Source: Ectocarpus siliculosus (Eukaryota > Sar > Phaeophyceae > Ectocarpales > Ectocarpaceae). From it: a DNA stretch of 64,000 bases. Where the stretch lies: the NCBI GenBank assembly GCA_000310025.1, contig FN649727.1, forward strand, positions 1,300,211-1,364,210, read 5' to 3'. The stretch's first letter is position 1, and each line of letters starts with the position of its first letter. This document shows, one piece after another, positions 1-64,000 of the stretch. Both the position numbers and the translations under genes were made by a program. The notes beneath the pieces are model-generated. The model had not been told where the DNA came from. It did no database searches and saw only the letters and a list, made by a program, of their open reading frames with translations.

Positions 1-63
1 GCAGATTACAACACCTTCGATCTAGTGTATCACCTGAGCCCCATGCGGGTCAACTACCTTTAG

Positions 64-747
64 TCGCTGCCGCCACCGCAGCACCCCTCGCTAGACCTCG
101 ACAGCGAGGCCGACCGGGGCACGGGGGCGGGGGGGGGGCAGCCCACCGGCGAAGCCCTCCTCTTGGAGCGCCTAGGAAAGTCCGTGTGGGCAAAGGAGGA
201 AGCGCTCGCGGCCGAGGCACTTGCTGCCGCCGCCTCCGCCACCGCCGCCGCCAGCAGCGTGTCGGGCCCGGTGGACGTCGTCGACGGCAGTAGTGGTGCC
301 GGCGACAAAGCAAATAACACGGGGGTCGCCGGCGCCGCCGGCGCTGAGCTGTCGTCGGAAGACGCCTCGGTCTTCGACGAAACTTCTGCGGTTGGCGCGG
401 CCGCGGCGGCGGAAATAGGGGTCCGAGCCGCGGAAAGGGCGCTGGCCCGGGCGGCGCTGAAGATGGGCGCCTCCGCTGCCTCCGGCGGCCTCGACTGGGG
501 AGACCTCGACATCGGGTACCGAGATAGCACCGAGTGGGAGGAGATGGAGGACGAGAGGCTGTCTGATGAGGCCGCTGCGGCAGCCTTGGCGGCGTGGAGC
601 GAGGAGGAGGAGGAGGAAGGCGAGGGATCGTTGCGGGAGAAAGAGCTGCGCTGGGGGGAGGGGGAGGTAGGGGAGTGGGACGGAGAGGCGGACGAGGCCG
701 CGGAGATGGCCGCGCTGGCGGTTACCCTCCGGCAGTACCCCGAGTGA
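64..747 (+). CDS. 3' end of an acidic, Ala-rich protein (partial)
   Basis: The frame is open from 64 to a TGA at 745-747 and is the only frame here with even, GC-rich coding usage. The product is low complexity: an Ala-rich stretch (AEALAAAASATAAASS), then a mixed segment with GGLDWGDLDIGY, then a strongly acidic stretch with a run of Glu (SEEEEEEGEG). No domain is recognisable. The same frame is also open from 1 to 60 and is closed by a TAG at 61-63. That TAG may be the end of an intron (ctttag before 64), or the true exon may start a little later at another AG such as 79-80. The start of the gene lies left of the window. The long Ser/Ala-rich frame on the opposite strand is a shadow of this composition. 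Function is unknown. Confidence 0.5.
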   Translation, partial: SLPPPQHPSLDLDSEADRGTGAGGGQPTGEALLLERLGKSVWAKEEALAAEALAAAASATAAASSVSGPVDVVDGSSGAGDKANNTGVAGAAGAELSSEDASVFDETSAVGAAAAAEIGVRAAERALARAALKMGASAASGGLDWGDLDIGYRDSTEWEEMEDERLSDEAAAAALAAWSEEEEEEGEGSLREKELRWGEGEVGEWDGEADEAAEMAALAVTLRQYPE

Positions 748-2375
748 GTTGAAGGTGGTTGAATCATTGCTCTCTTGTGCCATGTCACTGCTTGCTGGTG
801 TTGCTCGCACCCGTCATCAGTACTGCACTGCTCGTGGCGTTGTTGTTCGCTTGTAAGGTGCTGCTGGCAATTTCGTCCGCGAATTTCTTTCGAAACGATG
901 TTTGAAGGTGCGTGGGTAGTTTGTGGGCGTTCGCTGTCTCTTTCTTCCACACGAACCGCTGGCAAGATTCATGCACGATGCATGGGATGCTGAAAGGCTA
1001 TGTGCTTTCAGTGGAGACCTGATTTGTGGTAGAAGTGATGATGGTGGCGATCAATCTGCGCGGCATGAAGCGACCGGGAATCGATAGAAACGGTCGTCTC
1101 ATGTGTTCCGCTCTATGTGGCCAGCCCCATCCTTTCGTCCCGGAACGGTTCCGCAGACCTGTTACAATACACACGAAGACTTGGTTTGAGTATGAGTTCC
1201 ACCTGGTTGAAACCCGCGATAGCTTTTCGTCTTTCCAATGGAAAGCAATCCCGTTACCGTTCGTTCAGTCACCTTCATATTTACCGAGCCCCCTCCACAC
1301 CAATCGACCGTCGTCCCCCCTTTCCGCTTGTCAGTGCGTGGGAGGCGTTTGTTGATCTGCACGACGGAGTGGGGTTTAGACTGTGTGGCACGTGGGACAG
1401 AGAACCTCCGCGAAGCGCTGTGAAGACGGTCGTCATGGACCACATCCTACGCATCATCATGGACTAAATAGAAAGCAATTGAATGTGCATAGAGGAGCGT
1501 AGGATAGTGCTCCCGAGGCACCACTATTAGAGGCAGGGATGGTTTCTGCACATTATGTTGCGCAGTCAGGCGTTTTGCTCGAATGTTTACCGAGCCAGTT
1601 TTGACTCCGGGAGGTCTTGAAGAAAGACAGTCCCAATTTGCTAGAAGCTCCGCAGATGACAGCCCACGCCTTCATGGTGGTGAAATGTGCTGGCAACGTC
1701 TCCACATTTTTCTGCGCATGGGTGGGAAGGGGGTGACATGATCGACAATTTTTTCGAGATTGCAGTTGGTCGCAGCCAACCCCGTGAGGGTGTTCATGGC
1801 TGGGTGCGGAGGGTACGTACTTTCTGTCGCGGATATTGGAATGCTTGAGCACGTTTTTTTGTTGCCTCTCTTTGTAGTGAGTGCGGAGCTGATCGTGTGG
1901 GGAACGGTATTTTGGGCGGTAAGAATTCAGAGCAGACCGGTAAGGCGGGCTAGCGGCTGCACTCCTAGTTTTCGTTGTCCCTTGTTGATGTGAATCAATC
2001 CCACAAAAATATGTTGTGGATGTGCATGCTTTCGAGTTATGTGCGAACCTCATCGCGTATGGTTGCTGCAGTGGTGCCGTTTCAGCATCACAGTGTGTGC
2101 TTGTGGTCGCAGGTTAGATCTTTCACATAGAATTTCGTGAAAACACCCGCAGCAGTTTGCTTGTGAGAGCTACGTTCATGGATCAGATTCAGACCAGTGG
2201 GCCAGCGAAGAAACTTACAACAATAAAGTCATAGTAGAAGCAAACATTCAAAACGTGTAACGCACCCAGAGCAGACTGCGGTAAGACTAGTACGATGCAT
2301 TGGTCAACAGTTTTGGAACATATGCGTACATGATGAAGCGTGTACCGTAGAGGAGGCCTACAACACATACATACA
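748..2375. other. Intergenic, nothing recognised
   Basis: This stretch lies downstream of the acidic gene. Frames are short and lack coding composition, and I see no splice-consistent exons, repeats or RNA genes. Confidence 0.5.
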
Positions 2376-3107
2376 TGCCGTAAATTACGGAGTTGCCCCC
2401 CCCCAGTACAGATTCCCCCCCCCCCATTACCTTTTCGGCCTGGAAGCATGGTTTCGTTGATTTAGCCCCGGGGTAGATTGTTTTCGACAAAAAAAAAAAT
2501 CCCCCCGGGTATTTCAATTCCCCCCCGGGGTACCAGCTTCCCACGATTTCCCCCCGGGGGGGATGTATTTCCCTTTTTTTCTGAGTCGATTTTGTTGCAT
2601 CGCGGAGCACAAAAACCATGATATGGGACGGAAAATTAATTTGCAGATCTGCGCTTCGAGCGAGATTTAGGTGTACCTTTTGTCACTTGGCCCTCGCAGT
2701 TGTTTTATGGGTGAAATGCTCTCGTTTTCCTGTCTATTTCTTGCATTTGTCATCCCTGGAGTCAGCTGAAACGTACCACAGCATTCTGACGAAACCTTGC
2801 GCATAAAGGGAACAAATAATCGTATTCATTTTTGGATCTCACAACTCAAGGTAGAACCGAACCATAAAAATAGCTTATTCCTGCGGACAAACTGCGAATT
2901 CTTGTGCATGAGCTGAGGCCATATGGTACCTCTTTTGCGACCCGACAAAAACCTTATCCATCTCTGTTTCGCCACTCTCTGTGTGTGTGTGGTGTGTGGA
3001 CCATCATTATTTTGCACAACCCCCCGGGGGGGGACTTCCCCACGGGGTAGCGTTGGAAAAAAAAAACGATCCTCCCCGGGGGGGGGGGACTCCGTAGTTT
3101 ACGGTAT
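2376..3107. mobile_element. Candidate non-autonomous TIR element with C/G tracts
   Basis: The left edge (2376-2405, core CCGTAAATTACGGAGT followed by a C run) is the inverted counterpart of the right edge (3080-3107, a G run followed by ACTCCGTAGTTTACGG). The arms match over about 28 bases with two or three differences. Both arms run inward into further mirrored C/G blocks near 2503, 2521, 2550, 3020 and 3072, of the type CCCCCCGGGGGGG. No transposase frame is present. The size, about 730 bp, fits a MITE-like element or a foldback repeat. No clear target-site duplication was seen, so the exact ends are uncertain. Confidence 0.45.
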
Positions 3108-3792
3108 GCCTTTTCGTTGTGACGCAGGACCCGACGTCTTCTTCACGGTAGTTGAGAAGGTAGGGGGGGTAGGGGATAGACACGTGGAGACTGCGGGTGA
3201 CGGCATTTCAGGCTGCTGTAGACTCATAACTGCGTGTATGTCACTCGCTACTACATACAGCAACACCTGTACCAATTCACAGCACGGCTACACAGCACGG
3301 CAACGTGTAGATACTCCACTCAATTGATACATACATGCGTGTCACACCCCACGATTAAGTAAAACTGCCCACAGTATACCGCAGTGCGATGGAAAAGAGA
3401 TGTACAAAGCACGCGAGGAGGAGCAGGAACACCGACAGACAGATGACAGATAGAAGTCGTCGACGTCGACCCTCACCGCTCACCGCACCGAACGTCCCGA
3501 ACAGGCACTTGAACCTCTACAAGTATTGATTTTGATTCGGCAGGCAGATTCGCCGCAACACAGAGCTTTCCAAGGGCCGTTCCTAAGCTTGTTCTTCTGC
3601 GCACCTGCCGGATTGAAGCAACTGGATTGAAGCACCATCCCGGTGACACACAAACAGGCGAGCAGCGGCAGCTAGAGCGTGTAGAGCTCATTTCTCATCA
3701 TCTTCTGTCGAGATATATCACTGTAGAGGGAGCGGTGGGTTGTGTGTCGAATTGGGACCACGAGCGGAGAAATCAACTGCTGTGAAAAAAAT
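3108..3792. other. Spacer upstream of the DraG-family gene
   Basis: About 0.7 kb between the TIR element and the next start codon. It should contain the promoter of the ADP-ribosylglycohydrolase gene, but no TATA-like or other convincing motif was recognised. Confidence 0.35.
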
Positions 3793-6700
3793 ATGTCGAG
3801 CAAAGAGACAAACAACACCACGAACAGCCTGGACCGTGTCTTGGGCACCTTGGTTGGATTAGCCTGTGGCGACGCTGTAGGCACGACCTCCGAGTTTCAG
3901 CGGAGAGGGATGTTTCCAGAGGTCTGCGGGATGGTGGGTGGCGGGGTTTTTCGACTGAAGCCAGGACAGTGGACGGACGACACCTCTATGGCACTGTGCA
4001 TGGCGCAATCGCTCATCGAGCGATTGGGACATGATCCTCGAGACCAGCTCGAGAGGTACCTCGGGTGGCACGAGAAGGGCAGGCTGTCATCCAACGGTGC
4101 CTGTTTCGACATTGGTAACACGACCATCGGTGGCATCGACAGGTTTAGGTGCGTGTGGACAAAATAATGAAGAAAACAGGGTGTTGACAGGCTTTCCCTA
4201 TTATGCCCGTGCTGCCCCCCACCCTTCCCCCATGCGGTGCCCTGGCCCTTATTATGCCGCCCATCATCCCCATCATGCCGACCTATGCTCCCCCCCACCC
4301 GAAAACCACAGGGCTTCCGGAAACACCAGGAACTTCTGCGGCAGCACCGATCCGATGGAGGCGGGCAACGGCTCTCTGATGCGCCTCGCACCGGCGCCGA
4401 TGCTTTTACGCCTCCACCCTCAGCTTGCGGTGACGGTCGCGGGAGAGACCTCGCGAACAACTCACGCAGCTAGGACCGCTGTAGACTCGTGCCGTTACTA
4501 CGCTGGCCTGGTAAGATCGTAGACAAGTTTTACAGAATACGTACACATTTCACAAGTACAGCTGCTCCCGACCCCCTTAGCACCCCCTTGGCACGCACAG
4601 AAAATTCGGTGTGTTTTCGCGAAAATTCTGAAATGCAAGGAAAGAGAGACGGTTACAGATTTGGATGACGATGCGTCCTCACCTGAGCTATCTCTAAAAT
4701 CCTTATCAAATGGCCCCGCGATAGTCGAGGGGCCTTTCGACGAGCCATCCATTTGGTAGGGAATGGATATAGACAGCAATTACCGAGAGCGTGGTAAACG
4801 GGGCACGAAAAAAGGAGCTTTTCAAGATTTTTCTCTAGAGCGCGTTGTTGTTGGAGCGCGAGACCTTCTATATGGAACCCAACCCTAACAAGTCCCAGTG
4901 TCTCCTTTCATCGGAGAGCGATCTTCAACGCTTGCCCCTACAACAGTAGGACTTTCCACCAAGGACAGATAGACGCGGCGAAATCACTGTTGAAGCTGCG
5001 GCATCGTCCTGCGATTTTTCTTGTCTAGCATCCGCACCACACTTACAGTTCTCTGTTAGTATACCCTTGTGTGTGTTGAAGATGATGGTATCACTTGTAT
5101 TTAGGACAGCAGACACGACCAGGACGCGGCGGGAGAGAGAGAGTGCCACGACACAGCAAACACTCCCGCAGGGCCGAGCCCCGTGGATCAACCATGAAAC
5201 AAACCCAGGGGACTATCAATCCCTATCTGGATAGCCACTTCCTCCTACAGTCCCGTTGGAATCTTCTCATCCGCTCATGCACACACGAACATTCTCCCCG
5301 CGTACCCGGCACCCCCCTTGCCGAAGAGTTCAAAGGAGGAGGCATGCTTCGCGAGGTGAAACAAGTGAAGAAGATGGCCGCAGACATTGATCTACATCGC
5401 CCTAAGACCCCGTTTTTACGTTTTTTTTGTCACCCAAATATAGGCCCTGAAAATCGTAAGTTTCTGGGGGGAGCCGGTGATTGGTCAAAAGGACAAAGTA
5501 GGATGCGGCTTTCGCTGCCTGGAAAAGCGTGACTTTGGTATTGTGTGCCGAAGAACACAATGGCAAGTATTGTTGCTTTTTACGCTCAATCGAAGTACCC
5601 GAGGTGGACTGCACCCCTTTTGCACCCCCCCATGATGAGCTGACCTCATGTTGGCGATACCCCTGACTGGACCGCATGTGGCACACTGGCCGTGCGGCAC
5701 CCACACGCATCGCTCACTGCCCGCTGCTGGGAAATGAGTGTGTTTCAATGATTCTGTGAGCGTGTCCAATATTCGCGCTTGTGGGTTGCTATGGGGGTTG
5801 CTTCCCAAAATGTGCGATGTCGAATACCAATGGCCGGTTGTGTGCAGCGAGACAGCCCAAAAACATTTTGTAGAGCAAGCCTCAGGATGAGGCTGGGACC
5901 ACTGGCACCACCTGCTGATACTTGGCTTTGTGTGTGTGCTAATATGTTTGGACAGCTCCCGTGTGGTGCACATGGTCTATCGTTCGAAACGTGTGGACCC
6001 CACGTCACCCCGTGGCAGCGATTCGTCCGAATTCGGGTGTTGAGAACCTCGATTGGCATTTGGGTGCGGCAGACTCACGTTAACACGACTCAAGCCCTTT
6101 CTGGTAAAAAAACAAAATTAGGCCCATCCAAATTGGGTGTTCACTTTAGGTGCAACTTTTAACATTCAACAGGCCCTGAAGGGATTACAAAACATGACAT
6201 TGAGGCATTTATGTGGTCGGGCTCCGTGATGCTTGTAAGCAATAGTGCTACTGAAGAACACAGATCAGATCAAACCGAAAGACCCACCACTCTCTTGGAA
6301 AATCAAGTGGTTCCGTTACCAGCGTTATAAGTGATTCGGCTGGGAACAACATGCTAAATCTCGATGCGCCTGTGTGTGTCGTGTGTGCTTGACAAGTTAG
6401 CTGGTTGGTGCAATGAATGGGGCTCCGAAGGAGAAACTTTTGGCGATGGGCGGGTTCGTGCCGACCGGCTTACCGGACGATTTCTGGTCGGCCATGGAGC
6501 CACCTCTTGACCCTGAGGTGGCGGAGGTTGTGCTGGGGGCGTCGCACGCTGAGCGGGAACCTTCCACCAAGGTAAGTCGGTAAAAAACTTGGCCGCCCTG
6601 ATTACTACTACTGTTGCCATTGTTGACAAAGCTCAACATTGTCGTTTGGATATTGTACTGGAATGCAGCTTGCTCTTAAGTATAGTTCGTCTAAACCGCG

Positions 6701-8523
6701 TGAAACACGCGCGAGAAAGTTCGAGTTGTATCCGATCTATCTGTAAACAGTGCCAATCCCCCACCTCGAGACACCCGGGAAGTGTGGATGTGCACGGCAC
6801 ACCCGAGTGGGACACAGCACAACCTGTAAATTCGAAAAATTCAAGAATAAATGTGTCACTGGTCGTGACCCCCCGCAACCCGCCGGACGCCGAATGCCGC
6901 GAGCAGGAGATGCCGACAAGGCAAGGCACTATCCGCAACGACGGGTACGTCGTGCGGACACTCGAGGCGGCCTTATGGGCGTTCGGCAGATCCACGAGCT
7001 TCGAAGAAGGCTGTCTGCTCATTGCCAATCTTGGAGACGACGCGGATACGGTCGCCGCTATCTACGGACAGGTATGGCCGATACTTGGTTTGACAAGAGT
7101 AACGAGAGAAACCAGCCTACAGATGCGAAGGCGACGTGCGAGCGTAGGTGGTGCCTACGTTACACAAGCACCTTTGCGCTGGATTGATCGCGTCCTTCGA
7201 TGTTGCTTCTCTTGAGCCGTTGCGCAATGTCCGAACATTGCGGGCCGTTGTGGCCACCACAAATTGTCAAAAAAACAATCGCGAGTTGTGAAACCCCGCG
7301 TGTGAAGTGGCTCGTGTTGGCTTGCTCGACACTCGAACGTTTTCGAAGGACCCTTTTTTCAATTCTTATGGAGGCGATAATACTAAGACTTAAACGACAG
7401 AGTGCGACGTTGCTGCTGTCGTCAACATCTCGCCTGAACCCATTTGATGTCGATGGACGTGTGTCCACGATCGCGGCGAAACAACAGCTTGCGGGCGCGT
7501 TCTACGGTTACAGCGGCATCCCCGCCGAGTGGCGGAACAAAATCGCGCTGAAGGGCTTGATCGAAGCCATGGCGGAGGAGCTCTTCGACATGTCCAACCG
7601 GATCGACTCATGCCCACACCTTGCCACCCCGGCGTCCACAATACCGTCTACTAGCGACACAACTGATGCCGTCGCCGGCGGTGCTACCCATGCCATGCCC
7701 ACCACGGAGCCCCCGGAGCAAAGAGTGACTCGTTTCGTGGTAAAACCTGCTGCGGACGAGGCCGGTGGTGGTTTTCAACAGGGTGCCCATCAGGGTGCTG
7801 GTGGCGGTGTTGACGGCAACGAAGAAAGAGCCGGTGGCGCGTTCTGGGGAGGGGGAGTAGCGGCCCACTACCAGCGGCTCGAGGATGCCTACGTGTGAGT
7901 GCTTGTGCGCATTGCAGCAGAGCGTGAAGTGCAGCACGAACGAAACATTGGTTGTGGCCTATTCTGCCACTCCAAGCACCACATCGTGTTTCGCCTTTCG
8001 CGTGTCTTCTGCACGGGCATTGCCTAACGACGGGGGCGAGGAGCGTGTTCGAACTCGCGTTGGTTACGATCGGATAAGGCTCTGAGTTTCGGCAACGCGG
8101 CCATAATTTGTCCATTTGATCTATGCGGAGTCTTCACCCTCCCCTATCATCCCGTTCTGCGTCTGGTCGTGTCGGTGTACTCCAACTTTTGTTCCATCTG
8201 CGTGACAACCCTGCAGAGCAATCAAGGCGAAGATCAGGGCGCGCTCGTACCACACGATCGAAGCCTTCGAACAGGACGTGAGTGCCATGATCCTGACTCG
8301 GCAACCTACCCATGAACCCGACGCCAACACGAGTGAAGATGCTGGCGGAGCGTCGAAAACGGCGAAACACGACGATGATAATCCAGAGTCGCGCGAGGCG
8401 AGCACCGGGAAGCGGACGTTGGGGGCTGAGGAAACGGTGGAGAAGGCAAAGGACGCGCTGACGGAAGAGTTCGCCGCCCGTGCGGCGATAGACAAAGTCA
8501 ACGTTAGGATGATGCTCCAGTAA
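3793..8523 (+). CDS. ADP-ribosylglycohydrolase (DraG/ARH family) with C-terminal extension
   Basis: The enzyme should remove ADP-ribose from modified proteins or related substrates using a two-metal site. Six exons join in phase: 3793-4148, 4312-4510, 6401-6571, about 6907-7071, 7488-7894 and 8217-8523 (about 534 aa). Family signatures appear in order: GLACGDAVG (residues 22-30), GQWTDDT (58-64, metal ligands TDDT), [24 protein letters not shown] (from 129), LVGAMNG (186), [22 protein letters not shown] (283-290, the second metal motif) and LAGAFYG. The start at 3793 was chosen because the family core begins about 12 residues later; an in-frame ATG at 3742 would add 17 residues. Intron 2 (4511-6400) is 1.9 kb and holds nothing recognised. 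The 5' edge of exon 4 could be 6904, 6907 or 6910. Exon 5 has a strong GTGAGT donor; read through, the protein would end at 7898. Exon 6 adds a charged tail. No transit peptide is obvious. Confidence 0.85.
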
Positions 8524-10010
8524 TTGACTCTCTGTGCTGTGTAGGAAGCTGCGATTGTGCCGCATTGTGGGTCTGCGTGGAGAGAGGGCTGTGAAAGGAG
8601 GAGGTAGGCTGGGTTCATGCAACTCCAGATAACATGGAGAACGCTTACGGGAGAAATGCCTGGTTACTCTCGCAAGGGCTGTAGCGTTTATCTGTAGATG
8701 CTTTGGTCCCCTTGTTGTATCGTGAGTCGAAATGGCCAGTCGCTGCAACCACCACGTGGTATGTTCCTTTGTTGGCACATTGTAGGCGTCTAGGATCAAC
8801 GTTGGTGACACTAAACACTCACATCTCCGGTTTCGCGAAGACACGGGGCTGTGGAGGCCTGCCACAGCAATCAGATGTAAGGGAGCCATGCAAAATCCAC
8901 TCCCTTTCGAAAGTGTCTCACGGCCAGCGTGCATACCCAAATACACCCGCATAGACTCCTCGCCGGGCGGGAGTCCCACGCCCTTTGAAATCCTAGCGAG
9001 GCACACAACCATGACGTGGCCAAAGAACACCTGCTATGATTGTTTGGGGTGGTCGGCCCTCGATACGGATCGCCCGCTTCGAGTTACGGAGAGCTAGTTG
9101 GATTTCCGCGTGGTCAAGGACTGGAACGACCTTACTCTTCATGTCGTCTGCGCCAGGCGTGTCTGGAAGCTGATGGTCGACGATATGCTTGGTGCAGAAG
9201 GGAAGCTCTCCCATAACTTGACGAGACACGCTACGTAGATCTAGGTGGTTTCGTATTGCCAATCAATGTGGTGGCATCGGAGTTGTATCCGCTATGAGTT
9301 GGGAAAAAATGTGATTGGCACCAGGGATCGGTTGGCACTGTCTTCCTGAGGCAAAATCCTTGCCGATTTTCAAACGACGTTCAAGTTTCAACTTTCGTGA
9401 CGATGTTGTTGGTTTTAGCTGAAGGAAGTATTTTTCCAGCAACCTACACGGCAGGTCAGGTAACACCTGAGGAAGAAACCCTTGCAAGAGTGAAATTTCC
9501 ACATCTCAGCAACACGAGGGTCGTGAAACACGATAAGGTCCAAGATTGTCTCCCACATGTAGCGTGCGAAGCAGCGAGCGATAAATTCTTTTTGATATGT
9601 TTCAATCGATCGGCTTGCGCCTTAAAAAACAACCCAACAGCTTGGACTACGCAAGGCGGCGCAGTGAAAGGTGGTACAATGTGCACTATCTCCGGTTCGG
9701 CAAAGGCAATATCAAAGCACACAACGCATACCACACGTTGAACCTTTCATGATTATCGCGGTAGAGAGAGCGATGTGTCGGCTCCCTCTCCGTCATCGCA
9801 CTTTCGTGTACTTGTGACGTTTGCTAGGTTCAACAGGGGTTGGTTCTGTTCCGCTTTGCTCCGAGGGCGAAAATAATGTTGTGAATATGCGTATTTGTAC
9901 CAACACCGCCAACCAGGCCTGTTTCACCCCCATCTTGAATGAAAACACGCACACAGATAGAGGAAAGAGAGAGCGTGCATTGGGTTCGAGCCGAAATTGA
10001 TGGTTATCGT
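8524..10010. other. Intergenic, one coding-like patch
   Basis: Mostly non-coding. The only patch with coding composition is on the minus strand around 9056-9240 and is listed separately. No tandem or inverted repeat was recognised here. Confidence 0.35.
9056..9240 (-). CDS. Possible isolated exon or gene fragment, unidentified
   Basis: One minus-strand frame has the C/G-ending codon use seen in the real exons of this window and reads GELPFCTKHIVDHQLPDTPG, then a segment containing VVPVLDHAEIQLALRNSKRA. I do not recognise the family. No start codon, convincing splice sites or partner exons were found, so it may be a relic of a gene or of a repeat. The limits given are approximate. Confidence 0.25.
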
Positions 10011-10221
10011 AAGAGTCGGAGAGATGGCGCCCCCGTGTTAGCGTTTTCGATTAGCCTATTTCTCCACAAGTAGGAGGGTGCGAACAACAACCGATACCTC
10101 TCAGGAAAGCCCTCGACGAGATGTTTCCAAAACTACCCTTTTCGCCACTGGTACCCCCCTGATTGTTGTGAAATACGCTACAAGAAAACGCTAACACGGG
10201 GGTGCCATCTCTGCGACTCTT
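10011..10221. mobile_element. 211-bp MITE-like palindromic element
   Basis: The first 38 bases (10011-10048, starting AAGAGTCGGAGAGATGG) are the reverse complement of the last 38 (10184-10221) with only two mismatches. The middle of about 135 bp has no coding capacity. Long terminal inverted repeats, small size and no frame are typical of a non-autonomous DNA transposon. The inverted repeat may extend one base further on each side (T/A). No unambiguous target-site duplication is visible. Confidence 0.65.
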
Positions 10222-10312
10222 AAGCTATATCTTGGAACATTCCAGGATGCTTGTTCTTCCAGGTATGTATGTTTTTCTCTCCTTTTTCGCCGCCCTTTGG
10301 TGACAACTTTCA

Positions 10313-10541
10313 GACCGAACTTCACAGCTCGATTGCTCCACGACCGAGAGGGTGCGAACGTTGGCCGATACGAGCAAAGAAAGGGTTCAAAAAGACCGTT
10401 CCACCTCCATCCCCCTTTCGGCATGGATATCCCTATCGGTTCTGAAGCAATCAATCGATCTGTGAATGCGGTCTATTTGTAGGGTATAGTAGGGTGTCGC
10501 TTTTTACGCTAGCTAGTGTTGCTTGTCTCGTTCTCATCGTA
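10313..10541. repeat. Dispersed repeat, copy 1
   Basis: It begins with ACCGAACTTCACAGCTCGAT and is repeated in the same orientation at 11843-12042. Shared blocks include GCTCCACGACCGAGAGGGTGC, CCCCCTTTCGGC and TCGGTTCTGAAGCAATC, and the similarity continues to TCTCGTTCTCAT. On the minus strand both copies can be read as a short peptide with PKGGWR, but this is not evidence of a gene. Confidence 0.6.
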
Positions 10542-11842
10542 CGGTTACATGCGGTTTTCCTGATGAACATCGCTCAGGAGGATGATCCAGCGGACGCCCC
10601 TATGTCTGAGGAGTCTATCCTGCCAACCAACTGCTGCATCCAAGATGGGGGTTCATTCTGTTGTCGCCGGTTCTGTGGTGCCGTATCCCAGGCGGAACCG
10701 TACTACACACATCCTGGAGACGTGAAAGGGAGTCTAGAGTACATACACACCAGTGCAATGAAACAACATTTGAATCTACTTCATTTCCTAGGGCATTCTT
10801 CGCCCTACCCCGAGTCCATTTTCCGTTAGCTGACTGACTGGCTGAGCAGCGAATAGGACGATTGTTTACCTTGTGACCACAATATCGAACGTTGACCGGC
10901 GAAATTCTCTAGCACCACATTCTTCCTCTTCCACAGGTACATGGATAAGAGTTCGCGGTAGATTACCAATGGGCTTAACGTGTTGTACGGTGATCTATAT
11001 TTTTTCGGTTGTTCCCGAGCAGCTCTGGTACAATTTTTGGTTTCCATCCGCCGTCGGGTCGTGATCTGTCAATGCTGTAAACTCCGCCAGCAGCTAATTA
11101 TACCCGCAAACAAGCAAATCAGCTTCAGACAAGGCAACACCGACGATACTCGTCGCGTTGATTTATCACATTCAGAATCCATCTTTTGAAATTGTGGGGC
11201 ACTACGTGCTTCATGCGATGCATGCAGTAGAACCCTCGAACTCGTTGGGGCGCGAAAAAATCGTCCTGTCATGTGCTGTCCGTGTCGGATTTGAATTCCA
11301 CTCTTTTTGGAAGTTGATCAAGTCTAGGATCTCGGCGGGGCTCTCGTCTGTAGTTAGTTGCGGAACGTGTTTGAATGGATCTCGTCATGGCGCCAACATG
11401 TCAATTCATATTTTGCTTTCGTGTAGTCGACCGAGTGGTCCCGATACATCGCGGTCCCGGTTAACGCGGGTACCGCGGTAATATGTCCTTGGCACAACTC
11501 TCAACTTTCGTTTCAGGGACCAAGCCCCCAAGCGCGGGTCCCGATGTACTGCGGTTGTTGACGTTCGTCACTGCAATTGTAATACACGGCGTTTTCCCGA
11601 CGCCAGCTGGCGATTTTGTGTGGAGGAAATGAAATACTCCTCGGGTTCAGACACAATGACCCCACCTCACGGAATACGTACGGAATACGTTCGTTTCAAC
11701 CCGCATCTTCATATTGTGGTAAGGGATGAGGATTTTGGAACGTGCCCGGTTCGCACGTATTTTCGCCTTCACAAGGAGTTGAAGACGTCCGTGATAGATT
11801 TTTCATCTCGGACGTACATTCTCGACGAGTCAAACGAGAACA

Positions 11843-12042
11843 AGACCGAATTTCACAGCTCGATTGCTCCACGACCGAGAGGGTGCAAATACCGGCCGAA
11901 TCGTGCAAAGAAGGGCTCCAAACGGCCGTTCAACCTCCACCCCCCTTTCGGCTTTAGCATCTCTATCGGTTCTGAAGCAATCCATCTGTGAAGATTGGTG
12001 TGTCGTTTTTCTACGCGAATGATGCTCGTCTCGTTCTCATTC
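11843..12042. repeat. Dispersed repeat, copy 2
   Basis: Direct-orientation copy of the repeat at 10313-10541, roughly 80 percent identical by eye with small gaps. The 1.3 kb between the copies shows no element-like coding region, so I do not read the pair as the ends of one element. Confidence 0.6.
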
Positions 12043-13804
12043 GACGCGATGACAGGTTTGCTGGCGAACAAAGCTTGAGCAATTACATGCCGTGATCATC
12101 TTTGCCTTGTTTCATTGTATTGGTGAGTATGTATGTACTCTCGACTCTTTCCCACAACTCCATGTGTAGTCCGCGTTTGCCTGGGATACACCACCACACC
12201 GACCGGTAACAACAGAATGAATCCCTAAATTGGATGAAGTACAGTTGGTTGGCACGAGAGCTGCTTGAGGCTAATTAGCATCTGTCGGGTCATCCTTCTG
12301 AATGCGGCTCGAGAATGTTTGAATGCTGTATTTTTTTTCACATTATTCGCTCTGACTCGCGCAATTTTTTCAGTTGGCTCAGAAATTCCTCTTCCTTTGG
12401 ATATTGTTTGTTTTTTTTGTCCTTTTTATGTCCTCCCATGTTTCGTGTAGATCATGAAGAGCATCACTTTTTTAGTGAATTTAATCGTACAACTATGTAC
12501 AACCATCCAGGGTCACACAGGAGGGGGTAAACACCACGGCCTTTTCTTCTGTTTTTTATTGTCGTGCCCCCCTTCCTCCTGGTGGGTGCTGAATTTTGTT
12601 CGAGAAGGGTTCAGCCGTCTCTTCCCCTCGTCAACAGTTTTTGAGCTACATATGAAGTGTTTCGCTTTCACCCGCAAATGCTGTAAATGTTTCACCGCGT
12701 GGGGATTCGGGCTCACGACCTTCGTGACTAGCGGTTTCGGGGGGTACCACTAGACAACCGGGGCGACCGGCAGGATGGCGGACTTTTTCTTGAGCTAGAT
12801 TCTACCGAAGGGAGAGCATTTCACTATGATCATGCACTGTTCACCGTCCGAGACCCAAAGAGACCCTACGAGCGAAGCGAGCAATTACGCTCTGTGACTA
12901 AACACAACTCAGTGCTTATGAGTAAAGCCAACCAACGCGCACCGTGCCCGAACGGCGGATACGCCAGTAGGTGGTGTCTACCGGCGAAGAGAGCCGCCGC
13001 TCTCTGTGCCCAAGTACCGCTTAATGCCCGTTCTCCCAGTTAGTGCATACAAGCGGAGCACACCAACACACACGTGCAACCGTTCTTCATGTCCTTGGTA
13101 GTCGGTTCGTCGGCGATGTCCAGGAGGGAGCGCGTTTCATTCGAGACCCAGGCTGGACACTTTGAAGTGTTTTTTCCTGAGAACCTGAGAACCTGAGAAC
13201 CTGGATACTCCCGGCTAGAGCATAGCCGACGAAAGGACTCGCCTGAGACCCTGGAACATTCTGCAGGATGCGGGCGGCGAGTGATAGAAGCGAAACAAGG
13301 ATTGGACGGATAGTAGCGCTGACAAGGGGAGTCACCCCCCTCGGAAATGAACGTGTCGAGGCCCACGAACCCCACGATTAACTTATGTTGAAGCCGAAAT
13401 CAAACCATTTGACTAGACTTTCAGCGCTGAATATAGTCTAATTGTTTGATTTCAGCTTCTACAAGTGGCAACAAACGGGGGGGCGTAAACGAGTTTGGGA
13501 AGCAGGCGCTGTTGCCAGGCACAGAACTAGTGTGACGAGAGATGGCAGGACTCCACCTGCTCAACTATTCCCACGTATATTTGGGACGGAATATTTCAGA
13601 TCCAGGATTGGATGCTGTGAATGCACCAGAAGTCGCTGCTTGTGCTTGTTAGACCTCGTAGACATGCTGCACACTTTCTTCGCCTCATGGAATCTCTCCG
13701 GAGCGATCAAGCCTCAATATCACAGTGGTACTTGTACATGTAGTCACTGCTGTAGTAAAACCTAAAAATGGGAATTCACGAATTGAAATTCGGAGAGAAA
13801 TGAA
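12043..13804. other. Intergenic, nothing firm
   Basis: Contains a small 8-bp tandem repeat of CTGAGAAC at about 13177-13203. A short minus-strand patch (about 13070-13160, reading SLLDIADEPTTKDMKNG) has coding-like codon use but no supported gene structure. Confidence 0.3.
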
Positions 13805-13969
13805 CTATCTCTTGTGGTTGGACTGGGGATGTTTGCCTTCGGGGTCGTAGCGAAGCGACGATTCAAGTATGAATGCGGCGCTGATTGCAAAGACGAGGTT
13901 CATGTAGAGGGAGCTGAGCTGGGCAAGTAGGAGGTCGTCACAGGGCGACGTTTGATCACGGTAGCTACA
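13805..13969 (-). CDS. Possible terminal exon with a membrane segment, unidentified
   Basis: A pyrimidine-rich acceptor (CCATTCCTTCCCCAG read on the minus strand) is followed by 54 codons and a TAG at 13807-13805. The peptide contains DDLLLAQLSSLYMNLVF and AISAAFILESSLRYDPEGK, so it has one hydrophobic helix of about 20 residues followed by a charged tail. Codon use is gene-like. No upstream exon was identified toward higher coordinates, and the family is not recognised. Confidence 0.35.
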   Translation of the reverse strand, partial: CSYRDQTSPCDDLLLAQLSSLYMNLVFAISAAFILESSLRYDPEGKHPQSNHKR

Positions 13970-14429
13970 CTGGGGAAGGAATGGAGCGTCCTTACCTTCC
14001 TTTTTCCTCGCGTGAGAATCCCTGGCTGGAATATGCTGGGAATATGGAGCATTCACTGAAACGTGTAGCCTAGGTGGCGCTCAGAATGGGACGGTTTTCT
14101 GGCCAGTCTGGAACGGCCAGGAATATCAAGCGTTCACCCATCGGTGTATGTTTTCGCTTTTGCTCTTCCAGAGTTTGTAGCTTCCATACTTAATATTTCA
14201 AGCTGCTTTGATGTGAAGGCAACTGCTGAAAATGGAGAGATCTTGGCGACAACACGATGCAGTAGATCATGAGCGACAAATGTTTAACGTGCTTCTTGTG
14301 GAACACTACAACCCACCACATCCTACTCGCTCGACTACGGTTGAAACAAGATCTTCCGATGGGATAATAAGCAAATATGGGAGGGCATGAGGTGGAGAGT
14401 GAGAGATCAGGACGCTGGACGTGAAAATT

Positions 14430-14430
<1 letters not shown>

Positions 14431-14488
<58 letters not shown>
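14431..14488. repeat. (GA)29 microsatellite
   Basis: An uninterrupted run of 29 GA units, continuing imperfectly to about 14498. It produces artificial Ser/Leu-rich open frames on the opposite strand. Confidence 0.95.
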
Positions 14489-14492
<4 letters not shown>

Positions 14493-15155
14493 AGAGAATT
14501 GAACACGCGAAATTGAAACTGACCGGTCACACAAGCGCATATGTTCTGTAGGTGTTCCCCGGAATCAGTAGGGTTGAATACAGCTCTTCCTCAGGAAGTT
14601 GTGCAGGGTTGTTTCTTAATGAATCTCCTGCCCGCTTTTCGGATGCAGCCAACAGCGGTCTTGGCTACACGTACGCAAACAAGTACAACGACGCTGGCAC
14701 ATGCAATAATCGTTCGCCGAGGAACACGTGGCACCTTCCGTTTGCAAGCTTTAGTCCCAGACACCCATGAGCTCTCGTCGTGTCTGAGTCAGGAAAGGCA
14801 AAAAGCTGTTCTCTTTGTAGAACGTCATGTTCTCTGGATTTCATCGTGTACATTCACTGACATGAATGGACGCAGCGATGTGCTCGTGGTTGCCAACCTA
14901 CGATCCCAGGCAGAGCGTCCACAATATACCCTTGGGTTGACTGGCGCTTCGCGGATTTGTGGACCGTCCGCTCGACTGAATAATATCTGCGGGAGGGAGG
15001 GATGCAGGCCCAGTCTCCAATGATGCCGCGCCTTGTCGACCTTGACCCATGATAACAAAAATTCGGAGTACCCGGTTTGCATTCTCATCGCGAAATGAAA
15101 CCTCATTTGATCATCCGCATGGCGTCGCGAGCGAAAAACGACGGCATCGACAAGC

Positions 15156-15287
15156 CTAACCCCAAAAGGCAAGCAGATCGTCATGCCCATGTTCTTCGAA
15201 GCCTTCAACGGCACCGAAGGCAAATCCCTCACTCTCGAACTCTCCAAGAACAGAGGCACTATACAGGGCTTCATCCTTCAACGCTAG
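15156..15287 (+). CDS. Possible 3'-terminal exon, unidentified
   Basis: One plus-strand frame ends at a TAG (15285-15287) and reads LTPKGKQIVMPMFFEAFNGT and then KSLTLELSKNRGTIQGFILQ. The codon use is typical of the real exons here, unlike the competing frames. The upstream limit is not established because no strong acceptor was chosen. If real, it is the tail of a gene transcribed toward TRAP1, 268 bp from the TRAP1 stop codon. The family is not recognised. Confidence 0.35.
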   Translation, partial: LTPKGKQIVMPMFFEAFNGTEGKSLTLELSKNRGTIQGFILQR

Positions 15288-15554
15288 CCAACTGAATATC
15301 CTGTGGTAGGCTTCAATACCATCTGCACTGTAAGAGCATCCGGACATCTTTACGCCGGCGGAGTCACGTATCATCTAATGGGAACTTGAGTACAACAAGG
15401 CCGAGCGAACAACAAAATGGTGCACACAAATAAACCAACGCGATTACCGCCTACTCGATAACATCAGTGTCCACCCAACTCCGCCGCGACGATACGCCGC
15501 AATTCTCTACCAGAAAAAAACTTCTAGGTCGTCCGGAGACACACTTTGGCGCTA

Positions 15555-18500
15555 CTACGTCGAGGGAGTTTCTGATTTGGCATCAGCAGCAGAAGCAGCA
15601 GCATCAGCACTTGTCGCTGTTGGCTCCTTGTTTGCTGCCTTCTCGTTGCTCTTCTTCTTGCTCTTCTTTGCCTTGCCGGCCCCAGCGGACCCCGTCGGGA
15701 GGGGGACGTCAGCCAGCACCTTCGCCATCAGATCGTTCACTCTGCGTGGGTAGCAGCGTAAGCCGAGGGAGGGGGAAGGGTCAAGACATGGGAATCAGAT
15801 CGCGTCGATGGCTGCGTTCTCACATGGTCTTCACGCCTAACGCGCGCCCAGATGAACATAGCAACATTGACGCGGCAACCATCACGTCTTGCTTTGCCTC
15901 CAATAGTTTGTTGGTCAAACCAATTTTTTTCCACTCTTCACTCACGACTCCTCAGCAAGCGTGATTGGAAGCTTTCCTCGTCGCCCCTAACATCAGAAAA
16001 GCTCCCATTCACACAATCCTGAGTGAAAAAAATCTGTTTCGACCACCACGCTTGGGGTCATGAAATGAAGTCGAGTCATGTCCGCTACGTCCTCTTGTCC
16101 CCAAGACGCAAATACAAATAGCTCAAACGTCCCTGATCCACAGCCAGGGAGCACCTGGAATCGTTGTTCCCCTGCCGTGCCATTCAACTCGAATGCACTA
16201 TTTACCTACCGGTTCGGGGGAAGCAAGGCTTGCTTACCCAGAGGGACAAGGAACAGTAAGACACATACTATGTTATATTATACATGCAGCTGAGTGGCGG
16301 CACTGCACCTGGGGAGCATGACTCGGCTGTCGTCCATCAGGCCGGCGGCGACGAGCGCGTTGTCAAACACCTGCTCGGCAATCATCTGCGCCAGCAAGGG
16401 GTTCGACGTCTTGATCACGTGCAGCTTTGTCATCAGGGGGTGCCTGCGCGCACGGGCGGCCAGAGACGGCGGCGGAGTTGTAGCAGAGCCGCGAAAGAAC
16501 TAAAATTTTGAGGACAGAACACGCCAGCATCTAGATGGGCTTCCTGCACCCCTCTGACCTACAATCAAACTCTGCGAAGAAGTCAAGAACTCATCGTCCT
16601 TCACAAAACCTGCGTATCAACGAGAGCTCGCATGCTATTACCGAAACCCTAAAAGAACGTTTGAGCGAAGCTACTTCAACCGCCGTGGGGGGGGGTTCAC
16701 AAGGTACACACACTTGTTCTCGGCAGCAGCAGCAGAGGGAGCACCACCAACAGGAACGTGGGTAAGGACTATAGTCGTCCCCCTTCTCACATACGTGCAC
16801 CGTCAACCACGTTAGGGAAATTGCCCCCTTTCCTGCCCATTCCCATGCGCCGAGAAGACGGCTGCCGAAACATCACAACAAGGTCGCAGCAAATAATCAG
16901 CAGCAGCTTGGCGGTGGTGGTAACAATCAGACAAACTTCTTTCCCCCCCCCTTAGGTGGCGAGAGATGGCTCACTTTGGGTTTATCTCGACCTTCTGCTT
17001 GGGCAAGGCCGCCGCCGAGCCCGAGTTCTGCTGCTCAATCATCCGCATCATCCGCCGGAGGGCTGCCGACTCGTGGCTCGAGATGATGGCCGGGCTGTCT
17101 TTCAACCGCGTGGTCACCTTCGCCTCGAACACCTAGCTTTTGTTTTGTCCGCAAGAGCAAAGTAGCTCAGGGATTAATGGATGCTGTTTTTCTTTGGTAG
17201 AAGTGAACTGAAATTCACACATGGATGGTGGACGGCTGCAAGAAATGAAATGAATTCACACATAGAAGGCGGGGTGGAGCAAGGAGTGAGCTGAAATTCA
17301 CACGGGAGTACGGACGGGAGCAAGTAGCGATCTGAAATTCACACATGCGGTACGGACGGGAGCAAGATGTTGACCAAAATTTCACAACCCGCAGCTGCAC
17401 AAAATAGGTGAAGGAGCTCGGATTTGTTCGTCCGCGTACCAACCTTGCCAACAACGGATTTGTTCTACCAGATAAATGAGAAATCGCGACATGTATGCAA
17501 CCTGTGTACTGGGGACGTGCTGCGCTAGCAAAAGTCCAGTTTTCTAGTTCAGCCTCATTTCACTTTGTGCGTGTGCAGAGACTAACAATCCCCTTATTTC
17601 GGCTTTCATCGGTGTGTGCGATATTTCGTACCAACAATTTGTTAGAATTCTCCATTCTCGTAGGCGTATCCAAGATTGGCCGTCTCATGAACCAATTTTG
17701 TACAGCGTTAAAATCATGAATACCTTGGAACCTTCTTGGAGGAGGCGCCAAGCAGTCCTGCTACAACCATGCCCGTACCCCACGGACGGATTGTTGTCAA
17801 AAGCCAAGGTCTGAAAAAGCAACGACCCGACTACGTGGGGGTCCCAACAAACATTATCAAACGACAACGCACCCTCTCCGGCAAGGCCGACTCCTTGAGC
17901 CATGAGCACAGGTCCTCCGCGTCCTCCGAAGTCAAACCCGCCACTGCCGTGCGGTCCTCCTCCTCATCGCTATCCTTGGCGGCGGCGTCGTCGCCGCCGA
18001 GCTCGATGTCCTCCGCCTCTGCGGATTTGATCGGGCGGCCGGCGTACGTCTTGAGGTTGTTCATGACGAAGTCGTCGATCGTGTTGTACACGAACAGAAT
18101 CTGAGGCAGCGGCGACGCGGAGGGGGCACAGCGGAATGATTTTTTTCGTGGTTGGCGTCGTGTGTACCGGGAAAAAGGGTGCTGGTCCCCGCTTGGGAGT
18201 GTAGAGACGAATTCCGAGGCCGTCTACGGGAGACGCTGGCAGGTTTGATGGGTTTTGACGCGGTACGGGTTTGATTGGATCCGCGCATGCCAGATGTGAT
18301 GTTTGGTACGTACACACACGGGTGCCATTCTTCCCGTGAGCATTCGCCCCGAGGAGGCAGGAGGTGAAAACGGACACGTCGCCGCATTGTGAATATTTCT
18401 ACAACCGTCGTGTTGTTCATGTTGCAGGCAACCCATGCATGACACGGAGTGAGTGAGTTTGTCGGCTGTTGCGCAGAACGGACGCAACACAGACACGTTA

Positions 18501-21500
18501 CGTCGGGCAACGCCCTACGCTGACCACAGAGAACAATGCCCTGAATATATCCGTCTGCTAAAGGTGTTTCCTTCGCATCAGCACGCACGATACCGCCATG
18601 TTCATTCTGGGTTGTACCATCCTGCCCGCCGCTTTTCACCTCTCTCCCGGAATCCCCGAAGGCTTCGTAGTACGGCGACGCCATAGCCAGCTCGCGGTTT
18701 GGCGCGCAGAGGTAGTAGATTTCCTTCTGCTCCGGTGTACACCTGTAAAGAATTTGAATAAACATGTTACCGGCACACACAACAGGGCAAACTAAAGCAT
18801 ACTTCTGAAAGGAACCAAACAAGGAAGAATAAACCGAGCGTTTCGTAAGCGGGTGGGGAACTTCCAGTAATCACGTTAGATGCCACCTAAGCCCCCTTTT
18901 TGTTTTTATACAAAACACAAAGAGTCCAGCCACAGATGACAGTCCAGGATAAACTAGCAATGGACGCGTAGCTTTAGCGGGGTACTACTTTCAGATGGCA
19001 CGGCTGTTTGGCGCGAAAGCGTAATGCATACAAGCAACGACAAGGCTATTTCTCACCTTGAGACATACTCGTCAAGAGAGCACAGCTCGTCCTTCTCGCC
19101 CTTGTTGCTCTCGAAGTACAGCAGCTTGGCGATCTCTCCCTGATGAGTGAAGTCTTGGCACACGCCCTGCGAGTATGGTTGACGGATAAATCAAATAAGA
19201 GAACAGTCCTAAGTTTCACTTGGGAATGAAAAAGAAACCGGCGGACGCGCGGTGGGAACAAGAAGACGGGCGGGACCCGAACTTTAGGGCCCACTTTTAT
19301 CGAACTGAAGCAGGAAAAACGAAGTGTCTCTCGTAGAACCGCAAACCATTTTACGCTACCGTTACACCGGCTCCCGCACGGCGTGTGCACAACATAGAGA
19401 TACCCCTCCACAAAACGTACAAACAATCCCCCGATCCCGGCCCTTTCATCCCGACCTCCTTCAAGAACGCCCCGAACTCGGCGAAGAACTGCGTCCGGTA
19501 CTTCTCCGGCTCCTTCCGCATCATCTCCTGCAGAAATCTGATGATCTTCTTCGTCAGCACGCCGCCGATCTTGCCGAGAAGGGCCGTGTCCTGGGGCTTC
19601 TCGCGGCTGAGGCTGAGGGGCAGGTCCTCGCTGTCCACGACCCCCTTCACGAACCGGAGCCACTCCGGCAGGAGGTCTGGGCACTTCGCCTCGATCAGAA
19701 CCTGGGGTTGGGCGAGTCGGGGCATCAGGCGGCGTTCGGTGAGGTGGGGTTGCGCTCATGAGCGAAACGGGAGAGGTGCATGTTTTTGCTTGATTGGCTC
19801 GGCAGGAAACGGGACAGGAGAGAGGGTACAGGAGAAAATAGGGGACGGGGAACAAGCGAGACTATTCGGTCAAGGAAGGCAATACCAAACACGTCTCAGC
19901 ATACAAACACGCATGCATGTATACAGTGCAAAGAGTGATTTTTCTCCTCGGCGCTGCGCTCCCGCCCCATTTAGCACTCCTTTGCTACATACCACGCTTC
20001 GTACCACGCATCGTGCGCAACTCTGTAGGCAATCCACGGAACGATGCCGCCTCTTCCCGTAGCCCTCTATGACGTAAGCTAGCTTCTTCGCTTCTCCTAC
20101 AATACGAATTTTGCAACGCAGATGACCTCGACCGGTAAGCTGGGCGTCCGTCCACAGAGCCCAACAAATGTATAAAGGCCCTTCGCATGGCCGCTGCAAC
20201 CGCAAACCCCTCTGCCTGGTCCTGCGAGAACCCAGCGTGCTCCGTCCCGGCGTTGAAAGGGTGCGAGGTCAAGGGTCTAGCGACCATGGCATGTACGGCT
20301 ATGAGTACACCCCCCCGCCCCCTCTGCCCCTCAATACCGTCATCGAAGCAAGCCAAACTTGGCGCTGACGCTTGCGCTTGCTTGCCTTCCTGCTGTAGAG
20401 CGACACACCCGGCTCAAGTCGAGCCATCCCGAACTTCTCCGTGTGGTAGCTGGGGAAGAAGAAGAGCGCCTTAAGCTCGATCGGAGCGTCCGTGCGGAAG
20501 TGTAGCTGTGTGTCATCCAGGGTGCACGTTCGTTTATTCGGTGGTGTGTGGTTTGGGTGTTCCAGAGGAGGAGCGGGGAAGCAGCGAGGGCCAGGAGGGC
20601 GTTCGACAAGGGTTATGGTGGGACTTCAGGTAGTTGGAAAAAATGCGAGAACATGCGGAAGGGCCTACGGTTTGAGACCAGAAAGAAGCACCGCATTACT
20701 TGTACGACGGGACGAAAACAAATAAAACAACTGACAAGCAAAAAAAAACTGCATCTTTCGATGGCAACAAAGGAATGGGGGTTGCATCACAGCACACGGG
20801 TCGATCGCTCAAACTCTTGGCAACATGTTTCCACACACAGAAATCGGTTCTTCGAGATTGCCGCGGATGGTCGGGCATGCCATAAACCGTGGCAGGACAC
20901 GGCGTGCCCCCTCCGTATTGTATTCATCAAACTCTGACAACGACAACACACCAACGCACGTCCTTGCTCTGCGTCACCAGAAACCTTGGCACATCACCAG
21001 CCACCAAGAAAAAAGGCGTTGCATCTTTCAACGACCGTCTGTCGGACAGTGGCTGACAAACACGCACGACCTCGAGTCGTGTGCACCTTCGTGAGCGGTT
21101 CGTCGTAGGCCTTGGCGATGAACTTGTAGAACTCGTCGTACTTGGCATCCTCCACCTCGGACGGGCTCTTCATCCAGATTGCCTCCACAGTGTTCACCTC
21201 CTGCTCCCGGTTTTCACGCACACCACCACAAACATGCATGCATGCACACACACAACGATAGTTATTTTCCGACTTGAAGCTCACTGAGAACAACGTCTGT
21301 TCACCCGTCAGGCGTTTGGTGCGGTCGATGTCACACATACGCAGAGATTTCGTCCGACTTGAGGCTGGCTCACTGAGAATGACGCATGGCTAGCGCGGTC
21401 GGTGCCGCACGCGCACGCGCAAACAAAGACAGCGGTACCGACACCAGACAGGGCAAGTTACATCCATTTCACACGCACTTGCATTTCCACGGCCAGGATT

Positions 21501-23550
21501 TTCAGCGCAAAACTACACCTGAGACTTTCAAACTCTCCGTTGAAGCAATGGCAACACCAACGATTCCTGGCGTCGAACTGCGTCATGAGCTTCGAAAAGA
21601 AAATCAACGTTCAAGCTTGGAACGGTGTCGATGCGAAGTTCCAGTGCAGCATGTCGACCCATGTTGAAACAAAACCTCGCCACAACTGATCGTTTGACAC
21701 AGGGAGCGCAACAAAAAGAAACAGTCGCACCTGGAACAGAATGGATAGTAGTGAAAGAATAAAAATCCCAAGAGAAGAACAGGGATTGAAAGGGTATGGG
21801 TGATAGAACAAGGAACGATGTTCGGAACCGAATGGATCTTAAGACAAGCGGGTGGCAACTATGAGCTAAGGAGCTCAAAAGAGTGAATGTAGGCGCGCGT
21901 GTAGCCCGGGAACGTCACTACCAGACGCATGAGTTGTTCGCACGCCAGAGCAAGCCACTCCCCGCACCCAACCCCCTGTTTCCGACCCCTCATCCCCGCG
22001 GAACCCCCCTCCAATCGCTACCCCCTCCCCCCTTACACTCAGAAGAGAAGGGGGAAAAGAGAGGAACGACGCAGGGAAGGTGCCAAAGGACGAGGTTGAA
22101 GAATAGGGGAGGGCACAAGAATTTGCTAGTCATGTTTATCTTGGAGGCACGGAGAGACTATGCTACAACCGAGAGTGTTTTCGTCGGAGCGAGCTGCCAC
22201 GAACTAGCTCTCTCTGCGAGAGAGCTCGGAGGGCCTTGCTTCTACCCGCGACAAAAGCACACTCGGTCTGCAGTAATCCTCCCGCACAAAAGCGGGGCCG
22301 CAATGCATTCGGCGCCCCGCTGGAGCCGGGGCCTCCTGAGTGTTACTTATTGTTCACCTCGCAACCGCGGGGCTCAACGACAAAAACATTCTACAAAAGC
22401 CGAACGAAAGCAAGTAGAAAATATGCAATACAGCAGTAGCGCCGAACTTATGCGAGTATGTAGAACGACGCAAGAGCGGATTGCGCTCTGCTGACGACAA
22501 CAAACACCACCCCATGCACTAGCATACTCTCAAATCAGACTGAAGCTCGCGCAGTCATATCATACCTCGCCGTTGAGCTTGATAGGCACGCCCACGAAGT
22601 TGGAGTACTTTTGCACGACCTCCTCCACCCTCGCCTGCTCACGACCACCCGTACGAAAAAAACAATCCGGATTGCGATGGTGATCAAAAATAACATACTT
22701 GGGGGGCAAAATTACAGCACGACGGCGATTGTAAAACTGGTCATCACATCATGATAAATGTCCTGCAAAACGAGGCCGTCATGAGAACAAGCTGTAATAG
22801 ACTGGCAAAGACGAACTCCAAAACAGTCTGCAAAAAAAAACAAGAGTCCAACACCAGAGCTAGCAAGGTGCCATGCGAAATACCATGATATCGATGCAAG
22901 CGTGTGAGCATGAGACAGCAGCAGTTCTCCAACCTCAAATAATGTGTACACGTTTAAATACCCGGCTATTCGGTTTGCTCCACCGCACAGCAGGTCGCTG
23001 CATCGCAATCCAATTCGCTGCCGTAATCGTGCGAGCGATCGCACCCCTCCCACACACGACTTTCGCAACTCTATTCCTCCCCTACCCAACGCCCAAAAAA
23101 CTTTGCCCGGGATCACTGCGACCCCCCCCCCCCCCTACCTGAGTCGCGTACTCCTCGCAGCCGTCCCTCAACTTCACCACGATCTTGCAGCCCCGGGGCA
23201 TCTCCTCCTCCCCCTCCGCGACGGCCTCGGCCTCCTTCACCACGAACTCCCCCGACCCGTCGCTGGTCCACACGCTCCTGCTGCCGTCGCGGGCCGACCG
23301 CGTGTGGACGGTCACCGTGTCCCCTACCATGAACGCCGAGTAGAAACCAACTCCGAACTGGCCGATGATGCCCTCCAGGGCTCCGGAGGGGGAATCCCCG
23401 TCCTTGCCGTCCCCCGCCGCCTCGTTCAGCTCCTTCAGGAACGACTTAGAGCCGGAGCGGGCGATGGTGCCGAGGTTGAGCTTCAGCTCCTCGCGGGTCA
23501 TCCCGATGCCCTTTTAGTTGGGGGGGGCGGGGTCGAGCAAGGCAACGCGC

Positions 23551-23581
<31 letters not shown>

Positions 23582-25650
23582 CCAGTTGCGTCAAAAGATA
23601 AGCATTGTTTAGTACCGTTGGGTCTCACTGTTGTTACAAACAGGCTCGGGCCGGGGTTTGCTGCTGTGTAATGGACACGCGGAACGGTCTGCGTTTCCTT
23701 CAGTTTCGACGCGGATGGAAAGCGGAACCGGACATGCAACCATGGAGTGGTGCATGCTATGTGCACCATGATTTCCTGTCTTGGTTGCGGTTCACACTAC
23801 CGTAACGCCCATGGCATCTGGCATGCAAACGTCGGGGTAAACGCCACCACCGCTGTCTCTCATGACACGGCGACATCAGAACGGGTTGTCTCTCACTGCT
23901 GCCTCCATTTCCCTCTCTTACCGACCTCTGCATGTTTCTCTCTCTTCTGGATACACATCTACCTTACATCGCTGCTTGCCCTCTCCCGTTCCAACTTCCC
24001 TCCCTACCGTGTCCTGGATGGTGATCGTCTTCTCCTTCTCGTCCGTGGCGATCATGATCTCCGACGGCGCTGAGCCCTCCTCGATCGCTTCGCCGACCAC
24101 TTGCAGGTGCCTCAGCTTCTCCATCGCGTCCGACGCGTTCGATATCAGCTCGCGGAGGAACACCTCCTTGTCGGTGTAGATGGAGTGGGTCACGATGTCC
24201 AGGAGCTGCCTCGTCTCCGCCTGGAACTCGAGCTTCTTCGAGGTCGTTGCCAAGAAGGGCGCGATAGACACAAAAGGATCGTGGCGAAGAATTAGCTGGA
24301 CATTGGTCGCAACAGACAGTTTTGCGCGACCTTCACCGAAAAAATACTTGCTATTTAATACTGTAGTGGTGCCTGCGACGCCAGCGCCAACAATGCCGAG
24401 ATAGCACGCCCAGTATGAACATTTATTTGTCGTGTTAAGAGGGTGAGGAGGGAAACAGAGTATAGAACCCGAACTTACGAATGATGTGCGCAGAGTGAGA
24501 GAGAGAGACACACACAGACAGAGAGAGAGGCAGGCAGGCGGGCATGGGGAAAAGAAAACCGGAGAGAAAATGGCCAGAGGGGTAACAAGGCACCACTGCG
24601 AAGTTGACGGCACAGCTCCGACGCTGTCCAACTTCCGTCTAAGCGATGTGGCACTTATTCCTTGAACAATTCAATGCGCTGGTGGCACCCTGCATAGAAC
24701 CCGTACGAGCTGCGCAGAACCCGTGTGCCAGCTAAATCATTGCTGTCGGGTTCCACTGATCCCGTTGCGAGGGGCAAGGGAACAGCCAGCATGACACAAC
24801 ACCCCGCCTTTGCCGTCAAATACTGCAAAGTCGGTGAATGGGCGGAAGCGCGGGCTGCTTTCGAGAGGGACACCGCCTCACTCGAGCAGGCGACATAACA
24901 AGCTCATCGAGTCGTTCAGTGTAAGCTGCTTTCCCGGGGAGAAACGCTGCTGCCGTTGTACAGTTGAAGTGCAGCGGTGTTCTCAGCAAGTGTTCTGGTT
25001 CTTGCGGCACCGTCGTTGGTCGGAATCGAGGCGGTTCGACTGGTGCACCTACATATGTAGCACGGCCACAGAGAGCCCGGCAGCTTGCACTCAGAGCGTG
25101 CTGCCACACGGGTGGGAATGTGCCAGTGTGAAGGACCACAAGGATGTATCTACGTTCGATGTACAGCAGAGGTGTTACCAACATGGCCTCGCAAAGCCAC
25201 CTGCGGCTCCCCGCCGTTTGACCGCACAGCAGTCAACACCACTGGTTCCGCTGGAGAAAAACTCTCGCAATTTGCGCATGTTCTACACAGATCAATCAAG
25301 ACGACCACCACTGCCAGAACACGCACACAAACACCAAAGCAGCAGCGCCATCTGCACGGCATGTGCGTCGTGCAAGCGCAACATACCTCCTCTTCCTGCG
25401 CAGAAGACGCCGACAGCCCTCTCACGCCCCAGCACGTGGGCATCACAGGGCTTCTCCGCTGGCGCCGCAGAGACTCCTCTCCCCTAGAGCCCAGGGTTGC
25501 ACCCAGTGCTGCAGGGGCAGCATCGCTCTTCGCCGAAGCTCGGCAGGCGATCCTCCTGGCCGTGTCTCGTGCGCACTGCGGAGGGTGTGGTCGTGTGGTT
25601 GAGCTTGACGCTGCTCTGCGAAGAGGCCCCGACACCGCACGCAGCATCAT
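15555..25650 (-). CDS. TRAP1: Mitochondrial HSP90 chaperone, TRAP1-like
   Basis: ATP-dependent HSP90 chaperone expected in the mitochondrial matrix. Thirteen exons join in phase: 25650-25387, 24235-24008, 23510-23139, 22634-22566, 21200-21087, 20505-20386, 19701-19456, 19166-19057, 18742-18640, 18100-17873, 17132-16975, 16443-16309 and 15741-15555 (about 777 aa). Exon 1 is an Arg/Ser/Ala-rich presequence ([17 protein letters not shown] up to [12 protein letters not shown]). The ATPase domain shows [24 protein letters not shown] (Asn about 121), DTGIGM (163-168) and GQFGVGFYS (from 214). The middle domain shows [28 protein letters not shown] and [16 protein letters not shown]. The C-terminal domain shows [29 protein letters not shown] and VEINPKHPL. 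There is no MEEVD or KDEL end; the tail is Lys- then Ala/Thr-rich. Intron 6 begins with GC (20385-20384). An acidic insert (DSDEEEDRT) lies in exon 10. The exon 2 start is the least certain boundary. Confidence 0.93.
23548..23580. repeat. GA-rich microsatellite in a TRAP1 intron
   Basis: An imperfect GA run, interrupted by one GAAA, just upstream of the exon 3 acceptor. On the TRAP1 coding strand it supplies the CT-rich tract of that intron. A second GA/CA-rich run lies at about 24495-24530. Confidence 0.7.
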
Positions 25651-26642
25651 CCTCGAGTTTTGGTTTGCTCTCGACGGCCCTTCCTCCCTTTGACTACTAG
25701 AGAAAGTAGGCGCTGCCTCCTTTGCATACGCGGCCTCTCCTCTGTTGAAGAAACTCCAGCAACGGCGCCGACAAGCTCACTTGTCAACTATCTATCTTCG
25801 TTCGTCACACACAGCAGAGGTCCCACGTCCCACATCTGACATGGCAGGGCAAGGCAGGGGGAAAGGGGGGATCGCAGACTGCAAGGAAGCAGTACGCAGC
25901 GCCTGCGGTGTGAAGGACCCCGGCTGCGGCACACGGAAGAACCAATTGTCATATACCATTGGGAAGAACTTCGGAGTTCAGAGTTCCAGCCTACACCCGC
26001 CGAGTAACCTGCGTCCCTTTTTCTCCGGCGGTGGCACCTCGATTTCTCGCTAACAAGCGAAGAAGTAAATTACGTACCTCTCCGCGAGTAAAGCAGGGGT
26101 GCCAGATGAAGCGAAGCAGCAGAGCAATCTGAAAGTGTGTCCGAGGGTGCAACATCTTGGGAGTATTGTAGTTCACAAATGCTACACTTCAGATAGACTA
26201 GATAGATACAGACGTCGTATGCATACTGTATGACTGTAGCGTTTCCCCGCAATGTAATGTGTCTACAAGTACTGAGTGCAGATACCCCGAAACTTTCCAA
26301 CAATGGCAGCCTATAGCCTTCGCAACGAAAACAAACAAACGCAAAACAGCACAAGTACAACAACGCGTACAATCACCCTCGATGCCACAATGTTCAGTGC
26401 AGCAAGTGTTGTTGCCACAGAGCTGCCCTACTGTACAGAGCAGAAAAATATCGAACAGCTTCGCACTCGCTCTCTTTTCCGCAGATGGATACCTGGCTCT
26501 GCCGTGTTCTTAGAATGCCTGGGTACCATGCATACAAGAAAGCCAGAACAATACCCCCCAAAAAAAATGCTCCGCGCAACGGCTACCTACCGCGTACACC
26601 ACCACACCCACACTTAACACCGCCACCGGGCTGCTTGAAATA
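25651..26642. promoter_or_regulatory. Divergent promoter region (TRAP1 / beta-helix gene)
   Basis: About 990 bp separate the TRAP1 start codon (minus strand) from the start codon of the secreted protein (plus strand), so both promoters and 5' leaders must lie here, if no 5' non-coding exon is further off. No TATA-like box, heat-shock element array or other convincing motif was recognised by eye. Confidence 0.4.
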
Positions 26643-29600
26643 ATGACTCGATCCGACGCCTTCTTAGCCACTGCCGTCGCCCTGATGGCGGCGGCGGGCT
26701 CCTACCCGTCGACCTTCGCCTCGGCGCTTGAGCTAACTGCAGCGAACTGCGACGACCTCGGCGCCCTGCCCACAACGCTGACCGAAGACACAAATTTGCT
26801 CCTCGATGTGCCTACCATCACGTACGGGAACCCCGACTTGAACTGGATCTCCTGCGACACGGTGAAGTAATTCGTTGACTGCTACAGTATGTCTACAGTG
26901 GTAGCGTGATCTATCTGTGATGTGCTGGTATTGGACTACAGTAGATGTGTCTAAAAGGCGTGGTCTTGGTGTAGGTGTCTCGTTCTGCTGCGGGTACTGG
27001 TAGCGCCGACCTTTCCACAGCGCGGAATATGCACAGCCGTCTACAGCAGTACTCAAGTCTATGAATGTTGGGCCGTTACTGTGTTGACGCTTTCGCTAGG
27101 GAAAATATGGTAGACTGCAAGAAGTACACCAGCTCTCCGAACTACAGTGGAGCTACGAGCTAGCACGGTGAACTGGACATACCGGTATGGCCATCGGAAG
27201 TACATTACAGCAGTATTGTTGATGCAGCCCTTTTTCCGAGATCCCAAACTTTTTCCCTGCTTTCCAACACACTGTTCAAATGATGGTTGATTGGTTGATG
27301 CGAATCTGACCTCTGCAAAATACTCACAGCAGGCTGGGTCCATGTGTCTGTGCAGTAGGGCGGGAAACGTAGGGCAGGTGGCCGGAAAACGGGGGATGAA
27401 TCTCTGTTGGCACAGACGCTAGAGTACTTGATGAGGGTGGGTGCCCGCCCTACATAGGACGGGTGAATCTGCCTGGCACAAATCATACTCGCCCGATTGA
27501 GGGGCCAACCTCAATTTCACGATAGTCAAATGGTATTTCCCCGAACGATACCTCGTGAGACAGTTGTCAATACAGTACGGACTACTTCGTGAGGTACGGC
27601 CGCCAATGCGTAACGTATTACGATATGCAGAGGGATGTAAATGTATCGATATCCTTTGACTACTGCTGTGTTGTATATTGTCGAGGGTGTGCATACGAAC
27701 CCGAATAGTGCGGAGTTTTTCTTCGCAGCGGTGCTTCCTCATGTGCTGGGTCCCGGAATAGTACGGAAAACGCCTTAGGTTACTCAGATCCCTGATTAGG
27801 GTGGTGGCCGCATTTTTTTTATCCTGGGCCGTGCAATGCGTGTACTTCGTACTATGCGTATGTACTGTCCAATGTTGCCAAACCTCAGCGGTTTGTACCC
27901 AAGTTAATTTGGTCGTTAGCCCGTCGGGCTGTCTTGCGTTGATTAGTCCACCCTGTGAGAGCCAAACTTGGTGCTGGGGAACCCTGTCGCTCTGGTTGTT
28001 AACCCGCTGGCCCCGTTTCGCTTGTCGCAGATAACAACTGTCCACGTCGACGGGCCGTACAAATTTATCGTCACGACCGACATGGACAACTACAACTTCC
28101 AGAACGCGCGCTTCGAGGTGAAGGGCGGCGCCGACCTCACCTTCGATATCGAGGGTCGTTTTTCCTTCAACTACGCCGAAAGCCAGGTGAGATCTTGGTG
28201 CGGCGTGTTTTCCCTAAAGAGCCTCTCCATCCTCTCCATCCCTCCCACTGTAAATAGGCGCCGAACCCTACACATTTTTCTCCTACACATTTTTCTCACC
28301 CAAGCATAACCAATTTTGGAATCGAAAACAGCCCGTGGAGACACAAACCTCTACGGGCAAGAACAAATTTGAAAGCAGCCAGGGCTGCTGGTACAGAGTT
28401 TTTTCTTCCAGAATGAAAACAAACGCTCCACCAGCTGCGTCGTGCTTCCGTTAGCAACAACGAGAAAAACACTACTACAATATCCGTGAAGAAGTCTGCC
28501 TTCGAATGTATAGAATAGCTCAGCTCCGCGTCTTTTTGTCGAACATCATCATGTGTTCGAACACAGTGCGGTTTGTCTCCTAGTCACAGAATGTGCGCCA
28601 CTACGTCACCGAGAAAGCGCACCGAGCCATGGTGATGCAGCTGAAGACATTGCCGTGGTCGAATTTGACATCATGCAGAAGAGACGTGCTTAGGCGGAGT
28701 GGGCCCTAAGTACGACAGTTTGGGCGGCGATCTATGACGCACCGTCACCCACACCATTGGGACAAAGCTGGATACGCTATGGCCCCCTGTATCACCCCCC
28801 GTCGTTGAAACTAGTTAGAAAGCGAGCACCGCAAAGAATAATTTTGAGCAGAAGGCAGGCTTCAAGGTACCTGTCGCGACGTGCCGCACCGCCTGATCCA
28901 CGAAAAACCGTTGCGCAAAGGGCTTGTCGGTGATCACTTCGCGCTTCATCCCTGGGGCCCTTTACTCAATGGCAACTGTTAGTTCTTACGTTTTTTATTT
29001 TTCTATGTGTTTCTATGTGTTTCGTTCGCTTTCGCCACGACTCTTTTTTGTCGGACAGGGGACAGACGGTGGGGCGATCTACGTGGAGAGCGGTTCGTCC
29101 GCGACTTTCGACGTGCCTAGCAAGGTCAACTTCGAGGGCAACACCGTCGAAGCCGGGTACTCCGGGGGAGTAGTGTACGCAGGCGGAGAGGTGAGGAAGG
29201 AGGTCGTCCATTTCTCGTCCTGCAGATGTAGGCGCGTGTGCCACACGAATCAGGGCGCTCCGCCGCACTTTTGTTGCGCTTGGAAGGTCTCCTGTTTCGG
29301 TGCCTTCCACCTTGGGGGGGCCTTGGGTTTGGGACTCTCGTTGTGCCTGGGGTCTTCGTCCTGCGAAAGAACTTTCTACCTCGAGCGGAGAGAAAGGTTA
29401 CACCGTGTAGATCGAGTAGAGCAATTGGAATGTGGCACTTCCAAACCAGGGATGGCGGCACCGGTCACCGGATTGAACCAGAAGCACACCCTCGCTAGTT
29501 CCAAGAAAATGTCAACGACTCTGAAGTGGTCGCAGCATACAAACGGCGTTGCTCTCCCCCTCTCGGTTCCAACACCGTGCAATATCTAGCTTCTAGTAGT

Positions 29601-32600
29601 GCGAACATGCCCCAACACCAAGAATTGCCGCTCACAGGTTCGAAAGACGTAGTCGTGCGTCCTCTCCCGCGACCCTTGGTTAGCAGGAAGCCTATGAAAA
29701 GGTTGATGGTGCACCCCAGCGTAGATGAGTTCTTCCAACGACAGGACCCTCCAACTCCAGACGCTATCCGCAGGGCAACCTTGTCATGGATGTAACGCGA
29801 CACAAGCTTCGTTCGCCCTAGTGAGGTCCCGACGACATCCGCCAACCTTTTTCGCTCAGGAGAAACCCTTTCGTTTTTTTTTTCCTCGTCTCGCCTGCGG
29901 TGTATGTATGCCTCTGTCACCCCTGAGAGGCATATGGTTTCCTTACCGTCCCCAAAAAGAGCCACACCAGAAGAATATCAACGTCTCGTTGCTTCTTCCC
30001 GTTTGTCCGTAGACTTGGGGTGCGGTTTTGAGAACTGACGCGCTGGATAACAGCAACATGAAAAACAACAATGACGTGCTAGCTAAAGAAAGCTTGCTGT
30101 TGCCTACCCGTGTCGGTGGATGTTTCTGACGTGACTCCATGCTGGCGTTACGGGCAGGTGGTGTTTACGGGCGACGCGGTGTTCATTTCGAACGAAGCCC
30201 GGAGCTCAGGTGATGAACCCGCGGGATACGGCGGTGCCGTTGCGGTTGGCCCTGAGGGAAGCCTTGAGTTCCAAGGGGCCTTGGAGTTCACCGACAACAA
30301 GGCTCAGAGCGGCGGAAGTGGAGGAGCGATCGCCAACTTCGGCTCCTTGGTTTTCCGGAGGAAGAGCTACTTCTGGTTCAACACCGCCGCAGGTACGTCT
30401 TGCCACCTACGCAATCCTGTGCTTCTTCACCTACGTGTGAAAGCGGAGTTAGATGACGTCATCGTTGCCACGCGTGCTCACCATCCTCTATATTCGTATT
30501 CGTCTGAGGTTCATGCACTGGATGTGCCTGATAATTCCCTGCGTAGAGTCGTATTGAAACAGGACTCGGCTGCACGCATAAGGAAAAAAAAACCAACTAT
30601 TTGAAACTAGAACCCGACGACGCTACATATTATTTTCTACCTAACGGTCCTGAGATTGTCTAGCTCTTATTCTGCTTTCATCAGACACGACGTGACTTAC
30701 TATGCTCGTTTTCCTCGCCTGTGCTGTCCCTTTGGCTTCAACGGTACGAATGGCCGAAGGCGCATGCGGCGTAAATACGGTAAACAAACTACATGTAGCG
30801 CAGAGAGTTGAAGAACCGGATCGCACGGAACTCGATGGCCGTGGCCAATCGCCCACCCAAAATCGACCGTTTCTCCGGAGAAGAGGAGCACGCGGGTCGA
30901 ACGGAACCCCTTGACCAACAGATCCTAGTACAATCACTTTTCCCGATTGTTCCACCCGCCTAATGCCGCCCACCCACCCTCTCTCTCTCTACCAACCTTG
31001 CGTAGAGGACGCCAATGGAGATGGCGGTTTCGGCGGGGCCATCTATGCCGGGTATGGGTCCACCACCGAGTTTTTCAGGAGGACGATCTGGTTCTACAGC
31101 GAGGCCGCCAGCGGGGGCGCACTCTACAACCTCGGGGAGGTCATGCTGTACAGCAACGGGTTCATCAGGGGCAACAAGGCCGTGGTGAGGAGGGGTGACA
31201 AGAGTCGGTTGTTTGGACCAACGGCGCGTACAACTCATATCCATGCGCGGTTCTTGTTGGTGTACGAGGTAGCATCGTTTCGCGCGTCGCTCGCAGCAGA
31301 AGCTGGAGGTTCTGTGTTGATGACGTGCGTGGTGAGAATTTCGTTGTTTGAGGGGCGTGGTGGCAAGTGGACGGGCCGTTGAGCTCCCAGCCGGTGTTGA
31401 GCCGCCGACGTGGACCTGCCGCCGTTTCAGGTTTCGCTCTGGAGCCTTTGCTCGGATATTTAAAACCTAATTTTCATGTCATGTGTACGGGCCGCTCTCC
31501 CGGTGCACGGAGTCGTACTTTCGTTTTCGTAGCCTGCAAGACATGAAGGTCCTGAACCCCTACCGCCTCTGCTGCTCGTCCAAGCAGGGTAGCGTCAAGG
31601 CAGAAGGGGGACATATCTACAACTTGGCATCTGTCGTTGGCGGCGAACCAATTTACACCGGCGGGCAGATACAATTTAACGGTGACAAGGTCAACTTTCG
31701 TGAGGGCGAGGCCAAGCGTGTAAGTGGAGATCTGTTTTCGTACATTGTAACCTGGGGGGCTTGAGTAGAGATGCGTAGGAGGTTGTTTGTTGGAAGCGTC
31801 GTTCGAAAAGCGGAACCTACTCTGAAAGCGGCGCCAGCCCTTGGTGGTGATCCAGAAAGCCGAACCCCGTCTCCGAAGACCTACAACGCGAGCGGCAACT
31901 TGTAATCAGGACAAGGACGACTGGCAACGAACACAATTGCAGCCCAGGCACACCATGACCATCAACCAGCTGGTTCCAACGACTCACGCATTAGCGATCG
32001 GCTTTCTGCCTGAAACTGCTTGTTGTACTATTGCAGGGCGGAGCCTATTTCTCTGGCGGTCCGGGTTCGTCCTTGTCCTATCACACCGCGCCAAACCTCT
32101 TCGACAACTTCGCGGTAAGTTTGGGTATTTGCTCGTTTGTTCGCGTTGTTGTGAAATCATGTGTGGATGATCGACAGTTTCACAGCAACCGGTTTAGGCA
32201 AGACGAGAAAGTTTGCTGAGGTACCTTCAACTCTGGTTGTCCTTGAGACGAAAACTGCCTGTTCTATGGATGCATCGCCTTTCGAAGGAAAGGCGAACAC
32301 TTCGTGGAGAAAGACATTCCGGCCGTCTGGTAGAGCTAGACCGCCGACCTGTTGGCGAGCTATTGTATCTACATGGAAGTGACGATCCGTTGGTGAAGTC
32401 AAGGCATAGTTGCACTATGTGCCGCCGTGAGCGCCACCGTCTTCCTTCTGTCTTTCTCGCACTTCTGTGTCGGAGCGATTGACAACTAACAGTTCTAGGG
32501 CATCTGCGGTTGCTGCAGGAACAACTGCTGTAGGCTATGTACGCTGCGTACATAGGAGTCTCCTATGCTGGTTTTCTGGTCTTGCACTGCTGTCGCCGTT

Positions 32601-32873
32601 CGCCTGACGGACCATCCACCCTGCTCGCCATCTCCGTCACCTTCCCCTCCGGGTCTCTCACGCACCGAATTCTGCATTTCGTCTTTCCGACACGACGACG
32701 ACGACGGTGATCATCACGTCACCTCCTTCGACCGAACGTCCGGCACGAACGATCAACCAAACAACAACTTGCGTTGTTTCGGCCCAACGCTGCGCGGCTC
32801 TCGTAACAAATAGTCCGAGTACTGCGACGACTATGCCAGCGGGAACACGGACCCCCCCACGTGCAGCAGCTAA
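26643..32873 (+). CDS. Secreted beta-helix protein with GGAI/FxxN repeats
   Basis: Predicted secreted or cell-wall protein with a parallel beta-helix (pectin-lyase-like) body. Exons in phase: 26643-26861, 28031-28186, 29059-29190, 30158-30392, 31006-31184, 31588-31719, 32037-32114 and 32814-32873 (about 396 aa). Exon 1 is a signal peptide (MTRSDAFLATAVALMAAAGS up to TFASA). The body repeats GGA-type motifs (GGAIYVESG, GGAVAVG, GGAIANFG, GGAIYAGYG, GGALYNLG, GGHIYNLA, GGAYFSGG) alternating with F-x-x-N-type strands (VNFEGNT, VFISNEA, FTDNKAQ, FWFNTA, FIRGNKA). This pairing is characteristic of chlamydial polymorphic membrane proteins and related adhesin-like helices. There is no autotransporter domain, no catalytic motif and no membrane anchor. 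Donors and acceptors are standard GT-AG. An extra Cys-rich piece at about 32499 (GICGCCRNNCC) could be a further exon. The last exon is uncertain because a competing frame overlaps it. Its exact function is not known. Confidence 0.78.
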
Positions 32874-32995
32874 CCGGAGTCTCTACGCCCAACTTCTCCC
32901 AGAAGGCGACGGACGTTCCAAGCTTCACTGTCGGGATAGAGTACAACCTCGAAGCGATGAAGGGGAAGATTTTGGCGCATAAGGGACTGCATGAG
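32870..32995 (+). CDS. Alternative or additional 3' exon of the beta-helix gene
   Basis: In a different frame from the proposed last exon, 42 codons read LTGVSTPNFSQKATDVPSFT, then VGIEYNLEAMKGKILAHKGL and HE, with good coding composition. An AG at 32868-32869 would join it in phase 0 to the exon ending at 32114, and GTCCGT at 32996 could be its donor. It overlaps the proposed stop of the shorter model by four bases. Either acceptor choice differs between transcripts, or one of the two readings is wrong. No further downstream exon was found. Confidence 0.35.
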
Positions 32996-35900
32996 GTCCG
33001 TTGTAACCACTCTCTTTGTGAGAGCGAAATATGTAGGCACGAGAGCAATAGTTTCATAAGCCAGAGGCTGGTTTTTGTTCTTGGGTATACCGTGGTTTGG
33101 ATGCCGAGCGATAGCGGTATCACCGGTAGTGTCGTTTTTCGCAGCTCCCGCTCGGTCTATGCAGACCACCGGTTTGTCGCTAATTAGAGACATAGACTAT
33201 TGCATCCAGCAACCAAAGAGCCTGCCTTCTCTCTAAGAAAACTGGCGTTGCTACACGAACGCGAGGCTGAAGTGTTGGAAGATTAAAGAGAGTGCACGAC
33301 AGTCGGCTTGTTTATCCTTGTTGGCAGGTGTAGGCAACGAACCGACCCTCGGCACTAAGCCAAAGCGCACCGCTCGTGTTATGTGTTAATTTCTAATGTA
33401 CAATAGCAATATACACATTGACGTATCGTTTCGTGGCTAGAACGCGTTCACGACTTATTTTCGCGGAATCTGTTGCTTTGCGGTCGTACCCGGTTCTGAC
33501 GGTCTCAAAAAGCGGATACCCTTGGCCCTCTGATTCCGATCCCCCTACCATTGGTCTTCAGGGTCTCAAATGCTCATCTCGAGCGAAGTTGCGGCTCTCG
33601 AGGGAATTCAAGTTTGTCTCGGTAGGGAACCCCAAACCAATGTCGCCTCTCCCTTAGTTTCAGCAGTTTCCACCTCCTGTGGAGGAGACAAGACTTGACC
33701 TTGTCTATTTCGCAATCCAAACAGCGGCCGTTGAACCGGGTCGCCTTAATGAAGGGTGATTGGCTCACGAAATTTCTTCTTGCATGTTTGGATTGTTCTC
33801 TGCAGCAATCGTGTAGCTACAGCTAGAAGCTGCATATTCCCGGGGGTAAAGACCTTGCTCTCGTGGCAATGCACATCTCCTATCGGCTTGGATTCTGCTA
33901 TATGCCACGTTGGAGCCCACGCGAAGTATCCGGCTGATTTATGTGAGCTGGTGCGCTGCTGCTCCTGCACTTGCTGTATTCTAAAAGTGTGTCAGTTTCA
34001 GTTGGGTCGCTGCAGTACGGTCGCGATTGGGTGCTGAAGAAAGTACATGATGCGCGTGTTGCACAGTGCGTAGCCTACAACAGGAAAGGCATTCAGTGTC
34101 GACCCGCTAATAAGACTCGACCGGATGAGCGCATCATTCAAATGCTGCATTCGGACCGATTTCGTCTTCACGAGTCCCCTCCAAGGAAGCTACATAATTC
34201 CGCACACGTTGATTTAGTGTTTCGTGTTGTCTTAAGACGTGGTTTGGAGGGACGCCACAAACCAGCCTTTTTGTACGACTACCGTGTGGTGGTGTTTTTT
34301 TTGTTATCAAAGCGCCATCGGCTTGGAAGTACGCATCTTCTAGCACATATGTAGATGAGCCGAACGCAGCGGTAGGAACGTGGGCTTCGATCGGGCCGAT
34401 CGACGATTGCGACTAGTCGGCGGCACGTCGGCAGGGTGAAAGGGTGCGGAACGCCAGATGAGGATAAACACGTTACTGTAGTTCGGGGCCACGCGGCGAT
34501 TGAACTTCGAAGGGATGGAATCCGTTTCGTACGCCCTCCCGAACGATGACCTTGAGCATATAAATGTTCTTGTATGCTAGTATACTTTAGTCCAAAAATA
34601 CTACCGTAAACAGTACCGGGGCGGGTAGACATGCATACGCAACCGATGAGACATGTAAAGTTTTTACTTTGAAAGGAGTCGGCACACAAACTTTAACATT
34701 GCCACTGCCTGGCAAAAAGAAGAAAGGAGAAAAAAAAAACACACGTTTTGGTTACGTTCCGTTAACCACATGCTCCGTCGAACGTCATGCCAAAGCTTTC
34801 GGCATGTTCGGAGTTGTACGGCCAGCATCACTCAATCAAGCGCATTGCTGTACGGCGAGGATGGGGCACCGAGTCGTCATCGGCGTGAAGTAGCAAAGTG
34901 TGGAGGATAACGCTCATACTCAGTATACGTGCTCTATACCGCCCCCGGGCTACCGTTTTTCTCGCTATGTAGTAATTCTGAGATCCCCACACGCAGCGTT
35001 CTTATCTCGATTCTTGATTGGTCGTTCCGGGTGTTGTAAATTTCTCGTGTTCCAGGACTCGGATGTTGCAATGGTATCTATCCGTGCCAGGATCTGGATA
35101 TACAAAGTGGGCGGGTAGATCTGCTACGTACTGCTTCTTCAGGTCTCTGTGAATAGCCCAGGATGCGGAGATCTACGGACAGATTGCTTGAAAGAAGTAC
35201 AACATTGTCTGTGTATGCAATGTGGAATTATTTGTTGTTGAGATATTTAGCCGGTGGGGGTGTCCCCCATGCTTGTCAGCTGCCACCGCCCAAGCAACTG
35301 AAGCGAGTCAGCCAAGAAAAGTGAGTGAAAAGAATAGTACCCACGTGTACTGCACTTGGTACAGCAGTCAGTGGTCGGGTGCATCCCACTGAGGGCTCCA
35401 AGTTTCATCTCACAGGGCATCAACAAGCAGAGCGAGTCCCAAACGCGTGCATTCCGGCTACGTTGTTGCTTGTGTTCCTTGTGTTGATGCCGTCGTTGTT
35501 GTTGTTGTTGATCGTCACCCGTTCGATCTATCTACATAGACTGTATACCAAACCTTTGCTTCTACTTACCTACTGAGCCCAACCCCTTCGCACTCACACC
35601 TGTTTGTTATAGACTAACCAGTATATACCAGGAGAGGGGTGTAGGGTGCACTGGCGCACGAAAAATCTCCTGCGCACCTACAAAAATATGTACAACAGGT
35701 TTTGCAGGTAAAGCCGGGGGTTAGAGCCCACACTTCTAAGCAAGCTGCTTACGGGGGTCACATCGTGCAATATTGGTGACGATGTTTCACGTATACTTTG
35801 AGCGGGTTACTCCTGTAGGTGCTCTCCAGCGATCGCTGTGATCCTCCGCCCGTCGGAGGTTAACAACTACTCGTCTGCTGCGTCTGCTGTAGATTATCTC

Positions 35901-36551
35901 AATCTACAGCAGCATAGCTAGAGCGTTCGTGTGCATTGGTTCTCCACACAGCAGTCTTCATTAGGCTACTGCTGTACTTTAGATATCCTATCTCAGGGAT
36001 GAGCAACTTGATTGGCATCCGCCTGATGTGGAGTACTCGCCCGCCTTGGGCATCTACCTTCTGTTTCGGGAACCGCTGCGTGTTTATCTCAACAGCAGTT
36101 TGGCAAGATACGCGAATGGAATCATACGGTAGAGAGGCGAGCATGTCATGTTGCTTGAGTGGAATCCACTTCTTCTGCGGGACGGAGATAAGGGGATACC
36201 GTCCCACCCTATGCTCTGTGTCTCGCTAGGACAATCGACCTTGTAGACCGGTAGAACACCGGTCGGGTAGGGCACGCCCGATAAATGTTGGGTAACCTTG
36301 CCCCCCTCGACCCGCCGCCGCTGCCGGCCAGCGGTTGGTTACGTTTCGGGTCATCAACAGGTTCTCACTGGTTATGCCGCACTTTGTCTGCCACGTCGCG
36401 CATCCGCTGATCGTATGATCTGCCCAGGTGTGCCATCTCTATGCATGTATATTGCTGTCGGATATCAAGACCTGCTCCAAATGGAGTATGTAGGCGCCTT
36501 TGCTAGACGGTCTCCAAGATGGCGTGTTTGAGTGATACTTCCTGTCCAAGC
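32996..36551. other. Intergenic, nothing firm
   Basis: Frames are short and without gene-like codon use. The one notable feature is a perfect hairpin at 35884-35912: CTGCTGTAGATT, a 5-base loop, then its exact complement. Confidence 0.4.
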
Positions 36552-36646
36552 ATGCCCTCATGCAGCAGGCCCTCATGCGTCAGTATGCCCTCATCATGCA
36601 GCAGGCCCTCCAGCAGACCCTCATGCAGCAGGCCCTCATGCAGCAG
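36552..36646. repeat. 15-bp tandem repeat, unit near GCCCTCATGCAGCAG
   Basis: About six imperfect copies of a 15-bp unit. Because the period is a multiple of three, one frame stays open and reads repeated MQQAL (MQQALMRQYALIMQQALQQT and so on). It could be a coding fragment or a chance minisatellite; no surrounding gene structure was found. Confidence 0.75.
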
Positions 36647-39600
36647 TACAATTGTCACGAGCAGTATACAATAGTCTGGTCCGTTTGGGACAACTTCTTC
36701 ATAACTTTCGACATAGTCTATTTCGAATTAGAGGGAATTTAGCCATGCTACGTGTATTATAGTAATCCCCGCACCAGCCCAACAGCAAAGGTTTTAACCA
36801 TAAAAAAAGAAGTTGCACAAGAAGACTTACTGCAATCTCAAGTTACTTTGGGGCCATCCTCTGAAAAGATTGTTGAAGACCGGAGAAAAATCTCGGTTGT
36901 ATATATACATCGTCTACATAGACTAAAACACAAAATAGACCGTTTCGGAAGCTATTTTTTGGGTGAGATAAATGGCCCAGACAAACCGAGGGTCAGAGTT
37001 TTTTTCTAGTTTTAGCCGGTAACGTATTTTTTTTGTCTGGGACGGCCCCACTTTGCACCCAGGGCTCCGACAAACCCCTCTCACCACCCTCACTTTATCT
37101 GAGGAGTGGGTTCCTGTTCAGTAGGTCCAGATTTATTAGCAGCAACAGAGTGCAGTAAACCACGACAAGATGGCATCGCAGGGTACAGACTCGTCCGAGC
37201 CTCATGTCACCACCACTGGACAGACAGACCTTATCCTCCTCCTCCGGTGCGGGCGGCGTACGTCCATGTGTAGGTATGTGGTGATCGCTGTGGAAGGAAC
37301 TGAGGGGAGGGCGGGATGAGACAAGCTTCACCAGCCTAAAAACAAAGTAACTTTCTTCCCTACAACCAGCTCAGGAGAACACTCAGACCATGAGCTGTAG
37401 GCCACTCGAACTGCTGGACGGTGGGTCCACAGTTGCCTTGTTACTCTCTGTCGGCGCCATCTCCTCTAGACTACACACAGCTGTTGCGGTTTGGAATGTC
37501 GCTTAAGAAATCGCTTCGTGAGAGCTGATTGTTCTAGGTTGAAGCCGCTGTTGCTTTTGCTGCTGTTTGCTGCTGCTGCAGCTAGCTAGCTGCTGCTGAA
37601 CCGCCGCCTTCTCTTTGGTTGATTGAAACAGGATGCCACCCGAGCGGCTGAGAGTTTTCTCCTTTACAGGGTGTTTCTCTGCGGTAATAATTCTCTGCGG
37701 AAATAACACCCCCGATAGATGCTCCTGGCACCTTGGATGATAGATGGCAGCATCCAACCAAGCAAACCTTTTTGCTTTCTTGGGGAAAAGAAGAGGCGTG
37801 GGGAACAACGCGCGGCAGTCTTTCGGCCAATCAGCGGCGGGCTGTTGCCACGTCATGCCGAAAACAAATCTGAACCTCTTTTCGGAACTTCTTGATGCCA
37901 ATTTTTGTTCGGGCAATTTTGTTTGGACCTTTTTTCCGACCAAAACAATTTTTTTTCCGAAACTCCCCAATGTGGATTCTCGCGCAGTTTCCTATATTGT
38001 AGAAAGAAAAATGGGAAAGAGCAGCCAACAAATTTCGACAGAAATTGTTTGCCGCACTCTGCAACCAGTATATCGTAGGATAATGTTGTTATTGTGAACA
38101 ATCTGTTCATGTTGTGATATCAGGCACAGAGCGAAAAAAAAAACGATGTGCAGACTTTTTTCGCGTTGAGACGGGGCATTTGACGGTATTTTTGACGTTC
38201 TGAACAACCTCCCCTACCCCAAGAAAAGTGTATCTAAGTGCTGGGTGACAAACTGGAATGTTTCATATGAAATACGTCGAAGCTGCTGTAGACTGTAGAC
38301 TAGCCGTTGCATTCGCGTTCCTCGCCTTCAACTATGTATTGCTTCAATGAGTGAAAGCACCTGGTCAGCTCCGGCTTTCAGTATTCACGGCCTCAACTTA
38401 TCCGACACCAATCCTCAACCGCCAACTCTCCCTCCGCCGACATTCTCGGCAATGCTACGAACGAAAGCAAGAGTAATGTAACTTCTGAGACTGATTCGTG
38501 CATCAGCACCTTTGAAACAAGGGAGGAGATTTGGCATCGTTCCCTGAGAAGTTGGCGCGGGGGTGACGGGCTAGTGTGGTTGCCCTCATAATTCAATCCT
38601 TCCGATCCCTGCTAAGTACGTTGTAACATCCGTGCTGACGCCAAGCCTCGATTTGTATCATCTATCAGACCAGCGCCGCTAAACAGTACTGTATTGCAAC
38701 CTAACAATCATTGAATGACTCGCTACCTCTCTATTCCGATCAGGTAGCATTCTCAATGCCCCAACTTCTCTGTACCGCTTCCTGGGGGCTGCTTCCCCAG
38801 CACCAACGATGTCCAAGAAACGTCGAGAGAAAGCCTTCAGGCAAGGGGGCGTGCACTTTTTTGTAGAAACTACTGTAGCCCTTTTCTGACTCCGGAATAA
38901 TGGGGAATACGACATGCTAGTAGACTCGGTCCTCCTTCGTGCCCGTGTTGTCCAACCAGATGTAAAAACACGAGTAAGCACTTGCGGTACCAGGGCGAGA
39001 GGTTAGGATCGAAGGGTCATTGTAGCTCTCTGATACAATGACAAGCGGGGAAGAATCATTGTCAGGATTGAAAAGGCTAGCGGAAACAGTGGTAGCGGTA
39101 CAATACTTGGGTGGGGCAGAAGGGAATAGATAGTGTTTACACGCAATCGTTTTGATGTCCGCGGTGGTTGGGGAATCCGTCCGTTCGTGTCCGAGCGGTG
39201 GCTAGAGGCAAGGTGAGTGTAGAAGGCGAATCGGTACGTGCACTCGAAAATCTGCTGTCAGGGATGGCTCAAGGTGTCAACAATCGAGCAAAGACACAGG
39301 TCCTCCCGGAACGACCGGTACAGTTTAATACATCCATGCCGAAAAGGTAATAAATGTTGAGTACAGCAAGCACGAAATTCAACACTTGCGCGGGAGTTCC
39401 CGGGCACGATGCCGGCGGACAAAGGATGCTACCATGTGTTATTGGCGAGCTTGGACACTGGCACAACATGGATTCCGGAAGGACGTTTCGAGCATTCATC
39501 AAAAGTCGAATACTTTGCGCAGGAAACCGTGCACGTGCGTGCGCTAATCTTAGCCAGGGAAGGCGTTGTAAGATTGGTGTTTCTTTTTGTGGCGCGTGAG

Positions 39601-40897
39601 AGAATCTCGCCCTGTCCGTTGGTGTTTCCGGCGGAGGCGGTAGACATCTGTCCGAATCTGGTGGTACGAAACTCGCGAGGTACAGCAGGACCCTGATACG
39701 AAGTCCGGTCGATGTCAGCAAGACAAGGCAGGACGAACCCGCACAACAACAACTAGAGCAAGCCTCCCACATCCTGTCTCGGGATGGCGACTATGGCACT
39801 CGGAACACGAGGCATTGCACCAGCGGGGCTCGCGGAGAGCTTCAACAGGACGAGAGGCGTCACTCGGCATCATCTTGGGCGTAAGGTAAGACAAACCTAC
39901 CATGTAGACTGATTTCACATCCACACAACGCGTGGCATCTACCCGTTGTACTCCCAGTGGCAGGCGTCTTTCAGCTGTTGGGCGACATCGAGCCTCTATC
40001 CCTTAACAACCCACTTGCTTGCCCTTGCTCTGTTGAAATCATCTGGAAGCAGTATCTCGATACCGTTCACACGTGGAGTGTGCTACTGTACCCCCTGTCT
40101 CTGAACCCCTTCGACCTTTGCAGCGTTTTCTCGGCATCCAGCTATCCATGTCCGCCACCCATGTTGCCGGTCAAATTTGTACGTGAGGATTGGTTTTTCC
40201 GAGCACACCGTAGTGAGACCACGTTGAAGCGTCTCATTTTGTCGACAAATGATGGCTGTGACATACTGCTCGAAACCTATACTAACGCTGCCAATCCGCC
40301 TGATTCAGGTTTGCTGTGCCCCCGCCTTGTTGTCCTTGCTCGTTTCGTAGGAAAATCGCGTTTCTCGGGACCAGACCCGTTCACACGCTGGTCAGCAACA
40401 TGAGGCTCGATCCGAAGGACCATCTCACCAACCTCAACTCCCACGTCTACACGCGCGCGAAGCTAATCTACACGCGCCGGGACCTCACCTGCCTTAGCAC
40501 GGCACCAGTGCACGAGGTCTGGACAACTCGAGCTCGAGTACAGCTCCTCCACACACAACCGTCGCCAACCTCCGTCCAATTCTGCCCTTCGGCCAATCGG
40601 CGGGGCAGAGTTGGTACCTGCACCCCACAGTAACAACACTTACCTGTAGTGACTCATGCTCTGGAAAACGGACACAAGAATGGCCTTCTTTCAGAGGGGA
40701 TTTTCTCACTGCTTCGAGCGCATTGCACCACGCTGAGCCTGTGTGCATAAATGCACCGCTTTGTCATACAAGATACGAAGTGGTGTAGTGTGTTTCCGGG
40801 AACCTTGCGCGAACACCTCACGGAATAGCTTGCTTGCCGATTTCTCTGTCGATCCACCGCCGTTGCCGCCCAGCGCGAAGAGTGGTGTCAAACCTTC
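36647..40897. other. Intergenic, no supported gene
   Basis: Long non-genic stretch. A CAG/CTG-rich patch lies near 37545-37600. A plus-strand patch around 40400-40495 (MRLDPKDHLTNLNSHVYTRA) has coding-like codons but no supported splice partners. No repeat pair was recognised in the rest. Confidence 0.35.
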
Positions 40898-40934
40898 GAC
40901 ACACCTCCTTCGGTTCTTCTCTCGGAAATGCACA
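40898..40934. repeat. 37-bp direct repeat, copy 1
   Basis: Matches 41568-41604 in the same orientation with one mismatch. The shared core is CTCCTTCGGTTCTTCTCTCG. Flanking sequence is not similar, which suggests a fragment of a dispersed repeat. Confidence 0.7.
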
Positions 40935-41567
40935 TTCAACTTTAGCAAGCTGGGTTTATTTGTCGTGCATTTAGCGCAGGACGGTGTCGGAGATATGATA
41001 CTCTTTTGAACATGTGTGCTGGGCCTATGCGCTTGCAGCGAGGACTGTTCGATCCGAAATGTACACGTGTTCTCGAGGAGTATATCACATACCATTGACG
41101 ACCCGTATCGGGCGCTTTTCCCAGCAACGGAGCATGCTGCCAGCATACCCTTCCCTTGAGGTCTATCCCACGTTGAATATATACTATGTTGTATCCGTTG
41201 GAATGGCCTCTCTGGGTCCTTCCTCTGTCCCATAAACCTGTACCAATAGGAGTTATTCTGGTACGAGCACTTGACCATCCACGTCCGATGCCTTTGGTGA
41301 TGAGGATTTTGAAATATCGCGCATTTTTATGGGTAACAGCGATTGTTATTTACTCGGAGTATTGTTTTCTTGCCTTGGACGGGCCATCGGCCGGGAAATC
41401 ATTAGTCGGCCCAATAATGGCCCCATTTTGCCCCCATTTTGGCTAGGGCACAGGAACAAAAAGACACACACACACAAATCCTCAACAACCACCCACAAAT
41501 CCGGGGTATTCCAACTTGATTTGTTTTTTGAAACAACGAATGTTTTCTGTTGTTCTGTCATCGGCAT

Positions 41568-41604
41568 GACACATCTCCTTCGGTTCTTCTCTCGGAAATG
41601 CACA
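41568..41604. repeat. 37-bp direct repeat, copy 2
   Basis: Second copy of the 40898-40934 repeat, 670 bp downstream. Confidence 0.7.
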
Positions 41605-43868
41605 ATACCGGACGTTGGCCCTATTCAACCGGCACTATACCGGGACACCTACTCTATGAATATTCTACGGATTGCTTGATCCACAAGGTTGCATGTGAGC
41701 TGCGTCTACCGCATCCATGTGGGGTAGGGCCGTTGAAAGGTAGTTTTAGCGCATCGTGCAAGACTAAACGCATACTGCACTACTCGTGTGTCGGATGAGG
41801 GCTTCCTTATGCACATATCCTGGAAAATGGTAGTGACATCATGGGCGTAATAAGGTGCTGTTGTAGCTATTCCTCGTCAGGTGCCATATTGTGGATATGG
41901 GCTCGTTGCTTGAGCATCGGATACAATGTACATGTTCGTTGTTTTCGATGGATGGGTTGTCCGGAACTGCGGCCGTTCTATACTCTACGGTTGTGTTTGT
42001 TTGCGTTTCTGTCAACATGGCCAAAAATTGGTTTGACCTGGTCTGATTTCACTACGCGTCGGTCGGGTCGCAGCTCATGTCCTTGACCGTCACACTATCG
42101 AGTATAGATGCACTGTTTTCCTTTGGAGAGTCGTTGCAAGCATTGGTTTCCCGCGTTTTATCCCTCGAACTCGATCTCCCGGTGCCTCGACTCGGAGTCA
42201 CCCTATGCGTTTTTTGTCCGCGTATTTCCCTGCTCTTTGCATGGGTTCCTGTGTTTGTTGTGCCCTTATTGTGTGTTCACGACGGATGGCTCATATTTCG
42301 ATTTCTAGCACCGACCCCTTTTTGCCACCGTTTGCCTCCCCCCCCTCCGTCCTCGCGTTGTCCGCGATTTTGTATTTACCATGTACTCTCTCGTCGGGTA
42401 CAGTGCTCGTGCGGCGCATCATGCCGACGAAGCGTCGGGGGCAAACCGTCAGCAATAGATCAGGCGGAGGGAGCGGGGTATCAGAGGGTCTGATCGTGGC
42501 CAGGAAAATAAATCGTCTACAACCCCCACGGAAGTATTCACCATCTCGACTCTAGAGGATAATGCGCTCTTCGGCATTGTTTGTTTGCTCCAGGTACGGA
42601 TATTCATTGATGATGTTGTAGCAGTGCGACTTCCTTGCTTTCATTCGGCTTCCTGACTTTGTGAACCACCAACAGTGGGCCCAATATTCGGCACGAATTT
42701 CATTTTGTACATCATTTTCGTCGTTTCTGATGTGGTTGGTTGAGATTCGGTCCACTGGTGGAATTATCTTTCAAGACGGCTCTTTGCGATCCGCCGTACT
42801 CATGAGCGCGTTTCTTCGTGTTTGGTCGCGGTCCTCCTGTTGAACACGTCTCGTACGCAGTACTAGGTAGTGTGTGGCTAAAGAGCTGACGCCGTGCTGT
42901 GGAAACTCCTTGCTCATGCCGAACGTGAGAAGGTGTCAAAGACGAGGAACGAGACATTGTCGAAGCGGCGGCCAACTAGTGCACTCCGGTGGTGCCGGTT
43001 GTTGGGGTTTTGGTCGTGTCAAGGAAATGGCCATGCTCGCGGGGGCAAAACTTTGTAAACTCACTTTGGAGGATTTGTAGTCGGGCGCGAAAATTCAGCC
43101 CTGTTCGGCGAATCACGTGCGTAGTCACGGTGTGGCCGAGTTGTCCTACGCACTTATGGGTTCACTCAAGGGGAAGACATCCAATTACGTTGCCTTTGTT
43201 GGGATTTCCTTTTGGACGGAAACCCAGCGAGAGGATCATACACATATGCCGCTTTGACTCACTGGGCGTTTCGTCGACCATTGCCTCTCATTGGACAAAC
43301 TTTGAGGTTAAGGCGGATCCGCATGTACACGCTCGTATCAGCGCGGCATTCACAACAGCCCTAAAACCTTCTTCCGTGAAGACGGCCGTGGGCTTTGGTA
43401 TTCAAGCTTGGCACTTGTGGGTGGCTAAGGGGTTGAACAAACGTGATTTCACTTTGGCTAATGCGTGGGTGGGTCACAAGACGCATGCCGGTAGCGACGG
43501 TGTTGTTGATTCCTCATTAGAAATGATAGTGGCCCATCCGGGGGAAAGCGTAATGGAGAAGGGGCCACTACGATGATGCTGCTGCGGAGCACGCGAGGAC
43601 GAAGGCCTAGGAAGAATGAACGCATGTTTCGAATGGAAAGGTGTCTGCAGTCTCCCACCTAGGCGCATGAACTGCGTTGCTCACAGAGCACCCTACGATG
43701 CCACAAACCGAAGGTAGATCTCACGGGAGACGGCAAAACATACCATCTTTGATACACCAAGTTTCTTTCAGTTTTCTACAGACCCATACAGTGAAACAGT
43801 GCACAGGCGCCAACCCCACAAATGTTGCGAACACGAAGAACGATACGGTAGGAGCACTTCAAGCACCA
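41605..43868. other. Intergenic with scattered coding-like patches
   Basis: Plus-strand patches around 42500-42590 (TISTLEDNALFGIVCLLQ), 42995-43078 (GRVKEMAMLAGAKLCKLTLE) and 43120-43250 (SHGVAELSYALMGSLKGKTS) have gene-like codons but lie in different frames with no consistent splice joins. They may be remnants of a gene or an old repeat. No family is recognised. Confidence 0.3.
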
Positions 43869-45018
43869 CTATCGCGTGCCTTCCTGGCTCTGCGGCTCTT
43901 CTTCACGGTTGGTGCAAAGCTGGTCGTGGGTGCCCAAAACTACCGATACCGCTGCCCCGAACAGCAAGAGCGTGACGAACCCAACGCACACCTTCCACGC
44001 GGTATCTTCGGGTTCAACGGCGCTGTCTACAGCACCAAAGAGTGTAGCGGCCACGGTTCCGAAGCCTGCGGCGGTTTTCCACGCGAGAGGTCGCCAGGCA
44101 TGGAACACTCTGCTGCAAGAAGCAGACATAGCGGCACAACCTCCGGCCTCTTCCCCTCGATTGTCCTGCGATATCGCACTGCCGCCTTCATCGTGATGTA
44201 AATGCCCGAACGGGTCGTCTGGAAAAGAAAGACAAGTACAGCAGTCCAACGTCAAACTTCAGGTCAGGCTTTCTTGCAGCCCTTGACCAAGCCAAAATAC
44301 CCCGGTTATTGCCGCCATACTGCGGGGGAAAACCAAACCCGCGTCAAACGTCTCGACCACGTACAACCAGTAAACCACGAGCATGTTAGCACATGGACAG
44401 GTCCGACTACCCGACAAGGGGATAGAGCCGACGTGTTGGCTGATATCGAAAAGGGAATGTGTCACCTGCTAAAAACCTGGCCGTCATGCAGGAGGTAGAC
44501 TATGGTTCGAAACTTCCGAAGATGAACACACGCGGTGGATGAACCCCATCGACCATAACACTCCCGTCAAATCTACTTCATGTTTTCGCTGATCAAGAAT
44601 ACAGCTCCCGGAGAAAAGGTGTTGCCCACCAGTAACAGATTTGAGTCTACAGGAAATGGAGTTGTTCAGTATTGGACACAAACCTTCACCAGTTCCTCCA
44701 GCTCATGTCAATTGGCCATTCGGTCATTAAAACAGCAATACAGGTCTGAGTCACACGTTCAACGCTACCCCCGGAACGCTCGCTGATTCCCTGAAACACG
44801 TAGTAATGGCTGTTCACCTTTCTGCGTGTCAATGATAGTCCCCAAGCGCTCAAGCACTAGCCGCATCGCGTTTCCCTCGGTAGTGTAACAGTCACACACG
44901 TTCGGGGCTGTTCTTGGATCTGGGTCTGTCAGAATGGGATCCCCGATGCGTGCCTGACAGTCGGACATTACGCCAACGACAGAGGGGGCGCGAAACCAGC
45001 GACAATCTTCAACTTGTC
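43869..45018 (-). CDS. Possible C-terminal membrane-tail exons next to the LRR-ROCO gene
   Basis: Two minus-strand exon candidates join in phase 1. The first, 45018-44818, reads QVEDCRWFRAPSVVGVMSDC and ends TIIDTQK before a GTGAAC donor. The second, 44218-43869, follows a very good acceptor (CTTTCTTTTCCAG) and ends at TAG 43871-43869. The second carries two hydrophobic helices (WKTAAGFGTVAATLFGAV and VCVGFVTLLLFGAAVSVVLG) separated by DSAVEPEDTA, a hairpin-like membrane region. They could be the true C-terminus of the LRR-ROCO protein or a separate gene. The difficulty is that the COR exon ends in phase 0 at its best donor, while this pair needs phase 1. A weaker donor inside the COR exon (GTGTCC in the WPGV codons) would fit. 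The family of the tail is unknown. Confidence 0.45.
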
Positions 45019-48000
45019 CTACATAGAAACGGGGGGAACGGTATGCTTGGGGTAACATAGCCCGCAGTCAAACGCCCTTCTCACCTAACTCGATCGCTAC
45101 GAGAGAATCGACATTACCTCGATTGGTGTTTTGAAGTACATTCGCCCTCTTGCGTGTATGGCGCACGCTGGCCCGCCTTCCCACCGGACACCGGGCCACC
45201 CCGTCGAAGTGTTCACGACCGATGAGGCTACCCAGCGCAGCGCTGCCCACAACCTGTCTTCCGCAGTGGGGCCGAACATTGTTACCGCCAGGACCCTCTC
45301 CCCGCTGCCGACTTCTTCGTCATAGCGAATGACGAACGAGTACAACCAGTTCAGTCCACCGTCGTCTGCCCGGGCGTAACTCTGAAAAACTGCGCCATAC
45401 CTCCAGCATAGCCCCGACCTGACGGAGCCGACCTCATGACACGAGGCAATCACACGCTCCACGAGCCCGTGCGAGGCACCCGCACCATCAAACCTCCACT
45501 TCAGGGTCACCTCGTTTCCGCCATGTCGCTCGCTCAAGTCTCTCACCAGCTCTTGCAGCTCGCCCTGTATATTTTCTTCACAGGTATCAGGCAGCCTCAT
45601 TATCACCAGCATATCTTGCCGGCCGATTTGGCCGTGAGCGGCGGCAGGGTCGATGGCGCTCGCAGTGTGTCGTTCTTCTCGCCCGAGGGGTAGGGCTACG
45701 CCAAGACTGTGAAGGACACCGCAAAGAGCATCCATGACCTCCTCGGATGGCGGCGCCTCCATCTCAAGGTCCCAGAGGTACTCCGCAAACTTCAGCCGAA
45801 GCACTCCGTTGTCGACAAGCTCATCCTTCATCGCGGTCAACTCGCTCCGGGGAAAAAAGTGACTTTCAAGCTTATGGCTTAGGATAGGCTTCAAGGCCGC
45901 TGATAGCCAGACCACGTCCAGGAAGATAACGTCGCTGTGAGCAACGCGCAGGATGTGTCCGGCGAATTCGCTGAAACCGCACAGGGGGGAAAGGACAAAC
46001 CGATACTCCTTTGGCCCTCATTTCGAGCTCATCTGACTATTCACTGCGTTGTCGGCGTACAAGTTACCGCAACTTCCGGTGTCCAACAAAAGCGTCATCG
46101 TTGCACATGGTCCTAATGAAAGCAATACATGACGGACGCGGCCACTGAACTGGTGCAAGAAGTACGCGCCCTCAAAGCCGAGCGAAAAAGTGTTCAACAA
46201 AAAACTTGTAACTAGAATTTCACAGACCAAGCACCGAGCACCCGTCGCAACAAACACGTGACACAGTGAGAGCTGTTCCTTGCATCATAATTGTCAGTAG
46301 CACATCACCTGATCCAAAGCGCGCCTTCCATCGCACCGTGGTGGTCGGATACGGCCATCCTTTCCGCAGGCGACGTTAGCTCGCCCGCGACGCTCTTCAC
46401 GGTGTCGTTCCACCGTTGAAACAAGGTTGACTCCGTCATGAACGACGATCCTTGCGCCGCGCCCACTTCGGCATCAAAGTCCAGATGTAGAAACCGCCGG
46501 GTAGCTGGCTCTGGGTCCCTCGAATCCCTCAAAGCGTCGAGGAATGCAAGAGCGAGCCCCCAGCTGGGCGGAACGACTATGGAAGTGGCTCCCTGAGCAT
46601 CAACTCGAGCGATCACCTCCGACAACCCGCCCCCATCATCACAGCTGACAAGACTTGGCTGTTGCAGTATTGTCAGCTTCGTCACCCCAGGACTTTTTCG
46701 GTTCCCTTGCCATTCCTGCAGCTGTCTCCTTGCACTGCTTTCGACCGCGCCAGCAGTTCCGACGAATTCTTGAAGGGAGCCGTCGCACTTGTTCGCCACC
46801 AACAGTACCGCGGACCCCGGCACGCGAAGGTGTAGGGCATACAACCATTTCATGATGTCTTCGGACACGACCTGCGCGTGCGCACATATGTCTGCGGGTT
46901 GAAGTTGGAGATATTGTGCCACGATTCTAGAGGAGCGGAGGAAATACACGCACTCGGTCGTCTCTTCATGCTACAACTTGACTTGAGATGTTAGACCTGA
47001 CGTACCTTACGGAGTAGGGGGGCAGAACAAAAGCACCGTGGACGGTGACAGTACCATCTGTAGAGCAGAACCCACAATGCAATAACCCTTGCAATGACGG
47101 CTCAATGCCACGCTCACCTTGTCGAGATCGTTGCTCTCTTTACCGTGGCATCTTGAAACGTCCCACACAAGCAGGTACAGAGCTCGTCTGGTCAGAAAGG
47201 TCTGGTGCATCCCATAGTAGTCGACTTGACCTGCACAGTCGTAAAACTCGACAATTCTGCCATTCCGCTGATGGTGGCGGCGTAGCTCAATGCCCACCGT
47301 GCTCACCTCCTCCGACGTCCCAACCGTGCGGGATCCACGCTCGTTGACAATGCTATTGAGCAAGCTAAAAATAGACAGGGCATTTTATAGTCATACGACG
47401 TACAAAATAGCACACGGTGATTGATTTTCATGAGGAAAATGGGGCTTCAAAGGACGCAACGATCGATCGTATCTGTTGGCACCCATCGTAGCTCCGGCCG
47501 TTTCCGTTTTGTGAGGTACAGAAAACAATACAGTTGCCTGCTCGTGAAAAATAGGTTGGTGCACGAACATCTCACGTCACGGCTTTTGGAGATTTTGAAA
47601 TTCATGGCACAGTAGGAGTCCAAAAATCGAAACACCGCAAGGCGCCAGTATTTCAGGCAAGGACGTCGAGCAACTATTGCAGAACATCACACCTGGACAT
47701 CTTGCCGGCGAAAAAAACGCTCACAACATGCCATTGAAGTTGCCAACTTCATACGTAGGTAGGGTGGGGCTAGAGAGTCTTCAGCGTATTCGGCTTTTAT
47801 TCTGCATGTCCCCACAGGACACGATTGCCGGTTAGTCAACGTCGCCAAGAGATACCTGGTCTTCCCAGCTCCTGGCGATCCAATCAAGACCACCTTGAGC
47901 ACATTCAACGTCTTGACTTCAGCCCCGGCCTCCTCCGCCTCTCGCACGTCACGTAGGTACTTCTCGACGGCCGGCAGCCCCTCGTTGACAATGCCTTCGG

Positions 48001-51000
48001 GAGGCATAACCCAGGGGTTGTCTTGCAGCCGAAGGTTTTGGCCGGAGGCGAGTTGACCAAGCCTTGCCACGAACTGTAACGCTTGTTCCGCTTGGCCAAG
48101 GGCTGGAAGGAGACATGAGAGAAACGTCGGGTCGGCGATGCCATTCGCGCGAGGTTATCCACACCGTGCTTTGCCAACCCCTGTGAAGTACCAGTACTGC
48201 TATTTTCCCTCAAGAAGCATGAGGCGCGACTACAGGTGTGCAGCGACAATCAACAAATGTTCAGGGCGGTACTCTTCGACGCATCTACAACTACCCTGCT
48301 CTGCAGACTCACACCGAACCCCACAAACAAATCCACTCGGCTGCTACAAACTCTCACCAATGATGAGAGAAGGATGTGGATACCTCAACACGTGGATGTA
48401 ATAATCGTGTCGAACATGTGCCAACAACCAGAGGTCGCGTGCGCCGACCTGCGACCCCAACAAAGACAAACTAGGCCCACTACTGTAGAAACATTCTGAG
48501 GAGTTTTGAAGCCTAGCCTAGACGCATTCCAGTCCTCAATTGACCGCATGCATAACATAGGTTCAAACACTAAAGGTTTGATTTCTCACAATTTTAGTCT
48601 GTGGGACGATGTATACGGGGTGCTTCATGAGCACCCTCGCGCGTTTCGCACCCTGTGAGAGTCAGATGCCAACGCGGAGTGTTCCCTTACAGTTGTGCTG
48701 GAAGCGTCTGATACGGAAGGAGAATGTCCACCATTCTGTCTTTGGGAATTGTTGCGAAGATTCTCTGCCGACTGGGACAGATGGGGCATGTCATACCCTC
48801 GAATGTACGGAGAGGTAGGGTTCAATTGTACGGAAGCCATCCTCACCAGGTACGTGCTATTTACAGTATACTGTTATTCGTTGTTTCTGGGTGCAAGAGG
48901 GAGTAAGGATGCTGTTTGGCAGAAAGAAAAATAAGTATTGATTCACTGGGATTCAGTTGAGGAAGACAGGAGCGCATGTGTTTGTGGGACAAAGCGAGAG
49001 CGCATGTTTTCGGGGGAATGAGAGCGGGAGGATACAAATGTTTGGTGAGGGAAGGGGGGACAACTCTTGGAGTACACTAACATTTTGAGATATCGAAGCG
49101 TGTTAATGTCTCGGGGGCAAACTGATTATAGGCTGGATGACATTCCCTTGCCGTATCATAATGAATACATTTACGAGCAGGGAGCCTGTTGGGTGTGTAA
49201 TCGTAGAACAGTGATATGGGAGACCTTTCGATCTCTACCCCGCTGAATGCGGAGGACTATGGCGGACACTCGGAGTGTTCCAGTCGGGAATCGGGTTGTT
49301 GTCGGCAGAACCTTGCGTCGTGAGCGCATGATGTGGGCGTTCCGGGCTCTCGACCCACGAGGCACACAAGTATACACAAGTGATATACAACACGTATATG
49401 GGACAACAAAGATTTTTCCATCTTGGCTAGCCTTGGCTGAGCACCCATTCTCCGCACAACCACATGCCGGGCCTCCCGATCAAACGAACAGGACGATTGC
49501 CGAGGACACACGCCGATTCAAAGCACATGACGTACAGATCTCACCAGAGAACCTGTTGTTTCTCAGATCCAGCTCCTCCAGAGCACCGAGTCTAAAAAGT
49601 TCAGGCGGTACGGTGCCTGCGAAGCACATCGAACAGAGGGGACCGCACCGAACGCGTAGAAGAAAAACTGGTCGGACTCAATACCGTTGGAAACTTTTGT
49701 GGGTATTGTACAAAACGTACTACATGAAGTCCTAACGACGAAGAGAGAGAAGGCCGGGAGAAATGTTCGGTATTTCCCTGGTTCACGAGGGCAATATTCG
49801 AAGTATCCAGAGGGAATGCGTAGGGCTGACATCTGAAATCCCAACCACGCCCTGGATGGTCTAGGAAAATGTCATGAGTATGGTATTAATGCAACACTGG
49901 TCTGAATCGGGCCTCGGCATGACTACAGCGGGAACTGCAAGTCGATCCCCAGCGAAGCTTAACACGCCAATACCACACGAAAGCTTATGTATGCGACGAC
50001 GAAATCTCAACACAATAGCTTTGCATGGGCCAAAGTGAACGTGTTGGATGTACGCCGCTACAGCAACAACAGTGAGTGCGCGCTGATTATACTTGCCGCT
50101 CAGCTTGTTTTCCATCACGTGCAGCCTCTCCAAAGCCCCCAGGTGACCTAGCTCTGTTGGGAGTTGACCTGCGAGTCATCGTACCAGATCAAAGCTGCAT
50201 ATCATTAATTTCATCGTCAGACAAGTATGCCCTGCCGTGGCGCAAAACAAATGGTGTCATCATGCATCGTGCCGCGAAGTAGAGCAGCACACTTTGAAGT
50301 AGACTACTCATGATTACATGCATATCTACCCAAGGCACATTCGCGGCATGCCATAGTTCGCGAAATGTGGTTCGCGACGTGCAAAAATGTGGTACCCTCT
50401 GTCGAAGGTGGTATTGTTTGTAAGGGTCTGTAAACGAGCACGAACGATCATCATGTTTCGTGACGCAAGTCTCCCCAAGCAGACCAGCTTGATTAAGCTC
50501 GGGCAGGACACACTCTCAGACAGCAAAAAATCTCAAGCCGTCAGGCCAAGAAAGAACACAACCATCTCACTACGCATCAGATTCAAACATGAGGACGGTA
50601 AACGTTAGTGCCCAAGTCGCCCACACCATCACATATTCAATGGAAAATCGCTCCTCGGATGCCTGCCCCAATGAGCGACAAGGTAACGGTAAGAGCCATC
50701 AACACAAAGGCACCGCTTGACGACCAAAGGACGCAACCAACTCTCGTCTCCTTGAAGCCTGAGCAACCGATGAGAGGAAAAGACAGAACACAGCAGAGAC
50801 TTCTGTGTGAGGCACGGCCTTCCTCATACAGAGGATGGTCAGCCAACCGCTTTTTTCAGGAAATGGTCTACATAGTCTCCGCAAGAAAGGTTACTACACT
50901 CTTTGTGACCGTGCCCCAATCAACGTGCATTTTAAACGTTTCTGGTGGCCGCTCAACAACCAGCTACCTACTTCGGCGGAGGTGCGAGAATCCCCGTGCT

Positions 51001-54000
51001 CGTGTGTGAATCGGGCATTACACGAGAATGAACACGTAGCCTCCCAAGCTCACACCAAAACCGACCGCATTTCTTGGTTTTAAAGGTCTCTGCAAATACG
51101 TACAGTTGTCTTTCCCTCCGAAACCGTTTTCACCACTCGAGGCTACGTAGTGCAGAGAAACCTTGCGCATTCAATTTCCATCATTCGGTTAAGATAGCAT
51201 AAGTACACCTACCAGGCACAACCGGCCAGAAACGCCATCGCAGCTACTGAAACCTGTTTGTTAGGCTTCCAGGCAAACCAATCGGCAAGAACAGACTACA
51301 CATATATGGTCAAAATTTCTGTTGAACTTGCCGGTCAAGTCGTTCTTCGATAGCCACAGATGCTCCAAAGCCCCCAGCTGACCCAGCTCGCGTGGAATCT
51401 CGCCTGCAAATATGTCGTAACATGACCAATCAGATTCATTCCGCTTCCATGACAATGTTTCACAGACTGCTTTCCATTGCGGGCAGTTTTCTGCCGTGGG
51501 GTCGGCGTTACAGCAGTGGGCCTGCGTGAGCCACAACCTCTTCATTCGGCCGTGTCCACGACACCTTTGTTTTGGAAAACACCAGACGTTGCTCCAAAGA
51601 GCATATATATTGACACGCTTCGAGGCAGTGCTAACGAGGCGTAGTCATCCGGCAATGGTGCTAGAGAATCAACGCTTCACAGGCCTTCTCACCAGAGAGT
51701 TTGTTGTTCTTCAGGTACAGCAGCCTAAGAGAGCTGAGTCGACCAAGCTCTGGCGGGATTTTCCCTTCGAAGAGAAGCGGAATCGTGCGTAACGCCATAG
51801 GGGGGCAATAGCGCTCGCTCGTATCGGCATTGAAATGTATACGAGGAAAACGAGATCAGGCATGCCATGCGGCAAAGCATTGAGAAGGTTGAGCGCAACA
51901 CTCAGGCACCATCTGGGACACGCGAGCATAGGCTCATACGAGTCACAGGGATTTTCAGCATATAGTGGACGGCCAAACAAGGCATGTAGCGTTATCATCA
52001 ACTAGGTCACCAGCAAGCTGATGCATGACACCATCAGTAGACAGGGGTTACATAGCATAGGCGGAGGTTGAACTACGACAGTAAAGGTTCCGATACTGGA
52101 AAATAGTTGAAATTCGAAATCTGAAATGAATTGCAGAGTGAAATGAATGCTACATTTTGGTAATGAAAGCAAGCATGTATTAGAATTGTTCACGACAAGT
52201 GCAGCCCTCCTTACCGGTAAGCTTATTGTCCGACATGACAAGTCGTGTTAGAGACCCCAGCTGGCCGAGCTCAGGTGGAATCGGACCTGCTTACAGTCCA
52301 AGTTGAGGGCCGCGCAAAGAGGCATCGGTGAGTGAGTGAACAATATACTCGAGACCACATGTACAACCTTTCGCGAATCCCTCGGGCCGACTCTATCGAG
52401 AACACTGTGTCGTTCATCCTGTGACCACCGCTATTTTCCAGCATGAGAAAGGCCAATGACACGAACGAGCATCAAACACCAATATTAAACGCCTGATAAT
52501 GTAAAAAAACATTGGAAGAAGTATACTGTTGAGCAGCAATTTCATCAAATTGTATTTTCATCTCAGGACGGCCGATGGGCGATTCTTCGCGCCTCGGGCA
52601 TTCGGCGTAGTAGAATATTTATTGCGGCGTTGTTGCAATGACGCTGGCCTAGCGTTGTGAACTCCTCCGCTAGGACCGTGCGATCATCAACCCGTAGTCA
52701 AAACTACCTACCGGGCAGGTGAAGTATGTCGAGCAATAACCTCAAAGGAGCCATATGTCGACTGGAAATGGTTCTGAAACCCCTGTGAGAGCGCTGTAAT
52801 AGACAAGAAAAGTGAACAATACTTGGAATCGCGCCCGCTTGATTTTCTTTCGTCGACTTCACAACTATAATAGTTCACTCCCTGTGTAAGCCACAGTTTG
52901 GTGAAGAACGACCATTACTTTATAGTTTGCAAAGCTCAACTGACAAATTCAATAACAATGGGCTGTAACCATGGCAGCTCACCCTTCTGGGTGACCTTGA
53001 CTGATCCCCCAACACGAACGCAGACACCAGGAGAAAGAGGTACCGCCAACCAAACAACCTCACAGCACGTCCTTGGTTCACAAGCTTGCTAGAGAGCTCG
53101 CGGGTGCGGTTAGTTCCGGTGTTCGGCGACGCAGTATACGGTCTTCGATATTGATCACACAGCAAGTTGTGCGGATGCACCCTGCTTGGCGTACTGGTAG
53201 TGGCCTGCCACGGCGCGACCAGGGAACTGTTTTCACAACATTGTGGAGCCTCAACAGGTAGGTATGTAACTAAATGCTGCCAGCGATATTTGTGAGGATT
53301 CTACTCTGATGAATCACTTCGTACCCGACGTATTATAGCGCCTTCAACTCTTGCGGGGGGACTACAAACTTCAAGACGTCGCAACCTCACCATGACTACG
53401 ACTAGCAGACTTTCCAATGCCAGTCTTCCAAAGGGTCTGTGCTGGTTTCCCCATTTGCAGAACGAATCCAATAGCTATGTTTGAGAGCGTGGGCTATACT
53501 TAGCACGTGTGGCTTGGAATATGTAAGAATCTTCACGTGCAGGAGTCGGGTTTCCCACACTTTCGGCGGTCTTGCTAGACCGCCCATGGGGCATCCATGG
53601 GCCCCATGGGCTGCACATGGGCACACGTTGTGCCCGTGGGCTGCCCATAGACAGCCCACGGGCTGCACATGTGCACTTGGTGCCCACGGGCGGCCCATCT
53701 GATTGCCCATGGGCAAGCCCATGGGCATGGTGGACACTTCGCGGGCGGTTCATGGACCGCGCATGAGTTCCGCTCAACCGGAACCAGTGTACTCGTAACA
53801 ATAGATAATGTGGTTTGGAAGGGGCATAATAACGGTTGAAAACTCTGACACAAAACCTAGCCCTAACCCCAAGCCCACACGATAAGTGCTAGGTTGGCGT
53901 GATGGCTATGTTCTCGGATGTGCCCACGGTGGGCACTGTGCCGGTGGCGAAGTTCTAGGTTGAAGTGCTCACGGTGGGCACTTTTTGGGCAGCTCATGGG

Positions 54001-57000
54001 CAGCTCACGGGCTGCCCATAGGTGGTTTCGCAAGACTACCAGCACCGTGGGAGTGAGGAGTCGGCACAAAGAAATTGCCAACGCTCACTCACCAGAGTGT
54101 GATTGCAGTGCGGCAGAGGTCCAAATCGGCCAGACAAGAGATAGACGGCGCACAATACGCCGTACCCATCATTACAACCGGTACAGCGTAGGACCATTTA
54201 AAGGTAGTAAAAATATTAGAGGAACGAGAGAAGATGATACAAACCAAGAGCTTGCATGGTCTTACCGCTCAACTGGTTGCTCGTCAGAAGCAGAAGCTCC
54301 AAGCCGCTGAGTTGACCCAGCTCCGGCGGGACTGAACCTGTAAACCGCGGGAAACAAGCATTCGAATAAGTGTTCGCCTGTACGCAGTATATATTTTTTC
54401 CATTGTCGCCATGGTGTTTCGACTAGTACTTCGCCCCGCATGCTGCCTTGCTCTCCAGAGTGACGTGGAGCATGCGTAGCGTGGCAGAGGAAACGTCGAC
54501 GCGGTGCAACTCCTTAACGACAACCAACTTGAGAAACCCATGCAGGGGTTCAAACGCCCGTGAAGCAACGAAAGAATAAGGAGGTGCAAGGCTTCGTTAG
54601 CGCATTGTGCATGTCGCGGGAAGTGAAATATACAGCGCGTACACCCATGCATCTAAAAAAATGTGTGTGACACGAAACCGCAAGAATGTGTACCCGGAAC
54701 AGCCGTTCGATTCTGTCATGCCATTTGCAGTGTGCGGTGGCAAACAGGCCCACAGAAAGCCCCCGCCACTTGAGGATCAAACACAATACTATAGCCATAG
54801 TTGACATGCCGTCGTTGCTACAGCCTTTACCAGAGAGATGGTTGTACTTGAGGTGCAGCCCCTTGAGTTTGCTAAGCAGGCCAAGCTCCGGTGGGATACG
54901 CCCTGCGAACATGGGTAAGCAGAGAGCATCCGGCCAAACGAACAGAAGAGCGTTCCAACGAGTTGACACCGTGTAGTAGCGCCACGATAGGCAAAGCTTC
55001 GTGCGCGTATGTGTTTAGACAGAATGGCTGCAGGGGGCGCATTCCTCGCGACATGATCACAGGCAACTCTGGTTGTCATCAATTACCCCAACCACAAGCC
55101 GACGTCGTTGCTAGTCTTTGCATCACTGCCACGGCAACGACGAGTTCTGAGTCCATTCCCTGTTGGGAATGCTGTACAGCTACCAAGCGCCGCGCAGGTC
55201 GGCGAAAAACACTGGCGGCTTTTGACGGCTATCGTCGTCTTCGTGGTTAGCATACCCGACCAGCAAACTTAGGCCATGGATTTCTGGTTGGAGAAACTGC
55301 CCCTTGTCCGTCCCCCTCACAGGGCAAGCTCCGACATTTGGGGAGGACCTATAGCGGTTGAGAAGATTATTCCAAAAACTCGACCACCTTTGAATGGGAA
55401 GGTTTTAGGCCTCGACAACGTGGAACAAAGTGTGCTATGTTCATAGTGACGAGTTATTGCGGTACAGAACGGGAGAAGGTTGTTTAGCTCACCGCTCAGC
55501 CTGTTTGACGGCAAAAACAGTTCCTCCAACGCCCCCAGCTGACCAAGTTCTGGTGGAATTGCGCCTGCTTACAATCAAACACGAGGGCCCGCGAGAAGTG
55601 AGGATTGAGGGGTCTTTCATCTGAACGCGATGGTACCCGGTTGTGCAACTGCATCATGACAGCTAACATCCAGATTGGGGGTACAGGCTGAACATTAGAA
55701 AACACCGCGCTCTGTGCCACAGCTCGGAAAACCCTAGCGACTTGGTCTTATTGAGGATGGGAATAGTTTTGCGCGCAAGAAACCAATGAGCACGTAAAAT
55801 ATAAGGTGTCATGGTGTGCCTCCGTCGACTCTACTTGGTGAACGACCGCAAAACTGGTGCCAAGACGTCAGAAAGGACAGGCAAGCTGGAAATATCTATT
55901 GACACGACTGGCGAAGACAACATCACCCCATATTGGATCAACAGAGTGTCGCACTAGCGCATGGCAGACAATCCTAGTTTACCGATATTCATCTAAGTAA
56001 ATGGGAAAGTGGATGGCATGGGCTCTACCCATTTTGGCCAAGGCACTTAAGGCCTTGACATTCATGAGGGTGAATTCATGCCCGGGTGGGGGGGTTGAAC
56101 AGCTGTTGCCCTCAAGACACTTGAAAATGCTTCGAATTTCTACCGTCAGTAGTGGGGCAGGCGGAGATGATGGGAACAAGGTTGGACTGGCTTTCAAGCC
56201 TGTAAACAATTAATAGCACCATGCTGAAAGTCAGCGGCGGGCTTGGTCTGCCAGTGCAATTGCTACAGAGCGACCAGCTACGGGGGTAGTTCCCTCACTA
56301 CCCGCGTCGACCGCATTGTGTACCATGGTTAAACTGATTCCTGGGGGGCTACCCTCTCGTTACCGCAGAAGCTGCCTACGGTTCAAGATAGCGGGAAAGT
56401 GATGAGTACAGTAGCCCTGAACTAAATTGCCACATACGTAGAGAGACGTCAACACGTAGAAAGGCGTCAATACAAATCCTTAACCTTTTCAAGCAACGGG
56501 CATGAAGGCTTACACCCACAACCGACCTCCATGCGAAAAAACTGCTGCCATACTCAAATACCGATCCGATGAGGAATGGACAACAGCTAGGTTCGGGAGC
56601 TTGAAAGGACCGACGGCGTGCTACATCGGCCTTACCGGTGAGCTGGTTACCACCCAGGTGCAGCGTCGTTAGAGCACCGAGACGACCAAACTCCGGAGGA
56701 ATAGCACCTGTAACAGAACACAAGCAGCAGCGGGAATCAAGCAAGCTGTTTTGCTCGTGCGGGAAACGAAGGGCACAATAGACACAGGAAGGGGGAAAAC
56801 TGCATGCACCAAATCCAAGAGTTTGGTGGCTATTTTGCCTCGTGGAAATCTCCTTTGGAGCCCTTCCGGCCGGCTTCCGACAACGACAAACCACCGCGGC
56901 ATGGACGCCCGCACATCTGGAAATACCGGAAAGTTCTAGCTCAGCACTCAAGGCATCGGTCTACAGCGCATCGACTGCCTCAGTTTTAGCTCAGATGTCC

Positions 57001-58146
57001 GTCAAGAAACAATAATGCACACTTTCCCCTATCTACAGAGATACCACGGGAAAGCAGCTGCCAAGGCCCGAAAATAAATATCGCCATGTTTGTGGCAACA
57101 CGGGTTCAACACCATCGTGTACTGTGTTTTTTCTGAAACCCCCGAAGTTCGCACACCACTTGAAGTTGCGCTATCTCAATACCCCCTTCAGATGACCAGG
57201 GAGGGTTGCGAATCTCTCATAGTCATTCAGTCCGTGGATCACACACCAGATCGCAACACCAGTGCTAAGCCGAAAAAGCGAAGTATGCTGCCTCCCAACG
57301 TGGGTTCTTCAATCTCACGCTCAAACATGCACCCCGTGTGCACGTCGCTCCGTGATTGCCAGGCGGTCGACTCCGCCCGATAAACTGTTGGTGTAGTCAA
57401 CGGTCGGGAACTGTGCAATCCAAGCTTGTCGTAGAGTTAAAAGCAGACGTGTTTCGCAATTGACTGATATGCTTACGGTTTTTGGTTCGGCAAACACGAG
57501 GAACATTCCGAGCGAACAGATCATGGTGACGGCGCTGCCCAAAAGTAGGATTGAAGCATCTTCAGGTCTCACCGATAATGCTGTTGCCTTTTTCAAAGCC
57601 ACCCGGCTGAGGTTCAGGTCCCCCTTGCAGCTCCAACTTCACCACTCGACCCTCTGCGTTCGTAGTGACCCCGTGCCAGCTGCCGAGGTCGTCCGCATTC
57701 TCCGCCCAGCCATCTTTACATGTCCACGACTCTCCGCCGGCGGTCCGATAAAAGTGAAGGAGCGTCTCTCGATCCGTCTGCGCCGAGCCTGCTCGAGGAC
57801 AACCGACACGATTGAGATCAACATGTGCAACATAGCACAAACCTATCACGCACAGCAGGCACAGTGCCCCCGGGGTCAAAAACTTCCAGGGCAGTTGCCG
57901 CAAGGCGAGTGGAGCAGGTGATAACCCCTTCCGGGGCAAACAAGAATCAACGGTAGTCTCAACAGCTGATTAGCATGATTGCGAGGCATGTGTTTACGCA
58001 AAAGGAGTAGGCAACAAGATAAAAAAACACGTGTTTGCACCGTACCTAAGAAGGACCTCACCTGTTGCGCTTGCCGGACCTCGGGCGGCCCTCGCGTCTG
58101 TAGGTGACGGCATTGCTCCTGCCGACTGTACGCTCGAACTGCTCAT
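44968..58146 (-). CDS. LRR-ROCO GTPase, candidate immune-type receptor
   Basis: Multidomain GTPase with an N-terminal cap, nine 24-residue LRRs, Roc GTPase and COR domains (about 969 aa). Exons: 58146-58062, 57788-57573, then nine LRR exons, then 48102-47856, 47364-47118, 46871-46309, 45970-45118 and 45018-44968. The cap reads TDRETLLHFYRTAGGESW and DDLGSWHGV, the usual opening of brown-algal LRR proteins. LRRs follow G-x-IPPELG-x-L-x-x-L-x-x-L-x-L-x-x-N-x-L-x-G. Roc shows the P-loop GSPGAGKTS (391-399, split by an intron in the Ser codon), DCAGQ (441-445) and NKCD (508-511). COR includes VIFLDVVWLSAALKPILSHK. All splice phases close. Starting instead at 57939 would replace the first exon by a segment with a hydrophobic helix. 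The last 17-codon exon (DKLKIVAGFAPPLSLA) is phase-correct but short; see the overlapping tail entry. Related genes in Ectocarpus have been proposed as pathogen receptors evolving by exon shuffling; that role here is inference. Confidence 0.88.
49545..56707 (-). other. Array of nine 72-nt LRR exons
   Basis: Nine exons of exactly 72 nt, all phase 1 at both ends, each encoding one LRR: 56707-56636, 55564-55493, 54902-54831, 54337-54266, 52286-52215, 51764-51693, 51403-51332, 50168-50097 and 49616-49545. Introns are 289 to 1979 bp. The second and third last (51403-51332 and 50168-50097) are followed by GC donors (GCAAGT) instead of GT. Because every exon has the same phase and length, any of them can be lost, gained or swapped without breaking the frame. 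Confidence 0.9.
53573..54030. repeat. Palindrome-rich GC minisatellite in an LRR intron
   Basis: Located in the longest intron of the LRR array (between 54266 and 52286). The dense part, 53580-53740, is built from variants of GGGCTGCCCATGGGC and contains a perfect 12-bp stem (53632-53643 with 53652-53663, 8-base loop) plus several CCCATGGG palindromes. A second cluster at 53918-54022 has mirrored GTGCCCAC/GTGGGCAC and GGGCAGCTCATGGGC units. Confidence 0.75.
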
Positions 58147-58711
58147 GGCTCCGTTGCGATATGTAAGTCTTCCGACGGAAGCAGGCAGTTTCGCAACCAA
58201 AACGTGTAAGATTTCTGCGAGCACACTATGTATGTATCTAGTCGGATGATTCTCAGCTCGTTGACAAAAATGTTGAACCTACATGTAATAGCTGGAACTC
58301 GATTGGCGTTGTAGGAAAGTGTTTCTGGGTGGCTCCGTAGCTTACCAAAATTGGGCTGATGTTGCGCGAAGGAAGAAAGCCAAAAATGTAAACTGGCCCT
58401 GCTCTACATAGCTAGCTTAATCCCACCTGATAACTGGGCTGTTGTCGTGCAGGTTGCACGAAAGAAACGTTCTCTATTATTGCGCCGTTTGTCGTCACAA
58501 CAACTCTAGAATAATGGGTTATGAAAACATATCCGAAGAAGGGCCAACTCTTCAGGGACGCAGGGGCGTTTTGAAACCCTCTGTGAAACCAGTCCAAACA
58601 ACAAGACTCTGTCGTAGACGTTGTACGCCCGCTGTGCAACTAAATAACGAAATTTGCCATCGCTTATTTGTCGCACAACTACTGGGCGAGTTCTGATGCG
58701 TGTAATAGTCT
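58147..58711. other. Upstream region of the LRR-ROCO gene
   Basis: The 5' flank of the LRR-ROCO gene, where promoter and leader are expected. No motif was recognised and no other gene is supported. Confidence 0.35.
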
Positions 58712-59335
58712 TACAGAACGGGCCCGGAATTAAGAAAAATTCTACGAAAAGAAATCTCAAAGGTTTACGAGAAATAAGAAAAAAGGGCTAAGAAACTCAG
58801 CTAATTAACGTCCCAACAAGAAACAAACATGATCGCGGGATACCCCGAGACACAAGAAACAACGGATAACTGAGGAAGCGTGTCCAATAAGAATCGTCCC
58901 ACGGCTGCTGCCAGCTCCCACCACTACCTACGCTAGCTCATCCTGTAACTTTTTGATAGGGGGAGAGTGGTTATTTTCGCGTCGCCCCCCGGGCCCCCGC
59001 GCCGCCGCGGGCTGCGCTACCCACTGCTGCTGTACTGCTGTGCTGCCACAAATCCCTGGAGTCAGGAAGTTCAGGAGGGCGACAACCCCAACCAATGCTC
59101 GCCACCACCGACCTGTCGATTTATAATGCTGCATGAAGAGGGCTTGGTGTGTCGTTGGTTTCTTCGCCAGAAAAAGAAAATTAGCAAAATGAGAGCAGCA
59201 GGATGACGCGACAGCCCAAAGGAATTAAGGAACCCTTTTTAAAATATTGGCCGTCTTCGGCTGTCCTTCGGGCGAAAATAAGAAATTGAGGCTCGACCCG
59301 AACTTGACGTTTCTTATCTCCGGGCCCGTTCTGTA
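58712..59335. mobile_element. 624-bp candidate MITE with 26/25-bp inverted ends
   Basis: The left end (58712-58737, TACAGAACGGGCCCGGAATT then AAGAAA) is the reverse complement of the right end (59311-59335) with one or two differences. The arms contain the palindrome CGGGCCCG. The interior has no transposase; a short minus-strand frame (59134-58928) with a hydrophobic start is probably chance. No clear target-site duplication was seen. Confidence 0.5.
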
Positions 59336-59572
59336 CCTTTGTTGCTTTAGATAGGAAAATGACGACCAAGAGCCTACGGACTAGTCTATGTATGGTGCAT
59401 GCAGGAAGATCGTGGTTGGTTGTTGTTTTGTTGTTTTCAACGAACCCTAGAACCATTTTGAGGTCTATTCGGTGCCTGTACTTCAATACACCGCTTAGGT
59501 GGGTGGGGTGATATCTGGGACGGACAGTCTTCTCAAAATAATTTGACCAACGGAGCAGCATGTGTGTCTTTC

Positions 59573-59705
59573 TTACTAGCATCGACCGCTTTGAAGCTGA
59601 CCAATGACAAGACGTCAGTCTTAGTGCGGTTGAAAACACAAAACACTTTAAAGTGCCATAAACTGGGGCCCCGTGAGGGCCCCGTGAGGGGGCAGCATGG
59701 GGGAG
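59573..59705. repeat. Duplicated block, copy 1
   Basis: Shares with 61070-61195, in the same orientation, the string GACCAATGACAAGACGTCAG, then TAGTGCGGTTGAAAACA, AAAACACTT, TGCCAT(A)AACTGGG and CCCCGT(G/C)AGGG. Roughly 85 percent identical by eye. Confidence 0.65.
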
Positions 59706-60225
59706 GCTAACCTAATTCAATGTGTGTGTGTTTTTATAAGTTTTTTTTGGCGAGAAGAGTGGCCCGGTAGGGGCGCTTTTTGTTTTGCAAAAAAAAGCTG
59801 ATGTACAGGGATCGTGATGTGCATTTACTGTATGTATGTGCGAAAAATCAGAACAATTTGCCTGGGGGGGGCATGAAAATTACACGATGGACGTCCGTCC
59901 GTGACAAGCTCGCTGCTCGATAAATACCCCAGCAGACTGGAGCCCATTTCACTATCTAGGCACCAAATTGCAATCTAAGACTTGCGCACAACACGTAATA
60001 AAAACACAACACGTAATATTTTGCCCGAGCTGTCCCAACTGCTACCTTTTCATTCCGTGGTCGGTGCGTCGAGATAGCACAGCACCTGTGCAGAATATAC
60101 ATGTCGCATTCACCCGTCCCCGACTTGGAGGAGGAGGCTTGTTTTGGACCAGCCGTACGTAGGCATCGATTGGTTCACACAAAAGACAGCACCAGAATCA
60201 CCCGGAGCCAGACATGGTCAAGGAC

Positions 60226-60640
60226 CGGGGAGGAGGGAGACACACACCACAGCGAGATTTTGGGCGAGAGCGAGGCCGGATCAGGACGTGTCCTATACTG
60301 CTGTTAGTTATCGGCACAGAGGAGCGAGAGGAGAGATGCATACACGTTTGGTTGTTGTTGTTGGAATCTCGGCTGTTTTGTTGCAGGTAGCGGGCTGTGG
60401 GACGTAGGCTGACACGCAAGACACAACGGAGCCATATGGAAAAAGGGGGAGGGAGACACGCACCACAGCGAGGGCGAGACGGCAGGAGGAGGAGCAGGGT
60501 GTGACCTATACCACACTGCTGCTGTTAGCTATCTATCGGCGGAGGAAGCGAGAGGAGAGATGCGCGTTTGGTTGTGGGTCCCTCTCTCTCGGTCGGTCGC
60601 CGCCTCTTGTGTTTTTTTTGCAGCGGGCGGCGGCACTTGG
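60226..60640. repeat. ~215-bp tandem duplication
   Basis: Two adjacent diverged units (about 60226-60440 and 60441-60640) share GGGAGACAC(A/G)CACCACAGCGAG, a CTGCTGTTAG(C/T)TAT block, GCGAGAGGAGAGATGC and a TTTGGTTGTTG-like stretch in the same order. Neither contains a supported gene. Confidence 0.6.
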
Positions 60641-61069
60641 CGGCAGGCAGCGCCAGGCGAAATTGTTCGTGTTCCAAATTTGAGCAATGAGCTTTTTTTT
60701 ATGCACGGTGCGCCTCTGAACACAAAGGTCGCCACGCCCATCAACTTAGAGTTTGTCCCACACTAGCGCCCTCGCCAGGTCACGGTACAATCCAGCACTA
60801 CATGGCGACGTTTGTCCACAAATAGATCTCGATGATGCCATATGTGCAGATGCTTGTCTCGCTACACAACAACGTTTTCGGATCACTTCCTTCTTGCGGC
60901 CCGCCTTTTGGAGCTTTCTACGCATACATATGTGGGCCGCGTTTCCGTGCGGAGTGTGACTGCATGCTGCTGCTGTGTGGTAACAATTATGGAGCCAATG
61001 GTAACAACGCACGAGCCTACTGCAGGTACTGTTTCTTCAACCCAAAAAACTATTACCTCGCCCCCGTAT

Positions 61070-61195
61070 TATTAGCACGACGGACCGCGCTAAACGGCTG
61101 ACCAATGAAAAGACGTCAGTCGTAGTGCGGTTGAAAACAACAAAACACTTCCAAATGCCATTAACTGGGACCCCGTCAGGGGGCGGTATGGGGAG
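61070..61195. repeat. Duplicated block, copy 2
   Basis: Second copy of the 59573-59705 block, about 1.5 kb downstream in the same orientation. Confidence 0.65.
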
Positions 61196-61354
61196 ATTAA
61201 TATTTTCTCCGGACCAAAGACAGAAACGGTAGCAACAGAAGAACCCGTGTGTGTCCACCCAGATCATGTTCAGGCTGAAATACCCTAAATGTTGATGGGA
61301 AGTTTGATACAGAGGGAGGGGATACGTTTTGTGGAACCACATACATACATACGC

Positions 61355-61510
61355 CGGTCGCCCCGGTGGTTACGTTGGTAACCTCGAAACCTTCTAGAGG
61401 TCAGGTCAGGGGTTTGAATCCCAGCATAAGCGAGCTTTTCTTGCTAACTGAGTTTTTCTCTCGCTTCTGCTTCTGGCCTAGTGGATAGCGCTAGTTCGTG
61501 TGTACACAGA
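61355..61510 (+). mobile_element. tRNA-related SINE candidate
   Basis: A box A-like TGGTTACGTTGG (61367-61378) and a box B-like GGTTTGAATCC (61411-61421) are spaced as in RNA polymerase III promoters of tRNA genes. The flanks do not form an acceptor stem and the T-stem is poor, so it is not a working tRNA. A second A-box-like motif within GGCCTAGTGGATAGCGC follows at 61479-61490 after a T-rich stretch, as in composite SINEs. The ends are approximate. Confidence 0.45.
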
Positions 61511-61659
61511 GGGAAGAGAGTGCTGACCTCTTCTCGCATTAAAAATCGAAGGCAAAGTACCGCAGGAGGGGGCGGTAGAAAGGGGCTCTTCTGTGTGACC
61601 ACGGGTTGGAGTAAACGGCACTACACTAGTGCTGTAAGCGCTGATTTGAAGTGGAAGAC

Positions 61660-63790
61660 AAAAAAAAAAAAAAACGCCAATGCTCGCCGGCCGCAACCCC
61701 ATTGTAACACCCGACCACCGCTCCTCTTGCATGTGCGCGTGACACGTGTATGTATGTATGTACATCTATCTGTAGTGACACGTACTCCATGTTGTGCCTT
61801 ACGGGCGGGCTGGTGGTGGTACGCACGCCCCATCAAGGTACAATGTGTACTTCAAAACACCCCTTCGACTTGGGTGGGGTTTGCGCATTATTATCTCGAA
61901 CGGAACGGATAGTCTTCAGCACAACAACTTTGACCAACGGATCATCATGTGTGTGTCCGCCGGGGATCATGCTTTGCTGAGTCGGGAAGCAATAAGTTTG
62001 ATAGAGGGAGAAAGGGAATACGTTCCGTCGACCCCATGTTAACGGCCCCACGCGGCCACCTCTCCTGCATGTGCTACATGTAGTACTTTACCGCATGTTA
62101 TGCGTTACGGGCGGCTGGCGGTGGGTACGCACGCCCTACCAAGGTACGCACCCGCCCGACTTTGTTCTTGGTCCTTGGTGAAGTGCTCATCAGGACTACT
62201 ATTATTGGAAAACACAAGCTCTGCCGTGCTCTCGTGGCCAACTGTGTGTTTGGCATGGACGTTCGCAAACTACAGCAGTATGTGCCGAAGCCAAAGCGGT
62301 CGACATTCAGAAGTACCTAGACAGCAGTAGCTCATGCGCATAGCAGCCAGAATTCAATCAACCTCTTCCTCCCACGCGAGGACATGATTGCCATAGTCCA
62401 TCACATGGATGGTGTGTTGACATGTGGAGATGCGTGGAGAACATCTTATTCACAGCTTACCTTGCTGACATACCGAAGGAGGTTTGGTGGATATGTGGCT
62501 TCTCCTCACTCGCCCCGCCGAAGAAGTCGTAGACAGCGTGTGCCGGAAGAGAAGGAGCAATTGATCCAAGGGACCCCAAGAGAAAAAAGAAGGAAAAAAA
62601 AGCGTTGTGCCGGTGCGGCCACCGAGGTTCCCGCGGGGAGGTTGGGGCACAAAATATGGAAGATATGTATGTACACAAATTTAAAATTAGGCGGTTTCGT
62701 AAGTTCTCCATCACGGACCTCCCGGTCGCGTTTGGGTTGTGGGTTGTGACCACCACAGAGACCCACATAGGCATTCGCCTGAAGGGTGAGCACTCCATGT
62801 GGCAGAGTGTGGTGTATGACCCGCTCGCCTGTGAGGCTTGCACGTGTGATCTAATGCTTTGCTGAGTCGGGAAGGTGTGATACAGGGAGCGGAATACGTT
62901 CCGTCGAATAACACGCCAATGCCCGCCGGCCTCGCGACCCCATGCTAACGCCCCACCCGGCCACCGCACTTGCTGTGCACATGCACATGCATGTAGTAAC
63001 ACGTGGCACATGTTATGCCTCACGGACGGGCTGGTGGTGGTACGCACACCCCACCAAGGTACGCACCTGCCTGACTGACTGTAAAGTGGTACATACATCA
63101 ACACACGAACACTCTTTGCCTGTGACTTGCTCTCAGAATTTCCGAAAACGCAAGGAAGGAGAGGCTCTACGGCTCTACCGTCCGTGCTTTCGTTGCCGGC
63201 TGATGTGTTCACCCTGTGGACGTTCGCGAACTACCGGAGCAGCGGTCGACATACAGCATTAAAAATAGTCTAGCTACACCTGCATCATACCAGCTCAACC
63301 TTCCTCCCACGCGACGACATGGACATGATCGATCACACATGATATATATGGAGCACATTTTATTCACAGATTGCTTACCTTGCAGACAAACCCTACAAAG
63401 GGTGTTTGACGGAGATGTGGGTTCTCCTCACTCGCCCCGCCGAAGGAACTGACCAATTTTAGGAAAAGAAAATGCACACACAGAAAGAAGACTACCCGTT
63501 CGTTGTAGACAGCGTGTGTCGGAAGAAGAGAAGAGCAATCGATCCAAGGGTCCGGCCTAGAAGAGAAAAAGGTGTGCGGCCACCGAGGTTCCCGCGGGGA
63601 GGTTGGGGCACAACAGATGAAAGGAAGATATGTGCAAATATTTGTAGGCGGTTTCGTAATTTCTCCGTCGCGGGCCTCCAGGTCGTGTTTGGGTTTTGAA
63701 GTTGTGAACGCCACAGACAGCGAGACGACCAACAGCTGCAAGCTACGCGTGCCGGAAGCACGGTCGAGCATGGCGAACCGGTACCCTGTT
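61660..63790. repeat. ~0.9-kb tandem repeat array, about 2.5 units
   Basis: Three blocks follow each other in the same order and orientation. Marker strings recur: TTTGCTGAGTCGGGAAG (61973, 62858), GAATACGTTCCGTCG (about 62017, 62898), the GGGC-rich TGGTGGTACGCACGCC block followed by ACCAAGGTACGCACC (62138, 63053; partial at about 61830), and GCGGCCACCGAGGTTCCCGC (62615, 63576). The period drifts from about 885 to 960 bp through small insertions and deletions. The first unit is truncated. No unit shows a convincing gene. Confidence 0.7.
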
Positions 63791-64000
63791 GTCATCAGCT
63801 GTGCGGAAATACTCTAATAGTCACATTCTCGAGGTCGAATGTCTGACCTACTGCTGTACGGTTATCGTGACGCAGTGTATCAAACACCGCGTTAATCGGG
63901 AACCGCGATGCACAGGAACCACTAAAGTATCTCGGTCGACTGAACTCAAGGTAACTCTGAATTGACATTTTGACACCCTGACCAGTTCCATTCAAACACG
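63791..64000. other. Right edge, nothing recognised
   Basis: Short unique-looking sequence after the tandem array. No frame with coding character. Confidence 0.3.

Follow-up and report, generated by a model that had tools for sequence, protein, structure and literature searches.

The stretch of Ectocarpus siliculosus DNA analysed here (64 kb, hereafter the window) carries on its minus strand an LRR-ROC-COR gene, whose spliced model extends from the start codon to the stop codon over positions 45097..58146. With predicted splice sites chosen by hand, the model has 15 exons encoding 959 aa, with consistent phases and no stop inside the frame. The N-terminal part comprises exon 1 (58146-58062), which contains the start codon and ends in phase 1, and exon 2 (57788-57573), a 216-nt exon of phase 1-1 encoding an N-terminal cap. 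It is followed, from 56707 to 49545, by nine LRR cassettes, namely 72-nt exons encoding one LRR apiece, all open and bordered on both sides by phase 1 introns, which were located by motif scan and by the spliced model at 56636..56707, 55493..55564, 54831..54902, 54266..54337, 52215..52286, 51693..51764, 51332..51403, 50097..50168 and 49545..49616. Their splice borders are AG / GT, with a GC donor in two of the nine (cassettes 7 and 8, exons 51403-51332 and 50168-50097). The same single open frame continues into the ROC-COR part (48102-45097), in which exon 12 (47856..48102) encodes the LRR end (DNPW) and the start of ROC with the P-loop GSPGAGKT, exon 13 (47118..47364) ROC, exon 14 (46309..46871) the ROC end (NKCD) and the start of a COR-like part, and exon 15 (45097..45970) further COR-like sequence and the stop codon. 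The nine one-LRR, 72-nt, phase-1 exons had been described in a first-pass annotation of the window, and all of them were found where it had placed them, on the minus strand and in an intact spliced frame.

The gene had also been called a ROCO GTPase with LRRs, and this is borne out by Pfam matches to Roc (PF08477; E 6.8e-16, 59 bits with a cut-off of 27), located C-terminal of the LRRs, and, for the nine joined repeats, to LRR_1 (E 1.3e-34). The COR-like part matches no COR family of Pfam at E 0.1, and it is assigned from its position and from its similarity (58% identity over 241 aa) to the nearest paralog, found at C2:798639-808607.

The window gene is an ordinary member of the known brown-algal LRR-ROCO family, whose members are suspected immune receptors, and is like them in having N-terminal LRR exons of 72 bp and of one phase, followed by ROC-COR, with variable positions on the concave face. 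Zambounis and colleagues are said to have described, in 2012, brown-algal LRR-ROCO genes of the same architecture. In the main text of Teng (2024; PMC11378527), tandem 72-bp LRR exons, one per LRR, are already placed before ROC-COR, nt 3-71 of the exon encode 23 aa, and the COR family PF16095 is found in 18 of 111 genes. Tandem 72-bp exons in which nt 3-71 encode 23 aa are seen in 9 of 9 window cassettes, and the name “phase 2” given there to the arrangement differs from the phase 1 used here by convention only. By its fit to this architecture the gene belongs, as the first-pass annotation had it, to a family for which exon shuffling has been proposed.

The differences between the nine repeats had been thought to concentrate at the exposed LRR positions, and they do so, with a mean entropy of 2.45 bits at these positions and 0.84 bits at the rest. 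A dN/dS comparison, which had been suggested as a check, gives 0.81 for exposed and 0.18 for other positions; positive selection at the locus cannot be shown because synonymous sites are saturated (pS 0.67).

LRR arrays with cassettes on both strands

About 31 ROCO loci were recognised in the genome (65 matches, grouped by eye), and the arrays covered are those of the window, of the C2 paralog and eight others, some of which are not tied to a ROC exon; short stretches were also read at C20, C25, C80 and C134. The eight other arrays lie on eight contigs and hold 120 cassettes distributed on both strands, and their 112 neighbour pairs divide into 27 +-, 27 -+, 26 ++ and 32 --, with 54 flips. A length of exactly 72 nt in these arrays follows from the method, since a stretch counted as a cassette only if it measured 72 nt, agreed with the consensus at 9 of 13 positions and had splice dinucleotides; nine stretches listed by a similarity search are not intact, including one accepted as a cassette by these criteria that contains a stop codon. 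The antisense cassettes have complete splice sites for their own strand. The median length of the spacers is 138 nt for tail-tail, 217 nt for head-head, and 164 and 167 nt for head-tail neighbours, values that roughly fit units with fixed ends.

Mixed orientation is a feature of LRR clusters, of which 11 of 14 use both strands (116 rows of 170, taken among the matches listed, those isolated or spanning several LRRs being left out), versus 1 of 20 clusters of TPR exons, the other proposed shuffling family, used as a control (131 of 150 matches, those in single open frames of at least 485 aa being left out). C476, scored as one-stranded in this count, has both strands in its DNA. The array data come from one assembly and one individual, in which repeats are hard to assemble and N are present in C26, C11 and C25, so that mixed orientation might be thought an assembly artefact. 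This is hardly credible for a pattern shared by eight arrays, each on a contig of its own (six of these contigs exceed 1 megabase), that is mostly absent from the TPR clusters of the same assembly, and whose junction sequence (see below), learned in some arrays, was found in others.

Antisense cassettes might instead be functional as such, either through pre-mRNA hairpins, formed with sense cassettes, by which exon skipping would be steered, or as exons of antisense transcripts. The adjoining of opposite-strand cassettes in 11 of the 14 clusters would suit such a function, and so would the report, in the main text of Teng (2024; PMC11378527), that LRR exons of Ectocarpus ROCO genes are alternatively spliced. 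We find this quite improbable, since the sites and the inter-array copies described below would be left unexplained, and complete splice sites on the cassettes' own strand would be needless for hairpins. With sense set by the ROC/COR exon only, antisense pairs have a dN/dS of 0.64 (0.39-1.32) at non-exposed positions and sense pairs one of 0.31 (0.21-0.42), and continued selection on antisense cassettes is therefore not demonstrated. Earlier sense/antisense values that looked equal (0.25 and 0.31, non-exposed positions) relied on a terminal LRR-like exon to orient C477 and are superseded.

Junction sites and the ends of modules

The unit of these arrays is a module composed of the 72-nt exon with about 108 nt of upstream intron and about 68 nt of downstream intron, with a median of 243 nt from core to core. 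Neighbouring modules usually meet at a site of about 30 bp, in which two inverted half-sites, with a consensus from outer to inner of about T[CG][AG][AT][TG]C[CAT]CGC[CG]NA[CT], flank a 2-nt core. With no core prescribed, the site is present in 88 of 112 spacers versus 2 of 1110 shuffled spacers. The core varies as a class, being GC or TA, and is GC in 72 of the 88 sites, a count biased towards GC, as sites with GC cores from six of the eight arrays served to train the half-site matrix. With held-out matrices, the GC-core site was recovered in 26/34 and 29/50 spacers, versus 0/680 and 0/980 shuffles, figures that are not independent because test and training arrays have related and in some cases identical modules; in two arrays examined later, the site was found in 21 of 28 spacers. 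Genome-wide, among the matches listed, two exact site patterns occur 13 and 66 times (the latter 33 times on each strand), and their reversed controls gave no match. The site was absent from 24 kb of the C2 paralog and from 10.5 kb upstream of the C15 array.

Extrusion and breakage, established for long palindromes, can occur at palindrome-like junctions, and the arrays could have been rearranged by ordinary unequal crossing-over, gene conversion and NHEJ at such fragile palindromes, with no dedicated enzyme. The direct tandem duplication in the C2 paralog and the 24 of 112 spacers of the eight arrays that have no recognisable site would also be in keeping with such processes. However, the left and right half-sites are no more alike (7.62 of 14 positions) than re-paired halves (7.81 of 14), and therefore it is not pairing within the palindrome that is kept but the shared motif, which amounts to 11.7 bits per half-site. 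Moreover, crossing-over or conversion would leave the orientation of single units of about 243 nt unchanged, and a common 2-nt endpoint would be unexpected, which makes rearrangement by these means doubtful.

The modules are bounded at both ends by the same short sequence, inverted, and the similarity between homologous modules stops within 8 nt of the core at 184 of 386 upstream ends and at 195 of 385 downstream ends, compared with means of 90 and 102 and maxima of 137 and 155 when the site positions were re-dealt among units (500 rounds). At 126 upstream and 111 downstream ends, the end of similarity lies over 20 nt away from any recognised core, and at 85 and 90 of these, respectively, similarity breaks off more than 50 nt before it reaches the nearest recognised site. 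Matches from lax-scoring blastn, long and of 60% identity, were kept out of this boundary mapping. Pairwise comparison was made among 59 modules (57 with one exon) that lie between two detected sites, are at most 420 nt long and contain no N, and only pairs with a length difference of at most 25 nt were considered. Of these, 55 pairs, which are not mutually independent, reach at least 85% identity from core to core; 47 of the 55 have unrelated neighbours on both sides (less than 65% identity, with a random median of 57% and a 95% point of 75%), and none has the same neighbours on both sides. Among the 47, 24 are in opposite orientation, and three pairs of modules from different contigs have exactly the same sequence. 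LRR modules bounded by sites and placed in mixed orientation exist, in this way, as identical or nearly identical core-to-core copies among unrelated neighbours in different arrays.

Such copies could also be left by small non-autonomous DNA transposons with a captured LRR exon, in which the half-sites would be terminal inverted repeats, the GC or TA core a 2-bp target duplication common to neighbours, and the array would be built by insertion beside an existing module. The same short sequence that bounds each module in inverted position, the copies in either orientation across different arrays, and a 2-nt core of which GC and TA are alternative classes all speak in favour of transposons, and short terminal inverted repeats with a shared 2-nt core are known from non-autonomous DNA transposons, MITEs and introners. 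The modules differ from these in carrying an in-phase exon and in their distribution. Among the matches listed, the two exact patterns and a 79-nt piece of the flank are found only in or near LRR arrays (diverged copies would escape this search), unlike an ordinary transposon family. We take a transposon origin as a tentative possibility, with somewhat less than even chances; it differs from an exchange by a cut-and-join enzyme, which we favour, more in the enzyme than in the outcome. A word search of an Ectocarpus transposon paper (PMC12477816) gave no occurrence of ROCO, LRR or MITE.

The first-pass annotation had presented the window gene as shuffling-ready and as a clean case of exon shuffling, a view that found no support in a search for such traces of exchange as introns resembling each other, inverted or nearly identical cassettes, and junction sites. 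The introns of the gene have no detectable similarity when compared with each other, the nine cassettes are diverged (47-71% identity) and all on one strand, and no junction site was found in the whole 64-kb window; the idea of a recombination-active array at this locus was rejected on these grounds. Comparison of the cassettes with other loci, proposed as a way to detect exchange, gives no sign of it, the best identity to any of 96 other cassettes compared being 75%. Introns long enough for recombination had been pointed out at the locus; intron length is not what matters here, since the exchanging arrays have short, site-bearing spacers (medians 138-217 nt). A search for hidden 72-nt cassettes on the opposite strand of the window yielded only the known nine, and matches of a looser motif scan elsewhere look like chance. 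The C2 paralog has six cassettes versus nine in the window gene, therefore there is no one-to-one correspondence between the two. The window gene looks like a settled copy from old duplications, with no exchange now visible.

Possible mode of exchange and comparison with known systems

In the reading that we consider probable, LRR exons travel as site-bounded modules by means of a putative cut-and-join enzyme, and the window gene is a settled LRR-ROC-COR copy. The putative enzyme would recognise the half-sites and cut at the core with a 2-nt stagger, and the module ends would be rejoined in either orientation, which would let single modules be inserted or inverted, or be copied from one array to another. 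Given the symmetry of the exon (phase 1-1), a module landing in sense would add one more LRR in frame, and one landing in antisense would be removed as an intron by splicing and kept in store; antisense modules may therefore represent a reserve, perhaps with a role in immunity. Inverted half-sites around a short core, as in site-specific recombination, are present at the unit boundaries of the paralogous arrays. Searches for an enzyme linked to the arrays with Resolvase and Phage_integrase gave no candidate: Phage_integrase had four matches, one above the cut-off, and the sole Resolvase match, far from the arrays, was rejected as a lead, being part of an element on C16 at 5.12 Mb with TnpB/Fanzor-like frames, which we take to be IS607-like. 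A RAG1 search also returned no linked candidate and was uninformative, as its control was likewise without signal.

Bacterial shufflons and other invertible-segment systems operate at single loci with serine or tyrosine recombinases encoded nearby, and a palindromic core would abolish orientation control. The Ectocarpus arrays resemble them in having segments with short inverted half-sites, in both orientations, and exchange at a short core. By contrast, they are several unlinked eukaryotic intron-exon arrays, and the two recombinase searches found no recombinase linked to them. The variable lymphocyte receptors of lampreys are like the Ectocarpus arrays in that a receptor gene draws on a stock of cassettes coding for LRRs. 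Their assembly is somatic and proceeds by conversion-like copying where coding sequences are homologous, whereas each Ectocarpus unit is an exon that has splice sites of its own and is bounded within introns.

A more far-reaching version would be a programmed, possibly somatic, site-specific recombination of brown-algal LRR-ROCO receptors by a dedicated enzyme, in which exon modules stored on both strands would be flipped or exchanged at short palindromic sites to give clonally different receptors. Mixed orientation, GC-core sites found only in LRR arrays or their vicinity and exact copies between arrays are the traces that such a system would leave, none of which shows somatic action, and we regard this version as unlikely; if true, it would be a case of anticipatory immunity outside animals. 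Even a slow process in the germline only would amount to exon shuffling with defined and reused break sites, and this would, to our knowledge, be unusual in a eukaryote.

A controlled recombination of LRR exons to build brown-algal immune receptors was proposed by Zambounis et al. (2012), as cited in Teng (2024; PMC11378527), whose main text states that there are no reports of ROCO loci recombined in somatic cells or of site-specific recombinases. The 30-bp junction sites provide a physical handle on the question raised by Zambounis et al. (2012), and their sequence could serve as bait for a binding protein, as a basis for predicting possible new junctions, and as a marker for counting flipped modules in long reads from a single individual. 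A word search of the main text of Teng (2024) gave no occurrence of “inverted”, “antisense”, “orientation” or “palindrom”, and at the level of titles and abstract openings no earlier account of brown-algal ROCO genes was found that mentions LRR exons in inverted position, palindromes at their junctions or recombination sites, although Zambounis et al. (2012) could describe inverted exons. Among eukaryotes, the LRR genes of Tetrahymena have very many LRR exons of equal length and phase that are shuffled between genes, which is attributed in the main text of PMC6564038, where “inverted” and “orientation” occur 0 times, to ectopic recombination, possibly with a LINE-like element. Shuffled LRR exons of equal length and of the same phase are common to the Tetrahymena and Ectocarpus arrays, the exons being of 90 bp in the former and of 72 bp in the latter.

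The LRR-ROC-COR gene of the window

The minus strand between positions 58146 and 45097 carries a complete 15-exon gene model with consistent splice phases, which reads uninterrupted through 959 codons. Its nine LRR segments, 72 nt apiece, make up exons 3 to 11; they are preceded by AG and followed by GT or GC, and each encodes a single 24-residue LRR with the pattern GxIPPELGxLGALExLxLxxNxLS; the first-pass annotation, which had reported nine LRR exons of equal length and phase (49545-56707), was thus right to the base. Introns 1 to 11 are all in phase 1, so that exon 2 (216 nt) is symmetric as well. GC-AG introns (gcaagt) follow the adjacent LRR exons 9 and 10, with donors at 51332 and 50097, the other donors being GT. 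Downstream of the LRRs lies a ROC domain, which has NKCD as well as the P-loop GSPGAGKT and scores 59 bits with Pfam Roc (cut-off 27), while the COR-like part is not recognised by Pfam and shares 58% identity with a paralog over 241 residues. Differences among the nine repeats do concentrate at the exposed positions, as had been proposed (entropy of 2.45 bits, against 0.84 bits elsewhere), and positive selection is not claimable at this locus because synonymous sites are saturated.

The gene is of a well-described kind. Teng et al. (2024; PMC11378527) report 111 LRR-ROCO genes across four brown algae, Ectocarpus accounting for 31. In these genes the LRR exons are 72 bp long, splicing can be alternative, and four concave-face positions are positively selected. 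The authors credit the first description to Zambounis et al. (2012), and their "phase 2" is the arrangement called phase 1 in the first-pass annotation. In the 189-Mb genome, about 31 loci have ROC-COR matches (65 matches grouped by eye). The putative immune-receptor function of LRR-ROCO genes is drawn from the literature.

The locus had also been presented as a clean case of exon shuffling, a reading not supported by its cassettes (72-nt exons with one LRR each) and introns, which gave no traces of exchange. The fourteen introns show no similarity to one another beyond a repeat within intron 6, the nine cassettes are 47-71% identical pairwise and at most 75% identical to the 96 others compared, and the junction site of the rearranged arrays described below occurs neither in the window nor in the nearest paralog; the window locus looks settled. 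Intron 6, the only intron of the gene with self-similarity, holds overlapping palindromic repeats built on CCCATGGGC (53590-54010). The nearest paralog (contig C2, 798639-808607) has six cassettes on a single strand, and its LRR cassettes and introns at 798639-802505 are in direct duplication (offset about 1.9 kb, 90% identity over 2.6 kb); one of the six, a copy within this duplication, carries a stop codon.

Cassettes in mixed orientation

Elsewhere, the genome holds LRR exon modules (a cassette with its flanking intron) that are bounded by a site, stand in mixed orientation and have single-module copies in different arrays. The next relative (contig C15, 2424327-2432359) combines eleven plus-strand and six minus-strand cassettes in one array, with complete splice dinucleotides, and a protein search of the genome gave interleaved orientations at further loci. 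Seven further arrays were read as DNA, on contigs C477, C4 (2034501-2039000), C26, C234, C11, C16 and C476. With a finder requiring 72 nt, AG at the start and GT or GC at the end, the eight arrays yield 120 cassettes, only one of which contains a stop codon. Neighbours are ordered +- in 27 cases, -+ in 27, ++ in 26 and -- in 32, so that the strand changes in 54 of 112 pairs, close to the expectation for random orientation. As a control, the other proposed shuffling family, TPR_10, has both strands in 1 of 20 clusters and 2 changes in 81 (131 of 150 matches, those in single open frames of at least 485 aa left out), against 11 of 14 clusters and 31 changes in 77 for the LRRs in the same comparison (116 rows, multi-LRR and isolated rows left out of the listed matches). 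The sole TPR_10 cluster with an opposite-strand match lies on contig C6 (3469686-3475001), where this match may belong to an adjacent gene or represent a TPR exon in inverted position. No description of site-bounded LRR modules in mixed orientation was found in the literature searched, Zambounis et al. (2012) standing outside it, and the portion of Teng et al. (2024; PMC11378527) covered by a word search does not mention them.

In five arrays (C15, C4, C234, C11 and C16), the sense strand was assigned by the closest ROC or COR exon, which is putatively linked and lies some 1 to 10 kb away. Intact cassette-like stretches are 25 of 27 in antisense and 45 of 50 in sense, one non-intact stretch in each class being cut by the stretch end or by N. 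At non-exposed positions, dN/dS is 0.31 (0.21-0.42) for sense pairs and 0.64 (0.39-1.32) for antisense pairs. The mostly intact antisense cassettes may either be flipped back often enough for selection to act or be young, the data fitting both readings.

The junction site and single-module copies

Median cassette spacing is 138 nt tail to tail, 217 nt head to head, and 164 and 167 nt head to tail, roughly matching units with a fixed 108 nt or so upstream and 68 nt or so downstream. Where units meet, there are usually two inverted 14-nt half-sites flanking a 2-nt core, as in gaatcctgccgac GC gttggcaggaccg. A half-site matrix based on self-complementarity around GC, trained on three arrays and tested on the other three, detected a site in 26 of 34 spacers between neighbouring cassettes (29 of 50 in the reverse split) and in none of the dinucleotide shuffles, 680 and 980 in number; in two later-added arrays, the site was present in 21 of 28 spacers. 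All these sets of arrays lack independence, since related, even identical modules recur across them. When the core was left free, the matrix, itself trained around GC, detected a site in 88 of 112 spacers, compared with 2 of 1110 shuffled ones; the core was GC in 72, TA in 5, the mixtures GCA/TGC/TAGC in 6 and another core in 5. Within a site, the left and right halves show no greater similarity than halves that have been re-paired; therefore meeting ends behave as independent, and it is the motif that is kept, not the palindrome. If end types paired at random, 14.5 mixed cores and 0.8 TA-TA joints would be expected; 6 and 5, respectively, were observed, a deficit of the former and an excess of the latter that, on small numbers, would fit cohesive 2-nt ends.

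The pattern CSYGCSNAYGCRTNSGCRSG was found at least 13 times across the 189 Mb, against no occurrence of the reversed control; LRR cassettes or motifs are present in all nine stretches examined as DNA, and the remaining four have LRR matches within about 2 kb. The tail pattern TGAATCYYGYSKAYGCRT gives at least 66 matches, 33 per strand (control none); in a comparison by eye, none lay farther than about 2 kb from an LRR match or an array read. A 79-nt flank piece has at least 44 matches, in or beside LRR arrays. These searches being exact or near-exact, diverged sites elsewhere would be missed.

When the similarity of homologous units is traced outward from the exon, it ends within 8 nt of a core in 184 of 386 cases upstream and 195 of 385 downstream; re-dealing site positions among units (500 rounds) gives means of 90 and 102 and maxima of 137 and 155. 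Among the ends more than 20 nt from a core, 85 of 126 upstream and 90 of 111 downstream fall short of the closest recognised site by over 50 nt, and some may reflect missed sites. Comparison of 57 single-exon modules from core to core gave 55 pairs with full-length identity of 85% or more, with unrelated neighbours (identity under 65%) on both sides in 47, on one side in 8, and the same neighbours on both sides in none. Of the 47, 24 are in opposite orientation and 42 in different arrays. Identical modules are found at C15:2425875-2426097 and C11:4814455-4814677 (223 nt, opposite orientation), at C4:2034810-2035036 and C26:5008945-5009171 (227 nt, opposite orientation), and at C15:2427093-2427340 and C11:4814680-4814927 (248 nt). 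Crossing-over or conversion would not be expected to produce such copies.

Proposed mechanism and enzyme searches

The simplest account is that an enzyme would recognise the half-sites and join module ends at the core, whose palindromic nature would leave orientation uncontrolled. A sense module would add one in-frame LRR, because the exon is symmetric, and an antisense module would be intron. The enzyme could be a recombinase, or else a transposase whose substrates are elements carrying an exon; none linked to the arrays was found among the Resolvase and Phage_integrase matches in the genome. The sole Resolvase match among those listed is a serine recombinase frame on the 8-Mb contig C16 (5121001-5123400), presumably IS607-like, with TnpB/Fanzor-like frames alongside.

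Other open frames lie in the window. Those at 28897-31382 on the plus strand have repeated GGAIY..G-type motifs and resemble secreted parallel-beta-helix proteins, and one at 23918-24670 on the minus strand resembles the N-terminal region of an HSP90/TRAP1-type chaperone.
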